NCBI GenBank assembly: GCA_025055075.1
Contig: JANWYV010000015.1
Coordinates: 1 to 64,000 of the forward strand
Source: Blastocatellia bacterium
GTDB lineage: Bacteria; Acidobacteriota; Blastocatellia; HR10
DNA length: 64,000 nucleotides
Direction: 5' to 3'
Part shown: in pieces, positions 1-64,000 of the stretch
Position numbering within the stretch: position 1 is the stretch's first letter
Layout: the number at the start of each line of letters is the position of its first letter
Program-made: the position numbers and the translations under genes
Notes under the pieces: generated by a model
What the model was told of the DNA's origin: nothing
Database searches by the model: none
Seen by the model: the letters and a program-made list of their open reading frames with translations, nothing else

Positions 1-777
1 GCCGCGCTCGTCTATCTCTCCGAGGAGAGCGAAGTGGGGACCTGCTTCGGAGAGATAGCGACCGGCCAGACATCCGGCATAAGCAGCGCGCACGCGCCCG
101 TCATCGTCTCTGATCTCCGCATAGTGGTGGTAATGACCGAGCGCCGCGTAGGAGAATCCTTGCGCGAGCAATTCCCCGCGGGAGAACGGGGCGGTGAACA
201 ATTTGTCCTCCTCGAAGCGATCTCTCCCCGCATATTCGATCCACGAACCGTGAAAGAGGAGCACGCTCACCCGCGCCGGGGGGCGCGGGATCGGATTCCG
301 CAAAAGCCGCTCCTCGAGACGAACGTTCTCCAAGAACGCGCGTCCGGTGATGGTGACTTCGGAGCGCGCCGGATGGCGGATGGTCTCGAACTCAGAGGAC
401 CGAAAAATGTGGACGTTCTTCGGCCATGTGGGCAAGCCGCGGGCGCGCAGGACATCGCCGTTATACGGCGAGGTCGGCGAGTAGAAGTCGTGATTGCCGG
501 GAGCGATGAAGACGGGGATGGGATCGAGCGCGGCGAAGGCGTCGATCAACTGCGCGATGGTCTCGGCCGAGATCGTCTCATCGTCCCAGAGATCGCCGGG
601 GAGAAGGAGCGCTTCGACATCACGCTCGCGGGCGAGATGACAAGCCTTGCGCGCGGCCTCGGCGATCTCTCGAATCCGTTGCTCGCGTTTCTCCTTGGGC
701 CAGGCCAAGCGCGATCCCGTCAGTCGAGAGTCCAGATGGACGTCGGAGAACTGCAAGAAGCGAAACGTCGCGGCCAT
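1..777 (-). CDS. Mre11/SbcD-family metallophosphoesterase (DNA repair exonuclease), 3' end cut by window edge
   Basis: Reading the minus strand from the ATG at 777 gives 259 open codons running off the left edge without a stop, so the C-terminus is missing. The five calcineurin-type metal motifs appear in order: FSDVHLD near residue 10, GDLWDD near 70, GNHD near 97, LLFHGSW near 180 and GHYHHY near 221. This spacing fits the nuclease domain of SbcD/Mre11, which trims DNA ends and hairpins together with an SbcC/Rad50 ATPase. The ATG has a GAGGA-type ribosome site about 8 bases upstream. No SbcC is visible; it could lie beyond the edge. A stand-alone phosphoesterase of the YhaO type is the main alternative. 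Confidence 0.85.
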   Translation of the reverse strand, partial: MAATFRFLQFSDVHLDSRLTGSRLAWPKEKREQRIREIAEAARKACHLARERDVEALLLPGDLWDDETISAETIAQLIDAFAALDPIPVFIAPGNHDFYSPTSPYNGDVLRARGLPTWPKNVHIFRSSEFETIRHPARSEVTITGRAFLENVRLEERLLRNPIPRPPARVSVLLFHGSWIEYAGRDRFEEDKLFTAPFSRGELLAQGFSYAALGHYHHYAEIRDDDGRVRAAYAGCLAGRYLSEAGPHFALLGEIDERG

Positions 778-839
778 GTGGTTCGTCCTCGCTCATCTGA
801 TGCCCCATCCGCTGGAGGGGGGAGATTGGTGAGCGCCTC

Positions 840-2255
840 TCACTTCACGTTGAGATTGTAGGCCTTGATCTTGCTGTTGAGCGTCGTCGGATTCATGCCG
901 AGCAAGCGCGCGGCGCGGCTCTGATTGCCGCCGGTGAGCTCCAGGGCGCGCCGAATGAGGCGGATCTCGAACTTGGCGACCTCGTCGTAGAAGGAGATGC
1001 CTTGCGCGATCGGAATGTCGCGCACGAGATCCTCCGTCTTCAGGCGATGGAGGAAATCCTCGGCGGCGCGAGGATCGAGGATCTCATCGGGCAAGCAGTC
1101 GAGCGTGATCCGATCGCCGCGGGCGATGATGACGGCGCGCTCGATCACATTCTCTAACTCCCGCACATTGCCTGGCCACGGGTATTCTTCCAGCACGCGC
1201 AGCACCTCCGGATCCAGGTCGGTCGAGATGTTCCGATTGTTCTCGGCGTTGAATTTCCGGATGAAGTGCTGGGTGAGCGGCAGGATGTCCTCCTTCCGCT
1301 CGCGCAGCGGCGGCAGATGGATCGTGATGACGTTGAGGCGATAGAAGAGGTCCTCGCGGAAGCGACCTTCGCTCACGGCCTTTTTGAGATCAATGTTGGT
1401 CGCCGCGATGATCCGCACGTCCACCCGCCGCGTCGTCGTATCGCCGACGGGGGTGAATTCCCGTTCTTGGATGACGCGCAAGAGCTTGGCCTGAATGTCG
1501 AGGCTGATGTTGCCGATCTCATCCAGGAAGATGCTGCCGCCGTCGGCGATCTCGAAGCGCCCTTTCTTGGCGGCAATGGCGCCGGTGAAGGCGCCTTTGA
1601 CATGGCCGAAGAGATCGCTCTCCAGAAGCTCCGGGGAGACGTTGCTGCAATTGACGGCGACGAATTGCCCGGTCTCCGCGCGCGGGCTCATGAAGTGAAT
1701 GGCGCGCGCGATCAGCTCCTTGCCCGTTCCCGATTCCCCCTGGATGAGGACGGTCGAACGGGTGGGGGCCACTTGCGCGACGAGATCGAGCACCTTGCGC
1801 ATCTTCGGACTGCGGGCGATGATCTGACGCAGCGCTGAACCTTGACGCAGCGTCTGGCTCAAGATGCGGCGTTCTTCGTCCTTACGCCGACGACGGATGC
1901 CGGCCTCGACAATCTGCAGGATCTGATCGTTCTGGAACGGCTTGCGGATGCAATTGAACGCTCCCAATTGCCAGGCGGCCATTGCCGTCTCGAACGTCGC
2001 ATAGGCGGTGATGATGACGACGACAGCTTCCGGATCCACGCGCAAAAGCTCCTGCAGGGTCGCGATGCCCCCCATGCCGGGCATGGAGACGTCCAAAAGG
2101 ACGAGATCATATGGGCGCTCGCGGAACTTCTCTAATCCCTCTTCGCCCGTGCGCGCGACGTCCACCCGATACCCCTCGGCCGAGAGGAGGCTCTCCAGAA
2201 CATCGCGCATGACCTCCTCATCGTCAATGACCAGGATCGTGCCCTTGCGCCCCAT
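840..2255 (-). CDS. Sigma-54-dependent response regulator (NtrC/AtoC type)
   Basis: This 471-residue protein has a receiver domain (about 6-120, phosphoacceptor Asp55 in LLDVSMPG), an AAA+ sigma-54 activation domain (about 146-385; Walker A GESGTGKE at 173-180, the sigma-54-contacting loop GAFTGA at 221-226) and a C-terminal Fis-type helix-turn-helix (about 425-470). It should activate RpoN-dependent promoters when phosphorylated. The sensor kinase gene lies 66 bases upstream on the same strand, so the two form a classical two-component pair. No strong Shine-Dalgarno precedes the ATG, which suggests coupling to kinase translation. Target promoters are not evident in the window. Confidence 0.95.
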   Translation of the reverse strand: MGRKGTILVIDDEEVMRDVLESLLSAEGYRVDVARTGEEGLEKFRERPYDLVLLDVSMPGMGGIATLQELLRVDPEAVVVIITAYATFETAMAAWQLGAFNCIRKPFQNDQILQIVEAGIRRRRKDEERRILSQTLRQGSALRQIIARSPKMRKVLDLVAQVAPTRSTVLIQGESGTGKELIARAIHFMSPRAETGQFVAVNCSNVSPELLESDLFGHVKGAFTGAIAAKKGRFEIADGGSIFLDEIGNISLDIQAKLLRVIQEREFTPVGDTTTRRVDVRIIAATNIDLKKAVSEGRFREDLFYRLNVITIHLPPLRERKEDILPLTQHFIRKFNAENNRNISTDLDPEVLRVLEEYPWPGNVRELENVIERAVIIARGDRITLDCLPDEILDPRAAEDFLHRLKTEDLVRDIPIAQGISFYDEVAKFEIRLIRRALELTGGNQSRAARLLGMNPTTLNSKIKAYNLNVK

Positions 2256-2321
2256 AGCTTTCTAAATGCTAGCACAGAGGTTGGGGGTGAAGGAACGGAT
2301 GCGCGTCCGCGGTGGAAGGCC

Positions 2322-5237
2322 TCAATCTCCAGCCGCGGCCACGCGATCGAGGGGACGGAACGCCCGTTCCAGCGCCGGCAGCGCGATGGTGAAGCGCGTT
2401 CCTCGGCCCACCTGACTCTCGACGAAGATGCGCCCGGCGTGTTCCTGAATGATGCCGTAGCTGAGCGCCAGGCCCAAACCCGTTCCACGTCCCACGCCCT
2501 TGGTCGTGAAGAACGGATCGTAGATGCGAGTGATGTGCTCGGGCGGGATGCCCACGCCCGTGTCTTCGACATCCACGCAAACCTGACCATTGCTCACGTA
2601 GGCGGCCAGCGTGAGCCGCCCTCCCTCGGGCATCGCATCGCGGGCGTTCAAGATGAGGTTCATGAAGACCTGCTGCAACTTCGTCGCGTCGCCGAGGATT
2701 GGCGGGAGCTCCTCGGGGTATCGCTTCACCACCTCGATGCGCGTATTGCGCAACTGCGGCTCCAAAAGCTGGAGCGTATCATCGAGGACCTTGCGGATAT
2801 CGAGTTCGCTGACGGTCGGCCGCTCCATGCGGGCGAAGTTGAGCAGATTCTGGACGATCTGTGAAGCCCGCAGCACTTGCGTCTCGATCTTCTCCAGAAG
2901 CGAGCGGCGCGGATCATCGGCCGAGAATTGCTTGAGCAACATCTGCGTGTAACTGGAGATGCCGGCCAACGGAGTGTTCACCTCGTGCGCGATGCCGGCG
3001 GCCAGCAAGCCCAACGAGGAGAGCTTCTCGCGTTGCTGCAGCTGCTCTTCCAGCCGCACCCGATGCGTCATGTCTTCGAGCACGAGCAACGATCCCGATG
3101 GCTCCCCTGAGCGCATCCACAGCGGCACGATCGAGACGTTGAGCACCAGATCGCGCTCGCGATCCGCGCGCCATCGGAATTTGTAAATGTTCCGTGCTTC
3201 GGGCACTGCCCATCCATAGGGCCGCGTGACGTCGTGCAGGGCGCGAATCAGATCGGCGTCCAGAAGCGTCTCGATCGGACGATCGAGCGCCTGCGGCCGC
3301 GCGATCCCCAGCAATTCTTCCGCCGCTGAGTTCCACATCGTGACGCGCCCCTCGGGCGTGAGCGCGATGATCCCCACGTTGATGGATTCGATGATGCTCT
3401 CGCTGAAGTCCTTCAGATGCGCCAATTCGGCCGCGCGCTTGGCCTGCTCGCGATAGAGGAGACTGTTCTCAATGGCGATGGCGACGTAGCCGGAGATGAC
3501 GCGGAGCAGCTTCACCTCTTCCGAGGTCAAGAGCGGCGCATCGAGCGGCCGACCAAGGGCCAGAATCGCAATCGCGCGCTCATGAATCGAGCACGGGACG
3601 AAATACTGCAAATCATCCACGCCGCGCGCGAAGGTGTCCGGAAGCCAAGGCATCACATCGCGCGCGAGGACGCCCCCAGGACCGCTCTCCGCGCAGACGA
3701 TTCGTCCGAAATCTTGCGGTAGCTGCAACTCGCTCTCTCGCACGCCGTGCGAGCGCGCCAGGCGATAGCCAGCCGGGGCCTCGGCATCTTCGATGAAGAT
3801 GGCGACCTTCTCCACGGCGAAGGCCCGCCGCACCCATTCGACCGTCTGCTCCAGAAGAGCGGAGAGGTCCGTCGTCGCCGAGATCGTCCGGATGAACGCA
3901 TCGAGATTGCGACGGGCGCTGTACCGCTCGCCATAAAAGAGCCGGTCCATGCGTTCCATGAGCCAATTCTTGATCGGAGCGAAGAGCATGGCGATGGCGA
4001 GCACGCCACTGACGGTGACCGCTTGCAAGACCCAGCTCGGAGCATTCGGCACAAGCGCCGTGATGAGCGCCGCCCCTTTCCCAATGAGGATCAAGTAAAC
4101 GCCGGCCACCGATGCCGTCGCCAGGAAGTGGACGAAGCTGCGGCGCACGATCACGTCCACGTCCATCAGCCGATACCGCACAATCGAATACCCGAATGAA
4201 AGCGGGATGAGGATGAGCGGCCCGATGGCCAAGGCTTCCACGAGCGGCGAGACGGTGGACGCGGTGAAGTAGGTGTACAGTTCGTAAGCCGTGAAGGGAA
4301 CGATGCTGACGCCCAATCCCCAAACGATCCACTTCATCTGCTGACGCAGGAGGGGCGTCTCAGCCTTCAGGAATGTTCGGAACAGAAGACCTCCGCCGGC
4401 GAGGAAGCAGACGATGAACTGTACGAGCGCTGCCGCGTCCAAGCGCGCGCGCAGTCGCAGCACCGATTCGCTCTGCGGTCGCCAACCGACGGCTAGCGCG
4501 ATCTCCAAGGCCAGGAGAATCACGGCCGGCACGTAGAGCGCGACGGTGACAGCACGCCGTCGCGCGACGATCTGTCGCCTCAAGGGAAAGAGCGCTGCGA
4601 AGTGCAGAAAGAGCGGAGCCAGCAGCAGGAGCGCGGCGTTATCCGTGAGGAAGATGATCCGATCTAGGCGATCGAACGTCTCCGTGAAGCTGTAAAAGTG
4701 CACGACGAAGGCCATCAGGCAGATCCCGTAAAAATGGCGCACATACGGCGCCGATCCTTGCCGGAGTAGCACGTAGAGTCCGATCACCAGGTAGACCAGA
4801 CCAATGGCTGCCAGATACAGTCCTCGCCCAAGCTTCTGCGGCTTGGCCACTAACTCGGGGATATCCGCTGCCCACGTCGAACGATCCCCGTAGACGTTCT
4901 CCCGTTCGAGCGCATACGAGATCGGCGCACCGACGCCAGCCGCCTCCAGATAGATCTGCACATCGCTGGCGCGCGCGATGGCATCAAACGGGGCTTCCCC
5001 ATTCAGGCTGATCCCCACCAGATAATCGCCCTGGCGAACTCCGGCCCGCGCTGCTGGTCCTTGCGGGTCCACGACAGCGGCCACGACGCCACGAGGGGAA
5101 TCCGCCCAGATTACTCCGTCGTATGGAATTTGGGGACGTTGAAGGCGAGAGTGGAGGTTGAGGGTCCCCAGCAGGACCAATGCGCCGGTCACAAGCAGGA
5201 GGAATATCGTTTGTCGGCTCAACCTCCTCGGCATCAT
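2322..5237 (-). CDS. Membrane sensor histidine kinase with PDZ, multi-TM, GAF and PAS domains
   Basis: 971 residues from the ATG at 5237; an upstream in-frame TTG at 5255 is also possible, and neither start has a clear ribosome site. Order: one membrane helix (about 5-25), a probably extracytoplasmic PDZ domain (about 35-110, with the GVRQGDYLVGI core), a multi-helix membrane block (about 140-365), GAF (about 430-590), PAS (about 605-725), HisKA with the phosphorylated histidine at 751 (AGIAHEVNTPLAG), and HATPase_c with NLILNARDA, DTGVGIP and GTGLGLAL boxes (about 845-960). It should autophosphorylate and pass phosphate to the adjacent sigma-54 regulator. The PDZ between the first helix and the membrane block may sense peptides or misfolded envelope proteins (inference). 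Confidence 0.93.
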   Translation of the reverse strand: MMPRRLSRQTIFLLLVTGALVLLGTLNLHSRLQRPQIPYDGVIWADSPRGVVAAVVDPQGPAARAGVRQGDYLVGISLNGEAPFDAIARASDVQIYLEAAGVGAPISYALERENVYGDRSTWAADIPELVAKPQKLGRGLYLAAIGLVYLVIGLYVLLRQGSAPYVRHFYGICLMAFVVHFYSFTETFDRLDRIIFLTDNAALLLLAPLFLHFAALFPLRRQIVARRRAVTVALYVPAVILLALEIALAVGWRPQSESVLRLRARLDAAALVQFIVCFLAGGGLLFRTFLKAETPLLRQQMKWIVWGLGVSIVPFTAYELYTYFTASTVSPLVEALAIGPLILIPLSFGYSIVRYRLMDVDVIVRRSFVHFLATASVAGVYLILIGKGAALITALVPNAPSWVLQAVTVSGVLAIAMLFAPIKNWLMERMDRLFYGERYSARRNLDAFIRTISATTDLSALLEQTVEWVRRAFAVEKVAIFIEDAEAPAGYRLARSHGVRESELQLPQDFGRIVCAESGPGGVLARDVMPWLPDTFARGVDDLQYFVPCSIHERAIAILALGRPLDAPLLTSEEVKLLRVISGYVAIAIENSLLYREQAKRAAELAHLKDFSESIIESINVGIIALTPEGRVTMWNSAAEELLGIARPQALDRPIETLLDADLIRALHDVTRPYGWAVPEARNIYKFRWRADRERDLVLNVSIVPLWMRSGEPSGSLLVLEDMTHRVRLEEQLQQREKLSSLGLLAAGIAHEVNTPLAGISSYTQMLLKQFSADDPRRSLLEKIETQVLRASQIVQNLLNFARMERPTVSELDIRKVLDDTLQLLEPQLRNTRIEVVKRYPEELPPILGDATKLQQVFMNLILNARDAMPEGGRLTLAAYVSNGQVCVDVEDTGVGIPPEHITRIYDPFFTTKGVGRGTGLGLALSYGIIQEHAGRIFVESQVGRGTRFTIALPALERAFRPLDRVAAAGD

Positions 5238-5444
5238 CGTCGTTGATGTAAGCAAGTGGCGTTCCGCAGCAAGGTGATGGAGAGTAAGCGCCGGATTTTC
5301 AGGCGATTTCCAGGAAGTCGCTCACGAAGCGCCCTCCACGAAACCTCCATTTTTTCGGAAGCTCCTTCCAGATTTTCGGACGTCCTCACACGATCATGCT
5401 TCAGACCATTCATGGCGACGATTCGGGCTGTGCGAACTCCTGGC

Positions 5445-7133
5445 TCAGAATCGCACGGCGAGGCTGCCTCGGATCAGGCGCGGAGCGCGAACGAGGACGG
5501 GGGTGTTCCCGTCAGCATGCGCGTTGTGAGCCCAAGCGATGATGTTGCGCGCCTCGATGATCGCCTCCCATCGGCCGGGCAGGAAAGCAACGGTGGGGAG
5601 CTGCTGCGCGATGACCAGCGTCAATCCGGGATCCACAAGCGGCAAGCTGGGGACGCCCTCTTCCAGTGGCTTCTCCCAAAGCGGGGCGATTAGAAGCGAC
5701 AGGACCTCCGGCGAGAGGTTGTAGAACGGGTCGGATTCGATCCATCCCCGTCCCGCGCGAAAGTGAGCGATCAGCCGCGTGCGCGTGCGCGCGAACATCG
5801 CGTCTACACGTCCGGCGAGCACGTGGAAGTCCCCTTGGGCGAACGTCCCGAACACTTCAGCCGGATGGGCGCGCCTATGGCCGAATGCGTAACCGACGGT
5901 CGTCTTCACAGCTCCTCCCAAAGCGCGAGTGTAGAGGACGCGAATCCCCTGTTGGGATTCGCGCTCGCACGGATTCCCATCGCGAGTCTCTCGCGTGGCG
6001 GAGGGAAAGGCCTCGTGCGTGGGAGTCGCGCTCTGAAAGACAGCGATCTCGATCATCTGGTGCTCTCCAAGAACGCGCTCGACGCCAACCTGCCAATGAT
6101 GCCCCTCGTCTCCAACGTGGCCATCGTTTCGAACCTGAGGAAGGATCGGGTATGGGGCGAGAAGCATCGGCCCGCCGTGCGTGAGATCGGTCTGCGCCTC
6201 TTGGATGGTGAAGGGGAGGAAGTTCGCTTTGATGCGCGTACGGTCAGTGGCATTCCATCGAACGCCGAATCGCGGAGCAGCATCCCAAAAGGTGTGACCG
6301 CGAGCAGTCGTCCGCTGTACATCAACCCCACCGATGAGCGAGAGCTCAGGGAGAAGATGCCACCGATCAGCGACCCGAAGCTCCAAACGCCGCGCTTTAG
6401 CCGTTCGTGGCGCTTCCAACGCCGCCTGCCAATCGGTCACGGCGATCACCGTCTTCAGGTGATGCGCCGCACGGGGCCTGGCGAGGACTCCCATCTCCCA
6501 TCGCCCAGGATGCCCCCCAAGCCCATTGGTCTGAGCCGCCACTCCGAGTTCGAGCCAGGGGCCCAGCCCTTGCGAGAACGCGAGATTCATCGTGCTGCCC
6601 GCTGAGCGGCGTTGAGAGAACCCGCTGGCGATGACTACCTGTCCGCGCCATCGTCCATCGGGATTCCGAACCATGAAGCGCTCTTCCCTCTCTCCGTTCT
6701 TATTGAAGCGAAGCACCGGACGGCGCGAGGCGCGGACAGCCCATCGGTAGTCATCGCGATCTTCGCGTTGCTCGGCCAACGTCTGCGTCCGTCGCAGCTC
6801 GAAATCGATGCTGAGGAGGACGTGCGGCTTGATCTCGACGACCTGCGCGACGGGGAGGAATCCTCGCGCTTCCGCGCGGATGCGATAGATCCCCGGCGTC
6901 AGCTTCTTCACGAGATATTTCCCCGCCATGTCCGTGCGTGAAGTCTTCACGGGCTGACTCGGGGCATCGGCTGGGAGCAGACGCACGACTGCTCCGATGA
7001 TTGGATTTCCCACTTCATCCAAGACGAGCCCAGTGATGCCCCCAGAGGGACGCCCTTGTGAGAACGCGCTTTCGGATACCCCCCATAAGGCGAGTAACAG
7101 AACCAAAGCGGTGGGCGATGATTTCCTTCGCAT
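5445..7133 (-). CDS. Outer-membrane beta-barrel protein with carboxypeptidase-regulatory-like domain
   Basis: 562 residues starting at the ATG at 7133, preceded by a strong GAGGAGGGG site. A signal peptide (about 1-26, ending in ESAFSQ) leads into a carboxypeptidase D regulatory-like fold (about 30-105: ITGLVLDEVGNPIIGAVVRL, GKYLVKKLTPGIYRIRAE), then a region rich in alternating hydrophobic strands ending in a C-terminal aromatic (SLAVRF), as expected for an outer-membrane barrel. The TonB plug domain is not recognisable, and the length is well below that of full TonB-dependent receptors. It may be a reduced relative of them or another porin-like protein; no substrate can be named. Confidence 0.72.
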   Translation of the reverse strand: MRRKSSPTALVLLLALWGVSESAFSQGRPSGGITGLVLDEVGNPIIGAVVRLLPADAPSQPVKTSRTDMAGKYLVKKLTPGIYRIRAEARGFLPVAQVVEIKPHVLLSIDFELRRTQTLAEQREDRDDYRWAVRASRRPVLRFNKNGEREERFMVRNPDGRWRGQVVIASGFSQRRSAGSTMNLAFSQGLGPWLELGVAAQTNGLGGHPGRWEMGVLARPRAAHHLKTVIAVTDWQAALEAPRTAKARRLELRVADRWHLLPELSLIGGVDVQRTTARGHTFWDAAPRFGVRWNATDRTRIKANFLPFTIQEAQTDLTHGGPMLLAPYPILPQVRNDGHVGDEGHHWQVGVERVLGEHQMIEIAVFQSATPTHEAFPSATRETRDGNPCERESQQGIRVLYTRALGGAVKTTVGYAFGHRRAHPAEVFGTFAQGDFHVLAGRVDAMFARTRTRLIAHFRAGRGWIESDPFYNLSPEVLSLLIAPLWEKPLEEGVPSLPLVDPGLTLVIAQQLPTVAFLPGRWEAIIEARNIIAWAHNAHADGNTPVLVRAPRLIRGSLAVRF

Positions 7134-7342
7134 ATTCCCCCCTCCTCGTATCCCCATTTGTCTTCGAGGAGATCGTCGGTGCACACAGTCGCGCAGGCCC
7201 TTAGCGAAGGCAGAAAACAGGTGCCGCGTTCGGTTTCGGTTGGCCGTCATAGCCGGTGACATTGTGCCCAAGAGGCGCGCCTTCTGTCAAGCGCCGAGCT
7301 GACCGAGACCAATCGCGCGGATGAACCCCCTCTGTCCCCACC

Positions 7343-7756
7343 TCATGGCCAGCGGGTTTGATAATGGCACTCCGCGCAGTAGGTGATGAGGCGTCCGAAG
7401 AGCATCACGGTGAGCATCGCATCCTTCCGATCGGCTTGGTTCTTCACCGACTGCGTGTCGCGCGCCAGATTGCGCGAGATGTTCGCCAGATCAGCGTTGG
7501 TCTCTAACTTCGCGTATTCCTCGGCGAGCCGGATGAGAGCCGCTGCTTGTGCGCTCAATTCCTGGAAATCGGCGTCGGTGAATTTCGCTTCGACGGCGCC
7601 CGTGTAGATCTTGGCGTGCAAGGCGCGATAGACCTGTCCCATCTCGATCATGTTCTCCTTCTTCGAGCGCTGCCGCGGCGCCTCCGCCCGATGTGAGAGG
7701 CCAAGCAGCACACCGAGGGCGAGTATCCCGACCACGATCCCCCCAATCCCCTTCAT
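7343..7756 (-). CDS. Secreted one-heme c-type cytochrome with C-terminal CxxCH
   Basis: 137 residues. The ATG at 7756 is 8 bases after a GGGAGG site; an in-frame ATG at 7762 is too close to it. Residues 1-26 form a signal peptide (hydrophobic core then SHRAEA). The mature part is largely alpha-helical and ends with CAECH (Cys127, Cys130, His131) six residues before the stop, the layout of class II (cytochrome c'-like) cytochromes, where the heme site sits in the last helix. It probably works in periplasmic electron transfer or gas binding. A divergent ferredoxin gene begins 174 bases away. Partner proteins are not visible. Confidence 0.75.
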   Translation of the reverse strand: MKGIGGIVVGILALGVLLGLSHRAEAPRQRSKKENMIEMGQVYRALHAKIYTGAVEAKFTDADFQELSAQAAALIRLAEEYAKLETNADLANISRNLARDTQSVKNQADRKDAMLTVMLFGRLITYCAECHYQTRWP

Positions 7757-7795
7757 GTCCATTCCCTCCCGCTGTGGGGTGTCCGTTCGCGAGCT

Positions 7796-7804
7796 AGTGT
7801 AGCA
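7796..7804 (-). promoter_or_regulatory. Extended -10 promoter candidate for the cytochrome gene
   Basis: On the minus strand TGC-TACACT lies 39 bases before the cytochrome ATG. It matches an extended -10 (TGN-TANANT) but has no good -35. Confidence 0.35.
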
Positions 7805-7864
7805 CACCCGACGGGCTTTCCCCGAAAGATCTTCTTCCGTGGCCGAGCCCCGGCGACCTCGCCC

Positions 7865-7893
7865 TTGCCAGAGCGAGCGAAATCGGGTATAAC
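7865..7893 (+). promoter_or_regulatory. Sigma-70 promoter of the ferredoxin gene
   Basis: TTGCCA (7865-7870), a 17-base spacer and TATAAC (7888-7893) each match consensus at 5 of 6 bases and lie 37 bases before the ferredoxin ATG. Confidence 0.65.
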
Positions 7894-7930
7894 GAAACGC
7901 TTCGAGTTTCGATCGCGTGGAGGGAGATGT

Positions 7931-8236
7931 ATGGCCTATACCATCGCAGAACCGTGCATCGGAACCAAGGATACGGCGTGCGTGGATGTCTGCCCGGTGG
8001 ATTGCATTCATCCGGGGAAGAACGAGCCGGGATACGACATCGTCGAGCAGCTCTACATCAATCCGGAGGAATGTATCGACTGCGGCGCGTGTGTGCCCGC
8101 CTGTCCCGTAGAGGCGATCTTCCCCAACGACGAAGTTCCCGAGAAGTGGGCCTTCTACATCGAGAAGAACGCCGATTACTACGCGCTCTCGGCGGCGGAA
8201 TTTCAAGCCAAATGGAACTCGCCGAAGCCCGAGTGA
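7931..8236 (+). CDS. fdxA: 7Fe (3Fe-4S/4Fe-4S) ferredoxin
   Basis: 101 residues; the ATG at 7931 follows GGAGGGAGATGT. Cysteines 9, 17 and 21 (first binding segment, with Cys25) and Cys48, 51, 54 and 58 (CIDCGACVPACP) reproduce the two-cluster pattern of seven-iron ferredoxins of the FdxA type: one 3Fe-4S and one 4Fe-4S centre. It is a small cytosolic electron carrier; partners such as pyruvate ferredoxin oxidoreductase are not in the window. It has its own promoter and a following hairpin terminator, so it is monocistronic. Confidence 0.92.
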   Translation: MAYTIAEPCIGTKDTACVDVCPVDCIHPGKNEPGYDIVEQLYINPEECIDCGACVPACPVEAIFPNDEVPEKWAFYIEKNADYYALSAAEFQAKWNSPKPE

Positions 8237-8281
8237 GCGGGCGCGCGCCGTCATCGAAGGAGCAACGAGAACACACCAACG

Positions 8282-8320
8282 AACCTCTCTGAGCGATGCT
8301 CGCCAGAGAGGTTTCGACTT
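8282..8320. terminator. Hairpin terminator between the convergent ferredoxin and dockerin genes
   Basis: AACCTCTCTG (8282-8291) pairs perfectly with CAGAGAGGTT (8304-8313), with an inner GCGA/TCGC stem and a pyrimidine-rich tail. It ends the ferredoxin transcript and may serve the convergent operon too. Confidence 0.7.
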
Positions 8321-8331
8321 CTCTTTGTTGT

Positions 8332-9420
8332 TCATCCCACGCGTTGTCTCAGAAGCAGCTCGAGCAATCGGAGCGCATCTTGAAAGTTGATCGCGCCATC
8401 TCCGTTCACATCGGCCATCGGTATGGGAGGGGTCTTCCCAGAGAGGATGCGAAGTAAGAGTTGGAGGTCTCGTTCATCGAGGCGTCCATCGCCGTTCACA
8501 TCTCCGGGCTGTCCGTGCGGTGCTGTCACAATGCGAAAGGGCTTACTGTCGGCGAGGGCGAAACCGACGTCGTTGAACGCAAGAACGGCCAAACGCGCCG
8601 ATTCGGTTTGGAGATCGGGGACGATCCACAACAGGCTGCGCGCTTCAGCGGGAAGTCCGCTGGCGATCGTCATCGGCAGCGCGCCTGCGCGCGGGAAGAA
8701 GAGCACGTCGAATGACGTCACGTTGGATGAGGCTTCCCAGTGGATGACGACGGGCTGTCCGGGACGAAATGTCTCGCCGCCGCGCGGGAAACGCAAGGTC
8801 GCTGTCGGATACGAAGGGGGGACGATGGTGGATTCCGCAGCGTAAATCCAATCGCCCAGCCGCGTGCCATCGCCATCGGCCGCATTCCCCGTCGCATAGA
8901 ACGTCACCGGACCAAGGTCCCGCTCCGGCGCGCGCCAAGCAACCACCCATTGCGCGCGATCTCGGTGTCCGGCGAACGTCCCTTCTCGCGTGTGTCCGAT
9001 GTATGGACGTCCGTTGGGTCCCTCCACACGTCGGGTATGAAGCGGATCGATGACGAGAAGCTCTCCGGCCGGTTCGGACGTATCGGCAGTAAGGGCCGTC
9101 AATTGGAAGCCCCATCGGCGCTGACCCGCGTGCTCGAGCTTCACCACAACGGTCACGACCTGTCCAAGCTCGTATCGAGGGGGATGCTCGATGACGAGTT
9201 CGCCCGGCCCGCGATTGGTTGCCTCGCCAAACGAATCGTGACATTCCGTGCACGTGCTTTCCCCCGGAGCTTGGGTGAATCCCGGCGGTGGGCCAGTCGA
9301 GAGACCAAAGGCCATAAGCCCCGTGGCGAGAAATCCGAACACCAGTCCCAACAGATATGTGACGAATGCCGGGAATCTTCGACAGCGAAATCCCCAGCTC
9401 TCGGACATGAAACGGCGCAT
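8332..9420 (-). CDS. Secreted CTECH-motif (Reeler-like) protein with C-terminal type I dockerin repeats
   Basis: 362 residues; the start is either the ATG at 9420 or an in-frame one at 9408. A membrane/signal segment (about 18-42) is followed by STCTECH, a single c-heme-like CxxCH, at the start of a beta-rich Reeler/choice-of-anchor-type domain (about 52-200). A second beta-sandwich region follows (about 205-300), then two calcium-binding dockerin repeats, DVNGDGRLDERDLQLLL and DVNGDGAINFQDALRLL, at the end. It is third in an operon after DUF1800 and DUF1501 genes. Dockerins normally bind cohesins; no cohesin is seen here, and in non-cellulosomal bacteria such modules often serve as generic surface anchors. 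Confidence 0.78.
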   Translation of the reverse strand: MRRFMSESWGFRCRRFPAFVTYLLGLVFGFLATGLMAFGLSTGPPPGFTQAPGESTCTECHDSFGEATNRGPGELVIEHPPRYELGQVVTVVVKLEHAGQRRWGFQLTALTADTSEPAGELLVIDPLHTRRVEGPNGRPYIGHTREGTFAGHRDRAQWVVAWRAPERDLGPVTFYATGNAADGDGTRLGDWIYAAESTIVPPSYPTATLRFPRGGETFRPGQPVVIHWEASSNVTSFDVLFFPRAGALPMTIASGLPAEARSLLWIVPDLQTESARLAVLAFNDVGFALADSKPFRIVTAPHGQPGDVNGDGRLDERDLQLLLRILSGKTPPIPMADVNGDGAINFQDALRLLELLLRQRVG

Positions 9421-9448
9421 GTCGCACGAAGCCGGAGGCTCCCCACAT

Positions 9449-10750
9449 CTAGAGGATATCGAGCAGCTCGAAGCCGCCGCCCAGGATCTCCCGCGAGTCT
9501 ACGAGGAACCACTTCTCCAGGATTGTCGCGTAGATCGAGCGGAAGTCGATCGCGCGGGCGGAGAACTTCGGATCGCTCAATCCGGGGTTCAAATCCTCCG
9601 GGCGCAGGCTCGGATGTTCGCCGACGATTCTTCCTTTGACGCGCGTCCCGATCAGGAACTGCGGGCCTACGGTCCCATGATCCGTGCCCTGATTTCCGTT
9701 CTCCGTGACCTTGCGACCGAACTCCGACCACGTCATGATGAGAACACGATCATCGAGCCCAAGGCGGACAAGGTCGGCATGGAACGTGGCCACAGCTTCC
9801 GAGAGTCGAGCCAGAAGAGTCGCATGCGTGTTCGCTTGGGATTGGTGCGTGTCGAATCCTCCGATGCTCACATAGAGGATACGCGTACCGAGCGTCGCCG
9901 CCAGAATCTGCGCCACTTGTCGTAAGGCCTGCGCTAAGGAATTCTGCGGGTTGTACGTGATGGCGGGATCGGACGTGTATCGCTGGATGCCCGATTGAAG
10001 CCTCTCAACGCTCTCGTAGGTGTCGAGCGCGACGAGTTGGATCTGCTTGCGGAGGACGTGATCCGAAGCGGTCTCTCGATTCAGAGCCAGAAAGGCGCGT
10101 ATCTTGTTTTGATGATCGCCCGGGGGCTGGGTGCGGAATTGATAATTGGCTACGCTGCCTACGGCTGGCACGAGCACATGCTCGGCATGAAGCGTGAGCG
10201 GAAGACGGGTCCCGGCCAGCGAGACGGCCAACAAGGGATTCTCCGCCGAAGGAGAGGTCACATCCAGGTATCTGCCGAGCCAGCCCGTGCGCTTGCGACC
10301 TTCTGGATCCCCCGTATGCCAAATATCCTGCGAGGCGAAATGCGAACGGTTCGGATTCGGATAGCCGACCGATTGAATGACGGCGACATAGCCGCGGTCA
10401 TACAGCTCCTTCAACGGTTGCATATTTCGGTGAAAGCCAAGGAGCGTCCCCGCAGCATCTGTTCCAATGGGCAGAGCGTTTGTCTCCGGGATGGCCAACG
10501 TCGGCCGATACTGCCGATAGAGCGAAGCCGCTGAGCCGCTCAACGGAATCACCGTGTTCAGGCCATCGTTACCGCCATCCAGTTGAATGACCACGAGGAT
10601 GCGATCCGCGGGACTGAGCGCTGCCGCCTGCGTGAGGACGCTCTCAGAGGCCGCACGCACATGGCGCCAAAAGGCCTGCTGACTGAGACCCACGCTCAGC
10701 GCCATCATTCCGCTCTTCTTGATGAACTCACGACGTGTGGTCTTACTCAT
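9449..10750 (-). CDS. DUF1501 protein with Tat signal
   Basis: 433 residues. The start region carries a twin-arginine-type leader (TTRREFIKKSG followed by a hydrophobic stretch), so it is exported folded. The body matches the DUF1501 family, related to the alkaline phosphatase/sulfatase fold: VIQLDGGNDGLNTVIP near 55, GGFDTH near 295, and EFGRKVTENGNQGTDHG near 345, which supply likely metal ligands. GGAGGCGCC precedes the ATG. It is co-transcribed 10 bases after a DUF1800 gene, the usual partner. The biochemical role of the pair is not established. Confidence 0.9.
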   Translation of the reverse strand: MSKTTRREFIKKSGMMALSVGLSQQAFWRHVRAASESVLTQAAALSPADRILVVIQLDGGNDGLNTVIPLSGSAASLYRQYRPTLAIPETNALPIGTDAAGTLLGFHRNMQPLKELYDRGYVAVIQSVGYPNPNRSHFASQDIWHTGDPEGRKRTGWLGRYLDVTSPSAENPLLAVSLAGTRLPLTLHAEHVLVPAVGSVANYQFRTQPPGDHQNKIRAFLALNRETASDHVLRKQIQLVALDTYESVERLQSGIQRYTSDPAITYNPQNSLAQALRQVAQILAATLGTRILYVSIGGFDTHQSQANTHATLLARLSEAVATFHADLVRLGLDDRVLIMTWSEFGRKVTENGNQGTDHGTVGPQFLIGTRVKGRIVGEHPSLRPEDLNPGLSDPKFSARAIDFRSIYATILEKWFLVDSREILGGGFELLDIL

Positions 10751-10760
10751 AGGCGCCTCC

Positions 10761-12311
10761 TCAGCTCAGTTGAAAGTCCGGGGCTGCGAGCATCAGGTGA
10801 ATCAGCCCGCGGATCTTCTGGCTCACGAGAGTGCTCTCGCTGGTATTCGGGATCGGCGCTTGCAAGTATCCGATGAGCGCTTCTCGCGCCTCGGCCGATG
10901 GGGGGATCTGCCACAACAGACGGGCGAGGAAATCCACGACTTCGCCATAGCGCCGCTGTTGCAGAGCTTCCTGTAGCCTCGCTTGGGTCATGAGCCGCGT
11001 CAGGTCTATGCCCCCTTGATTGACCTGAAGCGCGAGGATGTCATTGGCGAAATTGAAGCGCGCTAGGACCGACGTCGTCGAGATCCACGCCAAGCCCTCT
11101 CGCCAACCGCTCACATCCGGAGGGGCGAAAAGTTGCTGTCCCATCTGGACCATTCCATTCGATAGCAAGCGCATCACGGCAGAGGAAGAAGAAATGCCCT
11201 CAGGTCGGCTCGTCGCGCGGTCGAACGTGAGCAGGCGCACGAGGCTCACCACATATTCAGTTGGACTCTTGACGCGCGCGCGAAAGGCTCGTTCCGAATA
11301 GAAGGCCTCGGAGACGAGATTCCCCGGCGTGAAGATCGTCCGCAACATGTTGCGGATGTTGAAGGGTTCTCCTCCATGGGCCCCGTCGAAGACGTCAGCC
11401 AAGGCATTGATGATCTCCGGCTCCGGGTCCTCGTAGCCGAAGAATGTGAACAGCCGATAACCGAGAAACCGCCCGACGGCGCTCTGCTTCTGCCCAGGAT
11501 TCCGATGCCGCACGATGTTATCGAAGATGAAATCAGCGTTGTTGCCCCCGCGTTTGCCCAAATGCTCGTAGGGACCGAAATCATGCCGCGTCGGGTCGAA
11601 GGAGAAGACACGTGGGAAGGTGAAGTTCGCCGAGCGCGGTAACACGCGCCATCCCGTCAGCGCGCGCGAGGCTTGTCGAATGTCACGCTCCGTATAGTTG
11701 GGGACTTTCGCCACCACATCCTCAACGCCCATCGAGAACAATTCGTGCAATTCCCGCGCATAGTTCTCGTTGCTGCCGACCTCGTTGTTCTTCTTCACGT
11801 TGAATTGATTGTCGAGCCAATAGAGCATGGCCGGGTCTTTGGAGAGATACTCCAACATGCGGCGGAAATTTCCCACAGGGAACGGATTCCCCGGCGCCGG
11901 CCTCAGGAGCTGTCCCGTGTCGGGATCGAAATTGCCCCGAAAGTTTTCATTCTGGAGGTAAATCTGCTGCCAGAACTCCAGTCCCGCGACCGAAGTCGCA
12001 AACAGCCCGTGCCAGAAAAGCACCATCTTCTCCTGGAGCGGGCGCGGCGTCGTCGCCATCGCATGAAGCCACCACCGGGTCAGTCTGTTCAAGAAATCCC
12101 CGCGCATTCGATTGAAGGTGTCTTGAGACTGGTCTAAGGCGGCGAGGATCTCCGGATCAGGAGGCACGTCGGGAAATCGCTCGAAGTTCAAAAGGTCCTC
12201 GACCACCGCCTGGAGGCCGCGCGCGGTAGCAGCCTCTAACTCATCGGGATGGGCCGTGAAGCCGGCACGACGAAGAAGATGGGCGATCTTGTCGTACTCG
12301 TCAAGCGGCAT
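10761..12311 (-). CDS. DUF1800 protein
   Basis: 516 residues with the family landmarks: HLLRRAGFTAHPDEL near residue 11, the WWLHAMATTPRPLQEKMVLFWHGLFATS segment (about 85-112), ENYARELHELFSMG near 200, and AFYSERAFRARVKSPTEYVV near 338. It is the first gene of the DUF1800-DUF1501-dockerin operon and has a good GGAGGGAGCT ribosome site. No signal peptide is obvious at this start. The family is widespread in Acidobacteriota and Planctomycetota, always next to DUF1501, but has no firm function. Confidence 0.9.
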   Translation of the reverse strand: MPLDEYDKIAHLLRRAGFTAHPDELEAATARGLQAVVEDLLNFERFPDVPPDPEILAALDQSQDTFNRMRGDFLNRLTRWWLHAMATTPRPLQEKMVLFWHGLFATSVAGLEFWQQIYLQNENFRGNFDPDTGQLLRPAPGNPFPVGNFRRMLEYLSKDPAMLYWLDNQFNVKKNNEVGSNENYARELHELFSMGVEDVVAKVPNYTERDIRQASRALTGWRVLPRSANFTFPRVFSFDPTRHDFGPYEHLGKRGGNNADFIFDNIVRHRNPGQKQSAVGRFLGYRLFTFFGYEDPEPEIINALADVFDGAHGGEPFNIRNMLRTIFTPGNLVSEAFYSERAFRARVKSPTEYVVSLVRLLTFDRATSRPEGISSSSAVMRLLSNGMVQMGQQLFAPPDVSGWREGLAWISTTSVLARFNFANDILALQVNQGGIDLTRLMTQARLQEALQQRRYGEVVDFLARLLWQIPPSAEAREALIGYLQAPIPNTSESTLVSQKIRGLIHLMLAAPDFQLS

Positions 12312-12372
12312 AGCTCCCTCCTTGTTCTAACCTCACCACCATCCGTCCCGGAAAGACGGAGAACGCATCGAG

Positions 12373-12388
12373 AAAGTTTGAAAACTTT
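12373..12388. repeat. AT-rich inverted repeat between HU and DUF1800 genes
   Basis: AAAGTTT (12373-12379) and AAACTTT (12382-12388) are perfect inverted halves 2 bases apart. They lie after the HU stop and upstream of the DUF1800 start; it could be an operator or a weak terminator. Confidence 0.4.
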
Positions 12389-12417
12389 TCGACCAGCGAC
12401 CTCACAAGGTGCGAGCG

Positions 12418-12774
12418 TTACGCCGAAAGGGAGGCCTCGCCCGCTTCTGCTGAGTCTTCCTGCTCTTTTTGGCGCGCCTCGCCTGGTGCGCTCAAGATAG
12501 CCGTCTTCAAGGTCCTCGCGATACGGAACTTCAGTACCGCCCGTGCCGGAATCTCGATCGGTTCCCCCGTCTTCGGATGCCGTCCCGTTCGCGCTTTCCG
12601 TTGCGAGAGGACGAGCTTGCCAATTCCTGGGAGAGAGAAGATCCCGACCGTCTTCACTTGCTTGGCCGCTAACGTCTCCAATTCTTCCAAGATCCGACGA
12701 GCCGTCACTTTGCTCAGGCCGAACTTTTGAGCCAGATGTTCGGCCAACTCCATCTTCGTCAGTCCTCTTTTCAT
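12418..12774 (-). CDS. HU-family DNA-binding protein with C-terminal tail
   Basis: 118 residues from the ATG at 12774, which has a perfect AAGGAGG 5 bases upstream. The HU/IHF fold fills residues 1-95: helical dimerisation part (LTKMELAEHLAQKFGLSK), then the beta arms with the RTGRHPKTGEPIEIPAR segment that grips the DNA minor groove. A 20-residue Ala/Glu-rich acidic tail follows, which typical 90-residue HU proteins lack. The role is nucleoid packing and DNA bending. The 5' leader carries a strong hairpin that ends just before the ribosome site, which suggests post-transcriptional control. Confidence 0.92.
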   Translation of the reverse strand: MKRGLTKMELAEHLAQKFGLSKVTARRILEELETLAAKQVKTVGIFSLPGIGKLVLSQRKARTGRHPKTGEPIEIPARAVLKFRIARTLKTAILSAPGEARQKEQEDSAEAGEASLSA

Positions 12775-12786
12775 GTCGCCTCCTTG

Positions 12787-12822
12787 GGGGCTCCCGCAAG
12801 ATCCCCCTCTTGCGAAAGCCCC
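12787..12822 (-). promoter_or_regulatory. 5' leader hairpin directly upstream of the HU ribosome site
   Basis: Arms of 6 bp (GGGGCT/AGCCCC) and 7 bp (CGCAAGA/TCTTGCG) are separated by a symmetric 2x2 internal loop and closed by a 6-base loop. The base of the hairpin is one base from the AAGGAGG (complement 12779-12785). It lies between the predicted promoter and the start codon, so it is transcribed. There is no T-tract, so a translation or stability element fits better than a terminator. Confidence 0.6.
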
Positions 12823-12850
12823 GCTCCATCGAGAGTTTTTGACCGCGTGG

Positions 12851-12879
12851 ATTATACTCAGGAGGCGAAAAATCCCCAA
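12851..12879 (-). promoter_or_regulatory. Sigma-70 promoter of the HU gene
   Basis: Minus strand: TTGGGG (12874-12879), a 17-base spacer and a perfect TATAAT (12851-12856). Predicted transcription start is near 12844, giving a leader of about 70 bases. Confidence 0.6.
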
Positions 12880-12943
12880 GCTTTTTCCGCCAAAAAGGCC
12901 CTATTGTAGGGAGAGCCCTACTCCTCACAGAATGGAATTTGGA

Positions 12944-13321
12944 TCACTCCCCTTCGGCCCGTTCAGGCACGGGGTAGAATACCCATTCGTTGAGCGCGGG
13001 GCTCTTTCGCGGAGACGGGCCACTGGATTGGTGCGAAGACTCGCGTTGCCCCCCCTCTTCAATCGGTTTGGCCCGATTCGACAGCGGCTTGCCACTATAC
13101 AGGCCCTCGATCCCGAAACGGTTGAATTGCCGAATCCACATTCGAACGCGACTTTCATGTCGCCCGATCCGCCGCGCGATATCCGGCGCCGAAAGCCCAT
13201 CGGCCGAAAGCAATATGATTCGAGCCCGAATGTAATGGTCACGGGACGGGGGGTTCTTGATCCACTCTTCCAACGTCTTCCGCTCCTCAGGAAGCGGCTG
13301 TCTGGCAAAAGTCGGCGTCAT
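12944..13321 (-). CDS. Orphan helix-turn-helix protein related to the N-terminus of IS630-type transposases
   Basis: About 125 residues from the second of two tandem ATGs (13321; the first is at 13324), behind GAGGAGG. Residues about 8-75 resemble the homeodomain-like DNA-binding region of IS630/Tc1 transposases: PLPEERKTLEEW, RARIILLSADGLSAPDIARR, IGRHESRVRMWIRQFNRFG, GIEGLYSG. The DDE catalytic domain that should follow is absent; the last 50 residues are a polar tail. It is either a decayed transposase or a domesticated stand-alone repressor. In favour of the latter are an intact frame, a near-consensus promoter and tandem 10-base repeats in its leader. No terminal inverted repeats were found around it. 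Confidence 0.6.
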   Translation of the reverse strand: MTPTFARQPLPEERKTLEEWIKNPPSRDHYIRARIILLSADGLSAPDIARRIGRHESRVRMWIRQFNRFGIEGLYSGKPLSNRAKPIEEGGQRESSHQSSGPSPRKSPALNEWVFYPVPERAEGE

Positions 13322-13338
13322 CATCCACCTCCTCGATA

Positions 13339-13358
13339 TTTTATCGCGTTTTATCGCG
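13339..13358 (-). repeat. Two tandem 10-base repeats in the HTH gene leader
   Basis: TTTTATCGCG occurs twice head-to-tail (13339-13348, 13349-13358), downstream of the predicted start of transcription and about 20 bases before the HTH start codon. The position suits an operator for autoregulation. Confidence 0.5.
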
Positions 13359-13387
13359 CTTTGGTTTATTATTAAGCACAACGGCAT

Positions 13388-13415
13388 AGTATACTATCAT
13401 TGACTCAAAAGTCAA
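13388..13415 (-). promoter_or_regulatory. Near-consensus promoter of the HTH gene, overlapped by dyads
   Basis: Minus strand: TTGACT (13410-13415), a 16-base spacer and TATACT (13388-13393). The -10 lies within the 12-base palindrome ATAGTATACTAT (13386-13397) and the -35 is one arm of TTGACT-CAAA-AGTCAA (13400-13415). Confidence 0.62.
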
Positions 13416-13541
13416 GCGTTTAGTATTTACAGATGCCTTGATCATTGGTGTGAATTATGCTCGGGGATGAAGCTCAGGCCATGTTAGGGGACAGCTTGCA
13501 AGTGGCGAAGTCAGGCTTTTGGGGGTGCGTGCCGTAATGGG

Positions 13542-13570
13542 TTGACTTTCGATGAGGTTTCCTCTACGCT
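13542..13570 (+). promoter_or_regulatory. Promoter of the cold-shock gene
   Basis: TTGACT (13542-13547), a 17-base spacer and TACGCT (13565-13570). The implied leader is about 100 bases, as is common for cold-shock mRNAs. Confidence 0.5.
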
Positions 13571-13678
13571 CTTGGCCGTTGCTTCGCAAGGCTCAAAGCG
13601 CTGGCGTGAGGACAGAACCTCATGGTGGATGGTCGAGAGCCCGAGGAGCAATGGAAAATTTTGGGAAAGGAGTTGACA

Positions 13679-13885
13679 ATGCGAGAGACAGGACGCGTCA
13701 AATGGTTCAACAATAAGAAGGGGTACGGATTCATCGAGCGCCAGGAGGGCGGCGATGTCTTCGTCCACTATACAGCGATCAAAGCTGAGGGCTTTCGATC
13801 CCTCGAAGAGGGGGAGGTCGTGACCTTCGACATCGTGCGTGGGCCGAAGGGCCTACAAGCTGAGAACGTCGAGCGATTGAGGTAG
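13679..13885 (+). CDS. Cold-shock protein (CspA family)
   Basis: 68 residues, the standard length of a single cold-shock domain. RNP1 (KGYGFIE) and RNP2 (DVFVHY) are intact, as is the opening [11 protein letters not shown]. It binds single-stranded RNA and DNA and acts as an RNA chaperone. The ATG at 13679 is preceded by AAAGGAG at 8 bases. The gene stands alone between its own promoter and a hairpin terminator. Confidence 0.96.
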
Positions 13886-13910
13886 CACTCGGGGGTACTC
13901 ACTATTTGGT

Positions 13911-13945
13911 CCTGGGCCCTTCTCTTGGGGCTCAGGGCCTTTTTC
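13911..13945 (+). terminator. Intrinsic terminator after the cold-shock gene
   Basis: GGCCCT (13915-13920) pairs with AGGGCC (13934-13939), with an alternative longer CCTGGGCCC/GGGCTCAGG pairing, followed by five T residues. Confidence 0.75.
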
Positions 13946-14030
13946 ATGGAGATGCGTCTCGTTCATCAGCCTTAGTTTTGACTGGGTTAAGAACTGTAAG
14001 CCTGGGCTTCGATTTCCACTCGCCTTTGCG

Positions 14031-14036
14031 TATAAT
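14031..14036 (+). promoter_or_regulatory. Perfect -10 box upstream of the M16 peptidase gene
   Basis: TATAAT lies 33 bases before the ATG at 14070. No convincing -35 is seen at 16-18 bases. Confidence 0.4.
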
Positions 14037-14069
14037 TTCCCTCTTTGACATTGCTGCAGGGAGGTACTG

Positions 14070-16763
14070 ATGAGGAGCCAACTGCCGGAAGGTATGGTTT
14101 TCGTAGCTGAGTCAGGAGGGATCGAGGAATATCGCATGGCCAATGGGATGAAGGTGCTCCTTTCGGAGCAGAGAGCGGCGCCAGTAGTTGCCTTCATGGT
14201 CCTCTATCACGTGGGGTCGCGGAACGAGGCCGTGGGACATACAGGAGCGACGCACCTTTTGGAGCATATGCTCTTCAAGGGGACGCCGACGTTCAACGCG
14301 CGGCGAGGGACGGCGATCGCGACCGTGTTGCACCGAATTGGCGCAGTCTTCAACGCGACGACGTGGTTCGATCGGACGAACTATTATGAGGCCGTCCCTC
14401 GCGAGCATTTGGAGTTGGTCATGCAGCTTGAGGCGGACCGCATGCGAAATGCGCTCATCTTGGATGAGGATCGGGAGCAGGAGCGGATCGTCGTGCGGAA
14501 CGAGTTGGAGCGCGGGGAGAACGATCCGCTCAACGTCTTGGAGATTCACACTTGGGCGACGGCTTTTCGCGAGCATCCGTATCATCATCCGACGATCGGG
14601 TGGCGAAGCGATGTGGAGAACGTTCCGACGGAGCGGTTGCGGGAGTTCTATCACACGTTCTACTGGCCAAATAATGCGACGGCGATCATCGTCGGGGACT
14701 TCGATCGGGAGAAGGTATTGCTCTGGCTCGAACGCTATTTCGGAGTGATTCCGCCTTCTCCACGTCCGATCCCCAAGGTTTACACGGTGGAACCTCCGCA
14801 AGAAGGGGAGCGTCGCTTCGTCATTCGGCGAGCGGGCGAAGTCGGCGCTTTGATGCTTGGCTATCATACGCCTGAGGCGACGCATCCCGACATTTATCCG
14901 CTGGCGGTGTTAGGGCGTCTTTTGACCGGAGGCGTGACGACGCGCCTTTATCAGCGGCTCGTGGATGGGGAACTGGCCATTAGTGTACGGGCATTTGTCG
15001 CGCATCTTCGGGACCCGGGGCTCTTCGAGATCACGGCCGTGCTTCGCCCAGGCGTCGAGCATGCGCGCGTCGAAGGAGCAATCCGCGATGAGATTGCGCG
15101 GCTCCAAGATGCCAAGGTGAGCGAGGCGGAACTGGAGCGGGCGAAGAACAAGATCGAGGCCGAGACTTTCTACGCGCGGGATGGCGCGCTGCAATTCGCG
15201 TTCGCGCTAGGAGAGGCGGAGGCGAGCGCCGATTGGCAATGGTTCATCACTTATGTCCCGAACGTGCGACGTGTCACGGTTGAGGACATCCAGCGCGTCG
15301 CCCAAACGTATCTCCATCAGGACAATCTCACGGTAGGATGGTTCGTCCCGAAGAACGCGATTGGAAGTGGACCAACCGCGAGCGCCGGTCAGCCGGGAAT
15401 GCTCTGGCTTCATCGTCCGGCGTTCTTCGCTCCAGAGGCGCCGGATGCGTCGGCTGGAGCCACAGAACCCCTCGTGGGGCAGTCCTTCGCCAAACGCACG
15501 CTCTCCTTCGCTCTCCCCAATGGTGTTCGAGGGCTTGTTCTAGAGAATCGTGCGAATCCGACGGTGGAGGTTCGAGCAGCGCTCTTCGCTGGTCGAGCCT
15601 TCGAGCCAGTCGAACAGCCGGAGCTGGCCGTTGTGACGGCCTCCATGCTGATGCGGGGGACTGAGCGACGGAGCAAGTTGGAGATCGCCGCTTGGCTGGA
15701 GGATGTGGGAGCGGAGATGCACATTGGGGCGAATCGCTTTCTGGCGACGGCGAGCGCGACTTCCCTCAGCCAAGATGTCGGACGTCTGCTGGAGACGTTG
15801 GCCGAAGTACTGCGGGAGCCGGTTTTTCCTGAAGAGGAGCTGATGAAGCTCAAGTCGCAAATGATCGGTCAAATTCGCCGGAGCCAAGAACACACGGGCG
15901 TGCGCGCTTTCGAGCGCTTTTCACAGCTCATCTACGATCGGTCGAGTCCGTTTTATGAACCTCCGGCATCCGAGCGCGTAGCGAGCATCGAAGCGATGAC
16001 CGTCGAGGATGTGCGGCGCTTTCATCGCGCGCATTACGGCCCGCGCCATTTGGTGCTCGTCGTCGTCGGTGATGTCGTGGCGACGGAGATCGTCGAGCGG
16101 ATTCGGCGACAGTTTGGCGACTGGTCTGCTGAACCGGCCGAAGACCCGCGCACGAGATGGGCTCGAATGCCACGCACTCCCTTACCCGAGGCCTCGCTTC
16201 GCGAAGTGATCTACATGCCGGATAAGGCGAACGTAGACGTTGTTCTCGGGCATGCAGGCCAGCTGCGACGAACCGATCCCGACTATGTGGCGGCGATCAT
16301 TGGCAATGCCGCCTTGGGCTATTCGACGCTCTCCTCTCGGCTAGGGGTGCGCGTCCGGGATCAGGAAGGGCTCACATACGGGATTATCTCGCGCTTTTTC
16401 GAACCGAGTTTCCTGGATGGCCCGTGGGCCGTGAGCGTGACGGTCAATCCGGCGAACGTCGAGCGCGCCATCGCCTCCACGATGGAGGTCCTCACTCGCT
16501 ATGTGGCCGAGGGGATCACCGCACAGGAGTTGGAGGATGAGAAATCGGCCTTCGTGGGGTCATTCCTCGTGGGATTAGGGACCAATGGGGGGATCGCCGC
16601 GCAGTTGCTTCTAGCCGAGGTTTTTGGCTTCGGGCCCGCATACCTGGATCATCTGCCTGAGCAGGTCCGAGCCCTCACGCGGGAGGAGGTGAATGCGGCG
16701 ATTCGCACCTATCTGCATCCGGAGCGGCTCATCACGGTGATCGCCGGGGAATATCGGCCGTGA
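14070..16763 (+). CDS. Two-unit M16 (pitrilysin-type) zinc metallopeptidase
   Basis: 897 residues formed by two M16 units in tandem. The first (about 15-435) has the inverted zinc motif HLLEH (His62, Glu65, His66) and the third ligand region around Glu145 (VVRNELERGEND). The second (about 460-890) keeps the fold but has no HxxEH, as in the inactive halves of pitrilysin-type enzymes; in many bacteria the two halves are separate genes. No signal peptide is seen with this start, which has a good GGGAGG site. It probably degrades peptides within its closed chamber. An ECF sigma gene follows 85 bases later, probably as a new transcription unit. Confidence 0.93.
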   Translation: MRSQLPEGMVFVAESGGIEEYRMANGMKVLLSEQRAAPVVAFMVLYHVGSRNEAVGHTGATHLLEHMLFKGTPTFNARRGTAIATVLHRIGAVFNATTWFDRTNYYEAVPREHLELVMQLEADRMRNALILDEDREQERIVVRNELERGENDPLNVLEIHTWATAFREHPYHHPTIGWRSDVENVPTERLREFYHTFYWPNNATAIIVGDFDREKVLLWLERYFGVIPPSPRPIPKVYTVEPPQEGERRFVIRRAGEVGALMLGYHTPEATHPDIYPLAVLGRLLTGGVTTRLYQRLVDGELAISVRAFVAHLRDPGLFEITAVLRPGVEHARVEGAIRDEIARLQDAKVSEAELERAKNKIEAETFYARDGALQFAFALGEAEASADWQWFITYVPNVRRVTVEDIQRVAQTYLHQDNLTVGWFVPKNAIGSGPTASAGQPGMLWLHRPAFFAPEAPDASAGATEPLVGQSFAKRTLSFALPNGVRGLVLENRANPTVEVRAALFAGRAFEPVEQPELAVVTASMLMRGTERRSKLEIAAWLEDVGAEMHIGANRFLATASATSLSQDVGRLLETLAEVLREPVFPEEELMKLKSQMIGQIRRSQEHTGVRAFERFSQLIYDRSSPFYEPPASERVASIEAMTVEDVRRFHRAHYGPRHLVLVVVGDVVATEIVERIRRQFGDWSAEPAEDPRTRWARMPRTPLPEASLREVIYMPDKANVDVVLGHAGQLRRTDPDYVAAIIGNAALGYSTLSSRLGVRVRDQEGLTYGIISRFFEPSFLDGPWAVSVTVNPANVERAIASTMEVLTRYVAEGITAQELEDEKSAFVGSFLVGLGTNGGIAAQLLLAEVFGFGPAYLDHLPEQVRALTREEVNAAIRTYLHPERLITVIAGEYRP

Positions 16764-16813
16764 TGGGGGGATGCGGCGTAACCGAGATCTCTTGGCCCGA
16801 CGTAGTAGATTCG

Positions 16814-16842
16814 GGAACCAAGATGGCACAAGCTGAGTTGTA
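16814..16842 (+). promoter_or_regulatory. Possible ECF-type (autoregulatory) promoter of the sigma-factor operon
   Basis: GGAACC (16814-16819), 17 bases, then GTTGTA (16837-16842) resembles the GGAAC...GTT/GTC layout recognised by many ECF sigma factors, and lies just before the sigma gene. Confidence 0.35.
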
Positions 16843-16848
16843 TAGAGC

Positions 16849-17526
16849 GTGGTGGTGGAGAGGTGCAATTCGGCGAACGAGCTTGTGCCCGACGACGAGG
16901 AGCTGGTTGAGCGGAGTCTGGCGGGCGATGCTGAGGCATTCGAGGCGTTGGTCCGGCGCTATGGTCGAGCCATCTACAATGTCGCAGGGCGCTTCTTCCG
17001 GCAGCCGGAGATGCGGGAGGACATCACACAGGAGACGTTCTTGAAGGCATATCAGGCCTTGCACACGTATCGGCGGGGAGCGTCCTTCGAGAGGTGGCTG
17101 ATGAAAATTGCCGTGAATGCATGCTATGATGAATTACGGCGGATGCAGCGGCGGCGGGAGTTCAGTTTGGCGGACTTGACTGAGGATGAGCGGACGTGGT
17201 TGGAAGAGGCGTTAGCCAGACCGGCATTCGAGCTGTTTGAGCAGCAGCAGCAGAACGAAGATGCTGCGGCCTTGGCCGAGAAGTTGCTCGCCAGTCTCTC
17301 GCCGGAGGATCGCTTAGTTATGCTTCTGTACGAACGCGATGGGCTCTCGACGGCCGAGATCGGCGAGCTGATGGGGTGGTCGCGCTCGAAGGTGAAGATC
17401 CGGCTGTTTCGAGCGCGTCGCGCTTTGGATAAACGGCTGCGTCGGATGCTGCAGATGGCGCAGCCAGCATCGGCCTCAAGGACGAAGGCTGACGAGTTGA
17501 AATCGCAGCGGGCGAGAAAGAGATGA
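16849..17526 (+). CDS. ECF RNA polymerase sigma factor (RpoE-like)
   Basis: 225 residues. Region 2 spans about 20-95 (DAEAFEALVRRYGRAIYNVA, MREDITQETFLKAYQAL, RGASFERWLMKIAVNACYDELRR); region 4 spans about 145-200 (LSPEDRLVMLLYERDGLSTAEIGELMGWSRSKVKIRLFRAR, ending in the recognition helix). A linker with a run of four glutamines joins them. The start is one of three adjacent GTG codons without a clear ribosome site; a GTG at 16885 is an alternative. The stop overlaps the anti-sigma gene by ATGA. It probably drives its own operon: anti-sigma, LTxxQ protein and MacAB. Confidence 0.93.
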   Translation: MVVERCNSANELVPDDEELVERSLAGDAEAFEALVRRYGRAIYNVAGRFFRQPEMREDITQETFLKAYQALHTYRRGASFERWLMKIAVNACYDELRRMQRRREFSLADLTEDERTWLEEALARPAFELFEQQQQNEDAAALAEKLLASLSPEDRLVMLLYERDGLSTAEIGELMGWSRSKVKIRLFRARRALDKRLRRMLQMAQPASASRTKADELKSQRARKR

Positions 17527-18023
17527 CGTGCCGAGATATCCGAAAGCGCATGGCGATGTGGGCGCGCGCGGCGAATCGCGGGGGGGGCGCCGCAGAGGAG
17601 CGGGAGGCGCTCGCGGCGCATCTGTCCGCATGCCCGGTCTGCGCGGAGGAGCTGCGGTTGCTGGCGCTCAAGCGCATCTTGTTGCAAGCGACCCGAGCGC
17701 CGGAGGCCGAGCCGATGCCTTCTCTCTATGCGCGCGTGAGCGCGCGACTTCGCGAGGAGCGCGTCCGACCCGTTTTCTCCTTCTGGGAGGCAGCGCGCGC
17801 CTTTGCGGCGAGCGTCGCCGTGGTGGCGATGATCCTACTCATGCTGCTTGTCGGAGTGAATGTGTATATCCACCGGCAGATTCCCGCCGAGCGGCGGGAT
17901 TTCATCTCCGCCCTGATGGAGCGCAATTTCTCGGAGGCCGAGCGCCTGGTCTTCGCTGGAGAAGAGCTGAGCCAAGAAGGCGTGTTGAGCGCGCTGGCGG
18001 CTGAACCGCAGGGATCGAGATGA
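17523..18023 (+). CDS. Zinc-finger anti-sigma factor (zf-HC2), membrane bound
   Basis: 166 residues. An N-terminal zinc-binding anti-sigma segment has Cys3 and the HLSACPVC motif (His33, Cys37, Cys40), the ZAS pattern. One membrane helix lies at about 90-115 (ASVAVVAMILLMLLVGVNVY), and a short outer part of about 50 residues follows. It should hold the upstream sigma factor at the membrane until an envelope signal releases it. It overlaps both neighbours by 4 bases, so their translation is coupled. Confidence 0.88.
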   Translation: MTCRDIRKRMAMWARAANRGGGAAEEREALAAHLSACPVCAEELRLLALKRILLQATRAPEAEPMPSLYARVSARLREERVRPVFSFWEAARAFAASVAVVAMILLMLLVGVNVYIHRQIPAERRDFISALMERNFSEAERLVFAGEELSQEGVLSALAAEPQGSR

Positions 18024-18433
18024 TGTTTCGCAACAGCTCATGGCGAGCTCGCTTAACGGTTTTGGGCGTTTTCGCGCTTGGAGTAGCGCTTGGCGCGTTG
18101 GCCATGGACTTTTATCAGCGAGGCGTTTGGGGGCGTGGCCCTCAGGAGCCGCCTCCGCGCGGAGAGAGCGCGCGCGAACGCCATCTGCAGCATCTTGTCC
18201 GAGAGCTGAAGCTCACGCCGGAGCAGACCGAGCAGGTGCGACGCATCCTTGATGAGACGCGGCAAGAGTTCCTGCAACTTCGGAATGAGATGCGTCCGCG
18301 CTTTGAAGAGATTCGGCGTCGCTCGCGCGAGCGGCTGCGTGCCGTCCTGACGCCGGAGCAGCAGGCGAAATTCGATGAGTTGATGAAGCGCATGGAGGAA
18401 GAGCGGCGACGCTATCGCCGAGAGGGGCCGTGA
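18020..18433 (+). CDS. LTxxQ (Spy/CpxP-like) periplasmic protein
   Basis: 137 residues: a membrane anchor or signal at about 10-30, then a highly charged helical region with two LTPEQ motifs (LKLTPEQTEQVRRILDETRQE and AVLTPEQQAKFDELMKRME). That is the hallmark of Spy/CpxP/CnrX-type periplasmic chaperones or sensors. Sitting directly after the anti-sigma gene, it may act as its periplasmic co-sensor, like CnrX beside CnrY/CnrH (inference). It overlaps the anti-sigma gene by 4 bases. Confidence 0.82.
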   Translation: MMFRNSSWRARLTVLGVFALGVALGALAMDFYQRGVWGRGPQEPPPRGESARERHLQHLVRELKLTPEQTEQVRRILDETRQEFLQLRNEMRPRFEEIRRRSRERLRAVLTPEQQAKFDELMKRMEEERRRYRREGP

Positions 18434-18447
18434 GGGAGGGAAAATCT

Positions 18448-20280
18448 ATGGAACGGATGAAAGCCCTTTTGACGAAAAAACGGATTGTGATCCTCTCGCT
18501 CGTGCTTGTGGTCGTCGTCGGGGGAATCCTCTCGATGACGGTGTTTCGACAGCGAGCGGCCGCGAGCGAGTTCTTCACCGCGACGGTGGATCGTGGACCC
18601 GTGCGCAATGTCGTTAACGCTACGGGCACGGTCCAGGCGGTCGTGACGGTTCAGGTGGGAAGTCAGGTCTCCGGGCAGATTCAAGCCCTGTATGCGGACT
18701 TCAATTCCGTCGTCAAACGGGGGCAGCTTCTGGCGAAGATTGATCCCCGCAACTTCGAGGCGCAGTTGGAGAACGCGCGGGCGAATCTGGCCGCGGCCGA
18801 AGCCCGCGTGCGCACGGTTGAGGCCGAGTTGAACACACAACGGGCGAATCTGGCGGCTGCCGAAGCGAATCTCGAAGCGGCGCGCGTCGCCATGGAGAAC
18901 GCCAATCTCATCTTGCGCCGCTATACGGAACTGGCGCAGGGCGGGGTGCTCTCGCAGAACGATTACGACACGGCCAAGGCCAATGCCGATTCGGCCCGAG
19001 CGCGGTATAATCAAGCCTTGGCGGCCGTGCAACAGGTGAGGGCGCAGATTCGCGCTACCGAGGCGCAACTGGAGCAAGCGAAGGCCCAGGTCGAGCAGGC
19101 GCGTGCTGAGGTCAATCGCGCCCAGGTCAATCTGGAGTACACGAACATCTATTCTCCTGTGGATGGAGTCGTCATTTCGCGCAACGTAGACGTCGGGCAG
19201 ACGGTCGCCGCGAGCTTGCAAGCCCCCACGCTCTTTGTGATCGCCAACGATCTGACCAAGATGCAAGTCCAGGCGAATGTGGACGAGGCCGACATTGGAA
19301 AGATCTCCGAGGCAGTGGATGTGCGCTTCACAGTAGACGCTTATCCCAACGACACATTCGTCGGTCGGATCCAAGAGATTCGTCTGAACCCGCAGACGGT
19401 CCAGAACGTCGTGACCTACAGCGTGATCATCGCCGTGGATAATCCCGACCTGAAGCTCAAGCCGGGGATGACGGCGAACATCACCATCACCGTGGATCAG
19501 CGGGAGAATGTCTTGCGCGTGTCGAACGCCGCCTTGCGGTATTTGCCGCCGGGAATCACGCGGGAGAAGGTGATGGAGCTGTTGCGGCAGGGGCCACCGC
19601 TTCAGCCGCCTTCCTCGCCTGCGGGGAAGCCCGGTGCTGCTTCGTCCGTGGAGAGGAAGGCCGAACCTTCGGCGCGTGGGGGACAGGCGCCTGAAGCACG
19701 TCCACAATCCCCGCGCGGGTCCAGTCAAACGTCTGCCGAGATTCCTGGGTTGTCGCCCGAAGCCGCGGCCTTAGTCCGACAGCTTCGCGATCCCAATCTG
19801 ACGCCGGAAGAGCGTCAGGCGCTCGTGCAAAAGCTGCGCGCCTTTCCCGAGGCCGAGCGACAGAAGATTCGCGAGAGCTTCCAGCGCTTTCGCCCGGAAG
19901 GGGAAACCCCGACGGCCGCATCAGCGCGACCGATGGAGCGACGCAGACCGACATCCGCGGTGACGCTTGCTCCCGGACAGCTTTGGGATCCGGCTGAGAA
20001 ACTGCGCTTTCCGACGCCGCGCGAAACCAATCGGGTTCGTCCAGCGGTCGTCTGGGTCCTGAATGCGCAGAAGAAGCCCGAGCCGCGGCGCGTCCTGCTG
20101 GGCATCACTGATGGGGTGAATACGGAGGTTCTCGCGGGCGAGTTGAAAGAGGGGGATCAAGTGATCATCGGCGATACCTCGCAGGTGCCGGCGCAGGCGC
20201 AAGGTGGCACTCCGTCGCCCTTCGGTCGGCCCGTTGGTTTTGGCCCGCCGCGGCCGGCGGGTGGCGGCATGCGCCGGTGA
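18448..20280 (+). CDS. macA: MacA-type periplasmic adaptor with a large insertion
   Basis: About 610 residues from the ATG at 18448 (GGGAGGG site). An N-terminal membrane helix (about 14-32) is followed by the first lipoyl half ([20 protein letters not shown]), a long coiled coil (about 105-220), the second half ([18 protein letters not shown]), a beta-barrel (about 255-350) and a C-terminal membrane-proximal part ([23 protein letters not shown]). Normal MacA is about 370-400 residues; here some 150 residues are inserted after [12 protein letters not shown]. The insert is Pro/Ala-rich and holds a helical piece, [14 protein letters not shown], that echoes the LTPEQ motif of the preceding gene. 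It links the inner-membrane MacB to an outer-membrane channel, which is not present here. Confidence 0.9.
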
Positions 20281-21174
20281 ACGTCAGGGACCCGGTGAAT
20301 GGGCGGTCGCGACGCTTCGCCCATTCCCGGGAACGCTTTGGAGAGGGAGAAGCGGATTTGGTTGAGGCGATTCAAAAGAACCTCTGGCATCGGAAGGAAG
20401 AAGAGAGCAGCGTGCGGTTGCCCCCGTACGCGCCTAATCAAGTCATCCGCCTGGAGCGAGTGCACAAGATCTACAATACGGGCGAGGTCGAGGTCCATGC
20501 GTTACGTGGCGTCTCGCTCTTGATCGAGCGGGGGGAGTTCGTGGCGATCATGGGGCCCTCGGGATCGGGGAAATCCACCCTGATGAACATCGTGGGGTGT
20601 CTGGATCGGCCGACGCGCGGCCGCTATTTCTTGGAAGGGGTGGACGTCTCGACGCTCTCCAAGAGCGAATTGGCCGATATTCGCAATCGGCGCATTGGGT
20701 TCGTCTTCCAAGCCTTCAATCTGGTGCCCCGCACGTCGGCGTTGGAGAACGTCGAGTTGCCGCTCCTGTATGCAGGTGTACCGGCCAAAGAGCGATTGCG
20801 ACGCGCGCGCGAGGCCTTGGCGGCCGTTGGGTTAGCCGATAAGGAGAAGAGCTTCCCCAATCAGCTCTCGGGCGGCCAGCAGCAGCGGGTGGCCATTGCT
20901 CGAGCTTTAGTCAACAATCCCTCGATCATCCTCGCGGACGAACCGACTGGAAACTTGGATAGTCGAACGTCGGTCGAAGTGATGGAGATCTTCCAGCGCC
21001 TCAATCGGGAGCGAAATCTGACGATCATCATCGTCACGCATGAGCAGGACATCGCGCAGTATGCCAGACGCATCATTCTCTTCCGCGATGGGCGGATTCG
21101 GCATGATATGCCGGTCGAGGCGCCGCGCGAGGCGCGCGAGGTCCTCCTGACCCTACCTCCGGAGGAGGAGAGCG

Positions 21175-22395
<1,221 letters not shown>

Positions 22396-22430
22396 GCTCA
22401 CCACTTCGTTGCCTCCCCTGAGGACGCACC

Positions 22431-22880
22431 ATGCGAGCGGTCGTGCAACGGGTCGCTTCGGCGCGCGTGCGCGTGGGCGATCGCACGGTCGGAGAGATCG
22501 GACGTGGTCTACTCGTCTTGCTCGGCGTCGGGCGAGAGGATACGGAAGCGGATGCCGAGTATCTCGCCGAGAAGATCGTTCACCTGCGCGTCTTCGAAGA
22601 CGAGGCGGGGAAGATGAACCGTTCGCTGCTGGAAATCGGGGGAGATATGCTCGTCGTTTCTCAGTTCACCCTCTACGGCGATTGTCGCCGAGGGCGACGC
22701 CCTTCGTATTCCGAAGCGGCGCCACCCGATCGAGCGCGCGCGCTCTATGAGTATTTCATCGCGAAGGCCCGCCAGTATGGCCCGCGCGTGGAGACCGGCG
22801 TCTTCCAGGAGATGATGGACGTCGAGTTGGTGAACGCCGGTCCCGTCACCGTGCTCCTCGATAGCCGCAAGCAGTTCTAG
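22431..22880 (+). CDS. dtd: D-aminoacyl-tRNA deacylase
   Basis: 149 residues, full length for the family. It starts [13 protein letters not shown] and has both active-site loops, SQFTLYGD (77-84) and NAGPVTV near the end, the cross-subunit Gly-Pro motif that selects D-amino acids. It removes D-amino acids wrongly attached to tRNA. It follows the macB permease by 35 bases and may be read through from that operon. Confidence 0.97.
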
Positions 22881-22904
22881 CCTCGCGCGAGCGCGCTGGT
22901 GCCC

Positions 22905-23315
22905 TCATGTCTCCCGCTCTGGCCGATGATGCGCGCGAGAGAAGTGTTCGTGCACGATTCGCCATTGACCGTTCTCTCGGTGAAAGACGTGTGTCCCGCG
23001 TCCATGGATCTCACGGCGATGAGTGCCGTCGCTCAACACGACCGTCCAATAGAAGCTCACGATCGCCGTCTCGCCGAACTGCTGAATGAGCGGTTCCGAG
23101 ATCTGGTACTCGACTCGCTCCGCTTGTCGGAGATAGTACTCGAACGTCTCGCGTAAGGCCTCCAGTCCTTTCACGCGCTCGTGCCGTGTTGAGGAGAAGC
23201 CCACGATTTCGGGGGAGAAGCTTGCGAGCGCGGCGACGACGTCTCGGCGGTTGAAGGCGGCGGCTTGCTCTTCCTCAAGGCGAAGCAATTCGCGTTCGAG
23301 GTCCGCGTTGACCAT
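22905..23315 (-). CDS. NTF2-like (SnoaL/DUF4440-type) small protein
   Basis: 136 residues from the ATG at 23315 (GGAGGGAACCT upstream). The layout matches the NTF2-like fold: a helical start (LERELLRLEEEQAAAFNRRD), DVVAALASFSPEIVGFSST, and the closing strands GRGTHVFHRENGQWRIVHEHFS. Proteins of this kind are ketosteroid isomerase-like enzymes or ligand carriers; no catalytic set can be assigned. It converges with dtd (24 bases apart). Confidence 0.82.
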   Translation of the reverse strand: MVNADLERELLRLEEEQAAAFNRRDVVAALASFSPEIVGFSSTRHERVKGLEALRETFEYYLRQAERVEYQISEPLIQQFGETAIVSFYWTVVLSDGTHRREIHGRGTHVFHRENGQWRIVHEHFSRAHHRPERET

Positions 23316-23510
23316 AGGTTCCCTCCACGTTGAGGGTTTCCGCTCGACACCTTTTGTAGCACAGCCGGAGGAGGGGAAGCAATCGCCGTTCGTCCTTCGC
23401 TTTCGCCGGGCTGGGGTGGTAAACTGAGAAGCTCCTCCGAGGGGCAACGCGCTCGGTCGGAGATTCATCCAATCGGGCTCGGAGGGGGAACTTATTCGGA
23501 AGGGGGGAAT

Positions 23511-24440
23511 ATGGCGCGAAAGACGCTGGACGAGTTGCTTCTCGGGAAACCGCTCTCTGATCCTCACAGAGATGAGGGGACCCAAGGTGGTGGGCATCGT
23601 CTTTGGCCTCTCCTTGCGGGAGTGTCCCTGCTGATGATCGTGGTGATCGCCATGCTGTATCTGATCTACGACCTGAGAGCGACGGCGCGCCAATTGCGCG
23701 CCGATTTGGATGCGACCCAGCGAGATCTGCAAGTCGCGCTCAAGCGATTGGACGATGCCGACGCTCGCTATGCGAATCTGAAGGCGCAGTTGGCGGTCAC
23801 CGCTGAGCATATTGGCATCACGGAGAAAGAACTGCAGCGGGCGCGAGCGCTGGCGGTGGAGATCAAGCGAGAGCAGGAGCAACGGGTCGCCGCGCTTCAA
23901 GCGGAGTTGGCGCGAAAGGCAGAAGCCGCACAGCTTTCGGCGCTACAAGAGGAACAAGCACGGCGAATCGGCGCCATCACCGGCGAGATCACGACCGTGA
24001 AGAGCGATGTCTCGGCTACGCGAGAGGAGATTGAGAAGGCGAAACGGGAGATCGGTGGGATTCAACTCAAGCTGAGCGAATACGGAACGCTCATCGCGCG
24101 CAATCGCGAGGAATTGGCGGAATTGCGTCGGCGCGGCGAGCGGGAATATTTCGAGTTCGACATCACGAAGAAAGGCGGATGGCAGCAGGTCGCCGATGTT
24201 CGAATTCGGTTGACCAAGACCGATGTCAAAAGGCAGAAGTTCAACATCGCCCTGTATGTCGGCGACCGGCAAGTGGAGCGCAAGGATAATCTCATCAACA
24301 CCCCCATTCAATTTCGTGCGGAGCGAGGAGTCGCGCCCTACGAGTTGGTCGTCAATGAAGTGAAGCCCGATCGCATCATCGGGTATTTGGCCCTTCCGAA
24401 GGAGCGGGCGGCAGCGCTGCAGCCGACGATCACGCGGTGA
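23511..24440 (+). CDS. Single-pass membrane protein with long coiled coil; function unknown
   Basis: 309 residues. A short cytoplasmic N-terminus, one membrane helix (about 30-53: LWPLLAGVSLLMIVVIAMLY), then about 150 residues of continuous charged heptad-like coiled coil (about 55-210). A compact beta-rich C-terminal domain follows (about 212-309; EYFEFDITKKGGWQQVADV, FNIALYVGDRQVERKDNL). Topology and layout suggest a periplasmic structural or tethering role (inference). I do not recognise the C-terminal domain. Convergent with ubiD. Confidence 0.8.
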   Translation: MARKTLDELLLGKPLSDPHRDEGTQGGGHRLWPLLAGVSLLMIVVIAMLYLIYDLRATARQLRADLDATQRDLQVALKRLDDADARYANLKAQLAVTAEHIGITEKELQRARALAVEIKREQEQRVAALQAELARKAEAAQLSALQEEQARRIGAITGEITTVKSDVSATREEIEKAKREIGGIQLKLSEYGTLIARNREELAELRRRGEREYFEFDITKKGGWQQVADVRIRLTKTDVKRQKFNIALYVGDRQVERKDNLINTPIQFRAERGVAPYELVVNEVKPDRIIGYLALPKERAAALQPTITR

Positions 24441-24491
24441 ACCAGTGAGGGCTCAGTCCGAGAGGGGCGTGGACGTCCGCACGGGGGTGGC

Positions 24492-26285
24492 TCACGCCTT
24501 CGGGAAATACTCGGACCAGCGACGATCCACCAGCCGTACGATCTCCTCGCTCATTTCCAAGGGGCGGGGATACCCCTCCTTCCACGTCGCATCAATGGCC
24601 AGCCGTCCGCGATAGACCGGCCGAGCGCCAACAAAGCGCATGTCTTCCGCGATCATATCGCGCGCGGGATCGAAGCGCGTGAAGATTCCCCAGAGCAGGT
24701 TTTCCTCGTCGTCGAGGCGCACATCGGGACTAACGGCCACGAGGATCTTGATCGGGCCGAGCGTTGGGGCGCGCACGAGATCCGCGAGCACGGCGCGCGC
24801 TTCGCGTTCGATGGTGAGCACCAGCATTCCTCCCTCGAGCAAACGAGAAGCGAGGATGCGCCGGTCGAGCGCGCGCGGATCAGCGACGTCAGTGGGCGGC
24901 GGATTCGATTCGATGCGCTCACCGGTGGCGTCGAGGATGAGTTTGCTCCCGACGTGCGGAACGAAAGAGGTGAAGTCGAGCGTGTCCAGTGGCGCCGTCG
25001 GCAAAAGCAGCAAATGTCGCTCGGGATTGAAACGGAACCACAACTCGCGAAGCAGCGCCCGAAAGCTCCGACAGTTCACATCCTCGCGCACCAAGACCAT
25101 CACTTTCGTGAGCGCCAATTGTCCCAATCCCAGCAGCGCGAAGGCCGTCTTGAGCGCTTCCTTCGGATGGCGCTCCCGAAGGGCGACTCCGAGCAGATTA
25201 TGAAAGCCCGCTCCCGGGAACGCCCATAGGTCTACGACATTGGGATTGGTGAGCCGCGCCAGAGGGCCGATGACCTCCGTGGATGCGATGCCGAGATACT
25301 TGTCCTCCTGCGGTGGTTTGCCCACGACGGTAGCGGGATAGATGGCCCTTCGGCGGCGCGTGATCCGATGGATGTGAAAGACGGGGAATTCGGCCGCATC
25401 AGAATAGTGGCCGAAGTGATCGCCAAAAGGCCCTTCCATCTGGCGTTCATAGGGGGGGACAACGCCTTCCAGGATGAACTCGGCATTGGCAGGAACGAGC
25501 AGCGGGATCGTGTGGGCTCGGACTAAGGGAACTGGCCGTCCGCGCAGGAATCCGGCGAAGGCGATCTCGTCGAAATCTTCCGGCAGGGGCAAGATCGCGG
25601 AGAGCATCAGCACGGGGTCTCCGCCCAGGATCACCGCCGCCGGTAGCGGACGCCCTTCGCGTTCGGCCTCGTCGTAATGGGCGCGTCCGCCCTTGAGGCT
25701 TTGCCAGTGCATCCCCGTTCGATCGCGTCCGAAGACATGCAGGCGATATAGGCCCAGATTCCGCCGATGCGTCTTCGGATGCTCCGTGAGCACGAGTCCG
25801 AAGGTGATAAATCGGCCTCCGTCCTCCGGCCAACATTTCAGGATCGGCAGCTTCTCGAGATCGGGTTCTTCGACGACCTCCTGTACGGGGGCGCGCCAAA
25901 CTCGCTTGGGACGCATGTTGAGGGCACGCCACAGCACTGCGCGAGAGCGCCACAGCCCACCAAGCGTCGGCGGATTCAATCGCTCGAGAGCGCAAATGAG
26001 ATCATGACCGATCTCAGCCGGATGGCGACCGAGTGCCCACTGGACGCGTTCGGGTGTCCCGAACAGATTGATGACCAGCGGGAAGGCGGCGCCTTTCGGG
26101 CGCTCGAAAAGAAGCGCCGGACCGTTCTCCCGAATGACGCGTTGGACGATCTCGGTGACTTCGAGAACCGGATCCACTTCCGCGCGAACGCGGACGAGTT
26201 GGCCGCGCCGTTCCAAGAAGGCCAGGAACGCCCGCAGATCTTCGAATCGGCCTCCCTTCTGATCTCGCTCGCTTCCCGAGAGCAT
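24492..26285 (-). CDS. UbiD-family prenylated-FMN-dependent decarboxylase
   Basis: 597 residues from the ATG at 26285; an in-frame ATG at 26345 has GAGG only 2-4 bases away, so the start is uncertain. The family core begins with FEDLRAFLAFLERRGQLVRV; the prenyl-FMN/metal-binding and catalytic region includes AEFILEGVVPPYE and MEGPFGDHFGHY (about 285-315), and VVGKPPQEDKYLG follows. UbiD enzymes decarboxylate aromatic or alpha,beta-unsaturated acids, for example in ubiquinone or menaquinone synthesis (the MqnL role) or aromatic degradation. UbiX, which makes the cofactor, is not in the window, so the substrate cannot be fixed. Divergent from the subtilase gene. Confidence 0.92.
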   Translation of the reverse strand: MLSGSERDQKGGRFEDLRAFLAFLERRGQLVRVRAEVDPVLEVTEIVQRVIRENGPALLFERPKGAAFPLVINLFGTPERVQWALGRHPAEIGHDLICALERLNPPTLGGLWRSRAVLWRALNMRPKRVWRAPVQEVVEEPDLEKLPILKCWPEDGGRFITFGLVLTEHPKTHRRNLGLYRLHVFGRDRTGMHWQSLKGGRAHYDEAEREGRPLPAAVILGGDPVLMLSAILPLPEDFDEIAFAGFLRGRPVPLVRAHTIPLLVPANAEFILEGVVPPYERQMEGPFGDHFGHYSDAAEFPVFHIHRITRRRRAIYPATVVGKPPQEDKYLGIASTEVIGPLARLTNPNVVDLWAFPGAGFHNLLGVALRERHPKEALKTAFALLGLGQLALTKVMVLVREDVNCRSFRALLRELWFRFNPERHLLLLPTAPLDTLDFTSFVPHVGSKLILDATGERIESNPPPTDVADPRALDRRILASRLLEGGMLVLTIEREARAVLADLVRAPTLGPIKILVAVSPDVRLDDEENLLWGIFTRFDPARDMIAEDMRFVGARPVYRGRLAIDATWKEGYPRPLEMSEEIVRLVDRRWSEYFPKA

Positions 26286-26382
26286 CGGGAACACTGTATA
26301 CGATCCGCGGGCTTCGTGAAAAGGGCTCTTGTGGGCGTCGAGCATTTCCTCTAGCGCACACGCCGGTTCAAAAGACTTTCTC

Positions 26383-26411
26383 TTTACGACGCGCGGTCTT
26401 TGGCCTAGACT
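26383..26411 (+). promoter_or_regulatory. Promoter candidate of the subtilase-M1 operon
   Basis: TTTACG (26383-26388), a 17-base spacer and TAGACT (26406-26411), each matching 4 of 6 bases, 39 bases before the ATG. Confidence 0.4.
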
Positions 26412-26450
26412 AGGGGCGCATGATCGAGAGCGAACACAGAGGAGGAGCCT

Positions 26451-28868
26451 ATGCGGTCGAGGAGAGGGATCGTGTGGTTGCTCGTGGGAATCCTGATGGT
26501 GTTGAATCCGTTGTGGGGGGCATCGCTCCGAGGACGCCCGTCTCCACGGGCTCAAGCACTTCCAGAGACGATCTCCGTCGAGGGGAAGAAGGCCTACATC
26601 CTCATCTTCAAAGAACCTCCGCTTGCTCGATATGAGGGGGGGATTCGCGGGTTGGCAGCGACGAGCTTGCGCGTCGCGCCGCAGAATCGGCGCCAGGGCA
26701 AGTTGAATTTGGAATCTCCAGCTTCGGCGAACTACTTGAGCTATCTCGAAGCTCGACAGGACGTCTTCGTACAGAGGCTTCAGCAACGCGTGCCGGAGGC
26801 GGAGTGGGTATACGCGTACCGAATCGTCCTGAATGGTCTGGCGGTATTGATCCCTGAGGAGCGAGCGGAAGAAATCGCTCGTTGGCCGGAGGTCGCCCGT
26901 TTGGCGCCGGTTCGATTGAATCAATTGTTCGTGGGACCGGCAGCTCCCGCCCCATTAGACGTGAGCAATCCGCTCATGGGGGTTCCAGGGCTTTGGGAAG
27001 CCGTGGGGGGCGCGGAGAACGCTGGGCGCGGGCTCAAGATCGGGATCATTGACAGCGGGGTGGATTTCAGCAATCCCATGTTTCAGGATCCGACACTTGT
27101 GCCTCCCCCCGGGTTCCCCAAGGGGGATCTCACGTTGGCCAATAGTAAGGTGATCGTGGCTAAGGTGATCCCTTCGCTCAAGGATCTCAACGACAGGAAT
27201 CTCAATCCGGGGCACTTCACGGCTCAGGATCTCGTCGGACATGGGACGCATGTGGCCGGAGTCGCGGCTGGTAATTTCGTAGACTTGCGAGGTCGGCCCG
27301 GAGCACGTCCGGTCGTCTTGAGCGGCGTTGCGCCCAAGGCGTTCATTGGGAGCTATCGCGTCTTCGCGCCCAATGCGGCGACGGATAACGTCGTCAAGGC
27401 CATTGAGGAGGCTGTCGCCGATGGGATGGACGTCATCAATATCAGCTTCGGCAGCATCTCGCTTGGCCCTCAGGAAGAGCCTGATCCACAGGTTGAGGCC
27501 GTCGAGAATGCTGTTGCGGCTGGCGTCGTCGTATGCGTCGCGGCGGGCAATTTCGGGCCGGATCGCGCGACGATCACCTCGCCGGGGACGGCTCCGAGCG
27601 CGATCACCGTCGGCGCGGTGACCAATGCGCACGATGGCTTCACGCCGGGCCAGCTTCGCGTCGTTCAGGTGACTTCGCCGGAGGCCCCAGCGCCTGGGCT
27701 CCGGGTCGTCGGCGTGCGCGCCAATCGGTTCCCGGAATCGCTGGTGACGCCGATCGTGGATGCCGATTTGCTCGATAACGGACGATTGGATGGAGGGGGA
27801 TATGGCTGCAACCCCCTTCCCTCGGCACTCGTTCGCGATCGCGCGCTTCTGGTTCAGCGCGGCAATTGCTTGATCCTCACGAAGGCCTTCAACGCCTGGA
27901 TGAGCGGCGCGACGGCGCTCATCATCTACAACAATCAGGAAGCCGGCGACGTGATTGATGCCATTCCCTTGGCTGGGCAATTTCTGCCCACCCTCTTTCT
28001 GCCGCGTTCGAGTGGGCTCGCGTTGAAGAACCTTGTGGCGACGAATGCGACCAACGGTCGGGAGACGATCATCGCTCTGACGCCGGCGAGCGAGCCACTT
28101 GTCTTCGAGCGTCAGCCCAATGTTTTGCTCGATCTCAGCTCGCGCGGGCCGACGCCGACGCGCCTGCTGTTGATCAAGCCCGATGTGGTGACCATTGGCG
28201 GAGGCAGTTACGGACCGGCTCAAGACGACGATCCGCGTGGCGAGAATCGGTTCCCCCGTCCGGATCCGGGATCGCTTCAAACGACGCTTTATGATCCGAG
28301 CGGATTTGTCTTCACCTCCGGCACGAGCTTCGCTGCGCCGCGCGTCGCTGGAGCGGCGGCGCTGCTGCGTCAGCTTCGTCCCGACTGGTCGCCGGCTGAG
28401 ATCAAAGCGGCCTTGATGACGACGGCCGCGCGTCCGACCGGCCCCAACGAGGTTGGACTCGCGCGCATCATGGATCGGGGCGCGGGGCTCGTGGATCTGG
28501 ACGCCGCGCGGCGCGTGCTCGCGCTCGTGGATCCTCCGAGCCATAGCTTCGGGTCAGTCATCGTCGGCACGCCTTCGACACTCATCCGGGAATTCACGAT
28601 CAAGAATCGTTCCCGGTCAGCGGCCGTCTATACGCTTCGAGCGGCGCTCTCCCCTCCGGCGCCATCGTTCCTGAAGGTGGATATCTCGCCGGCGCAGCTC
28701 ACGGTGCCGGCTGGTGGTACGGGGACGTTCACCCTCAAGCTCACTATTGACGCGGGCTCGATCTCGAGCCGGATTGACAGTGAGGGGTTTGTGCTCGTCT
28801 CCGATGGTGGGCAGACGACGCCGCGGCCGCTTTACATCCCGTTCTGGATTCGGACGGCCTCACGATGA
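26451..28868 (+). CDS. Secreted subtilisin-like serine peptidase (S8) with PA domain
   Basis: 805 residues: signal peptide (about 1-37), an I9-like propeptide (about 42-160), the S8 domain with Asp201 (IIDSGVD), His264 (GHGTHVAG) and Ser626 (GTSFAAPRVAGAAALL), and a protease-associated (PA) domain inserted at about 410-545 (LLVQRGNCLILTKAFNAWMSGA). A C-terminal beta-sandwich (about 695-805, FTIKNRSRSAAVYTL) follows. The triad is complete, so it should be an active extracellular endopeptidase. GGAGGAG precedes the ATG. An M1 aminopeptidase follows 19 bases later, which suggests joint breakdown of external protein. Confidence 0.95.
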   Translation: MRSRRGIVWLLVGILMVLNPLWGASLRGRPSPRAQALPETISVEGKKAYILIFKEPPLARYEGGIRGLAATSLRVAPQNRRQGKLNLESPASANYLSYLEARQDVFVQRLQQRVPEAEWVYAYRIVLNGLAVLIPEERAEEIARWPEVARLAPVRLNQLFVGPAAPAPLDVSNPLMGVPGLWEAVGGAENAGRGLKIGIIDSGVDFSNPMFQDPTLVPPPGFPKGDLTLANSKVIVAKVIPSLKDLNDRNLNPGHFTAQDLVGHGTHVAGVAAGNFVDLRGRPGARPVVLSGVAPKAFIGSYRVFAPNAATDNVVKAIEEAVADGMDVINISFGSISLGPQEEPDPQVEAVENAVAAGVVVCVAAGNFGPDRATITSPGTAPSAITVGAVTNAHDGFTPGQLRVVQVTSPEAPAPGLRVVGVRANRFPESLVTPIVDADLLDNGRLDGGGYGCNPLPSALVRDRALLVQRGNCLILTKAFNAWMSGATALIIYNNQEAGDVIDAIPLAGQFLPTLFLPRSSGLALKNLVATNATNGRETIIALTPASEPLVFERQPNVLLDLSSRGPTPTRLLLIKPDVVTIGGGSYGPAQDDDPRGENRFPRPDPGSLQTTLYDPSGFVFTSGTSFAAPRVAGAAALLRQLRPDWSPAEIKAALMTTAARPTGPNEVGLARIMDRGAGLVDLDAARRVLALVDPPSHSFGSVIVGTPSTLIREFTIKNRSRSAAVYTLRAALSPPAPSFLKVDISPAQLTVPAGGTGTFTLKLTIDAGSISSRIDSEGFVLVSDGGQTTPRPLYIPFWIRTASR

Positions 28869-28887
28869 TTCCGAGGGCGTCATCAGC

Positions 28888-30675
28888 ATGTGGCTTCACC
28901 GACTCCTCCGGATCGGCTCTCGATTCGCTCGCGCGAACTCTCGCGCGGGGCTGCTCCTTGTGCTCGGGCTCTCGCTGGGAGCGCCAACGCTCTCTTCCGG
29001 CACGATCTGGCGCTCCTCGGAGGCTGAGAAATGGCGCGGACGAGTGGAGGGAGCGATCTCCGCTCGCCGCGCTGTTGAGCCGCAGCCGCTTGATGTCGAG
29101 CATTACGTGCTGCAGATCACGCTGTTTCCCGAAGCGCGCCGAATCCAGGGGCGCGTGACACTTCGTGGTCGGACGACAGCTTCGGTTGAGAGCCTTCGGG
29201 TTGACCTTCTCACTGCGCTTACGGTCACTCGCGTATTGTGGGAGGGCGCGCCGATCGCTTTCACTCACGCGGACGATCGGGTGCGAGTGCCGATTCCGCT
29301 CGCCCGCGGGCAGACATTCACGCTCACCATCGAATACGTCGGGCGGCCGGCGCTGCTTGGACGGCTGCCGAGCGGGATGTTCTTCAGCGAGCATGCCGGC
29401 TTCCCCGTCGTCGCGACGTTGAGTCAGCCGAATGGTGCGCCTGCGTGGTGGCCATGTGTGGACGATCCCGCGGACAAAGCGACAGCCGATATCGAAGTGA
29501 CCGTCCCCCCCGGATATCTCGTCGCCTCCAACGGACTCCTCGAGGATGTGCGTCTGCATCCCGATGGATGGCGCACGTATGTATGGCGAGAGCGGTATCC
29601 AATTGCGACTTACCTCATCTCGATCGCGGCCACGAACTTCGTGCAATTTTCGGACGTTTATCGAGCGCGCGACGGCACGATGATGCCGCTCGTCTACTAC
29701 GTCTATCCGGAGCACTTGGATCGCGCGCGGCGCGCCTTCCCCATCACTCGTGAGGCGCTGCGCGTGTTCGCCGAACTGTTCGGCGAGTATCCCTTCCTCG
29801 CCGAGAAGTATGGTATGGCCGAATTCCCGTGGAGCGGCGCCATGGAGCATCAGACGATGACAAGCATCGGATCGTCCGTTCTCACCCATGTGGATACGAT
29901 CGTGCATGAGGCCGCCCATCAGTGGTGGGGGAACATGGTGACGCCCCGCACGTGGCACGATATTTGGCTGAGCGAAGGTTTCGCCACCTACAGCGAGGTC
30001 CTCTTTCGCGAGCACATGTATGGAGCCGATCCCGGTCAGCTTCTTCGCCAACGGGATGATGGACTCGCAGCGGGGCGGTTGCGAGGGACCGTATACGCTG
30101 AGGACGCGACGGATCCCTTCGATGACATCCCGGCCATTTACACGAAGGGGGCGTGGGTGCTGCACATGCTTCGGTATCTTCTTGGCGACGATCGCTTCTT
30201 CGCCGCGCTGCGGGAATATGGGCGGCGTTTCGCCTATGCGAACGCGAGCACCAATGACCTCGAGCGCGTCTTCTCAGAATTCTATGGCGAATCGCTCGAA
30301 TGGTTCTTCGAGCAGTGGGTCTATACCCCCATGCGTCCGATCTATGCGTTCAGTTGGTCGGTCCATCCCGAGAGCGAGAGCTATCAGTTGCGTCTCCGGC
30401 TGCAGCAGCGGCAGACCCATCTGATCGCGCGGCGGAATCCGACGCTCCCCCCAATTTACATCATGCCCGTGGAGTTCACCCTTTACTACGCGGACGGGAC
30501 GTCCGAAGTGAAGCGCGTGTGGAACCGCGCGCGGGAGGAGGAGTTCACGTTCGCTCTGAAGCGCCCTCCCGTGCGCGTCACCTTCGACGAACGGGGATGG
30601 ATTTTGAAGGAGATGCGCGCAAGCCTCGCAGGGCCTGCGGCCGTCAGGACGCCGTCATGGCGCCGCGTCCGGTGA
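28888..30675 (+). CDS. Secreted M1-family aminopeptidase
   Basis: 595 residues. A signal peptide is predicted at about 1-38 (AGLLLVLGLSLGAPTLSSG). The GAMEN-type exopeptidase motif appears as SGAMEHQ (Asn replaced by His, as in several bacterial subgroups). The zinc site HEAAHQ-x17-SE gives His340, Glu341, His344 and Glu363. The N-terminal beta domain is at about 65-255. It removes N-terminal residues from peptides, probably those made by the adjacent subtilase. The ATG at 28888 was chosen because the upstream in-frame sequence overlaps the subtilase. Confidence 0.92.
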   Translation: MWLHRLLRIGSRFARANSRAGLLLVLGLSLGAPTLSSGTIWRSSEAEKWRGRVEGAISARRAVEPQPLDVEHYVLQITLFPEARRIQGRVTLRGRTTASVESLRVDLLTALTVTRVLWEGAPIAFTHADDRVRVPIPLARGQTFTLTIEYVGRPALLGRLPSGMFFSEHAGFPVVATLSQPNGAPAWWPCVDDPADKATADIEVTVPPGYLVASNGLLEDVRLHPDGWRTYVWRERYPIATYLISIAATNFVQFSDVYRARDGTMMPLVYYVYPEHLDRARRAFPITREALRVFAELFGEYPFLAEKYGMAEFPWSGAMEHQTMTSIGSSVLTHVDTIVHEAAHQWWGNMVTPRTWHDIWLSEGFATYSEVLFREHMYGADPGQLLRQRDDGLAAGRLRGTVYAEDATDPFDDIPAIYTKGAWVLHMLRYLLGDDRFFAALREYGRRFAYANASTNDLERVFSEFYGESLEWFFEQWVYTPMRPIYAFSWSVHPESESYQLRLRLQQRQTHLIARRNPTLPPIYIMPVEFTLYYADGTSEVKRVWNRAREEEFTFALKRPPVRVTFDERGWILKEMRASLAGPAAVRTPSWRRVR

Positions 30676-30752
30676 AACGAAATGTGCGCATCGGCGCGTC
30701 CTTTTCCAGGAGATATCGTGGACCCCTTGCGTCGAAGGGGAGTAGCGTCTCC

Positions 30753-30782
30753 TTGACAGCAAATGAGGGGGACCGATATACT
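30753..30782 (+). promoter_or_regulatory. Strong promoter of the six-TM protein gene
   Basis: A perfect TTGACA (30753-30758), an 18-base spacer and TATACT (30777-30782), 45 bases before the ATG. Confidence 0.65.
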
Positions 30783-30827
30783 CACGCGCGTTTTCGGGGA
30801 AGATTGCGGGAAAGGAGTGCGAGAGGG

Positions 30828-31541
30828 ATGAATGTCGTAGAGACGCCGGCGGAAGCGGGACCGCTGAAAAGGTACCATGTGCTGGTCCTCGCGTATTTCC
30901 TCAGCGTCTTGATGGTGCAGCTTGCGGTGGCGTATCGGTACATCGGTTTGTTCCCGCCGGAATGGCGCGGCCTCTTCGCGATGACCGTCCTCATGTTCTT
31001 CCTCTTCCAGTCGTTCTTCATGGTGGCGGTCGTGCCGCTCGGCATGACGTTCATCTACTGCTGGCTCTATCTGATCGACATCAAGGCGCGAGTGCGCAGC
31101 CTGTATGCGATCGTAGCGGCCTCGCTTCTGCCCTTCGTCCTCTTGCTGGCGATCAGCCTCATCTACGTGGCCCTCATCATGGATGTGCGCGTGCCGCCGA
31201 CGCAAGATGTCCAGGAGCTGGCCGAATTGATTCGCGCCGATCTCATGAGCAAGCGCTTTCCGATTCGGGGATTAGGTGCGGCGGCGGCGATCGCGAGCGT
31301 GCTCATCTGCGCGTATGAGATTCGGCGACGGCTTGCGCTCGGGGAGCTGCTGCGACGACGGATCGAGCAGGGGCCAGCTTGGCTCCAGCGCTTGTCCGGA
31401 AAGGTGGATTTGAGCGTGATCGTCGCGTTGCTCATCCCGCTGACGTTCGCCGGATCGCTGTATCTCTTCAATCGAGTGGGGAGCGCGATCGCCGGGAATT
31501 TCTGGGAGAAGTTGAATCTGCCGGTCCCCCCGCCTCAGTGA
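30828..31541 (+). CDS. Integral membrane protein, about six helices; function unknown
   Basis: 237 residues from the ATG at 30828, with AAAGGAG upstream. Hydrophobic segments at roughly 18-40, 48-66, 70-88, 92-118, 147-165 and 205-225 suggest six membrane helices. A Yip1-like arrangement is possible but no motif proves it. A consensus promoter directly upstream suggests strong expression. It starts a run of small plus-strand genes (SCP2, DinB, FxLYD). Confidence 0.72.
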   Translation: MNVVETPAEAGPLKRYHVLVLAYFLSVLMVQLAVAYRYIGLFPPEWRGLFAMTVLMFFLFQSFFMVAVVPLGMTFIYCWLYLIDIKARVRSLYAIVAASLLPFVLLLAISLIYVALIMDVRVPPTQDVQELAELIRADLMSKRFPIRGLGAAAAIASVLICAYEIRRRLALGELLRRRIEQGPAWLQRLSGKVDLSVIVALLIPLTFAGSLYLFNRVGSAIAGNFWEKLNLPVPPPQ

Positions 31542-31585
31542 GGGGGTATGAACGAAGTGGTTCGAGACGATTGCGAGCGTGTCCT

Positions 31586-31996
31586 ATGACGATCCCTTTT
31601 CCGAGTGCCGAATGGGCACAGGCTCTCCGCGAAGCCATCAACGCGAGTCCCGCATATCGGGAGGCGGCCGCGGATTGGGAAGCCGGGCCGATCGGGTTCG
31701 TCGTTCGTGCGGGAGAAGAGAAGACGTATCTTTGGCTCGATCTGCATCGAGGGGAGTGCCGCGCGGCGGAGTTGGTCTCTCCAGCGGAAGGGGAGCGCGC
31801 GCCGTTTCTCATCTCCGCTGAGTATGAGGATTGGAAGCAGATCTTGCGCGGGCAGCTCGATCCGGTGCGGGCGATCTGGATGGGGAGGCTGAAGGTCCGA
31901 GGGGATCTCTCGCTGCTGTTGCGCTACATGCAGGCGGCTCGCGAGCTGCTCGCTTGCGCCGCGCGTGTGCCCACGCGGTTTCAAGACGAATCGTGA
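31586..31996 (+). CDS. SCP2 sterol-transfer-like domain protein
   Basis: 136 residues. The pattern FVVRAGEEKTYLWLDLHRGEC, then APFLISAEYEDWKQILRGQLDP, then GRLKVRGDLSLLLRYMQAA matches the hydrophobic-tunnel fold of SCP2-like proteins, which bind lipids or acyl-CoA. No catalytic role is implied. The ATG at 31586 has no strong ribosome site; it follows the membrane-protein gene by 44 bases and precedes a DinB gene by 14. Confidence 0.78.
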   Translation: MTIPFPSAEWAQALREAINASPAYREAAADWEAGPIGFVVRAGEEKTYLWLDLHRGECRAAELVSPAEGERAPFLISAEYEDWKQILRGQLDPVRAIWMGRLKVRGDLSLLLRYMQAARELLACAARVPTRFQDES

Positions 31997-32010
31997 GGGG
32001 AGCGAATCCG

Positions 32011-32529
32011 ATGTGGCCGGATTCAGCGAGAGCGGGGACGACGATGCGAACTGCGGAACGCCTTCGGGCTCATGTGCAGAGCGTTCGCGCGCGAACGCTC
32101 GCGGTGCTTCGCCATATCCCGCGGGATCGGGTGAATTGGCGGCCGGCCGAGGGAATGCTCACGCTCGGGCAGCTTGTGCGGCATCTTGCCCAATCCGAGA
32201 TGATGTGGCAAGAGGTCGTGAAAGGGCATTGGGATTTGAAGCAATTGCTGGCCGTGCGCCGCGATCTGGATCTGATCGAAGCCACCGGTCCGGTGGAGAA
32301 TCTCATGGCCGAGCTGACGCTCCTTGAGGTGACGCATCAGCAGACGCTGGAGCTGCTCGCGACGCTCACGGATGAGGATTTGGCGCGCTCGATGAATGGA
32401 CTGGCGGGTCGCGTGACGCTCTACGATGTGATCCTCGGCCTTTGCGAGCACGAGGCGCATCATCGCGGGCAGATCGTGGCATATCTGCGAATGCTGGGCG
32501 TCGAGCATCCCTCCCCTTGGGGATTTTGA
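32011..32529 (+). CDS. DinB/YfiT-family putative metal-dependent protein
   Basis: 172 residues from the ATG at 32011, which has GAGGGG 10 bases upstream; an in-frame ATG at 32044 would give a shorter form. The four-helix bundle of DinB proteins is evident, with the putative metal histidines in LVRHLAQSE (first) and HEAHHRGQI (second and third). Known relatives include thiol transferases (BstA, mycothiol enzymes); the thiol and substrate here are unknown. Confidence 0.85.
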   Translation: MWPDSARAGTTMRTAERLRAHVQSVRARTLAVLRHIPRDRVNWRPAEGMLTLGQLVRHLAQSEMMWQEVVKGHWDLKQLLAVRRDLDLIEATGPVENLMAELTLLEVTHQQTLELLATLTDEDLARSMNGLAGRVTLYDVILGLCEHEAHHRGQIVAYLRMLGVEHPSPWGF

Positions 32530-32590
32530 GCCCCGATCGTGTCTCCGATGACGCGCGAACCTTGAGGTCGCGCGAGTGAGACCTTCGCCC

Positions 32591-32619
32591 TTGTCCTCTC
32601 CAGGCCGAAGCGGTATAAG
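32591..32619 (+). promoter_or_regulatory. Promoter of the FxLYD-like gene
   Basis: TTGTCC (32591-32596), a 17-base spacer and TATAAG (32614-32619), 27 bases before the ATG. Confidence 0.5.
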
Positions 32620-32646
32620 TGTAAGGAGACCATCGTGAGGGGGGAT

Positions 32647-33165
32647 ATGTTCACACCACCTTTGGAGCACGAGGAGCGCGAGCAACGGCGGAGGCAATGG
32701 AGGATCCTGGTGCTCACCCTTGCGGGGTTCGCTCTCATTGCGGGGCTTCTCCTCTATTGGAGCGCGCGGCGCACGACATCGGGACCGGGTGGGGTGGCAG
32801 GAACGGCGCTGACGGGATTCGTCTCAGCGGGTTCGCCGGAGTTCGAGGCGTATCGCCGCTTCGTGACAGTGGAGGATCAAGAGGCGACTCAGGCGCAAAA
32901 CCTCATCGGGCAAAAGCAAGTCGTCGTTTACGGGCGGCTCACCAATCGGGGCACGCGCACGCTCACGGGCGTGCAGGTTCGGGCGATTGTCTACGATCTG
33001 GAGGATCGGCCTGTGGCTGAACGCACGGCCTTCCCTATTCCGCGTCGCCGACCGAGCTTGGGGCCGAACGAATCCATGATCATTCAGGTCAACGTGGACA
33101 ATGTCCCGCCGAAGGCGGACCTAGCGCGGTTCGAGATCGTGGTCGAAGGATTGCGGTTCCAATGA
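32647..33165 (+). CDS. Membrane-anchored FxLYD/DUF2393-like protein
   Basis: 172 residues; the ATG at 32647 directly follows GAGGGGGGAT. One membrane helix (about 20-40: ILVLTLAGFALIAGLLLYW), then an extracytoplasmic beta-sandwich with the YGRLTNRGTRTLTGVQVRAIVYD core and an ESMIIQVNV strand, resembling FxLYD/DUF2393 domains. These are binding or structural domains without known catalysis. It precedes a secreted cyclophilin. Confidence 0.72.
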   Translation: MFTPPLEHEEREQRRRQWRILVLTLAGFALIAGLLLYWSARRTTSGPGGVAGTALTGFVSAGSPEFEAYRRFVTVEDQEATQAQNLIGQKQVVVYGRLTNRGTRTLTGVQVRAIVYDLEDRPVAERTAFPIPRRRPSLGPNESMIIQVNVDNVPPKADLARFEIVVEGLRFQ

Positions 33166-33247
33166 CCGTCTGGCCGATTGAGCAGATGTGTGCGCGACTG
33201 CGCGGCCTTCCGCCCTCGCTCGCCTCTCGACATGGGGAGGATGGGTC

Positions 33248-33874
33248 ATGAGGAGAATGTGTGTCTCTAGTTGGGGAATGATGAGTTTTGCGCTGGCGCT
33301 CGTGCTCGTCTCCGGAGTCTGGGGCCAGCAGCGGCCTTCTGCGCCGGCGCGTCGCGCTCCGGGCCTATATGCCATCTTCGAGACGAGCATGGGGCGGATC
33401 GTATGTCGGCTCTTCGAGCAGGAGACGCCGAAGACCGTCGCCAACTTCGTCGGCTTAGCCGAGGGGACTAAAGAACACCTGTCGCCGCGCACGGGGCGGA
33501 AGATCAAGAAGCGATTTTACGATGGCCTGATGTTCCATCGCGTCATCCCGAACTTCATCATTCAGTCGGGGGATCCGACGGCGACCGGACGCTATACGCC
33601 GGGCTATACGTTCGAGGACGAGATTCGTCCGAACCTGAAATTCGACAAGCCGGGACGCCTGGCGATGGCCAATCGCGGGCCCAATACGAATGGGAGTCAA
33701 TTCTTCATCACGGTGGCGCCGGCACCGCATTTGAATGGCAAGCATACGATCTTCGGCGAGGTCGTCGAAGGATTAGATGTGGCGCGGCGCATCGCCAACG
33801 TCCCGCGCGACGCGACGGACAAGCCGATCAATCCGGTGCTCATCCAGAAGGTGATCATCGAGCGCGTGAAGTGA
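33248..33874 (+). CDS. Secreted cyclophilin-type peptidyl-prolyl isomerase
   Basis: 208 residues from the ATG at 33248 (GGGAGG at 8 bases). A signal peptide (about 1-26, ending in SGVWGQ) is followed by a cyclophilin domain (about 38-208) with FHRVIPNFIIQSGDP, GSQFFITVAPAPHLNGKHTIFG and the substrate-contact Arg/Phe/His set. It speeds proline isomerisation during folding of exported proteins, fitting the many secreted enzymes nearby. An insert, KEHLSPRTGRKIKK, lies after the GLAEGT segment, as in several bacterial periplasmic members. Confidence 0.94.
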   Translation: MRRMCVSSWGMMSFALALVLVSGVWGQQRPSAPARRAPGLYAIFETSMGRIVCRLFEQETPKTVANFVGLAEGTKEHLSPRTGRKIKKRFYDGLMFHRVIPNFIIQSGDPTATGRYTPGYTFEDEIRPNLKFDKPGRLAMANRGPNTNGSQFFITVAPAPHLNGKHTIFGEVVEGLDVARRIANVPRDATDKPINPVLIQKVIIERVK

Positions 33875-33946
33875 CGCCAGGCGATCTGATCGCCACTCTG
33901 GGCCCGCCTCGCGAGTGATTCCCGTGGTGGGCGATGAGGAGGGGAT

Positions 33947-35683
33947 ATGAAGTTCGCTACCCTGGTGGAGTATTTCGAGCGTCTGGAAGGGACGACCAAG
34001 CGGCTGGAGATGTTCGACATCTTGAGCGAGCTGTTTCGCGAGGTGGGGGCTGAGGAGATCGCTCCAGTCGTTTATCTGCTGGAGGAGCAGCTGGCCCCTC
34101 CCTTCCGGGGCCTTGAGATCGGGATGGCCGAGAAGCTCGTATTGCGAGCCATTGCGAAAGCCACCGGCGTTGACGAATCGCGCGTCCTGACGCTCTACAA
34201 GAAGCTGGGCGATCCGGGGCTGGTCGTCGAGCGATTGAAAGAAGCGCCTGCGCGCGGCAAGCTCACCGTCGCCTCCGTCTATGCGCGGCTGATGGAGATT
34301 GCCGAGCAAAGCGGCGAGGGGAGCGTCGAACGCAAGGTGCAGGGGCTCAGCGCATTGCTCGCGGAGGTGGGGCCAAAAGAAGCGCGTTACATCGCGCGGT
34401 TTGTCATGGGACGCTTGCGCTTGGGGATTGGCGATCCTACGATCCTGGATGCGCTCTCAAAAGCGGTAGCGGGCGATCGGAGTTTGAGGCCAGATCTGGA
34501 GCGCGCGTACAACCTTTGTTCGGATCTGGGACTGGTGGCGCGGACGCTTCGGGAGCGCGGCCTGGAGGGGATTCGCGCCTTTCGAGTTCGCGTCGGGCAT
34601 CCAATTCGCATGGCCTTGGCCGAGCGCTTGCCGACGGCCGAGGAGATCATCCGGCGGCTCGGACGCTGCGCCGTCGAGGTGAAGATTGATGGGTTCCGCT
34701 GTCAGGTGCACAAACAAGGGGATGCGGTCGAGATCTTCTCCCGCAATCTCGAACGCACGACGCCGATGTTCCCGGATATCGTCGAGGGGGTGCGACGACA
34801 GATCACCGCGCGCGAGGCGATCTTCGAGGGTGAAGCCGTGGCCGTGAACGAGGAGACGGGTGAGATCTATCCCTTCCAGGTCACCGTCCAACGCAAGCGC
34901 AAGCATGGGGTCGAGGAGATGGCGCGCGAGTATCCGCTGGTCCTCTACGCCTTCGATCTGCTCTATTGCGACGGCATGGATTACACACCCGAGCCTTATG
35001 AGAAGCGGCGACAGACATTGGAGCGGGTGATTCGTCCGGGCGATCGGTTGAAACTCGCCGAGATGATCATCACCGCTGATCCCAAGGCCGTGGAGCGGTT
35101 CTTCGAGCAAAGCATCGAGCGCGGATTGGAGGGAATTGTTGCCAAGCGGCTCGATGCGCCGTATCAAGCCGGCGCCCGGGGCTTTCATTGGATCAAGCTC
35201 AAGCGCTCGTACAAAGGCGAGCTGAGCGATACGATTGACGTTGTCTTGGTCGGATATTTCTATGGTCGCGGGGCGCGGGCGCGCTTCGGCATCGGGGCCT
35301 TGCTCGGCGCCGTGTACGATGAGGAGAGCGATACGTTCAAGACGATCGCCAAGATCGGAAGCGGATTGAGCGAAGAGGAATGGGAGCGCATTCGGAAGTT
35401 GCTGGATGATCATCGCGTGGCACATCGGCCCGCGCGCGTGGATTCGCTCATTGAGCCCGATGTGTGGGTCGAACCTCGCTATGTCGTGACGGTGCTGGCG
35501 GACGAGATCACGAAGTCGCCAGTGCATACCTGCGGCAAGCGAGGGGAGGAACCGGGCTATGCCCTGCGCTTCCCGCGCGTCGTCGGTTGGATTCGGGAGG
35601 ACAAGAGGCCCGAAGATGCGAACACCGTTCGCGAAATCCTCGAGATGTACGAGATGCAGAAGAAGGTGAAGCTGGCCGGATGA
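33947..35683 (+). CDS. ATP-dependent DNA ligase, archaeal type
   Basis: 578 residues. An all-helical N-terminal DNA-binding domain (about 1-215) is followed by the nucleotidyltransferase domain, with motif I EVKIDGFR (adenylated Lys246), motif III, motif IIIa, motif IV (LEGIVAKRL) and motif V (WIKLKRSYK). The OB-fold domain at about 425-578 ends the protein. Length and layout match LigB/Lig of archaea and some thermophilic bacteria, not bacterial NAD-dependent LigA. It seals nicks using ATP, probably as a repair ligase alongside a LigA elsewhere. GAGGAGGGGAT precedes the ATG. Probably an ancient transfer from archaea (inference). Confidence 0.94.
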   Translation: MKFATLVEYFERLEGTTKRLEMFDILSELFREVGAEEIAPVVYLLEEQLAPPFRGLEIGMAEKLVLRAIAKATGVDESRVLTLYKKLGDPGLVVERLKEAPARGKLTVASVYARLMEIAEQSGEGSVERKVQGLSALLAEVGPKEARYIARFVMGRLRLGIGDPTILDALSKAVAGDRSLRPDLERAYNLCSDLGLVARTLRERGLEGIRAFRVRVGHPIRMALAERLPTAEEIIRRLGRCAVEVKIDGFRCQVHKQGDAVEIFSRNLERTTPMFPDIVEGVRRQITAREAIFEGEAVAVNEETGEIYPFQVTVQRKRKHGVEEMAREYPLVLYAFDLLYCDGMDYTPEPYEKRRQTLERVIRPGDRLKLAEMIITADPKAVERFFEQSIERGLEGIVAKRLDAPYQAGARGFHWIKLKRSYKGELSDTIDVVLVGYFYGRGARARFGIGALLGAVYDEESDTFKTIAKIGSGLSEEEWERIRKLLDDHRVAHRPARVDSLIEPDVWVEPRYVVTVLADEITKSPVHTCGKRGEEPGYALRFPRVVGWIREDKRPEDANTVREILEMYEMQKKVKLAG

Positions 35684-35754
35684 TATTCGCGTCGGAATTC
35701 TGGCTGGGAGGGTGAGACTCCGGACCTTCTCGGTGGTGATCTCATCTCGGTCGT

Positions 35755-37206
35755 GTGGTGGGCGGAATCAGGAACGTGTCAGTCCTCACACATCGCGGAT
35801 CCTCCCCGGCGTTGAGGCGTTGGGGGATCGTCTTTTTGACGGGCCTTGGGATCGCATTGGCGCCCGTTCCCGAAGGCGTCGCGCGCGCGTCCTGGAATCT
35901 GCTGGCGATCTTCGCGGCGACGATCGTGGGCTTGATCGTGCAGCCGGTGCCTGGAGGAGCGATGGTGCTCCTGGGCGTGCTGGCGCTTGCTGTGACGGGG
36001 ACGATGCCCGTGAACGAAGCGCTCTCAGGATATGCGGACCCGATCGTCTGGCTGGTGCTCGCTGCCTTCTTCTTCGCGCGCGGGATGATTAAGACTGGAT
36101 TGGGACGGCGCATCGCGTTCCTCTTCATCCGCGCCGTGGGGCGTCATTCGCTCGGTCTCGGATATGCGCTGGCAACGACGGACCTGGTGCTGGCGACGAT
36201 CATTCCCTCAAATGGCGCGCGCGCCGGGGGAATCCTCTTCCCCATCGCCCGAAGCTTGGCCGAAGCATATAATTCGCAGCCTGGGGATTCAGCGCGTCGG
36301 TTGGGCGCATTCCTCATGGTCCTCGTGTATCAGTGCGAGGTCATCGTGTGCGCGATGTTCCTGACGGGGCAAGCGTCGAATCCCTTGATCGCGAAGTTCG
36401 CCGAGCAGGTGGCGGGAGTCTCGCTCACCTACGCGCGATGGGCACTTGGCGCGCTCGTGCCGGGCGCGCTCTCGTTCCTCCTCATCCCCTTGCTCCTTTA
36501 CCGGTTGTTTCCACCGGAGCAGCGGCGCACTCCCGAGGCGGCGGCCTTGGCCGAGGCCGAATTGAAGCGCCTGGGGCCGATGTCGCGCCAAGAGAAAATG
36601 ATGCTGGCGGTCTTCTTGATCGTGGCGTCCTTGTGGATGACGATGAGTTGGCATGGGCTGCATTATGCTGTGATCGCGCTTTTGGGGATCGCGCTATTGC
36701 TGCTCGGCGGCGTACTGACGTGGGAGGATGTGATCTCCGAACGTGGTGCTTGGGACGTGTTCCTCTGGTATGGTGGGCTTGTGCGCATGGGGGGAGCACT
36801 CGGCGAAACCGATCTCACGCGGCGCTTCGCCGAGGCAGCGGCGGCCGTGACGGAGGGATGGAACTGGTGGGGGGCGCTGCTTGTGCTCGCGCTCGTCTAC
36901 TTCTACGCGCACTACGGATTCGCGAGTATCACGGCGCATGCCACGGCGATGTACATTCCATTCCTCATCGTCGTGCTCGCAGCCGGAGCGCCAGCGCCTC
37001 TGGCCGTACACACGCTCGCGTATCTCTCGAACTTGATGGCCGGACTCACGCACTATGGGACGACGCCCGCGCCCATCTATTTCGGCGCCGGATATGTCGC
37101 ACAGACGACGTGGTGGCGGCTCGGACTGATCGCTTCGTGGATCAATCTCGCGATCTGGTTCGGAATCGGATCCGCATGGTGGAAGATGCTGGGTTGGTGG
37201 TCGTAG
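35755..37206 (+). CDS. DASS-family (SLC13-like) anion symporter
   Basis: 483 residues from a GTG; GTG 35776 is a plausible alternative, and neither has a strong ribosome site. Eleven or so membrane helices, with the DASS landmarks VTGTMPVNEALSGYADPIVWLVL (about 80-102), TIIPSNGARAGGILFPI (about 148-165) and a second repeat ending AHYGTTPAPIYFGAGY-like (LTHYGTTPAPIYFGAGY, about 435-451). The closest described members are 2-oxoglutarate/malate-type dicarboxylate carriers. Substrate not provable from sequence. Confidence 0.88.
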   Translation: MVGGIRNVSVLTHRGSSPALRRWGIVFLTGLGIALAPVPEGVARASWNLLAIFAATIVGLIVQPVPGGAMVLLGVLALAVTGTMPVNEALSGYADPIVWLVLAAFFFARGMIKTGLGRRIAFLFIRAVGRHSLGLGYALATTDLVLATIIPSNGARAGGILFPIARSLAEAYNSQPGDSARRLGAFLMVLVYQCEVIVCAMFLTGQASNPLIAKFAEQVAGVSLTYARWALGALVPGALSFLLIPLLLYRLFPPEQRRTPEAAALAEAELKRLGPMSRQEKMMLAVFLIVASLWMTMSWHGLHYAVIALLGIALLLLGGVLTWEDVISERGAWDVFLWYGGLVRMGGALGETDLTRRFAEAAAAVTEGWNWWGALLVLALVYFYAHYGFASITAHATAMYIPFLIVVLAAGAPAPLAVHTLAYLSNLMAGLTHYGTTPAPIYFGAGYVAQTTWWRLGLIASWINLAIWFGIGSAWWKMLGWWS

Positions 37207-37323
37207 ATGGAACACGTGGGTGCGATCGAGCGGCTCCTGCGTCGGACGTGCGAGGGGTGAGGCTTTCGAGAACTCCGGCGATTGCTCGCTGCGACGAAGA
37301 TTCGGTACGTTTGAAGGGCTGAG

Positions 37324-38427
37324 ATGGACACGATCACGCACGGATTGATCACGCGGCTTTTCGCGAAGGCCATTGTACCTGAGCGGCGTGGACGCGATCT
37401 CATCGTGCTCGCGACCATTTGCAGCGTCCTGCCGGATGTGGACATCCTCTACGGCGCGGGCGATCCGTTGGCCGGGTTGCAGAATCATCGCGGATTCACC
37501 CATTCGCTTCTAGGAGCTGTCCTATTGGGATTCCCACTGGCAGCTCTCACTTATTACCGCCTTCCCCACAGGCTTCTGAAACGCGCGCGAGAGCGTTCAA
37601 CGCTCCCGCACGGTGTGGAGCGCCGCGCGAGCCCATCAGAGCGCGCGGCCTATGGCTTCTGGGCCTTCTATCTGGCGAGCGTTCTCGGGATCGGTTCCCA
37701 CATCTTCTTCGACCTGGTGACGTCCTACGGGACGATGATCCTGCAGCCGTTCTCCGATCGGCGATTCAGCCTCGACCTTTGGTTCATCATTGATCCGTAC
37801 GTGTGGCTGATCCTCAGCGTGCCGTGGTTGCTGCGACGCGCGCTCGGGCCCGAGAGGTTGCGAAGACGGGGGACGGGATGGGAGTATCGCATCGCTGCGC
37901 TGCTCCTTGTGGGGTACATCGGACTCGCCGCGGGCGTGCAGATGACGGCGCTTCGCCAGTTGGAAGCGTGGACGAGAGTGCAGGGGATCTCGGCGACGAC
38001 GATCGGGGCAATTCCCGTTGCCTTCTCACCACTCCGTCGCAAGGGCATCGTCATGACTCCCGATCGCGTCTACGACATTCCGATCCGCGTGACGAGTGCT
38101 GATTTCGGACCGATCGCCACATATCCTTCGCCGTTTCGCACGGATGATCCGTTCATCGTGCGCGCGTGGGCGACACCGCACGGAAAACGCTATCGGTGGT
38201 TCGCCCGCTTCCCGCTGGCCGTGCGCCTCGACGAAGAGGAGAGACAACGCGTCATCCTGTACGATCTGAGATTCCAGCCGCGGTGGGAGGATCTGGGGAT
38301 TGTCGGACGAACGGTCGCGCGCGCTCTCCTGAAGCGTTGGCCCGAGTTGATGGAGCAAAAACGACAAGCCTTGGAGATCGTCTTCGACGCTCGTGGGCGC
38401 GCTGAGCGCATCGCCTTTTTGGATTGA
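37324..38427 (+). CDS. Membrane-bound metal-dependent hydrolase (YdjM/DUF457-like)
   Basis: 367 residues. The start MDTITHGLITRL and the motifs LPDVDIL (about 38-44) and NHRGFTHSLLGAVL (about 54-67) are the metal-binding signature of the YdjM/LexA-induced family. Several membrane helices and an additional C-terminal soluble part (about 240-367) follow. Family members are predicted inner-membrane hydrolases of unproven substrate. The gene precedes truD by 9 bases. Confidence 0.85.
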   Translation: MDTITHGLITRLFAKAIVPERRGRDLIVLATICSVLPDVDILYGAGDPLAGLQNHRGFTHSLLGAVLLGFPLAALTYYRLPHRLLKRARERSTLPHGVERRASPSERAAYGFWAFYLASVLGIGSHIFFDLVTSYGTMILQPFSDRRFSLDLWFIIDPYVWLILSVPWLLRRALGPERLRRRGTGWEYRIAALLLVGYIGLAAGVQMTALRQLEAWTRVQGISATTIGAIPVAFSPLRRKGIVMTPDRVYDIPIRVTSADFGPIATYPSPFRTDDPFIVRAWATPHGKRYRWFARFPLAVRLDEEERQRVILYDLRFQPRWEDLGIVGRTVARALLKRWPELMEQKRQALEIVFDARGRAERIAFLD

Positions 38428-38436
38428 GCGAGACCG

Positions 38437-39696
38437 ATGTCGGAGGATCGCACACCTCTCTCCAGCACCGAGGAATCGGCGGTCGAAGCGCAAGTTCGCC
38501 ACGGGAGACCGATCGCGTACAAGATCAAGGTCATGCCGGAGGATTTTCAGGTCGCGGAGATCTGCGATCTGACACCGTCTGAGCGCGGGCGGTATCGGCT
38601 CTATCGGTTGACGAAATCCGGATGGAACACGACCGATCTCTTGCGACGGCTGGCGCGGCGGTTCGGCCTCCCCTACGAAGCGTTCTCCTACGGGGGACGG
38701 AAGGATCGTCATGCCCTCACGACACAATACATCACGATCCGCGACGAGCGCGACTTTTCGCTCACTGAACCTGCGTTCTCGCTCCAGGCTCTGGGTTGGA
38801 CGGATGAGCCGATGACGCCCGAATTCCTTCGGGGCAACGAATTCCGGATCACTCTGCGGGCGATGCGCGCGGAAGAAGTCGTCCACCTGGAGCGTAATCT
38901 CCGCGCCGTGCGGGACTATGGCTTGCCGAACTATTTCGACGATCAGCGCTTCGGCTCCTATGATCGAAAGCGCGGCTTCATCGCCGAACGGCTCCTGAAG
39001 GATCAGTGGGAGGAGGCGCTGCGGATCTATCTCACCCTCATCTATCCTGAAGAGAAGCGAATGGCGAAGGAGCGCAAGCGCTATTTCCTCGAACACTGGG
39101 GGCAGTGGGAGGCATGCTTGGAACGAGCGAAGACGGTGACCGAGCGTCGCCTCTTTCGGTTCTTGCAACGACATCGGGGGGACTACGTGGGAGCGGTCAA
39201 TCTTATCCCGCGCGAGGAGCTGGCCATGATCCTCTCGGCCTATCAGTCCTTCCTCTGGAACGAGATGGTGCGCGAGATCGTGCGGACGTGGGCATCGTCG
39301 GTTATGGAAGTCCGCGGCGTTGTCACGCGATACGCCTTTTACCTGACGCTCTCCCGCGATGCGCTCGACTACTTGCGGGGGGTGAAACTCCCTACGCCGG
39401 GGCCTCGTGCCTCGCTCGCCGATCCGTATCTGGAGCACGCCTATCGGACAGTCTTGGAGCGCGCGGGGATCGTTTCAGATCGAGTCTTCGCGCTGAAGAA
39501 GCTGCGACGGGCTTACGTGAAGGCCGTTCCGCGCGATGTGATCTTGTTTCCGGAGGAGCTGGAGCTGCGCGATGTGGCGCCGGATGAGCGATATCCAGGC
39601 CGCGTGAAAGCCGTGCTGCGCTTCATCCTTCCACGGGGCGCCTACGGGACCATGGTCATCAAACGTCTCACACTGCGCCTCGAAGACGCGCCATAG
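38437..39696 (+). CDS. truD: tRNA pseudouridine synthase D
   Basis: 419 residues. Motif GGRKDRHA contains the catalytic Asp90. NYFDDQRFGS (about 166-175) and the AYQSFLWNEMVREI helix (about 268-281) are the other TruD signatures. The TRUD insertion domain is at about 180-330. It converts U13 of tRNA-Glu to pseudouridine. It is longer than E. coli TruD (349 residues) because of its larger insertion and a 25-residue N-terminal extension. Confidence 0.96.
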   Translation: MSEDRTPLSSTEESAVEAQVRHGRPIAYKIKVMPEDFQVAEICDLTPSERGRYRLYRLTKSGWNTTDLLRRLARRFGLPYEAFSYGGRKDRHALTTQYITIRDERDFSLTEPAFSLQALGWTDEPMTPEFLRGNEFRITLRAMRAEEVVHLERNLRAVRDYGLPNYFDDQRFGSYDRKRGFIAERLLKDQWEEALRIYLTLIYPEEKRMAKERKRYFLEHWGQWEACLERAKTVTERRLFRFLQRHRGDYVGAVNLIPREELAMILSAYQSFLWNEMVREIVRTWASSVMEVRGVVTRYAFYLTLSRDALDYLRGVKLPTPGPRASLADPYLEHAYRTVLERAGIVSDRVFALKKLRRAYVKAVPRDVILFPEELELRDVAPDERYPGRVKAVLRFILPRGAYGTMVIKRLTLRLEDAP

Positions 39697-39750
39697 ATCG
39701 CTCTCAGCACGACGACACCGGTATCCGTGAAGCAACTTCTGCCGTCCACC

Positions 39751-39954
39751 TCATGTGGATAAGGAGGACACCCATCGAGGCGGCGTCGGCGTGCCGCTTA
39801 CCTTCTGCCAGAATTCCTGAGCGATCTTCACGCGCTCTTCATGCGTGCGCCCTTGCTCGAGTAACCGAAATAGCTCATGCAGGCGTTGCTTCCGCCGCTT
39901 CAGCTTCCGATGTCGGCGCTGGCGTAACTCCTGTGCGCGCGTTCCTGCTCCCAT
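39751..39954 (-). CDS. Small basic protein, 67 residues; function unknown
   Basis: Arg/Lys-rich: a first half of RQRRHRKLKRRKQRLHELFR-type helix, then EERVKIAQEFWQKVSG and a short tail. The AAAGGAGG 10 bases before the ATG and a near-perfect promoter 47 bases upstream show that it is a real, probably well expressed gene. It could bind RNA or a nucleic-acid complex given its charge (inference). It converges with truD. Confidence 0.7.
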   Translation of the reverse strand: MGAGTRAQELRQRRHRKLKRRKQRLHELFRLLEQGRTHEERVKIAQEFWQKVSGTPTPPRWVSSLST

Positions 39955-40000
39955 GGTGCATCAGCCTCCTTTCCGCTCCAGGGAGATCTCAAGGGCAAAA

Positions 40001-40029
40001 TTTATAGACGATCTCGGCTCCCTTGTCAA
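40001..40029 (-). promoter_or_regulatory. Consensus promoter of the small basic protein gene
   Basis: Minus strand: a perfect TTGACA (40024-40029), a 17-base spacer and TATAAA (40001-40006). Confidence 0.7.
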
Positions 40030-40207
40030 AATCGAGCCACTTCGATGTTCGCGCAGGAGATCCACCGGATTCGAAGAGACGAAATTACGCGCACGCCATG
40101 ACCAGGGGAGACCTCACAAATCCCCTCCATGAGCGCACTCCCTGTTCAGACGATGTCGGGGCTGGGCCTTTTGGGGTGGAGGTCGCTCGGTGAACGGGTG
40201 TGGGGCG

Positions 40208-43200
40208 TCATGCCCGTCCATACAGGATCTCCCGCGCGAGGGGGTTGTGCGGGTCCCATCGCAGGACACGACGAGCCCAGGTGCGCGCCTCGCGCTTTTG
40301 GCCGCTGCGCCAGAAGGCTTCCGCCAGGCCGAGGTAGCTTTCCACATGGAGAGGATCTCGATCCAGAGCCTTTTGAAATTGCTCGCGAGCGTCGCGGAAT
40401 TGCCCGGCGTTCAGGAGAAAGAGCCCGTAGTTGTAGTACGCCATCGCTTGCTTCGAATGAGTGCGCGTGATCTCTTCGAAGAGAGCGCGCGCTCGGGTGG
40501 TCTCGCCCATCTCGGCGGTGATCATGGCCACCAACGTGCGTGCTTGGAAATGCTGAGGATTCGCCTCGACGCTGCGCCGAGCGAGCGCGAGGGCATCGGC
40601 CAACGCTCCCTGCTGGAATCGAAGTGCGGCCAAGTGAAAGAGTGCGATCCCGTTTCCAGGATCAGCCTGTAGCCATCGTTGGCATGTCTCTTCGAGAGCC
40701 GCGACTTCGCGGGCTCCGGCCAAGCAGGCCGCGTAGCGCTCCAGGAGGCGGGAACTTTCTGCCGCCGTTCGAGCAGACATTGCACGCGATCTCGGGATTG
40801 GGGCCAGGGCCTTCTCAGCGTCCTCCCGAAGGATGGCGAGACACTGATCATAGCGCCCCTCCTCTTCGTACCACGTCGCGAGCGCCAGCCGTGCGTCAAG
40901 ATTGCGCGGATCGTCTTTCAGCACTTGCTCGTAGAGCGCTTTCGCTTCGGCTCGCAGCTCGCGCGTGCGGGCGACGCGAAGCAGTCCCTCCAGGGCTTCT
41001 CGCGCACGAGGATAGCGCTCGATGGCGCGCCGGTATTCGCTGAACGCTTCCGAGAAGCTCTCGGCGCGCTCATACATCCGTCCTTTGTTTTGAAAGCTCT
41101 CCCAGGTCGCGCGCTGTAAGATCGCTCGAATCGCCGGAGGCGGTGGCAGCGCGCGGGGGAATCCCTGCAACGCTTGAAGATTCGATCGGCTCGTCTGCGC
41201 GTGCATTGCCCGTGGACTGGAGAATTCCAAGACGGGGTGATCATCCGTATGAAGCGGTGCCCCCTGAGCGAAGCGACCGAGGTCATCGTCGCGCATCACA
41301 TAGAGGCTGAGCACGGCGTAGAGATCCGAGATCCCGAGGCGTTCGAGATCTTCCCGCACCGTCGCGCGATGGAAATTCTGCTCCAGACGCGTCAGATCGA
41401 GATCGAAAGTGGGATCCTTCGCCCCGATCAGCAGCAGATCGTTCTCGTTGAGCATCCAGAGGGATGCGCGGGGGAAGACCGCGTGGAACGTCCGCAGCAG
41501 CGTCTGCAGATCTCGCAGGGACATGTTGTAGCTATGGAACCATTGGCAGAGGAGCCCGCGGTCGGTCAACCGTGCTCGCGCCAATTGGAAGAATTCACGG
41601 GTGAAGAGCGCGCTCATGCCCGCCATCCACGGATTCGAAGGTTCGGAGATGATGACGTCGTACGATTCCTTGGCGAGCAGCAGATGGTTCCGTCCGTCGC
41701 CGAGAATCAGGCGAGCGCGCGAATCGTCGAGAACTCGATCATTGACATGCTCGAAGAACCGAGCTGCGCGCACGACCTCGGGCGAGATCTCCACGATGTC
41801 CACCCGCTCGAGCGGATGCTTCAGGGCGGCGCCCGCTGTCACTCCGCTCCCCAGGCCGATGACACACGCCCGTCGGGGGCGATCGGCCAGGAGAAGTGGC
41901 AGGTGCGCCAGCAATTTTTGCGTGAACATGTCGGCTCCGCCATCGCTCGCGTCTACCTTTCCATCGAGCGAGAGTTGATGTTCCTCCCCCACGCGGCGGA
42001 CGGCGACTGTGGCTAGGGCGCCCTCTTTGTAGAAGAGCAGGTCGCCACGATGGGCGATGATCTCCACATCCACGTCGGCATAGTATGGCGCATATTTGTA
42101 GAGTCCGGCCGAGAGTCGTTCCACGTCCCATCGCGGGATGAGCGCAAAGAGCAGGAAGAAGAGGCCGAGGAGACCTGCCACAAGGCTTAGGCGAATGCTC
42201 GCTCGGGGCGAGAGCGACAGCAACAGCCCCGCGCTGATTCCCACGTTGATGAGGATGCCAACCCAGAACGTGCGCTCTGTCCCCAGATGGGGGATGAGCA
42301 GAAGTCCAGTCAGCAGTGAGCCCAGAACGGCTCCGATGGTGTTCGCAGCCAAAGCTCCTCCTGTGTCCCTACCAATGGCGCGCTCTTCTCGAAGGTAGAG
42401 CTTGACGATCACAGGGAACGCGGCTCCCGAGAGCATCGTGGGGACGAGCAAGAGGCCGGCGATGATCGCCCCTTGTATCAACTGAAGTCGAGCGTAGTGC
42501 TCGGCATGGATCTGCACGATCTCGCTCACCACAAGCGGCAGGCGATTGAGGATCGGCAAGGTCGCGGTGACCGAGAGTCCCAGGAGGGTGTAGAGGCTCG
42601 CTAAGAGCCGCGTGAGCTTCGCTCGTCCGTCGGCGCGCTCTCCCCACCGATCGCTCCACGGAGCGAGCAAACGACTCCCCAGCGCGAGCCCCAAGATGAA
42701 GATCGTCAACATCAGACCGAATGCATAGACGGTCGGCCCGAGTAAAAGAGCAAGGACGCGCGTATAAGCGACCTCATAGAGGAGCGCGGCGAATCCGGAG
42801 AAGAAGAAGACAAGCAGAAGGGAAGGAGAATGGAGCAGTGACGATTCCGAAGCAACGTCTCGTTGCCGCGTGCCCTCGAAGACGCCATCGGGGCGGCATC
42901 CGATTGAGAGGAGCGCTTCATGGCGTTCTTCGATGGAGACAGTGCGGGCACATCCGAAGGCGATCGCGGCGACGAGGATATTCAGTGCGACGGCGAGCAG
43001 TTGCGTTCGGCTGAGCCCCAGCGCGGGGATGAGGAGGAAGCCGCTGCTAAAACTACCCGCCGCTGCGCCGAACGTATTAATGGCATAGAGCCGACCGATC
43101 TCACGACCAAGCTGCGCGAAGCGCCCGCGACCGAAGAACGCGCTGAGTACGGGGAATGTCCCCCCCATGAGCGCGGTTGGGGGAAGCAAAAGAAATGCGC

Positions 43201-43573
43201 TCGCGATCGCCTTCACCGTCGTGAAGAGCGCCGGAGATAGAGTGCGATGCCCGAAGATCAACAACGGTTCGAGCCACCACCGACTTCCCAACAATGCGAG
43301 CGCCCAGAGCCCGATGCCTAACTCCATAAGCGCATACGCGCGAAGCAGCGTCGAGGGACGGGCCCGCAGCGTCGCCCATCGTCCGAATCCATAACTGCCA
43401 ATGGCCAATCCCCCCATGAAGACGGCGAGGATGAAGCTCGTGGAGAGGAGCGCGTTCCCGAACACGAGTGAGAGAGCGCGCATCCAGACGACTTCGTAGA
43501 CGAGGCCGCAAAATCCCGAGAGCAGGACGCTCAGCATCAGCGCATGTCGGAGGCGATCCCGACGGTTCGACAT
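40208..43573 (-). CDS. Fused MFS-like transporter / spermidine synthase-like / TPR protein
   Basis: 1121 residues from the ATG at 43573 (no clear ribosome site). Part one (about 1-500) has some 12-14 membrane helices in two related halves (GFCGLVYEVVWMRALSLVFG and GFAALLYEVAYTRVLALLLG). Part two (about 515-790) is a spermidine-synthase-like methyltransferase fold: LSLDGKVDAS, VIGLGSGVTAGAAL, DIVEISPEVV, and EPSNPW in place of the usual catalytic DSSDP. Part three (about 830-1121) has about seven TPR repeats (AYYNYGLFLLNAGQFRDAREQF). Two-part MFS/spermidine-synthase fusions are common in bacteria and of unknown substrate; the TPR tail adds a protein-binding part. Confidence 0.9.
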   Translation of the reverse strand: MSNRRDRLRHALMLSVLLSGFCGLVYEVVWMRALSLVFGNALLSTSFILAVFMGGLAIGSYGFGRWATLRARPSTLLRAYALMELGIGLWALALLGSRWWLEPLLIFGHRTLSPALFTTVKAIASAFLLLPPTALMGGTFPVLSAFFGRGRFAQLGREIGRLYAINTFGAAAGSFSSGFLLIPALGLSRTQLLAVALNILVAAIAFGCARTVSIEERHEALLSIGCRPDGVFEGTRQRDVASESSLLHSPSLLLVFFFSGFAALLYEVAYTRVLALLLGPTVYAFGLMLTIFILGLALGSRLLAPWSDRWGERADGRAKLTRLLASLYTLLGLSVTATLPILNRLPLVVSEIVQIHAEHYARLQLIQGAIIAGLLLVPTMLSGAAFPVIVKLYLREERAIGRDTGGALAANTIGAVLGSLLTGLLLIPHLGTERTFWVGILINVGISAGLLLSLSPRASIRLSLVAGLLGLFFLLFALIPRWDVERLSAGLYKYAPYYADVDVEIIAHRGDLLFYKEGALATVAVRRVGEEHQLSLDGKVDASDGGADMFTQKLLAHLPLLLADRPRRACVIGLGSGVTAGAALKHPLERVDIVEISPEVVRAARFFEHVNDRVLDDSRARLILGDGRNHLLLAKESYDVIISEPSNPWMAGMSALFTREFFQLARARLTDRGLLCQWFHSYNMSLRDLQTLLRTFHAVFPRASLWMLNENDLLLIGAKDPTFDLDLTRLEQNFHRATVREDLERLGISDLYAVLSLYVMRDDDLGRFAQGAPLHTDDHPVLEFSSPRAMHAQTSRSNLQALQGFPRALPPPPAIRAILQRATWESFQNKGRMYERAESFSEAFSEYRRAIERYPRAREALEGLLRVARTRELRAEAKALYEQVLKDDPRNLDARLALATWYEEEGRYDQCLAILREDAEKALAPIPRSRAMSARTAAESSRLLERYAACLAGAREVAALEETCQRWLQADPGNGIALFHLAALRFQQGALADALALARRSVEANPQHFQARTLVAMITAEMGETTRARALFEEITRTHSKQAMAYYNYGLFLLNAGQFRDAREQFQKALDRDPLHVESYLGLAEAFWRSGQKREARTWARRVLRWDPHNPLAREILYGRA

Positions 43574-43675
43574 AATTCGGCGCCCGAAGTGTATCCGAAA
43601 AGGCAGCGGCGGGTCAACGCGATGGAGATCGCAGGCAAGCGCAGCGAAAACGCACGCCGGTGCGGTAAAAGTATA

Positions 43676-43704
43676 TTGCCTCGCGTGGGGACTTATGGTA
43701 TAAA
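43676..43704 (+). promoter_or_regulatory. Promoter of the TonB-dependent receptor gene
   Basis: TTGCCT (43676-43681), a 17-base spacer and TATAAA (43699-43704), 40 bases before the ATG. Confidence 0.55.
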
Positions 43705-43744
43705 TTTGCCGCACTTGCGACCAAACTAAGGAGGGAGGAAGAGT

Positions 43745-46621
43745 ATGGCGAGGAAGTGGTGGGGTCTGACGCTCGCTCTTCTCCTCAGTGCGTCGCCTCT
43801 CCTTGTGTTCGCTCAGGAGATCACAGGGAATATCAATGGGCGCGTCACGGATGAGAAGGGCGATCCGATTCATGGCGTGAAGGTCACGCTGACGAGTCCC
43901 GTGCTGATGGGCGAGCGAGTGACGACGACGAGCGAACTGGGCACGTATGCGTTCACGGCTTTGCCTCCGGGCATGTACACGCTCAAGTTCGAGGCGCAAG
44001 GGTTCAGGACGCTCATCCGCACGGACATCGAGGTCCGCGTGGGATTCACAGCGACCATCAACGCGAAACTTGACGTCGCGGCCATCGAGGAGACCGTGAC
44101 GGTCGTCGGTGAGACGCCGATCCTGGACGTCTCGACGACGCAGGTGGGCGTCAACTATACGGAGCGATTGCTGAAGGAACTGCCGACAGCGCGCGACATC
44201 TGGGTGACGCTGGCGATGACGCCGGGCGTCACGATGGTCGGGCGGCATGATGTTGGAGGCTCGACGGCGGGGACGCAGACGGCCTATCGGAACTACGGCG
44301 CGCGAGGCCAGAACTGGCCGAACATTGACGGTGTGATTACGGCCGAAGGTTCGGAGGCAGCCGGATTCTACTACGACTACGGTGCGTTCACTGAGATGCA
44401 GATTGTGGCGGCCTCGAACAGCGCGGAGGTTCCCGTTCCCGGCACTTTCATCAACACGGTCATCAAGACTGGGACCAATGAATTTCACGGCGACCTCTAC
44501 GTGGACTACGAGCGCGAGGGGTGGAATTCCGATAACGTGAAAGGGCGGAGCTACAAGTTGCCCACGGGGGCCGTCCTCCCGCTTGTGGACATGGGCATCC
44601 CGCGCGCGGCGAAGATCAAGCTCTACAACGACTGGAACGCGAATGTAGGCGGGCGGATCATTCGTGATAAGCTCTGGTGGTTCGCTTCCTGGCGCGATCA
44701 GCGCAATCATGCTGGCGCGCTCGGATGGGTCTCGCCGAAAGGAGAAAAGGACTTCTTCCCCACGCGCTTGCAGAATCAGACGATCAAGCTGACGTATCAG
44801 CTCACGTCGAAGAATACGATCCACTGGTTCGCACAAGGCGGGCGCAAGATCCAACCCTATCGGAATTGGCTCGCGCCGGCTCCGGATCGGTTCACCTCTC
44901 CTGATGCCGTCGCCAATCAAGACTCCTGGTCTTGGGCTGGGAAGATCCAGTGGGTTTCCACGCTCACCCCGAAGGTGTTGCTGGACGTGAACGTCGGACA
45001 CATGGGCTACGACTGGCCGCAACGGCCGTATAGCAATCGGCCGCGCTACCGCGACTTCAACAACTCGCTCTTTCAAATCGGTCCGCCTGAAGGCGCGTTC
45101 TTCCTGAACGAGCAGCGACGCTGGCAGTGGCAAGGTCATCTCTCCTGGCGCGTGGATAATTTCCTGCGCGGGAGCCATAACTTGAAGTTCGGCATCTGGC
45201 GGCTTTTCGAAGCCCGACGACGAACGGAATACGGCGTCTGGGCGGGCAATGCGCGCGACGTCGTCTATTGGTTCCGCGGCTGCACGGGCGTGGCCCCGAA
45301 CCTCTCCTGCGATACGGCGACCCCGGTCGAGATCCGGCAGTACAACTATCCGTGGTTCTTCCATCACGGGCTGCACACGACGTCGTTCTTCGTGCAGGAC
45401 GGATGGGAGTTGGGACGACATCTCCGGCTCAATCTCGGGATGCGTCTGGATAGCTATCGCAATTTCTGGCGAGATCAGAAGCAGCCGGCGGGCCGCTTCC
45501 AACAGGAATACGTGATCCCGAAAAACGATGACGTGCTCAGTTGGACGAGCGTTGCTCCGCGCTTGGGTCTGGCCTGGGACCTGTTTGGCGACACGAAGAC
45601 CGTGATCCGCCTGAGCTATGGGCGTTATTACTTCAATCCGAGCACGGACATCGTGGCGGCGGTGAATCCCTCGACGCTCACTTACAAGCGATTCGCCTGG
45701 AACGACAGGAACGGCGATCGCGATTGGTCGCCCGATGAGTTGACGCTGATTGACGTCGTGGGCGGACAAAATCGTAGGCTCGATCCGAATGTCAAGCATC
45801 CCTACACGGATGAATTCACGGCGGGGATCGAGCGCGAGCTCATGCGCGATCTCTCGGTCCGCTTCAACTTCGTGCGGAAGTTCGAGAAGAATCGGTGGAC
45901 GAGCTTTCCGCTCCACGCCCCCTTCTCGGCTTACAATGTGCCGGTGACGGTGACCGATCCCGGACGCGATGGGCGGGTTGGGACGGCAGACGATCGTCAG
46001 ATCACGCTCTACGATATTGATGATCCGGCGCGGCTGGCGAATCCGCGATTCCTCATCGCGACGAATCCGGCTTATCAGAATAACTTCGCGGCTTACGAGA
46101 TCGAGGTCCTCAAGCGGATGTCGCGGCGGTGGATGCTGCTCACTGGGTACACGATCCAGAAGCTCAACGGGTGGACCGAGGGGATCAACGATCAGTATCC
46201 GACCAATCCGAATGCGCTGCTCAACAGCGCGCGTCACACCTGGGAATGGCTCTACAAGCTGCAGGGGATTTACGAGTTGCCCTGGGGCTTCCAGTTCAGT
46301 ACCGTCTTCAAGCACCAACGGGGTGATCCTTATCGGCGAACGTTTGCCGCCACGCTTCCGAGGCTGCGGACCGTCACTGTCGCGACCGAGGGATTTGATT
46401 CCGGCCTGCGCTTGCCGAACGTGAACATTTGGGACGTGCGCCTCATGAAACGCTTCCGGATCGCCGAGCGGCATCGCCTTGATGCGATGTTCGACCTCTT
46501 CAACGTGCTCAATGCGAACACGCCGCTGGAGGTCGTGACGACGACGGGGGCGCGCTTCGGACAACCGACGCGTATCCTGGGGCCGCGCGTCTTCCGCTTG
46601 GCGTTCCGATATTCGTTCTGA
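43745..46621 (+). CDS. TonB-dependent receptor, OAR-like, with carboxypeptidase-regulatory domain
   Basis: 958 residues. Signal peptide (about 1-24), a carboxypeptidase-regulatory-like domain (about 25-105: ITGNINGRVTDEKGDPIHGV), a plug (about 115-235: ETVTVVGETPILDVSTTQVG, GARGQNWPNIDGV) and a 22-strand-type barrel ending in the aromatic tail LAFRYSF. This layout is typical of Acidobacteriota, which have many such receptors. It should import a large substrate with energy from TonB/ExbBD; the neighbouring peptidase-like genes hint at peptides (inference). Its own promoter lies upstream, with GGAGGGAGG before the ATG. Confidence 0.93.
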   Translation: MARKWWGLTLALLLSASPLLVFAQEITGNINGRVTDEKGDPIHGVKVTLTSPVLMGERVTTTSELGTYAFTALPPGMYTLKFEAQGFRTLIRTDIEVRVGFTATINAKLDVAAIEETVTVVGETPILDVSTTQVGVNYTERLLKELPTARDIWVTLAMTPGVTMVGRHDVGGSTAGTQTAYRNYGARGQNWPNIDGVITAEGSEAAGFYYDYGAFTEMQIVAASNSAEVPVPGTFINTVIKTGTNEFHGDLYVDYEREGWNSDNVKGRSYKLPTGAVLPLVDMGIPRAAKIKLYNDWNANVGGRIIRDKLWWFASWRDQRNHAGALGWVSPKGEKDFFPTRLQNQTIKLTYQLTSKNTIHWFAQGGRKIQPYRNWLAPAPDRFTSPDAVANQDSWSWAGKIQWVSTLTPKVLLDVNVGHMGYDWPQRPYSNRPRYRDFNNSLFQIGPPEGAFFLNEQRRWQWQGHLSWRVDNFLRGSHNLKFGIWRLFEARRRTEYGVWAGNARDVVYWFRGCTGVAPNLSCDTATPVEIRQYNYPWFFHHGLHTTSFFVQDGWELGRHLRLNLGMRLDSYRNFWRDQKQPAGRFQQEYVIPKNDDVLSWTSVAPRLGLAWDLFGDTKTVIRLSYGRYYFNPSTDIVAAVNPSTLTYKRFAWNDRNGDRDWSPDELTLIDVVGGQNRRLDPNVKHPYTDEFTAGIERELMRDLSVRFNFVRKFEKNRWTSFPLHAPFSAYNVPVTVTDPGRDGRVGTADDRQITLYDIDDPARLANPRFLIATNPAYQNNFAAYEIEVLKRMSRRWMLLTGYTIQKLNGWTEGINDQYPTNPNALLNSARHTWEWLYKLQGIYELPWGFQFSTVFKHQRGDPYRRTFAATLPRLRTVTVATEGFDSGLRLPNVNIWDVRLMKRFRIAERHRLDAMFDLFNVLNANTPLEVVTTTGARFGQPTRILGPRVFRLAFRYSF

Positions 46622-46633
46622 AAAGACGGACTC

Positions 46634-46677
46634 ATCGGTCGCCCGGCCACGGGCGACCGATGGCGCCCATATGGGCG
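46634..46677 (+). terminator. Perfect 11-bp hairpin plus adjoining 14-bp palindrome after the TonB receptor gene
   Basis: ATCGGTCGCCC (46634-46644) pairs with GGGCGACCGAT (46651-46661); 2 bases on is the palindrome CGCCCATATGGGCG (46664-46677). There is no T-tract, so it may be a Rho-linked or mRNA-stabilising structure rather than an intrinsic terminator. Confidence 0.5.
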
Positions 46678-46780
46678 ATCTCAGATATGGCAGCGAGCGC
46701 CGCGTCTTACAGGGGATGAGTCGGTCTCGCTGCCGATTTTTCTCTTCTCGAGGACCTCGTCAGGGAAAGGAGGGGAAACG

Positions 46781-48334
46781 ATGAAGATGACGCGGAAGGA
46801 ATTCCTGGAGTTCACCGGTCGGGCGATGATGGGCGCGCTCGTCGCACCCGACTTCTTCCATTTCTTGGAGGCGCCGCGCGGGTTCATCGAGGACATCCTC
46901 GAATCGCCGCGCGTGAAGAAGATCCACAAGTACATCGAGGAGCACAAGGAACAGCACATCGCCAAAATCCAGCGCGATCTCCGGCAGCCTTCGGTGAGCA
47001 GTTGGAACATGGGAATTCAGGAGATGGCCGAGCTGATGCGGGAGTCGTTCAAGGAGCTGGGCTGCAAAGAAGCGGAGCTGGTCAAGACGGACGGATATCC
47101 GGGCGTCTGGGCCTGGTACGATGCGGGCGCGCCGAAGACGATCTCGACCTACATGATGTACGATACGCAGCCCTTTGACGAGAAGGAGTGGTCGTCGCCA
47201 CCGCTGGCGGCCAATCGGGTGAAGATGGATCCGTTCGGCGAGGTGATCATCGCGCGAGGGGCGATCAATTCCAAGGGACCAAACCGCATGTTCCTGAACG
47301 CGTGCGAGGCGATCATCGCCTGCGAGGGGAAGCTGCCCGTCAACATCATGTTCACGTGCGATGGGGAAGAGGAGCAGGGGAGTCCCCACTTCCATCAGGT
47401 GCTCGCTCCGTATATCTCCCGCCTCAAGACATGTCGGGCGCATTTGAGCGCCGGTCCGTCGCAGAATCGCGAGGGATTCGTCAACATGTATCTGGGCAAT
47501 AAGGGGATCGCCTACGTGGAGCTGGAATGTCACGGCCGGTACTGGGGGCGAGGACCACAGCGCATGCCCATTCATTCGAGTCGCAAAGCGATTCTCGACA
47601 GTCCTGTCTGGCGCTTGGTGAAAGCCCTCTCGACGATGGTGGACGAGACGGGCAATAAGATTCTGATCGAGGGGTACTACGACGCCATCGTCCCGCCGAC
47701 GGAGGAAGAAGTGATGCTCGTCAACACATTGATCGCGCGATTCGGTGAGCGCGCGCTCGCCTCCGAGCGGGAGAACGTGAAGGTATGGATGAACGATTGG
47801 TCGGCGGCCGAGGCGATCTGGCATCTCGTCTTCGATACGACGCTTAACATCAACGGCATCTGGGCGGGCTACACGGGTCCGGGCTCGGCGACGATCCTGC
47901 CGGAGAAGGCCGCCGTGAAAATTGATAGCCGTCTCGTCCCGAATCAGGTGATTGATGAACAGATCGCGCTCATTCGCCGTCATCTCGATAAGCACGGCTT
48001 CAGCGACATCAAGATGACGAAACTCGGTGGCGGCGATGAGTGGTCGCGCACGAGCGTTCGCGCGCCGGTCGTCCAAGCGGTGCTCTCCGTGTACAAACAT
48101 TACGGGATTGAGCCCGCGATCTGGCCGCGTTCGGCCGGCTCGAGCCCGCAGGCACAATATACGCGCCCACCGCTCAATCTTCCCGCGTGCTCGGGCGGAC
48201 TCGGTCATGGCGGTCGCGCGCACGCCATTGACGAGTATTTGGTGATCGAGGGCAACGATCGTGTGGCCGGACTTGTCAAAGCCGAGCAGTCTATTGTAGA
48301 CATCCTCTTCGCGTATGCCTATTGGCCGGAGTAG
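46781..48334 (+). CDS. M20-family metallopeptidase-like protein with atypical metal site
   Basis: 517 residues with the M20 fold: catalytic/metal strand at about 125-135, the dimerisation domain at about 245-395, and a return to the first domain. Canonical positions differ: the first metal motif reads YMMYDTQP where GHxDxxP is usual (His replaced by Met), and the bridging Asp region reads RGAINSKG where GRGxSDDKG is usual (Asp replaced by Asn). The general-base Glu pair (CDGEEEQGS) and a late histidine (GGRAHAIDEY) remain. The start has a hydrophobic but arginine-poor leader. It may be a changed hydrolase subfamily or a non-enzymatic relative. It lies between a TonB receptor and a BNR-repeat protein. 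Confidence 0.85.
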   Translation: MKMTRKEFLEFTGRAMMGALVAPDFFHFLEAPRGFIEDILESPRVKKIHKYIEEHKEQHIAKIQRDLRQPSVSSWNMGIQEMAELMRESFKELGCKEAELVKTDGYPGVWAWYDAGAPKTISTYMMYDTQPFDEKEWSSPPLAANRVKMDPFGEVIIARGAINSKGPNRMFLNACEAIIACEGKLPVNIMFTCDGEEEQGSPHFHQVLAPYISRLKTCRAHLSAGPSQNREGFVNMYLGNKGIAYVELECHGRYWGRGPQRMPIHSSRKAILDSPVWRLVKALSTMVDETGNKILIEGYYDAIVPPTEEEVMLVNTLIARFGERALASERENVKVWMNDWSAAEAIWHLVFDTTLNINGIWAGYTGPGSATILPEKAAVKIDSRLVPNQVIDEQIALIRRHLDKHGFSDIKMTKLGGGDEWSRTSVRAPVVQAVLSVYKHYGIEPAIWPRSAGSSPQAQYTRPPLNLPACSGGLGHGGRAHAIDEYLVIEGNDRVAGLVKAEQSIVDILFAYAYWPE

Positions 48335-48419
48335 GGAGAAGTGAGTCGGGGGGGGATGTCCACCTGTGAGGATCATCCCCTCCGGCCAAAGGCGAGTCTT
48401 CGCTTGAAGGAGGAGGGGT

Positions 48420-51400
48420 ATGTTGATCTTGCCGATGAGGATTCGTCGAAAGTTTCTCGGGCTTCTTTGTTGTGCCCTCCTTGTGGGAGGGATTCAGCCG
48501 CTCCTGTCCCCCTCGGCGTTGGGAACAGCTCAGGAGCGCGCGGTCCGCTATGATCCGAAGCTCTATCAAGCGTTGCAGTGGCGCTTGATCGGACCGTTTC
48601 GCGGCGGGCGCGTGACGGCCGTCGCCGGAGTACCCAGTCAACCGATGACCTTCTACATGGGCGCGACGGGAGGTGGGGTTTGGAAGACCGAAGACGGAGG
48701 CATGACCTGGCGGAATATCTCCGATGGCTATTTCAAGACCGGTTCGATCGGCGCGATCGCTGTCGCTGATTCGGATCCGAACGTCATCTATGTCGGCACG
48801 GGCGAGGCCTGTCCGCGCGGTAACGTCTCGCACGGCGACGGCGTGTACAAATCCACCGATGGGGGGAAGACATGGGTGAACGTGGGACTCCGCGATACGC
48901 GCCATATCGCGCGGATTCGTATCCACCCGCAGAATCCGGATCTCGTCTACGTCGCGGCGCTCGGGCACATCTTCGGCCCCAATGAGGAACGCGGCATCTT
49001 CCGTTCCAAGGATGGAGGGAAGACGTGGGAAAGAGTGCTCTACGTGGACGAGCGGACAGGAGCGATTGATCTCGCCATGGATCCGACCAATCCCCGCATC
49101 CTCTATGCCGCATTCTGGCAAGCCTTGCGTCAGCCCTGGACGTTCGTGAGCGGTGGTCCTGGCAGCGGACTCTACAAGACGACCGATGGAGGCGATACGT
49201 GGATCAAGCTGACGAATGGCCTTCCGCAGGGGATCAAAGGGCGCATTGGCGTCGCCGTCTCCCCCGCGCGGCCGGATCGCGTGTGGGCGATTGTAGAAGC
49301 GGAGGATGGAGGCGTCTTTCGCTCCGATGACGGCGGGCGCAGTTGGCGGCTCGTGAATAAGGAGCGAAAGTTGCGCCAGCGCGCGTGGTACTATTCGCAC
49401 ATCTACGCCGATCCGAAGGACCCCGACACGGTCTACGTCCTCAACGTGCAGTTCTTCAAGTCCATTGATGGGGGGCGAACGTTCGACATCGTCATTCGCG
49501 CACCGCATGCGGATCATCACGATCTCTGGATCAATCCGAACAATCCGCTGATCATGGTCAATGGCAACGATGGTGGGGCGAACGTCACGTTCAACGGGGG
49601 ACAGACGTGGTCGCCGCAGAGCAATCAGCCGACGGCGCAGTTCTATCGCGTGGCTGTGGACAATCGGTTTCCGTACTACGTGTACGGTGCGCAGCAGGAC
49701 AATACAACCGTTGCGATCGCCAGCCGCACGACGGGTCCGGGCATTGATCGGCCCGATTGGTATCCGGTCGGCGGGGGCGAGAGCGGTCACATCGCTCCCG
49801 ATCCCCGCGATCCCCATATTGTCTACGCGGGCAGCTATGGCGGACTCATTACTCGATACGACCATCGCACGCGACAGGCGCGCAACATCACGGCCTGGCC
49901 GCAAACGGCCGTGGGCGAAGCGGCCAAGGATCTGAAATATCGGTTTCAGTGGAACGCACCCATTCTCATCTCGCCGCACGATCCGAGGGTCCTCTATCAC
50001 GCGGCACAGGTGCTGTTGAAGTCCACGGACGAGGGACAGACGTGGCAGGAGATCAGCCCTGATCTCACGCGCAACGACAAGACCAAACAGGATTATTCCG
50101 GGGGACCGATCACGCGGGACAACACGGGCGTCGAAGTCTACGGCACGATCTTCGCCTTGGCAGAATCGCCGCGTCAGGCTGGCGTCATTTGGGCGGGCAC
50201 CGATGACGGACTCGTTTGGGTCACCCGCAATGGGGGGAAGAATTGGGAGAATGTGACGCCGAAGGAAATGCCTGAGTGGGGGACGGTCAACACGGTCGAA
50301 GCCTCTCCGCACGATCCGGCGACGGCCTATATCGCCGTACATCGCTATCGGCTCGACGACTATCGGCCCTACATCTTCAAGACGAACGATTACGGGAAGA
50401 CGTGGAAGAAGATCACGCGTGGCCTGCCCGAGAATGATTTCGTGCGCGTTGTGCGTGAAGATCCGGTGCGACGCGGCCTCCTCTATGCGGGGACGGAGAC
50501 GGGCGTCTACGTCTCCTTCGACGATGGGGAGACGTGGCAATCATTGCAACTGAATCTGCCGGTCGTCCCGATCCATGACCTCGTGGTGAAGGACACGGAT
50601 TTGGTGGCGGCGACGCACGGGCGCTCGTTCTGGATCTTGGATGATCTGACGCCGCTCCGCGAGCTGACGGATGCCGTTGCGCAAGCGGACGTTCACCTCT
50701 TCACTCCGCGTCCCACCTATCGTATGGAGGGAGGGAGCGCCGATATTCCGGGCATGGGGAAGAATCCGCCCAACGGCGTGATCGTCCACTACGTCTTCAA
50801 GCAAAAGCCCGAGGGCGAGGTGAAGCTCGAATTCCTCGACGCGCGCGGCAATGTCATTCGGACGTTCAGCAGTCGCGCTCGTGAGGAAGAAACGCCGCCA
50901 CCGCCGATGGCGGAATTCCTTGGGACGGGACCGACGCCGCAACGCGTTCCCGCTGAGGCCGGCATGAACCGATTCGTATGGGATTTGCGATATCCCGATC
51001 CCGTGCGAGTGCCGGGTGCGGTCACATGGGGGAGCGCGCGGGGGCCAAGAGTCGTGCCGGGCACATATCAGGTGCGTCTCACCGTCGGGGGGAAGACGCT
51101 CGTGCGCTCTTTCGAGGTGAGAAAGGATCCGCGTGTGACGACGACGCTGGAGGAGCTGCAGGAGCAGTTTGATCTGCTCATGCAGATTCGCAATGCGATC
51201 AATGATGTTCATACGGCGGTGAATCAACTGCGCGATGTGAAGCGCCAGCTCGAGGAATTGACCAAGCGCCTGGGCAATCATCCGCAGGGGCGGACGCTCG
51301 CCGATTCGGCCCGCGCGCTTCAGGAGCGGCTCACGCGCATTGAGGAAGAATTGTTGCAGACGCGGAACGAGGCGCCGCAAGATCCGCTCAACTTCCCACC

Positions 51401-51620
51401 CAAACTCAACAATCAATTGATCACGCTCTATGGCGTTGTGGCGAGCGCTGACGCGCGTCCGACGGCGGCTGCTCGAGCGCGCTGGGAGGAGTTGAAGGCG
51501 CAGGTCGCGCGACAGCTCGGTGATCTTCGCCAGGTTTTGGATCGCGATCTCGCGGATTTGAACAGGCGCATGAGGGATTCGGGCATTTCGCCCGTCTTCG
51601 TCACAGCGCCTCAGCAGTGA
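48420..51620 (+). CDS. Secreted sortilin/VPS10-like BNR-repeat (glycosyl-hydrolase-like) protein
   Basis: 1066 residues. Signal peptide (about 1-37), then at least seven BNR/Asp-box repeats (GVWKTEDGGMTW, GVYKSTDGGKTW, GIFRSKDGGKTW, GLYKTTDGGDTW and so on) forming a beta-propeller (about 50-760). A beta domain (about 780-910) and a helical C-terminal segment (about 920-1010, with coiled-coil features) complete it. Such proteins are annotated as glycosyl hydrolases, but the sialidase catalytic residues are not evident; ligand binding is more likely. GGAGGAGGGG precedes the ATG at 48420. Confidence 0.9.
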   Translation: MLILPMRIRRKFLGLLCCALLVGGIQPLLSPSALGTAQERAVRYDPKLYQALQWRLIGPFRGGRVTAVAGVPSQPMTFYMGATGGGVWKTEDGGMTWRNISDGYFKTGSIGAIAVADSDPNVIYVGTGEACPRGNVSHGDGVYKSTDGGKTWVNVGLRDTRHIARIRIHPQNPDLVYVAALGHIFGPNEERGIFRSKDGGKTWERVLYVDERTGAIDLAMDPTNPRILYAAFWQALRQPWTFVSGGPGSGLYKTTDGGDTWIKLTNGLPQGIKGRIGVAVSPARPDRVWAIVEAEDGGVFRSDDGGRSWRLVNKERKLRQRAWYYSHIYADPKDPDTVYVLNVQFFKSIDGGRTFDIVIRAPHADHHDLWINPNNPLIMVNGNDGGANVTFNGGQTWSPQSNQPTAQFYRVAVDNRFPYYVYGAQQDNTTVAIASRTTGPGIDRPDWYPVGGGESGHIAPDPRDPHIVYAGSYGGLITRYDHRTRQARNITAWPQTAVGEAAKDLKYRFQWNAPILISPHDPRVLYHAAQVLLKSTDEGQTWQEISPDLTRNDKTKQDYSGGPITRDNTGVEVYGTIFALAESPRQAGVIWAGTDDGLVWVTRNGGKNWENVTPKEMPEWGTVNTVEASPHDPATAYIAVHRYRLDDYRPYIFKTNDYGKTWKKITRGLPENDFVRVVREDPVRRGLLYAGTETGVYVSFDDGETWQSLQLNLPVVPIHDLVVKDTDLVAATHGRSFWILDDLTPLRELTDAVAQADVHLFTPRPTYRMEGGSADIPGMGKNPPNGVIVHYVFKQKPEGEVKLEFLDARGNVIRTFSSRAREEETPPPPMAEFLGTGPTPQRVPAEAGMNRFVWDLRYPDPVRVPGAVTWGSARGPRVVPGTYQVRLTVGGKTLVRSFEVRKDPRVTTTLEELQEQFDLLMQIRNAINDVHTAVNQLRDVKRQLEELTKRLGNHPQGRTLADSARALQERLTRIEEELLQTRNEAPQDPLNFPPKLNNQLITLYGVVASADARPTAAARARWEELKAQVARQLGDLRQVLDRDLADLNRRMRDSGISPVFVTAPQQ

Positions 51621-51663
51621 TCGTCTCTTCAAAGCGTTCCCTCGCCTCGTCCACGCCCTCCGC

Positions 51664-51701
51664 GAGGCCTCTCTTCGGAGGCGATGCCGGGGAGAGGCCT
51701 C
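51664..51701 (+). terminator. Hairpin after the sortilin-like gene
   Basis: GAGGCCTCTC (51664-51673) pairs perfectly with GAGAGGCCTC (51692-51701), followed by a mildly T-rich stretch (GTTCAGTTGCCTTTCC). Confidence 0.55.
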
Positions 51702-51707
51702 GTTCAG

Positions 51708-51736
51708 TTGCCTTTCCTCTTCGCCTGTGCTAGCTT
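51708..51736 (+). promoter_or_regulatory. Weak promoter candidate for the surE operon
   Basis: TTGCCT (51708-51713), 17 bases and TAGCTT (51731-51736) with an upstream TGC (extended -10 like). Confidence 0.35.
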
Positions 51737-51770
51737 TGCTCGCTCAACGAGAACGCGACCATGAGGGAGT

Positions 51771-52544
51771 ATGCCGAGGATTCTCATCACGAATGACGAC
51801 GGGATTCATTCCGAGGGGATTCGGAAATTGGAGGAGAAATTGCGGGCGGTGGGCGAGGTCATTGTCGTTGCTCCCTCCCATGAGATGAGCGCCGCCTCAC
51901 ATGCCTTGACGCTCGGGCGTCCGCTCCGCATTGACCGCATTGATGATCGCCATTTCGCCGTGGATGGGACCCCCACCGATTGCGTGACGCTCGCTATGGC
52001 GACGATCCTGCGCGAAGCTCCGCCGGACATCATCGTCTCCGGGATCAATCACGGAGGGAACCTCGGTGACGATGTGCTCTATTCGGGGACGGTTGCGGGA
52101 GCTATGGAAGCGCTCGTTTACGGTCTGCCGGGCGTGGCCATCTCTCAAGTGGGGCGCGGTGAAGTCGATTTCGAACCGGCGGCGCAATTCGCCGCGCAGT
52201 TGGTGCGCAAGGTCCTGGCCCACGGGCTGCCGGAGCGCACGGTCTTGAACGTGAACGTCCCGCGCGGACCGATCCGCGGTGTGCGCCTCACCCATCAGGG
52301 GACGCGCGTCGCGCGCATTCGCATCCATGAGGGGGTTGATCCGCGTGGACGTCGGTATTACTGGATCGGCGAAGAACATGCCGAGTGGAATCACGAAGAG
52401 ATGAGCGACTACGAGGCCATCCGAGAGGGGTACATTTCGATCACCCCGTTGCACAATAACCTGACGAACTTTCGCGCCTTGGAGGAATTACACTCCTGGG
52501 CCGCCCTCACCGATGAGCTTGCTCTCCCCGAACCGAAACGGTGA
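51771..52544 (+). CDS. surE: 5'/3'-nucleotidase SurE
   Basis: 257 residues, family length. The metal cluster ligands Asp9/Asp10 (ITNDDG), Ser at about 40 (PSHEMSAAS) and Asn at about 93 (SGINHGGNLGDDVLYSGTVAGAMEA) are all present. It removes phosphate from nucleoside monophosphates and helps survival in stress. Together with pcm, overlapping by 32 bases, it forms the surE-pcm unit known in many bacteria. Confidence 0.97.
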   Translation: MPRILITNDDGIHSEGIRKLEEKLRAVGEVIVVAPSHEMSAASHALTLGRPLRIDRIDDRHFAVDGTPTDCVTLAMATILREAPPDIIVSGINHGGNLGDDVLYSGTVAGAMEALVYGLPGVAISQVGRGEVDFEPAAQFAAQLVRKVLAHGLPERTVLNVNVPRGPIRGVRLTHQGTRVARIRIHEGVDPRGRRYYWIGEEHAEWNHEEMSDYEAIREGYISITPLHNNLTNFRALEELHSWAALTDELALPEPKR

Positions 52545-53181
52545 TCCTTACGCCCGCGCGCGGCATCGCATGGTGGAACGATTGCGGGAGAAGGGGATTC
52601 GCGATCCGCGCGTCCTGGAGGCGATGGAGCGCGTCCCTCGACATCTCTTCGTGGAAGAGGCTCTCTGGCCACGAGCGTATGACGATCACCCGCTGCCGAT
52701 CGGCTATGGGCAGACGATCTCGCAACCGTATATAGTGGCGCGAATGACCGAGCTGCTGGAGGTCAGACCGGGCGATCGCGTGTTGGAGGTCGGTGCGGGA
52801 TCGGGCTATCAGACAGCGATCCTCGCCACCTTAGGAGCGCAGGTCTACGCCGTCGAGCGCATTCCGGAATTGGCCGCACGCGCGCAGGCTCGACTGGAAG
52901 CGCTTGGGATTCCTAACGTCGTGATCCGAGCCTTCGATGGGACGCTTGGATGGCCGGAGATGGCGCCCTTTGATGGCATCCTCGTTGCCGCCGCAAGTCC
53001 CACCGTTCCGCAACCGTATCTCGAGCAGCTCGCTATCGGAGGACGACTCGTCATGCCTATTGGGGATGAGACGTATCAACGGCTCATGCGCTTGATCAAG
53101 GGGGAGCACGAGAACGTCGTGGAATGGCATGGTGGGTGCGTGTTCGTCAAGCTCATCGGACGATACGGATGGACGGAATGA
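52513..53181 (+). CDS. pcm: Protein-L-isoaspartate O-methyltransferase
   Basis: 222 residues. PCMT signatures: PLPIGYGQTISQPYIVARM and the SAM-binding VLEVGAGSGYQTAILA (about 94-109). It repairs isoaspartyl damage in ageing proteins, which is valuable at high temperature. It starts inside surE and ends in ATGA shared with the next gene, so the three are translationally coupled. Confidence 0.96.
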   Translation: MSLLSPNRNGDPYARARHRMVERLREKGIRDPRVLEAMERVPRHLFVEEALWPRAYDDHPLPIGYGQTISQPYIVARMTELLEVRPGDRVLEVGAGSGYQTAILATLGAQVYAVERIPELAARAQARLEALGIPNVVIRAFDGTLGWPEMAPFDGILVAAASPTVPQPYLEQLAIGGRLVMPIGDETYQRLMRLIKGEHENVVEWHGGCVFVKLIGRYGWTE

Positions 53182-53897
53182 GCGATTTGGGGAAGAGGCG
53201 AACGTCGGAGGAGCGAGCGACGCCGACGACGGCCCAAGGCCTCGAGGAGGCGCGCATCTGCGGCCGTCTTTCCCTCTTTCGCCTGTCTCGAGAGGCCGTG
53301 GCGCGCTTCCGCGCGGGGATGCGTCACCTCTATGCGTGGACATTACGATGGGCGCAGACACCACAGGCCGTGCTCGCTCTCTTCTTGGTCGCGTTCGCTG
53401 AATCCTCCTTCTTTCCGATTCCTCCGGACGCTCTCTTGATCGCGATGGTCGTGGCGATGCCGCGCCGATTCCTTCGTTACGCGATCGTGTGCACGCTCGG
53501 CTCGGTGCTCGGCGGGATGTTCGGATACCTGATCGGCTATGCCTTCATGGAGACGCTCGGTTGGCGCATCATTGACTTCTACGACGCGCGCGCAGTGTGG
53601 GGGGAATTTCAGGCGAAGTATCACGCCTATGGGACCCTCTTCCTCGCCATCGCGGCCTTCACACCGATCCCCTATAAGGTCGCGACGATTGCCTCAGGAG
53701 CGACGCGCTTGGATCTGCTCGCCTTCGTACTCGTCTCTTTGCTAGGGCGGGGAGCGCGTTTCTTTCTGGTTGCTGGATTGCTCCGTCTTTTTGGGGAGCC
53801 GATCCGTGCGTTCATCGAGAGGTACTTCGACGTGCTGTCGCTCCTTTTCGTGCTGCTTCTGATCGCGGGATTCCTCGTTCTGGGATATGTGCGATAG
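53178..53897 (+). CDS. VTT-domain (DedA/YqaA-type) membrane protein
   Basis: 239 residues from the ATG at 53178 that overlaps the pcm stop; the start was chosen on that basis. A charged 60-residue leader is followed by membrane helices with the VTT core (ESSFFPIPPDALLIAMVVA, then GSVLGGMFGYLIGYAF, then FTPIPYKVATIASGATR). YqaA/DedA-type proteins act in membrane lipid flipping and envelope homeostasis. The position after pcm is unusual but the overlap shows co-translation. Confidence 0.87.
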   Translation: MSDLGKRRTSEERATPTTAQGLEEARICGRLSLFRLSREAVARFRAGMRHLYAWTLRWAQTPQAVLALFLVAFAESSFFPIPPDALLIAMVVAMPRRFLRYAIVCTLGSVLGGMFGYLIGYAFMETLGWRIIDFYDARAVWGEFQAKYHAYGTLFLAIAAFTPIPYKVATIASGATRLDLLAFVLVSLLGRGARFFLVAGLLRLFGEPIRAFIERYFDVLSLLFVLLLIAGFLVLGYVR

Positions 53898-53923
53898 AGA
53901 GCGGTGCCCTCATGGGAGAGGCG

Positions 53924-54424
53924 TTAGAAAGCACGCTGCCCCTCGTTCGTGTCCTCGAGCCGCTTTCCCATGCGAAGGGCGTCTTTCTCACCCAAATAGT
54001 AGCCCCTGATCCGCTCGAGCACGACGTAGCCATGCTTCGCGTAAAAGCGAATCGCCGGGATATTGTCCACGGCCGTTTCCAGTAAGACGGCACGAGCGCC
54101 CGCTCGATGCAGCCGGCGTTCCGCCTCTTGCAGAAGGAGGCTCCCGATGCCTCGTCTTTGCCAATCGGGATGTACGTCTATGGTCACGAGATGTCCAATG
54201 CGAACCTTCGCGCGCTCCAGTGGAAGGCGTCCGATCTCAAGGCGCGCGATGAGGAAGCCGACGATCTCGCTCTGAGGGCCTTCGGCGACGATTGTGAAGG
54301 CGCGGCGGTCTGCGAGGTACAAACGCATCTCCTCGGTCGTATAGGCGATGCCCTGGGGAAAACAGAGCCGGTCAATTTCACAGAGACGGGCGAAATCTTC
54401 CGGGCGATAGTCGCGAAGGATCAT
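53924..54424 (-). CDS. GNAT-family N-acetyltransferase, RimI-like
   Basis: 166 residues. Acetyl-CoA-binding motif A is VHPDWQRRGIGSLLL (about 85-99), followed by the AVDNIPAIRFYAKHGYVVLERIRGYY segment typical of RimI-type alanine acetyltransferases. It probably acetylates an N-terminal alanine of a ribosomal protein or related targets, but the substrate is not provable. Its start overlaps the stop of the nadD-like gene (ATGA), so the two are co-translated. Confidence 0.85.
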   Translation of the reverse strand: MILRDYRPEDFARLCEIDRLCFPQGIAYTTEEMRLYLADRRAFTIVAEGPQSEIVGFLIARLEIGRLPLERAKVRIGHLVTIDVHPDWQRRGIGSLLLQEAERRLHRAGARAVLLETAVDNIPAIRFYAKHGYVVLERIRGYYLGEKDALRMGKRLEDTNEGQRAF

Positions 54425-55185
54425 CGGTAGAGATTGGTCGCTCGGAGGTAGGCCTCAACGGCTTCCGGAACAAGCGTCGCGATGGGTTCACCCATTCGGA
54501 GGCGCCGTCGCACCTCTGTCGCGGAGATGGCTTTCACCTCCTCGGGAAGTTCCAAGCAAGCGATGCGCTGGCGGAAACGGGCTGCCTCTTCATCCAAAAG
54601 TCGCTCGAGCGCTGAGCACGTGAAAGAACCTCGCGCTGCGACGATCATCCGGCTCGCCGAGAAGAGATCTTCCAATGCGGCCACTCGATCGGGATAGGGC
54701 TTGTAATAGCGGCCGAGATAGTGTCCTTCTCGGTCCAAGAGGCGCTCGAACGTATCCGAGCCGACCAGGAAGGTGATCTCCGAGGTCGGATGCTCTCGTT
54801 GCAGGGGCAGGATCAGGTCGACGAAGAAGGGATGGGTGGCCACGCCGATGGCAATCGTCGAGTCGGTTTGGAACGTCACCAGAAGCATCGCCGCGCGATC
54901 TTCGAGCGAAGCCTCATACGTCCGCTTGTCGGCGTTCGTGAGACCCAATAGAAGCGCGATCGCCTCTAGGTGAAAATGTTCGCGCGCGCGTGCGACGATC
55001 TCCACATGGGCGCGCGTGAGTGGATTGAACGAGGCGGGGAAAACGCCCAAATGGGCCGGCGATTGCTCCAAGCGGCGAATCCAGGCGATCGTGGGCGCAT
55101 CCGTCGGCGAGCGCGTGGCGAGAGCCTGGCGGATGGACGCCTTCAGGGCCTCGATATCGGGCGTTCGCTGCTCCGCCTTCGACAT
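54421..55185 (-). CDS. Nicotinate-nucleotide adenylyltransferase-like (NadD-type) protein
   Basis: 254 residues from the ATG at 55185. An N-terminal helical extension of about 50 residues precedes the nucleotidyltransferase core: GVFPASFNPLTRAHVEI carries the TxxH variant of the HxGH motif, and ISATEVRRRL near 225-235 is the second phosphate-binding motif. NadD joins nicotinate mononucleotide and ATP to NaAD in NAD synthesis; the sequence is divergent, so a different nucleotidyl substrate cannot be excluded. There is no ribosome site, but an extended -10 lies 9 bases before the ATG, suggesting a leaderless mRNA. Confidence 0.78.
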   Translation of the reverse strand: MSKAEQRTPDIEALKASIRQALATRSPTDAPTIAWIRRLEQSPAHLGVFPASFNPLTRAHVEIVARAREHFHLEAIALLLGLTNADKRTYEASLEDRAAMLLVTFQTDSTIAIGVATHPFFVDLILPLQREHPTSEITFLVGSDTFERLLDREGHYLGRYYKPYPDRVAALEDLFSASRMIVAARGSFTCSALERLLDEEAARFRQRIACLELPEEVKAISATEVRRRLRMGEPIATLVPEAVEAYLRATNLYR

Positions 55186-55194
55186 CTCGGCAGG

Positions 55195-55203
55195 ATTATA
55201 GCA
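55195..55203 (-). promoter_or_regulatory. Extended -10 promoter immediately before the nadD-like start
   Basis: Minus strand TGC-TATAAT (TATAAT at 55195-55200). Only 9 bases separate it from the ATG, so transcription should begin about 0-4 bases before the start codon. Confidence 0.55.
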
Positions 55204-55301
55204 TGAGTGGTGGCGGAAGTTCCCGCGCGAAAGATGCTCCGCATTCCTTGGCTCGCGATGAAGAGGCAGTCCCTCGTCCTCACCTCGGGAAGGCGAAAGG
55301 G

Positions 55302-55787
55302 TCATGAGCGAGTTGATTTCCGGGAGGGCTTCGCCTTCCTCCGCACCAATCGCTTGAGTTCGGCCATGAATTCGGAGACGTCTTGGAACTCCAGGTACAC
55401 GGACGCGAAGCGCACGTAGGCGACCTTATCCAGCTCCTTGAGTCGCCGCATGATCAACTCCCCGATCTTTTGCGTCGGGCGCTCCCGATCGGGAGAAGTT
55501 CGGACATACGATTCGACGGCATCGACGATCGCTTCGATCTTAGCCATCGGGATGGGACGCTTCTCGCACGCCTTCAAGATTCCCGCGAGGACTTTTTGAC
55601 GGTCGAACGGTTCCCGTCGCCCGTCTTTTTTGATGACCATGTAGGGGATCTCGTCAATCCGCTCATAGCTGGTGAAGCGGCGGCCGCACTTGAGACATTC
55701 GCGTCGGCGGCGAATCGAATCGCCTTCGCGCGACTCCCGGGAATCCACTACGCGATCTTCCAGGTGTCCGCAGAATGGGCATTTCAT
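55302..55787 (-). CDS. nrdR: NrdR transcriptional repressor of ribonucleotide reductase genes
   Basis: 161 residues. Zinc ribbon with Cys3, Cys6 (CPFCG), Cys31 and Cys34 (CLKCGRRF), then an ATP-cone domain (about 47-137: [24 protein letters not shown]). It represses nrd operons according to dATP/ATP levels. Its ATG overlaps the stop of the flippase-like gene (ATGA). No NrdR box was looked for exhaustively, and no ribonucleotide reductase gene is in the window. Confidence 0.97.
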
Positions 55788-56875
55788 AAGCGGTCGCTCA
55801 CTCTCCAGGGAGAAGGATCGTTCGGGATATCCTCCCGTTCGGTCTCACGCGAAGAGGGCATGGTGAATGTCATTTCCGCCAGGACCAGCTCGCGCAGGGG
55901 TCCCCATGAGAATCCTCCGCGTCGGAGGAAATAAGGGCTCACCAAAAGAGCTGGTCCGAAGCTCACCACATGCATGATCAACGCCATGCTCGCTGCCGTA
56001 TTTCTCTCGATGCCGAGCCACATCAGTCCCAGCATCGTCGTCGTGTGGAACGCTCCGGCGGACCCCCCTGGGGTCGGCACCAGAGAGCCCAACATCGCGA
56101 AGCCGATGACAAATATGACGGAAGCGACCGTCAAGTGCAAGCCGAAAGCCCGTACGACTAACCAGAAGCTCGCCGTCACAAGTCCCCACGTCATGAGCGT
56201 GTAGCCCACCGCGCGGGCCAATGCCCGAACGTCATGCAGGACTGACAGGCCATCGGCCAAGTGGCGAAGGAGATTGAGGGCAGGCCGACGAAGTTTCTCC
56301 GGGATCCATCGAGAGCGTCGCTCTAACACCTCCAGAATCCCATCCGCTCGAAAGCGGAAGACCGAGAGGCCCACCAAGCCCAAGAGTGAGAGTAAGAGAG
56401 CCGCTTCTCCGAAGTTCCTGAGCGCCGCGAGTGGCTCCGGCGAGCGGCTCGAGTTGCAGACGAAGAAGAGGCTCACAGCGAAGGCGACGGTCACGGTGAT
56501 CATGTCGCAGATGCGTTCGATGAGGATCGTCGCCAGGGTAGCGCTCGGGCGAATCCGCTCGCGGAGACTGAGGACCAGAGGGCGCGTCGCTTCCCCAATG
56601 CGCCCGAACACGAAGATCGTGGAGAAGCCGATCACGGTCGCGGCCAGAGCGTTTCCCAACGTGGGTGTTCTCACCGGAGTCAAAAAGACTCGCCATCGCA
56701 GCGCTCGTGTCAGATAGGTCGCCAGAATGGGGACGATGGCCAAAAGGGCTAAGGTAACGTTCATGCGCCTCAGGCTCTCTCGCACCAAAGGCCAATCGAG
56801 CTGATACCAAAAGGCACCCAGCAGCCCTGCGGCCACAAGCAACCAGAAGATGAACGTCACGCCTTTCCGTCGCAT
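55784..56875 (-). CDS. Lysylphosphatidylglycerol synthase-TM (flippase-like) membrane protein
   Basis: 363 residues with about eight membrane helices and the UPF0104/LPG_synthase_TM pattern: an RALRWRVFL segment near 58, [17 protein letters not shown] near 110, and [17 protein letters not shown] near 270. These proteins resemble the transmembrane half of MprF and are presumed to move lipids or glycolipids across the membrane. Co-translated with nrdR. Confidence 0.86.
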
Positions 56876-56965
56876 CGCGTGACCCGGGCTAAGGCTATCC
56901 GAAGCCCGAACGGGCGGTCAAGCGCGATCCTTCGGCTCAACTTCCGATTTGTTCCCGACGACTCA

Positions 56966-56994
56966 TTGACAGGCCGTGGGGAAAGCCGTAAGAT
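56966..56994 (+). promoter_or_regulatory. Promoter of the IHF-MerR-tRNA unit
   Basis: A perfect TTGACA (56966-56971), a 17-base spacer and TAAGAT (56989-56994), 26 bases before the ATG. Confidence 0.6.
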
Positions 56995-57020
56995 AGTGCC
57001 GATGTGAGGGGCGAGCGACG

Positions 57021-57278
57021 ATGACGAAAGCCGACATCGCGCGAGCGGTCTACAATCGGCATGGTGGACTTTCGACGCGGGAAGCGACGGCTCTCGTGGA
57101 TCTGATTCTGGAGATCATCAAAAACCGGCTGGCTCAGGGGTACAAAGTCTGCTTGGGGCGCGTGGGCGTGATGGAGGTCATCGAGCGCACGTCGCGTCGA
57201 GGGCGTCCGCCCTCGGGCGGTAGGAAGCCGACCACGCGCGTTCTGATCTTTCGACCAGCCCGAGCGTTGCGGGCATGA
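57021..57278 (+). CDS. HU/IHF-family DNA-binding protein
   Basis: 85 residues, short for the family. The dimerisation helices are clear ([33 protein letters not shown] in outline) and the arm region ([19 protein letters not shown]) is compressed. Its position directly before a MerR gene repeats the ihfA-merR order found in many bacteria, which favours an IHF-alpha-like role in bending DNA. It overlaps merR by ATGA. A second, longer HU is encoded at 12.4 kb. Confidence 0.9.
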
Positions 57279-57751
57279 ATTCGATGATGGGAGGCCTTGG
57301 GGGAGGGAAAAAGCCTATGCAGCCGGTGAAGGCCATTCCGGATAAGCTCTATTTCAAGATTGGCGAGGTTTGCGAGATCACGGGTATTCAACCCCATGTC
57401 TTGCGGTATTGGGAGACGGAGTTCCCGCAACTGGCTCCTGAGAAGAATCGCGCCGGACAGCGCGTCTACAAGCGGCGCGACATCGAATTGATCTTGCGAA
57501 TCAAGAAGCTCCTCTACGAGGATAAATTCACGATCGCCGGCGCGCGAAAGCGCTTAGCTGCCGAATCTCGATTCAAGCTCTTATCCTCGGAATCTCCTTC
57601 TGAAACCATGGAAGGTGCGAGCGAAGGTCCGCCCCCCTCGGTCTCTCCCAGAGTATATCAGGTCCTACGCGACATCAGGCGCGGGTTGGAAGAGCTGTTG
57701 GCGATGCTGAACCAAAGTGATATAATCACCTCTTCGAAGCGAACGCCTTGA
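57275..57751 (+). CDS. MerR-family transcriptional regulator
   Basis: 158 residues. A winged-helix MerR domain (about 26-95: [39 protein letters not shown]) is preceded by a glycine-rich N-terminal leader and followed by a loosely conserved tail (about 100-158) with a short coiled region ([15 protein letters not shown]). There is no metal- or drug-binding domain, as in the IHF-linked MerR type. Targets are unknown. Confidence 0.92.
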
Positions 57752-57780
57752 AGGCAGGGACTCGACAAAAAAAGACGACA

Positions 57781-57858
57781 CGGGACGTGGCGCAGCCTGG
57801 TTAGCGCGCTTGCTTGGGGTGCAAGAGGTCGCCGGTTCAAATCCGGCCGTCCCGACCA
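57781..57858 (+). tRNA. tRNA-Pro(GGG)
   Basis: Full cloverleaf: acceptor CGGGACG/CGTCCCG (57781-57787 and 57848-57854), D-stem GCGC/GCGC, anticodon stem CTTGC/GCAAG with loop TTGGGGT, anticodon GGG at 57816-57818, T-stem GCCGG/CCGGC with TTCAAAT, discriminator A and an encoded CCA. It lies 29 bases after merR and is followed by seven T residues (57860-57866) that could end transcription. Confidence 0.97.
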
Positions 57859-57870
57859 ATTTTTTTGTTG

Positions 57871-59007
57871 TTAATCCCGCGTGATGAACTCTCGATCTAG
57901 GGCTTCGAGCGTCTCCACAATCCCCGTATACGCGAGTTCCGTATGCGACGCCATTGTCGGTCCGATGAACCCTTGGCGACGCCATTCGTCGGCCTTGGCT
58001 TGGACCTTCAATCGCGTCTGATCCCATACGGGACCGCCGAACATATCCACACACTCCTCGGCGAATCGCCCTTCAGCGTCCATGGAGAAAGCCAGGCAGG
58101 AGACGATCGGCAGACAGAATGGCCCGGTCACAGGCGTATTGATGGGGACGGGCATGAGCGGCATCACATGCGATCCACGGGCATCGCCCGCGACGAAGTG
58201 CCCAAGCAGGAAGGGTTCGACGATCTCCTCAGGAGCTGGGAAGATGCCCTGCGTGCGGACGATCGCCACCGGATCATCCTTCCCCGTATAGCGGCCGGCG
58301 ATATTGTGCAGGCGCGTGGCCGAGACGGCGACGATTTGCTCATCGGGCTTATAGCGCGAATGAATCGCTTCGACGGCGAACCGATCCGGATTTTGTAAGA
58401 GTGTCGCGACATCCCAGATCCGCTCGGGGACATCGAGGCGGATGATCCGATCCTTGTCCTTGGCGTCCATGTCAATGATGGTGAAGGTGAAGCCCTGATG
58501 CATCTTCGGGTTGAGGAGCAAGCCGCCATTGTGCATGGGATCACAGAAAGCCGCGTACAGGGGATAATTGTACGCGCCCGGGCTGCACTTGTCGGCGGCG
58601 AACACGAGAAAGGCTTCGGCCGGCCGATCCTTGCTCTTCGGATCGCGCTCGAACTCGATTTCGGCGACGGCCGGACCCGCGCCGCGGATGTTCCCCGACG
58701 GCGCATCCACCAACAGATCTTGTCCGGCGCCATACAGTCCCTGCTTGCGTGCGACCTCGGTCGCTGCCAAGAAGCAATCCCAGGCGAAACGATGGACCGC
58801 TTGGGCTCCCACCCCATGCGTATGGCTCATGATGAGCGCGATGTCATCACCTGTGAACGTGACAAGCCCATCAATGAGCAGCCCCTTCGTCCCGGAACAC
58901 GCCGCCTTCATTTCTTCCCGAACGACGTGAAGCATCCGTTCGGATGGGCGCGTGTGTCCGCCAATGGAACCCACGTCGGCTTTGATGACGGAGAGCGTGA
59001 CCTTCAT
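57871..59007 (-). CDS. Archaeal-type fructose-1,6-bisphosphate aldolase/phosphatase
   Basis: 378 residues from the ATG at 59007 (GAGGACAACC upstream). The sequence starts MKVTLSVIKADVGSIGGHTRPS, with metal ligands Asp11, His18, Asp54 and Asp55 (FTGDD) and MSHTHG. SRYKPDEQ holds the Schiff-base Lys230 and neighbouring Tyr229. FBPA/P both condenses triose phosphates and removes phosphate, making gluconeogenesis one-way; the family is found in archaea and deeply branching thermophilic bacteria. It is monocistronic with its own extended -10. Its presence supports a hot, autotrophic or gluconeogenic lifestyle (inference). Confidence 0.97.
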   Translation of the reverse strand: MKVTLSVIKADVGSIGGHTRPSERMLHVVREEMKAACSGTKGLLIDGLVTFTGDDIALIMSHTHGVGAQAVHRFAWDCFLAATEVARKQGLYGAGQDLLVDAPSGNIRGAGPAVAEIEFERDPKSKDRPAEAFLVFAADKCSPGAYNYPLYAAFCDPMHNGGLLLNPKMHQGFTFTIIDMDAKDKDRIIRLDVPERIWDVATLLQNPDRFAVEAIHSRYKPDEQIVAVSATRLHNIAGRYTGKDDPVAIVRTQGIFPAPEEIVEPFLLGHFVAGDARGSHVMPLMPVPINTPVTGPFCLPIVSCLAFSMDAEGRFAEECVDMFGGPVWDQTRLKVQAKADEWRRQGFIGPTMASHTELAYTGIVETLEALDREFITRD

Positions 59008-59064
59008 GGTTGTCCTCCTCAAAGAAGATTCACCGCCCAATCTCCGGCTCTGGACTGGAGGCCT

Positions 59065-59073
59065 ATTATATCA
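59065..59073 (-). promoter_or_regulatory. Extended -10 promoter of the FBP aldolase/phosphatase gene
   Basis: Minus strand TGA-TATAAT (TATAAT at 59065-59070) without a clear -35, 57 bases before the ATG. Confidence 0.5.
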
Positions 59074-59103
59074 TCGGAGCGAGCGCTCGGAAACTGCGCC
59101 CGC

Positions 59104-59811
59104 TCATCCCCTGAGCGAGAGAGGGGTGAATCGCGTCTTGAGATCGTAGACGTCCACTCCCTCCTTCCGTTTCAAAAATGCCACGATCGCATAGGTCGCC
59201 GGCGTCGCTGCGGCTTCGTAAAGGGACTTCGCGAGCCACTGCGTCAGGAAGGTGCGAAAGAGTGCACTCGTCGGAATCGTTCCGGCGAAGGCGAGCGTCA
59301 GAAACAGCAGCGAATCAACGGCCTGACCGACAAGAGTGGAGCCGATCGTGCGCATCCAGAGCCAGCGTCCGCGCGTGAGGGCCTTCATTCGAGCGAGCAC
59401 GTAGGCATTCGTGAACTCGCCGAAGAGGTAGGCCGAGAATGAGGCGGCGAGAAGGCGCGGGGTATATCCGAGGATGCGCTCATATGCAGCTTGTCCGTCC
59501 CAGAAGGGAGCTGGCGGGAGGATTTGCCCGATCCAGATGGCAGCGACCGTGAGCAGATTGCAGAAGAAGCCGAGCCAGATGACGCGCCGTGCTTGCGCGT
59601 AGCCGTACACCTCCGTGAGGACATCGCCGAAGATATAACTGATCGGGAAGACGATGATCCCGGCCGGGACGACCCATCCGCGAAGCTCCACGAGTTTGAC
59701 GCCCGTGATGTTGGCCGCGATCAAGCACGTGATGAACCCAGCGGTCACGAGCACGAACCAAATGGAATATCCGCGCGCGCCATCCCCTTCAGAGTTTGAA
59801 CCGCTTCTCAT
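59104..59811 (-). CDS. Queuosine-precursor transporter (YhhQ/QPTR family)
   Basis: 235 residues with about six membrane helices. The start region (CLIAANITGVKLVEL) and FPISYIFGDVLTEVYGYAQARRVIW (about 54-78) are the hallmarks of YhhQ. It imports preQ0/preQ1 for queuosine modification of tRNA. Its start lies inside the DUF3006 gene (23-base overlap); the reason for linkage is unclear. Confidence 0.9.
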   Translation of the reverse strand: MRSGSNSEGDGARGYSIWFVLVTAGFITCLIAANITGVKLVELRGWVVPAGIIVFPISYIFGDVLTEVYGYAQARRVIWLGFFCNLLTVAAIWIGQILPPAPFWDGQAAYERILGYTPRLLAASFSAYLFGEFTNAYVLARMKALTRGRWLWMRTIGSTLVGQAVDSLLFLTLAFAGTIPTSALFRTFLTQWLAKSLYEAAATPATYAIVAFLKRKEGVDVYDLKTRFTPLSLRG

Positions 59812-60028
59812 CCGGCTGCCCTCGGGTCAGTTCTCGCAGCAGTTCTTCCGCGCGGCGGCGTTCCCGCTCGCGGCTTTCTCGATCGAGCTCGAAGCTCACG
59901 CGAAGATGATCGCCGGCGACGACGCCCGGTGGCAAGTATCGAAGCGGAATGTCGAAGCGGAGGCGATCGTCCTCATACAGGTAGCACACGGCGATGTTCT
60001 CCTCAATGCGATCCACGACGAGCTTCAT
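59789..60028 (-). CDS. DUF3006 small protein
   Basis: 79 residues: VVDRIEENIAVCYLYEDDRL then FDIPLRYLPPGVVAGDHLRVSF, the DUF3006 pattern, and a charged helical tail. DUF3006 genes usually sit beside ComEC-like MBL genes, as here (ATGA overlap). The beta-rich core resembles small regulatory or ligand-binding domains; no function is proven. Confidence 0.85.
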   Translation of the reverse strand: MKLVVDRIEENIAVCYLYEDDRLRFDIPLRYLPPGVVAGDHLRVSFELDRESRERERRRAEELLRELTRGQPDEKRFKL

Positions 60029-61119
60029 GGTCGGTTCCTCCGGGGCGCGAGATCAGCTTGGACCGTGCTCCTAGCGAAGGGAAGCTTCGGGGTTCCGTCA
60101 GCGGCGTCTCTCGTAGAAGGAGAGGGCGCGTATACCTCCTCGGCCCGCAAGCGCGGACGTCGTCCGCGCCAGAGGTCCTCGGCGGCTACAGTCCGCTCGG
60201 GGCGAACCTCATACTGGCGTCCATCGCTTCGGATCACGATCTCGCCTTCGAGATCGGTGCGATGTAACTGGCGCGCCCAGCGGCGCAGCCGGTCCAGAGT
60301 CTCTTGCGCCGGATGGCCGTATTCGTTATCCGCCCCGCAGGAGATGATCGCGACCTCCGGACGCACCCGTTCCAAAAACGCCCGCGTCGTCGAATGGCGC
60401 GATCCGTGGTGAGCGACCTTGAGCACGCGCACGGCAAGCGGCGCTGTGGAGTTCTCGCGTTCGATGAGGCGATCTTCGGTCTCGCGCTCGCTGTCCCCGG
60501 TGAAGAGCATGGAGAACGCGCCGTAGCTCAATCGCGCGACGATCGAATTCGCGTTCTCGTCGCTGCGCGTCCCCTGAAGGCGTGGGGAAGACGGAGCTAG
60601 GATCGAGAGCGTCACGCCCGCCCCGAGCTCGAATTCCTGTCCCGCTTCGGCGACCACGAAGCGAATCCCCTTCTCCCGAATCTTCTCCAGCATGCGCGTG
60701 TACGTGCGCGTCGGATACGGTTGACCGCTATCCAGGAACAGACGAACGGGAACGGCGTCGAGTACGGCCACCATGCCGCCGATATGATCGGCATGTGGGT
60801 GCGTGGCGATGACGAGATCGAGCTGCGTGACGCCATATCGAGCGAGAGCCTCGCGGACCCGATCGGCAGCCTCCGGAGGCCCAGCATCAATGAGCACCGC
60901 TTTGCGCTCGGGGGTAAGGATGAGGAAACTGTCGCCTTGGCCGACATCGAGGGCGACGACCGTCAGCTCTCCTGCTGAAGGCAATGGCTCGCGCCGCCAC
61001 AGTTCGAAGCGAGAGAGCAGAAAGGTCGCGATGAGCAGCAGAACGCCGAGGAGCAACCACAGCAGCGTTCGTCGTCGGAGTCGTGGCATCGCCGTGCGCG
61101 TTCGTCGTCGTCGGGCCAT
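60025..61119 (-). CDS. ComEC/Rec2-like extracytoplasmic metallo-beta-lactamase-fold hydrolase
   Basis: 364 residues. An arginine-rich start, one membrane anchor (about 18-40: LLWLLLGVLLLIATFLL), then an MBL domain with THPHADHIGG (about 105-114), FTGDSE (about 208) and KVAHHGSRHST (about 235), the ComEC-type metal set. A Pro/Arg-rich tail of about 60 residues ends it. This is the detached nuclease part of ComEC without the channel; such proteins are thought to cut extracellular nucleic acid. It starts 7 bases after purF and overlaps DUF3006. Confidence 0.9.
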   Translation of the reverse strand: MARRRRTRTAMPRLRRRTLLWLLLGVLLLIATFLLSRFELWRREPLPSAGELTVVALDVGQGDSFLILTPERKAVLIDAGPPEAADRVREALARYGVTQLDLVIATHPHADHIGGMVAVLDAVPVRLFLDSGQPYPTRTYTRMLEKIREKGIRFVVAEAGQEFELGAGVTLSILAPSSPRLQGTRSDENANSIVARLSYGAFSMLFTGDSERETEDRLIERENSTAPLAVRVLKVAHHGSRHSTTRAFLERVRPEVAIISCGADNEYGHPAQETLDRLRRWARQLHRTDLEGEIVIRSDGRQYEVRPERTVAAEDLWRGRRPRLRAEEVYAPSPSTRDAADGTPKLPFARSTVQADLAPRRNRP

Positions 61120-61126
61120 GTGCGCC

Positions 61127-62572
61127 TCACGAGCGTTCGAACAGGGAAACAGGGTGCATCGCTACCGGAGATCCCGCGCAGCGAACGCTCCGGGGCTGAT
61201 ATTCCGGATCGATCTCCGTCGGATAGCGTCCCGTATAACACGCCGTGCAGTAGCGCGTGTCGTGCGGGTCGCCGCAAGCTTCCAGCAGCGAGGCGTAACT
61301 CAAGTATCCGAGGCTATCGGCCCCCAGGAACTCACGAATCTCCTCGAGGGACATGCGGGCAGCGATCAGCTCTTCCTTGCGCGGCGTGTCAATGCCGTAA
61401 TAGCAGGAGGCGACCGTCGGGGGGCAACTGATGCGCACATGAATCTCCCGCGCTCCGGCGGCGCGGATCATTTGCACGATCTCGCGACTCGTGGTGCCCC
61501 GTACGATGGAATCGTCCACGAGCACGATGCGCCGACCATCGAGTAATTCGCGCACGGGATTGAGCTTGACCTTCACCCGCAGATTGCGAATCGCCGCGCG
61601 CGGCTCGATGAACGTGCGCCCGACATAATGATTGCGGACCAAGCCGAAGACCAGGGGGATTCCGGACTCCATCGAGTATCCGATGGCCGCGGCCACGCCG
61701 GAATCGGGGACCGGGACGACGACGTCGGCCTCGGCCGGATGCTCTCGCGCCAGCAGTCGTCCGAGCAGATAACGCGATCGGCTCACAGGACGCCCGAAGA
61801 CGATGCTATCCGGGCGAGAGAAATACACGTGCTCGAAGATGCATTGCGTCGGACGCTGCCGGGGGAAGGGAAAGAGCGAACGCATGCCGCGCTCATCCAC
61901 GACGATCACCTCGCCCGGCTCCACGTCGCGCAGGAGCGTGGCTCCGATCAGATCGAACGCGCAGCTCTCGGAGGCGAAGACCGTGGCGCCGTTGAGCGTG
62001 CCCAAAAGCAGCGGTCGAAAACCGCGGGGATCGCGCACGGCGATGAGCGCACGGGGCGTCGCGAAGAGCATCGAGTAGGCGCCGTCCAATTGCGCGAGCG
62101 CTTCGACGATCGCGCCCAGCAGATCGCGCGCGCGCGACCGCGCGATCAGATGCAGCACGACCTCCGTGTCGCTCGTGGATTGGAAGATTGCGCCCTCGCG
62201 TTCCAGCTCCGCGCGCACGCGCAGCGCTTGCGGCATGTTCCCATTGTGGCAGACCGCGATCTGTCCCCCATGGAAACTGACGACCATGGGCTGCGCTTCG
62301 CGCACGCTCACTTCGCCCGTGGTCGAATAACGCACGTGCCCGATGGCCGATCGTCCCGGCAATTCGGTGAACGTCTCTTCGCGGAAGACTTCGCTCACAT
62401 ATCCCAAGCCGCGGACGACGTGCAAGCGTTCGCCATCGGAGGTCGCGATGCCGGCCGATTCCTGCCCTCGGTGCTGCAGGGCATAGAGCCCGTAGTAGGT
62501 CAATCGCGCCGCTTCTTCGTGGTCGTAGATGCCAAAGACGCCGCAGGCTTCGCGGAGCTTCTCATCGCTCAT
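61127..62572 (-). CDS. purF: Amidophosphoribosyltransferase
   Basis: 481 residues. A 9-residue propeptide precedes the N-terminal nucleophile Cys10 (EACGVFG). The glutaminase domain is at about 10-235; the PRPP-binding loop is IVLVDDSIVRGTTS (about 348-361). Cysteine pairs in SCPPTVASC and RYCTAC suggest the [4Fe-4S] type of PurF seen in Bacillus. It performs the first step of purine synthesis: PRPP plus glutamine gives phosphoribosylamine. It heads a minus-strand run with the MBL, DUF3006 and transporter genes. Confidence 0.97.
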   Translation of the reverse strand: MSDEKLREACGVFGIYDHEEAARLTYYGLYALQHRGQESAGIATSDGERLHVVRGLGYVSEVFREETFTELPGRSAIGHVRYSTTGEVSVREAQPMVVSFHGGQIAVCHNGNMPQALRVRAELEREGAIFQSTSDTEVVLHLIARSRARDLLGAIVEALAQLDGAYSMLFATPRALIAVRDPRGFRPLLLGTLNGATVFASESCAFDLIGATLLRDVEPGEVIVVDERGMRSLFPFPRQRPTQCIFEHVYFSRPDSIVFGRPVSRSRYLLGRLLAREHPAEADVVVPVPDSGVAAAIGYSMESGIPLVFGLVRNHYVGRTFIEPRAAIRNLRVKVKLNPVRELLDGRRIVLVDDSIVRGTTSREIVQMIRAAGAREIHVRISCPPTVASCYYGIDTPRKEELIAARMSLEEIREFLGADSLGYLSYASLLEACGDPHDTRYCTACYTGRYPTEIDPEYQPRSVRCAGSPVAMHPVSLFERS

Positions 62573-62598
62573 GGCCGATCCGCCTATGTAACGGTTTG

Positions 62599-62627
62599 CT
62601 TTTACTGCACGCCATCGGAAAAGTCAA
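62599..62627 (-). promoter_or_regulatory. Promoter of purF
   Basis: Minus strand TTGACT (62622-62627), a 17-base spacer and TAAAAG (62599-62604), 26 bases before the ATG. No purine riboswitch-like structure was seen in the short leader. Confidence 0.5.
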
Positions 62628-62633
62628 TGGCGT

Positions 62634-63758
62634 CTAGGACGGCGAGTCGGTGTGCGCCGCTTCTTCCAAAAGGCTCCCACGTCGAGCGCAGTGCTGAATC
62701 GCCCGTCGAATGGCCTCGGCGTGGACGGCGACGCGATATCGCTGCACGGCCACTTCGCGCGCGGCGCGTCCCATCTGTCGTCGCAGCTCGGGATTCTCCA
62801 AAAGCAATCGCAAGCGATCGTACCATTCCTCCGGCGAACGAACGAGGAATCCGGTGACGCCGTCCTCGAGAATCTCCGTGACGACGCCGACAGCGGAGGC
62901 GACAGTGGGAATGCCGACGGCCATGTACTGAATCGCCTTCAATCCGGATTTCCCCACGGACCATTCGTCCTCGATGAGGGGGTAGAGGCCAATGTCCAGG
63001 GAGCGGAAGTCTTCGACCTCGCGGTCCAGCGCCCATCGCCGATTCTCCACCTCGACCGTGCGCAAACGAACGGGTTCAGTCCCGCCGACGACGAGCAGGC
63101 GAAACGTGAAGTCTCGGCCCAATTCTTCGAGTACGGGCAGGAGCGTCTTCAAATAGCGAAACGTCGAATGGCTCCCGATCCATCCGAGTACGGGTGGATC
63201 CGAAGCCTCAGCCTTTGGCACGAACAGATCCGTGTCCACGATGGTCGGCAGAAGCAGGACGGGTTTCTCGCGCTGGCGCACGTATTCGGCGATGAGCCGA
63301 TTTCCCGCCACGACGACATCGGCCCATGCGATGAGCCGATCGGTTTTGCCAAACCATTTGAGCGGTCGAACCCATGGCCCGTAGGTGGGGCTCACATAGG
63401 GCACGAAGGTTGCGTCATCCAGATCCAGGAGCATCGGTTTGCGCAAGCCTCGGACGATGAGCCATTCCAAGACTGGCGGGCCTAGCGGCGCTGCCTCGCG
63501 TTGGATCCACACGACGTCGGCGCGCGCGGCTCGAATGAGCGCGCGCGAACTCCGCAGCAGAGCGGCCAACAATCCCGCGATCTTCTTCCCCCAATGCCCT
63601 CGTTCGTACAAGATGGCGAAGACGTCGTGCGAGAGGAATGTTTGAAGCTCCACCTCTATGCCGCGCGCTGCCAGCCACGGCCCGTATTGGACGACGCGAT
63701 AGCGGGTCGCCGCGGCTTCGATCGGATACGAGGCGAGTGCGAGCACGCGAAGACGCAT
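62634..63758 (-). CDS. Glycosyltransferase, GT4-like
   Basis: 374 residues with the GT-B layout: an N-terminal domain (TRYRVVQYGPWLAARGIEV near 18) and a C-terminal nucleotide-sugar domain with GWIGSHSTFRYL (about 190-201), DIGLYPLIEDEWSVGKSGLKAIQYMAVGIPTVAS (about 255-288) and the EX7E-type region. It transfers a sugar to an acceptor, probably in surface polysaccharide synthesis. It follows a membrane protein that may be a polysaccharide polymerase by 12 bases. Confidence 0.88.
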   Translation of the reverse strand: MRLRVLALASYPIEAAATRYRVVQYGPWLAARGIEVELQTFLSHDVFAILYERGHWGKKIAGLLAALLRSSRALIRAARADVVWIQREAAPLGPPVLEWLIVRGLRKPMLLDLDDATFVPYVSPTYGPWVRPLKWFGKTDRLIAWADVVVAGNRLIAEYVRQREKPVLLLPTIVDTDLFVPKAEASDPPVLGWIGSHSTFRYLKTLLPVLEELGRDFTFRLLVVGGTEPVRLRTVEVENRRWALDREVEDFRSLDIGLYPLIEDEWSVGKSGLKAIQYMAVGIPTVASAVGVVTEILEDGVTGFLVRSPEEWYDRLRLLLENPELRRQMGRAAREVAVQRYRVAVHAEAIRRAIQHCARRGSLLEEAAHTDSPS

Positions 63759-63770
63759 AGCATCGCACGC

Positions 63771-64000
63771 TCATGAGATCGGCGCGGTGAACGATGGCGT
63801 AGCCGGCCATTCCGGCTTCGACCCGATAGGAGCCGCGCGCTTTCGCTGCTGCCAACCGGCGACGACGAAGATGAAGAGAAAGACGAGGATCTGCGCGCGC
63901 TGCCGATAGGCCGTGCCCACGTTTCCTTGAAAGAGCGCGTAGACGAGCGTCAGACTGCCGACGAAGAGAAGGATCACGGACGCGTCCGCCAGCTTCCGCC
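63771..64000 (-). CDS. C-terminal end of a membrane protein, possibly a polysaccharide polymerase; cut by the right window edge
   Basis: The frame is open to position 64000 with no start codon that must be the true one, so the N-terminus lies outside. About 75 residues are visible: two hydrophobic helices (VILLFVGSLTLVYALFQ and ILVFLFIFVVAGW) around GNVGTAYRQRAQ, then a polar tail. The N-G-x-A-x-R-x-R-A-Q pattern resembles the ends of Wzy/O-antigen-polymerase-like proteins, and a glycosyltransferase follows, so an exopolysaccharide locus may continue beyond the edge (inference). Confidence 0.55.
   Translation of the reverse strand, partial: RKLADASVILLFVGSLTLVYALFQGNVGTAYRQRAQILVFLFIFVVAGWQQRKRAAPIGSKPEWPATPSFTAPIS

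Follow-up and report, generated by a model that had tools for sequence, protein, structure and literature searches.

A stand-alone IS630-type DNA-binding domain maintained as a host gene behind its own conserved promoter in Blastocatellia

In a 64,000-nt stretch of a Blastocatellia genome (the window), we found a gene for a small protein that keeps the helix-turn-helix (HTH) of an IS630-type transposase and has no DDE domain. It is an old host gene, strongly conserved, with its DNA-binding domain under strong purifying selection; it is fixed at one location in its genus, and a second genus of its family also carries it. As the best explanation we lean slightly towards a host-owned, stand-alone transcription regulator with a single IS630/PAIRED-like HTH, which would be autoregulated and may be linked to an operon of tiny peptides.

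Table 1 Positions of the gene, its control region and related loci (window positions unless a contig or locus is named)
Feature	Position	Strand	Basis or remark
CDS, stand-alone HTH protein, 125 aa	12944..13321	minus	open frame behind AGGAGG; orthologues
Shine-Dalgarno AGGAGG	13328..13333	minus	sequence; kept in genus
IS630/PAIRED-like HTH, four helices, residues 12-75	13097..13288	minus	Pfam HTH_23; predicted structure
Divergent tail, in the place of a winged second HTH	12947..13066	minus	pLDDT; G005 comparison; dN/dS
Promoter-leader block, 66 nt	13359..13424	minus	no indels among five family members; profile R1
Dyad TTGACT-CAAA-AGTCAA (TTGACTCAAAAGTCAA) over -35	13400..13415		candidate operator
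Dyad ATAGTATACTAT over -10	13387..13398		sequence
Two head-to-tail copies of TTTTATCGCG in leader	13339..13358		species-specific; no sign of function
HTH(IS630-type)-wHTH-TPR-sigma54-AAA+-Fis regulators, ~1200 aa	L040:509-3931; L041, L043, L044, L045		several Blastocatellia families
Tiny-peptide/ECF-sigma operon	G000 contig C53 about 90580-91600 (L113:4081-5031); also L108, L110, L111, L112
Small repeat proteins	L109:5209-5574; L110:2646-3011; L111:3212-3697

A conserved host gene without a transposase half

The first-pass annotation had given 12944-13415 for the domain with its promoter and repeats. The open reading frame is real. Two adjacent ATGs stand behind the AGGAGG, so that the coding sequence begins at 13321 or at 13324 (125 or 126 aa); leader and promoter take up 13325-13415. 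Comparison with orthologues favours the second ATG and thus the shorter protein. This minus-strand frame reads MTPTFARQPLPEERKTLEEWIKNPPSRDHYIRARIILLSADGLSAPDIARRIGRHESRVRMWIRQFNRFGIEGLYSGKPL plus a tail, and its start, HTH and Shine-Dalgarno sequence are common to the orthologues in three congeners (G001, G002 and G003) and in G005, which belongs to another genus of the family; together with the source genome (G000), these are the five family members known to carry the gene.

Pfam identified HTH_23 in the protein (2.9e-13), as well as HTH_28 and HTH_29, and the NCBIfam IS630 transposase model matched at 3.1e-9, covering only profile positions 2-63 of 299. Helices were predicted at residues 12-23, 28-41, 46-53 and 57-75, with a block-mean pLDDT of 93-96 over residues 11-70, and the last of them, RHESRVRMWIRQFN (the recognition helix), was invariant in all five family members. 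The pLDDT was below 50 at residues 86-110, and the tail is probably disordered according to the model; it ends in the genus with a semi-conserved W-FYP-PERAEGE motif. The HTH is that of the first half of the PAIRED-like N-terminal domain in IS630/Tc1-mariner transposases (NF033545; HTH_23/HTH_29 plus HTH_32). The second, winged HTH was missing from the window protein and from the genus. In the G005 homologue a winged HTH takes the place of the tail (HTH_32, 4.6e-15), giving both HTHs in the same order as in the transposases. A fold search of the PDB yielded no confident structural match for the protein, the best sequence match among solved structures was a weak one to the PAI subdomain of Sleeping Beauty (E 0.12), and no homologue was found in phages.

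Orthologues in the three congeners showed 71-79% identity and had the same neighbours (HU on one side, csp/M16 on the other). The G005 orthologue (67% identity over the HTH) lies in a different place, beside a gene reading as homoserine dehydrogenase. Each genome holds one copy, at a constant location in G000-G003, and no match was found in G004, a genus member of 73% completeness. Homologues of the same length class exist, with open frames of 129-145 aa. Within the genus, dN/dS (NG86) was 0.02-0.06 in the HTH, far below 1; tail values, where they could be computed, were 0.3-0.6.

DDE_3 had no match in the protein or anywhere in its own genome, and none in G002 or G003; the DDE half was not adjacent to the HTH gene in the relatives examined. 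G001 has one IS630 element, ~75 kb from the HTH gene, and G005 has one weak DDE_3 match on another contig. No arm pair bracketed the CDS as element ends, and the longest inverted pair near the gene (18 nt, 78%) linked two divergent promoter regions. The earlier reading of a domesticated IS630-type domain lacking both the DDE domain and terminal repeats was thereby upheld, and none of the three outcomes that the annotation had named as fatal to it (no homologues of equal length, dN/dS near 1, a DDE half beside the gene in relatives) came about. A recently truncated, decaying IS630 transposase would also match the IS630 model through its HTH, and some IS630 elements elsewhere do encode the HTH in an ORF of its own; against such a wreck stand the HTH dN/dS, the kept synteny and the want of a DDE half nearby or a DDE_3 protein in the genome. 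We regard it as barely credible, and dN/dS and synteny led us to reject it. Unlike an IS630 transposase, then, the protein has no DDE domain, is encoded by one syntenic copy under purifying selection, and has lost the second HTH in the genus.

Relatives of the domain

In Blastocatellia proteins of 1141-1275 aa from outside the family, the homologous pair of HTH and winged HTH makes up the N-terminus. TPR repeats follow there, along with an AAA+ domain of the sigma54-activator type and an HTH of the Fis type (Pfam, one protein). In these fused regulators a transposase domain taken over by the host forms part of a sigma54 activator. The window protein resembles them over the HTH (mostly 34-41% identity) and in a shared WIR-FN segment, and differs in that its HTH stands alone. 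A five-sequence profile scored fused regulators at up to 58 bits and the phylum's full-length transposases at up to 48. Three trees grouped the stand-alone proteins of f1 with the fused HTH domains and separated both from the sampled transposases; support for this split was 86/78, 84/83 with the HTH alone and 80/68 with the G001 element added. The trees rest on one short domain and 12 transposases. With this moderate support, the N-terminal domain of the HTH-TPR-sigma54-Fis regulators, and not the sampled transposases, appears as the closer relative of the stand-alone HTH. Because its nearest relatives are fused host regulators, domestication probably predates the stand-alone gene, and the domain was probably in host service before this gene arose or simultaneously with its rise. 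Gene fission from a fused HTH-TPR-sigma54 regulator was considered and discarded: the own genome has only a generic TPR match, at 28%.

Promoter, leader and candidate operators

The gene is preceded by a conserved promoter that is sigma70-type by sequence. On the minus strand it comprises a -35 TTGACT (13415-13410), a 16-nt spacer, a -10 TATACT (13393-13388) and a start region down to TAATAATAAAC; the hexamers match consensus at 10/12, as near as the annotation had said. The promoters of the five family members aligned from about -38 to +20 with constant spacing and no indels, in the order CTTGAC, a T-rich spacer with TCAA (absent in G003), TATACTATG and TTGATCATrAAC (altered in the window species). 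Compared with the non-syntenic G005 homologue, the block gave best ungapped scores of 22-34, and the maximum in 200 dinucleotide shuffles was 14; the flanks in G005 are unrelated, yet the promoter block is kept. The conservation of the whole promoter-leader block is thus beyond chance and agrees with the claim that the gene has a promoter of its own. Part of this conservation needs no operator, for a strong sigma70 promoter of the ordinary kind lies within the block.

Both dyads reported for this region are present at their places. The half-site centres of the -35 dyad are 11 bp apart, and TTGACT-N4-AGTCAA occurs as a single copy in the genome at <=1 mismatch. A TTGA-N8-TCAA dyad was kept in four of the five homologues; the half-sites drift, G003 having GGTAAA. 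The dyad over the -10 was kept in 3/4 genus members, being broken in G002 and also in G005. Rfam returned nothing near its threshold. An eight-codon frame (MPLYLIIN-like) follows the -10 at 13360-13390 (minus) in all five homologues, stop-terminated in three and continuous with the main frame in two. As a leader peptide it was rejected, as its first codon lies upstream of where the transcript should start and its changes are partly non-synonymous; this frame probably reflects conservation at the DNA level.

The tandem repeat fared differently. The two copies of TTTTATCGCG are there, but the operator role proposed for them was not borne out, as the pair is unconserved and not above chance: G001 has one unit, G002 and G003 have none, and the 64-kb window contains four exact tandem repeats of unit 8-15 versus 1-4 in mononucleotide shuffles. 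A genome-wide search returned a sole pair, the one in the leader of the HTH gene itself. The suggested control of IS630 copies was likewise dropped, because no DDE_3 protein was found in the genome and the G001 element, scanned within set mismatch limits, contains neither the repeat unit nor the dyads. Control of the neighbouring HU and cold-shock genes found no backing either: the adjacency is confined to the genus, and in G005 the gene persists with neither of them beside it. On the plus strand, a likely csp promoter (TTGACT-17-TACGCT, 13535-13570) is conserved in the genus and has only TTGACTTT in common with the promoter of the HTH gene. A sub-threshold Rfam match to the cspA thermoregulator (16.9 bits, threshold 78) lies over the cold-shock gene at 13575-13942 (plus).

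A second promoter and the possible function

A sequence-only profile of the promoter block (R1) was run over 11 genomes. Up to E = 10 it returned exactly two sites each in G000, G001, G002, G003 and G005, namely the HTH gene's own promoter (E 1e-16 to 2e-19 in the five genomes) and the promoter of a tiny-peptide gene (E from 6e-7 in G005 to 0.006). In G000 the peptide promoter lies at about 91564-91599 of contig C53. The peptides, exemplified by MRGENGQLDLATLLLALLAALQLLGSGSCPIPGVTR, are hydrophobic, 32-37 aa long and of the form GQ-D...LLALL...G-CP; their genes, in 1-5 copies, precede an ECF sigma gene. Pfam had no family for the one peptide tested. The family was present in 10/10 order members searched and in 0/108 other genomes of the class sample.

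The resemblance of the two promoters may reflect nothing beyond strong, AT-rich sigma70 promoters in GC-rich genomes, with no specific operator present and the protein acting elsewhere, for example as a nucleoid-type binder. Near-consensus hexamers fit this explanation, as do the GC content of leader and promoter (38% vs 61% for the window) and the fact that other promoters, such as that of groES, are likewise conserved within the genus; it is a real possibility, if on balance an unlikely one, for two results speak against it. One is the G005 block score, above the shuffle maximum. The other comes from a comparison, hexamers excluded, in five genus genomes, each with 15-18 further strong promoters: the peptide promoter scored 6.0 to 8.3 bits (best other promoter, 2.5) and exceeded the best other strong promoter of the same genome by 3.5-9 bits. 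In four of these genomes only the promoter of the HTH gene itself ranked above it, and in G004, where the HTH gene was not found, it came first. The peptide promoters of the genus are orthologous and therefore count as about one observation, plus G005. Resemblance in the start region was weaker, and in the own genome the peptide promoter came behind two unrelated promoters.

That only one other promoter in the genome resembles that of the HTH gene suggests a small regulatory circuit, and either shared control or a shared promoter type for the HTH gene and the peptide operon is plausible from these comparisons. In the favoured reading, of an autoregulated host regulator, the protein would bind as a dimer following the loss of the winged second HTH in the genus, with each half-site of TTGAC-N6-GTCAA (centres 11 bp apart) taken by one HTH. 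As this dyad covers its own -35, the protein would limit its own transcription; autoregulation is plausible. More tentatively, the protein may act on the tiny-peptide/ECF-sigma promoter or be co-regulated with it.

The wider distribution of the peptides brings in a serious, if rather improbable, alternative, in which the HTH gene is a target: an order-wide factor, either the TPR-Fis protein whose gene adjoins the peptide operon in G005 and f2 or another, would read the shared promoter features, and the gene would have acquired such a promoter. The peptide operon is present in the other order members f2 and f3, with a similar promoter in f2; no HTH gene was detected in either at E 1e-3, so that the promoter type there cannot depend on the HTH protein. 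The peptide operon and promoter type thus span f1 and f2, the HTH gene turned up in f1 alone, and it could have joined an older regulon. In G005, G006, G008 and G009, moreover, the peptides are divergent from a gene for a TPR protein whose C-terminus is weakly Fis-type (HTH_8 of Pfam scored under the curated cut-off in the two proteins tested). Against this alternative, the TPR-Fis gene of the own genome lies in another contig region, away from the peptides, and the TPR-Fis gene's own promoter lacks the spacer features. Small, secreted-looking proteins with repeats such as RESHAGRP or VTAGGRPF come after the TPR-Fis gene; the one tested had no Pfam match.

A pattern that recovers known peptide genes found none near the fused regulators in 14 neighbourhoods; with the peptides found in this order alone, there is no class-wide link between HTH and peptides. 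A dedicated two-promoter circuit, in which the HTH protein controls its own gene and the order-specific peptides upstream of the ECF sigma gene, is doubtful. If true, it would possibly be a peptide-sensing system not described before, with peptides that are TPR-Fis-linked in other genomes.

Host regulators derived from mobile genetic elements are represented by Ner/SfsB and by antitoxin-derived Xre and RHH proteins (review PMC8987985). The HTH protein resembles these often autoregulated regulators in that a mobile-element DNA-binding protein was adopted for host regulation. In the present case the domain comes from a DDE transposase; the part of the review consulted names phage and antitoxin sources, and IS630 is absent from the review's text. 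A host regulator from a transposase DNA-binding domain is a known kind, and the stand-alone HTH gene is a variant of it; in the literature searched, few bacterial cases of the route from transposase domain to host protein were found. The present gene provides a clear, selection-backed case in which the DNA-binding half of a DDE transposase gave rise to a bacterial host protein; the class has the domain in two forms, on its own and as a fusion with TPR and sigma54-activator domains. The promoter comparison yields two candidate target promoters for the protein, and draws attention to an unstudied peptide/ECF-sigma/TPR-Fis locus in an acidobacterial order.
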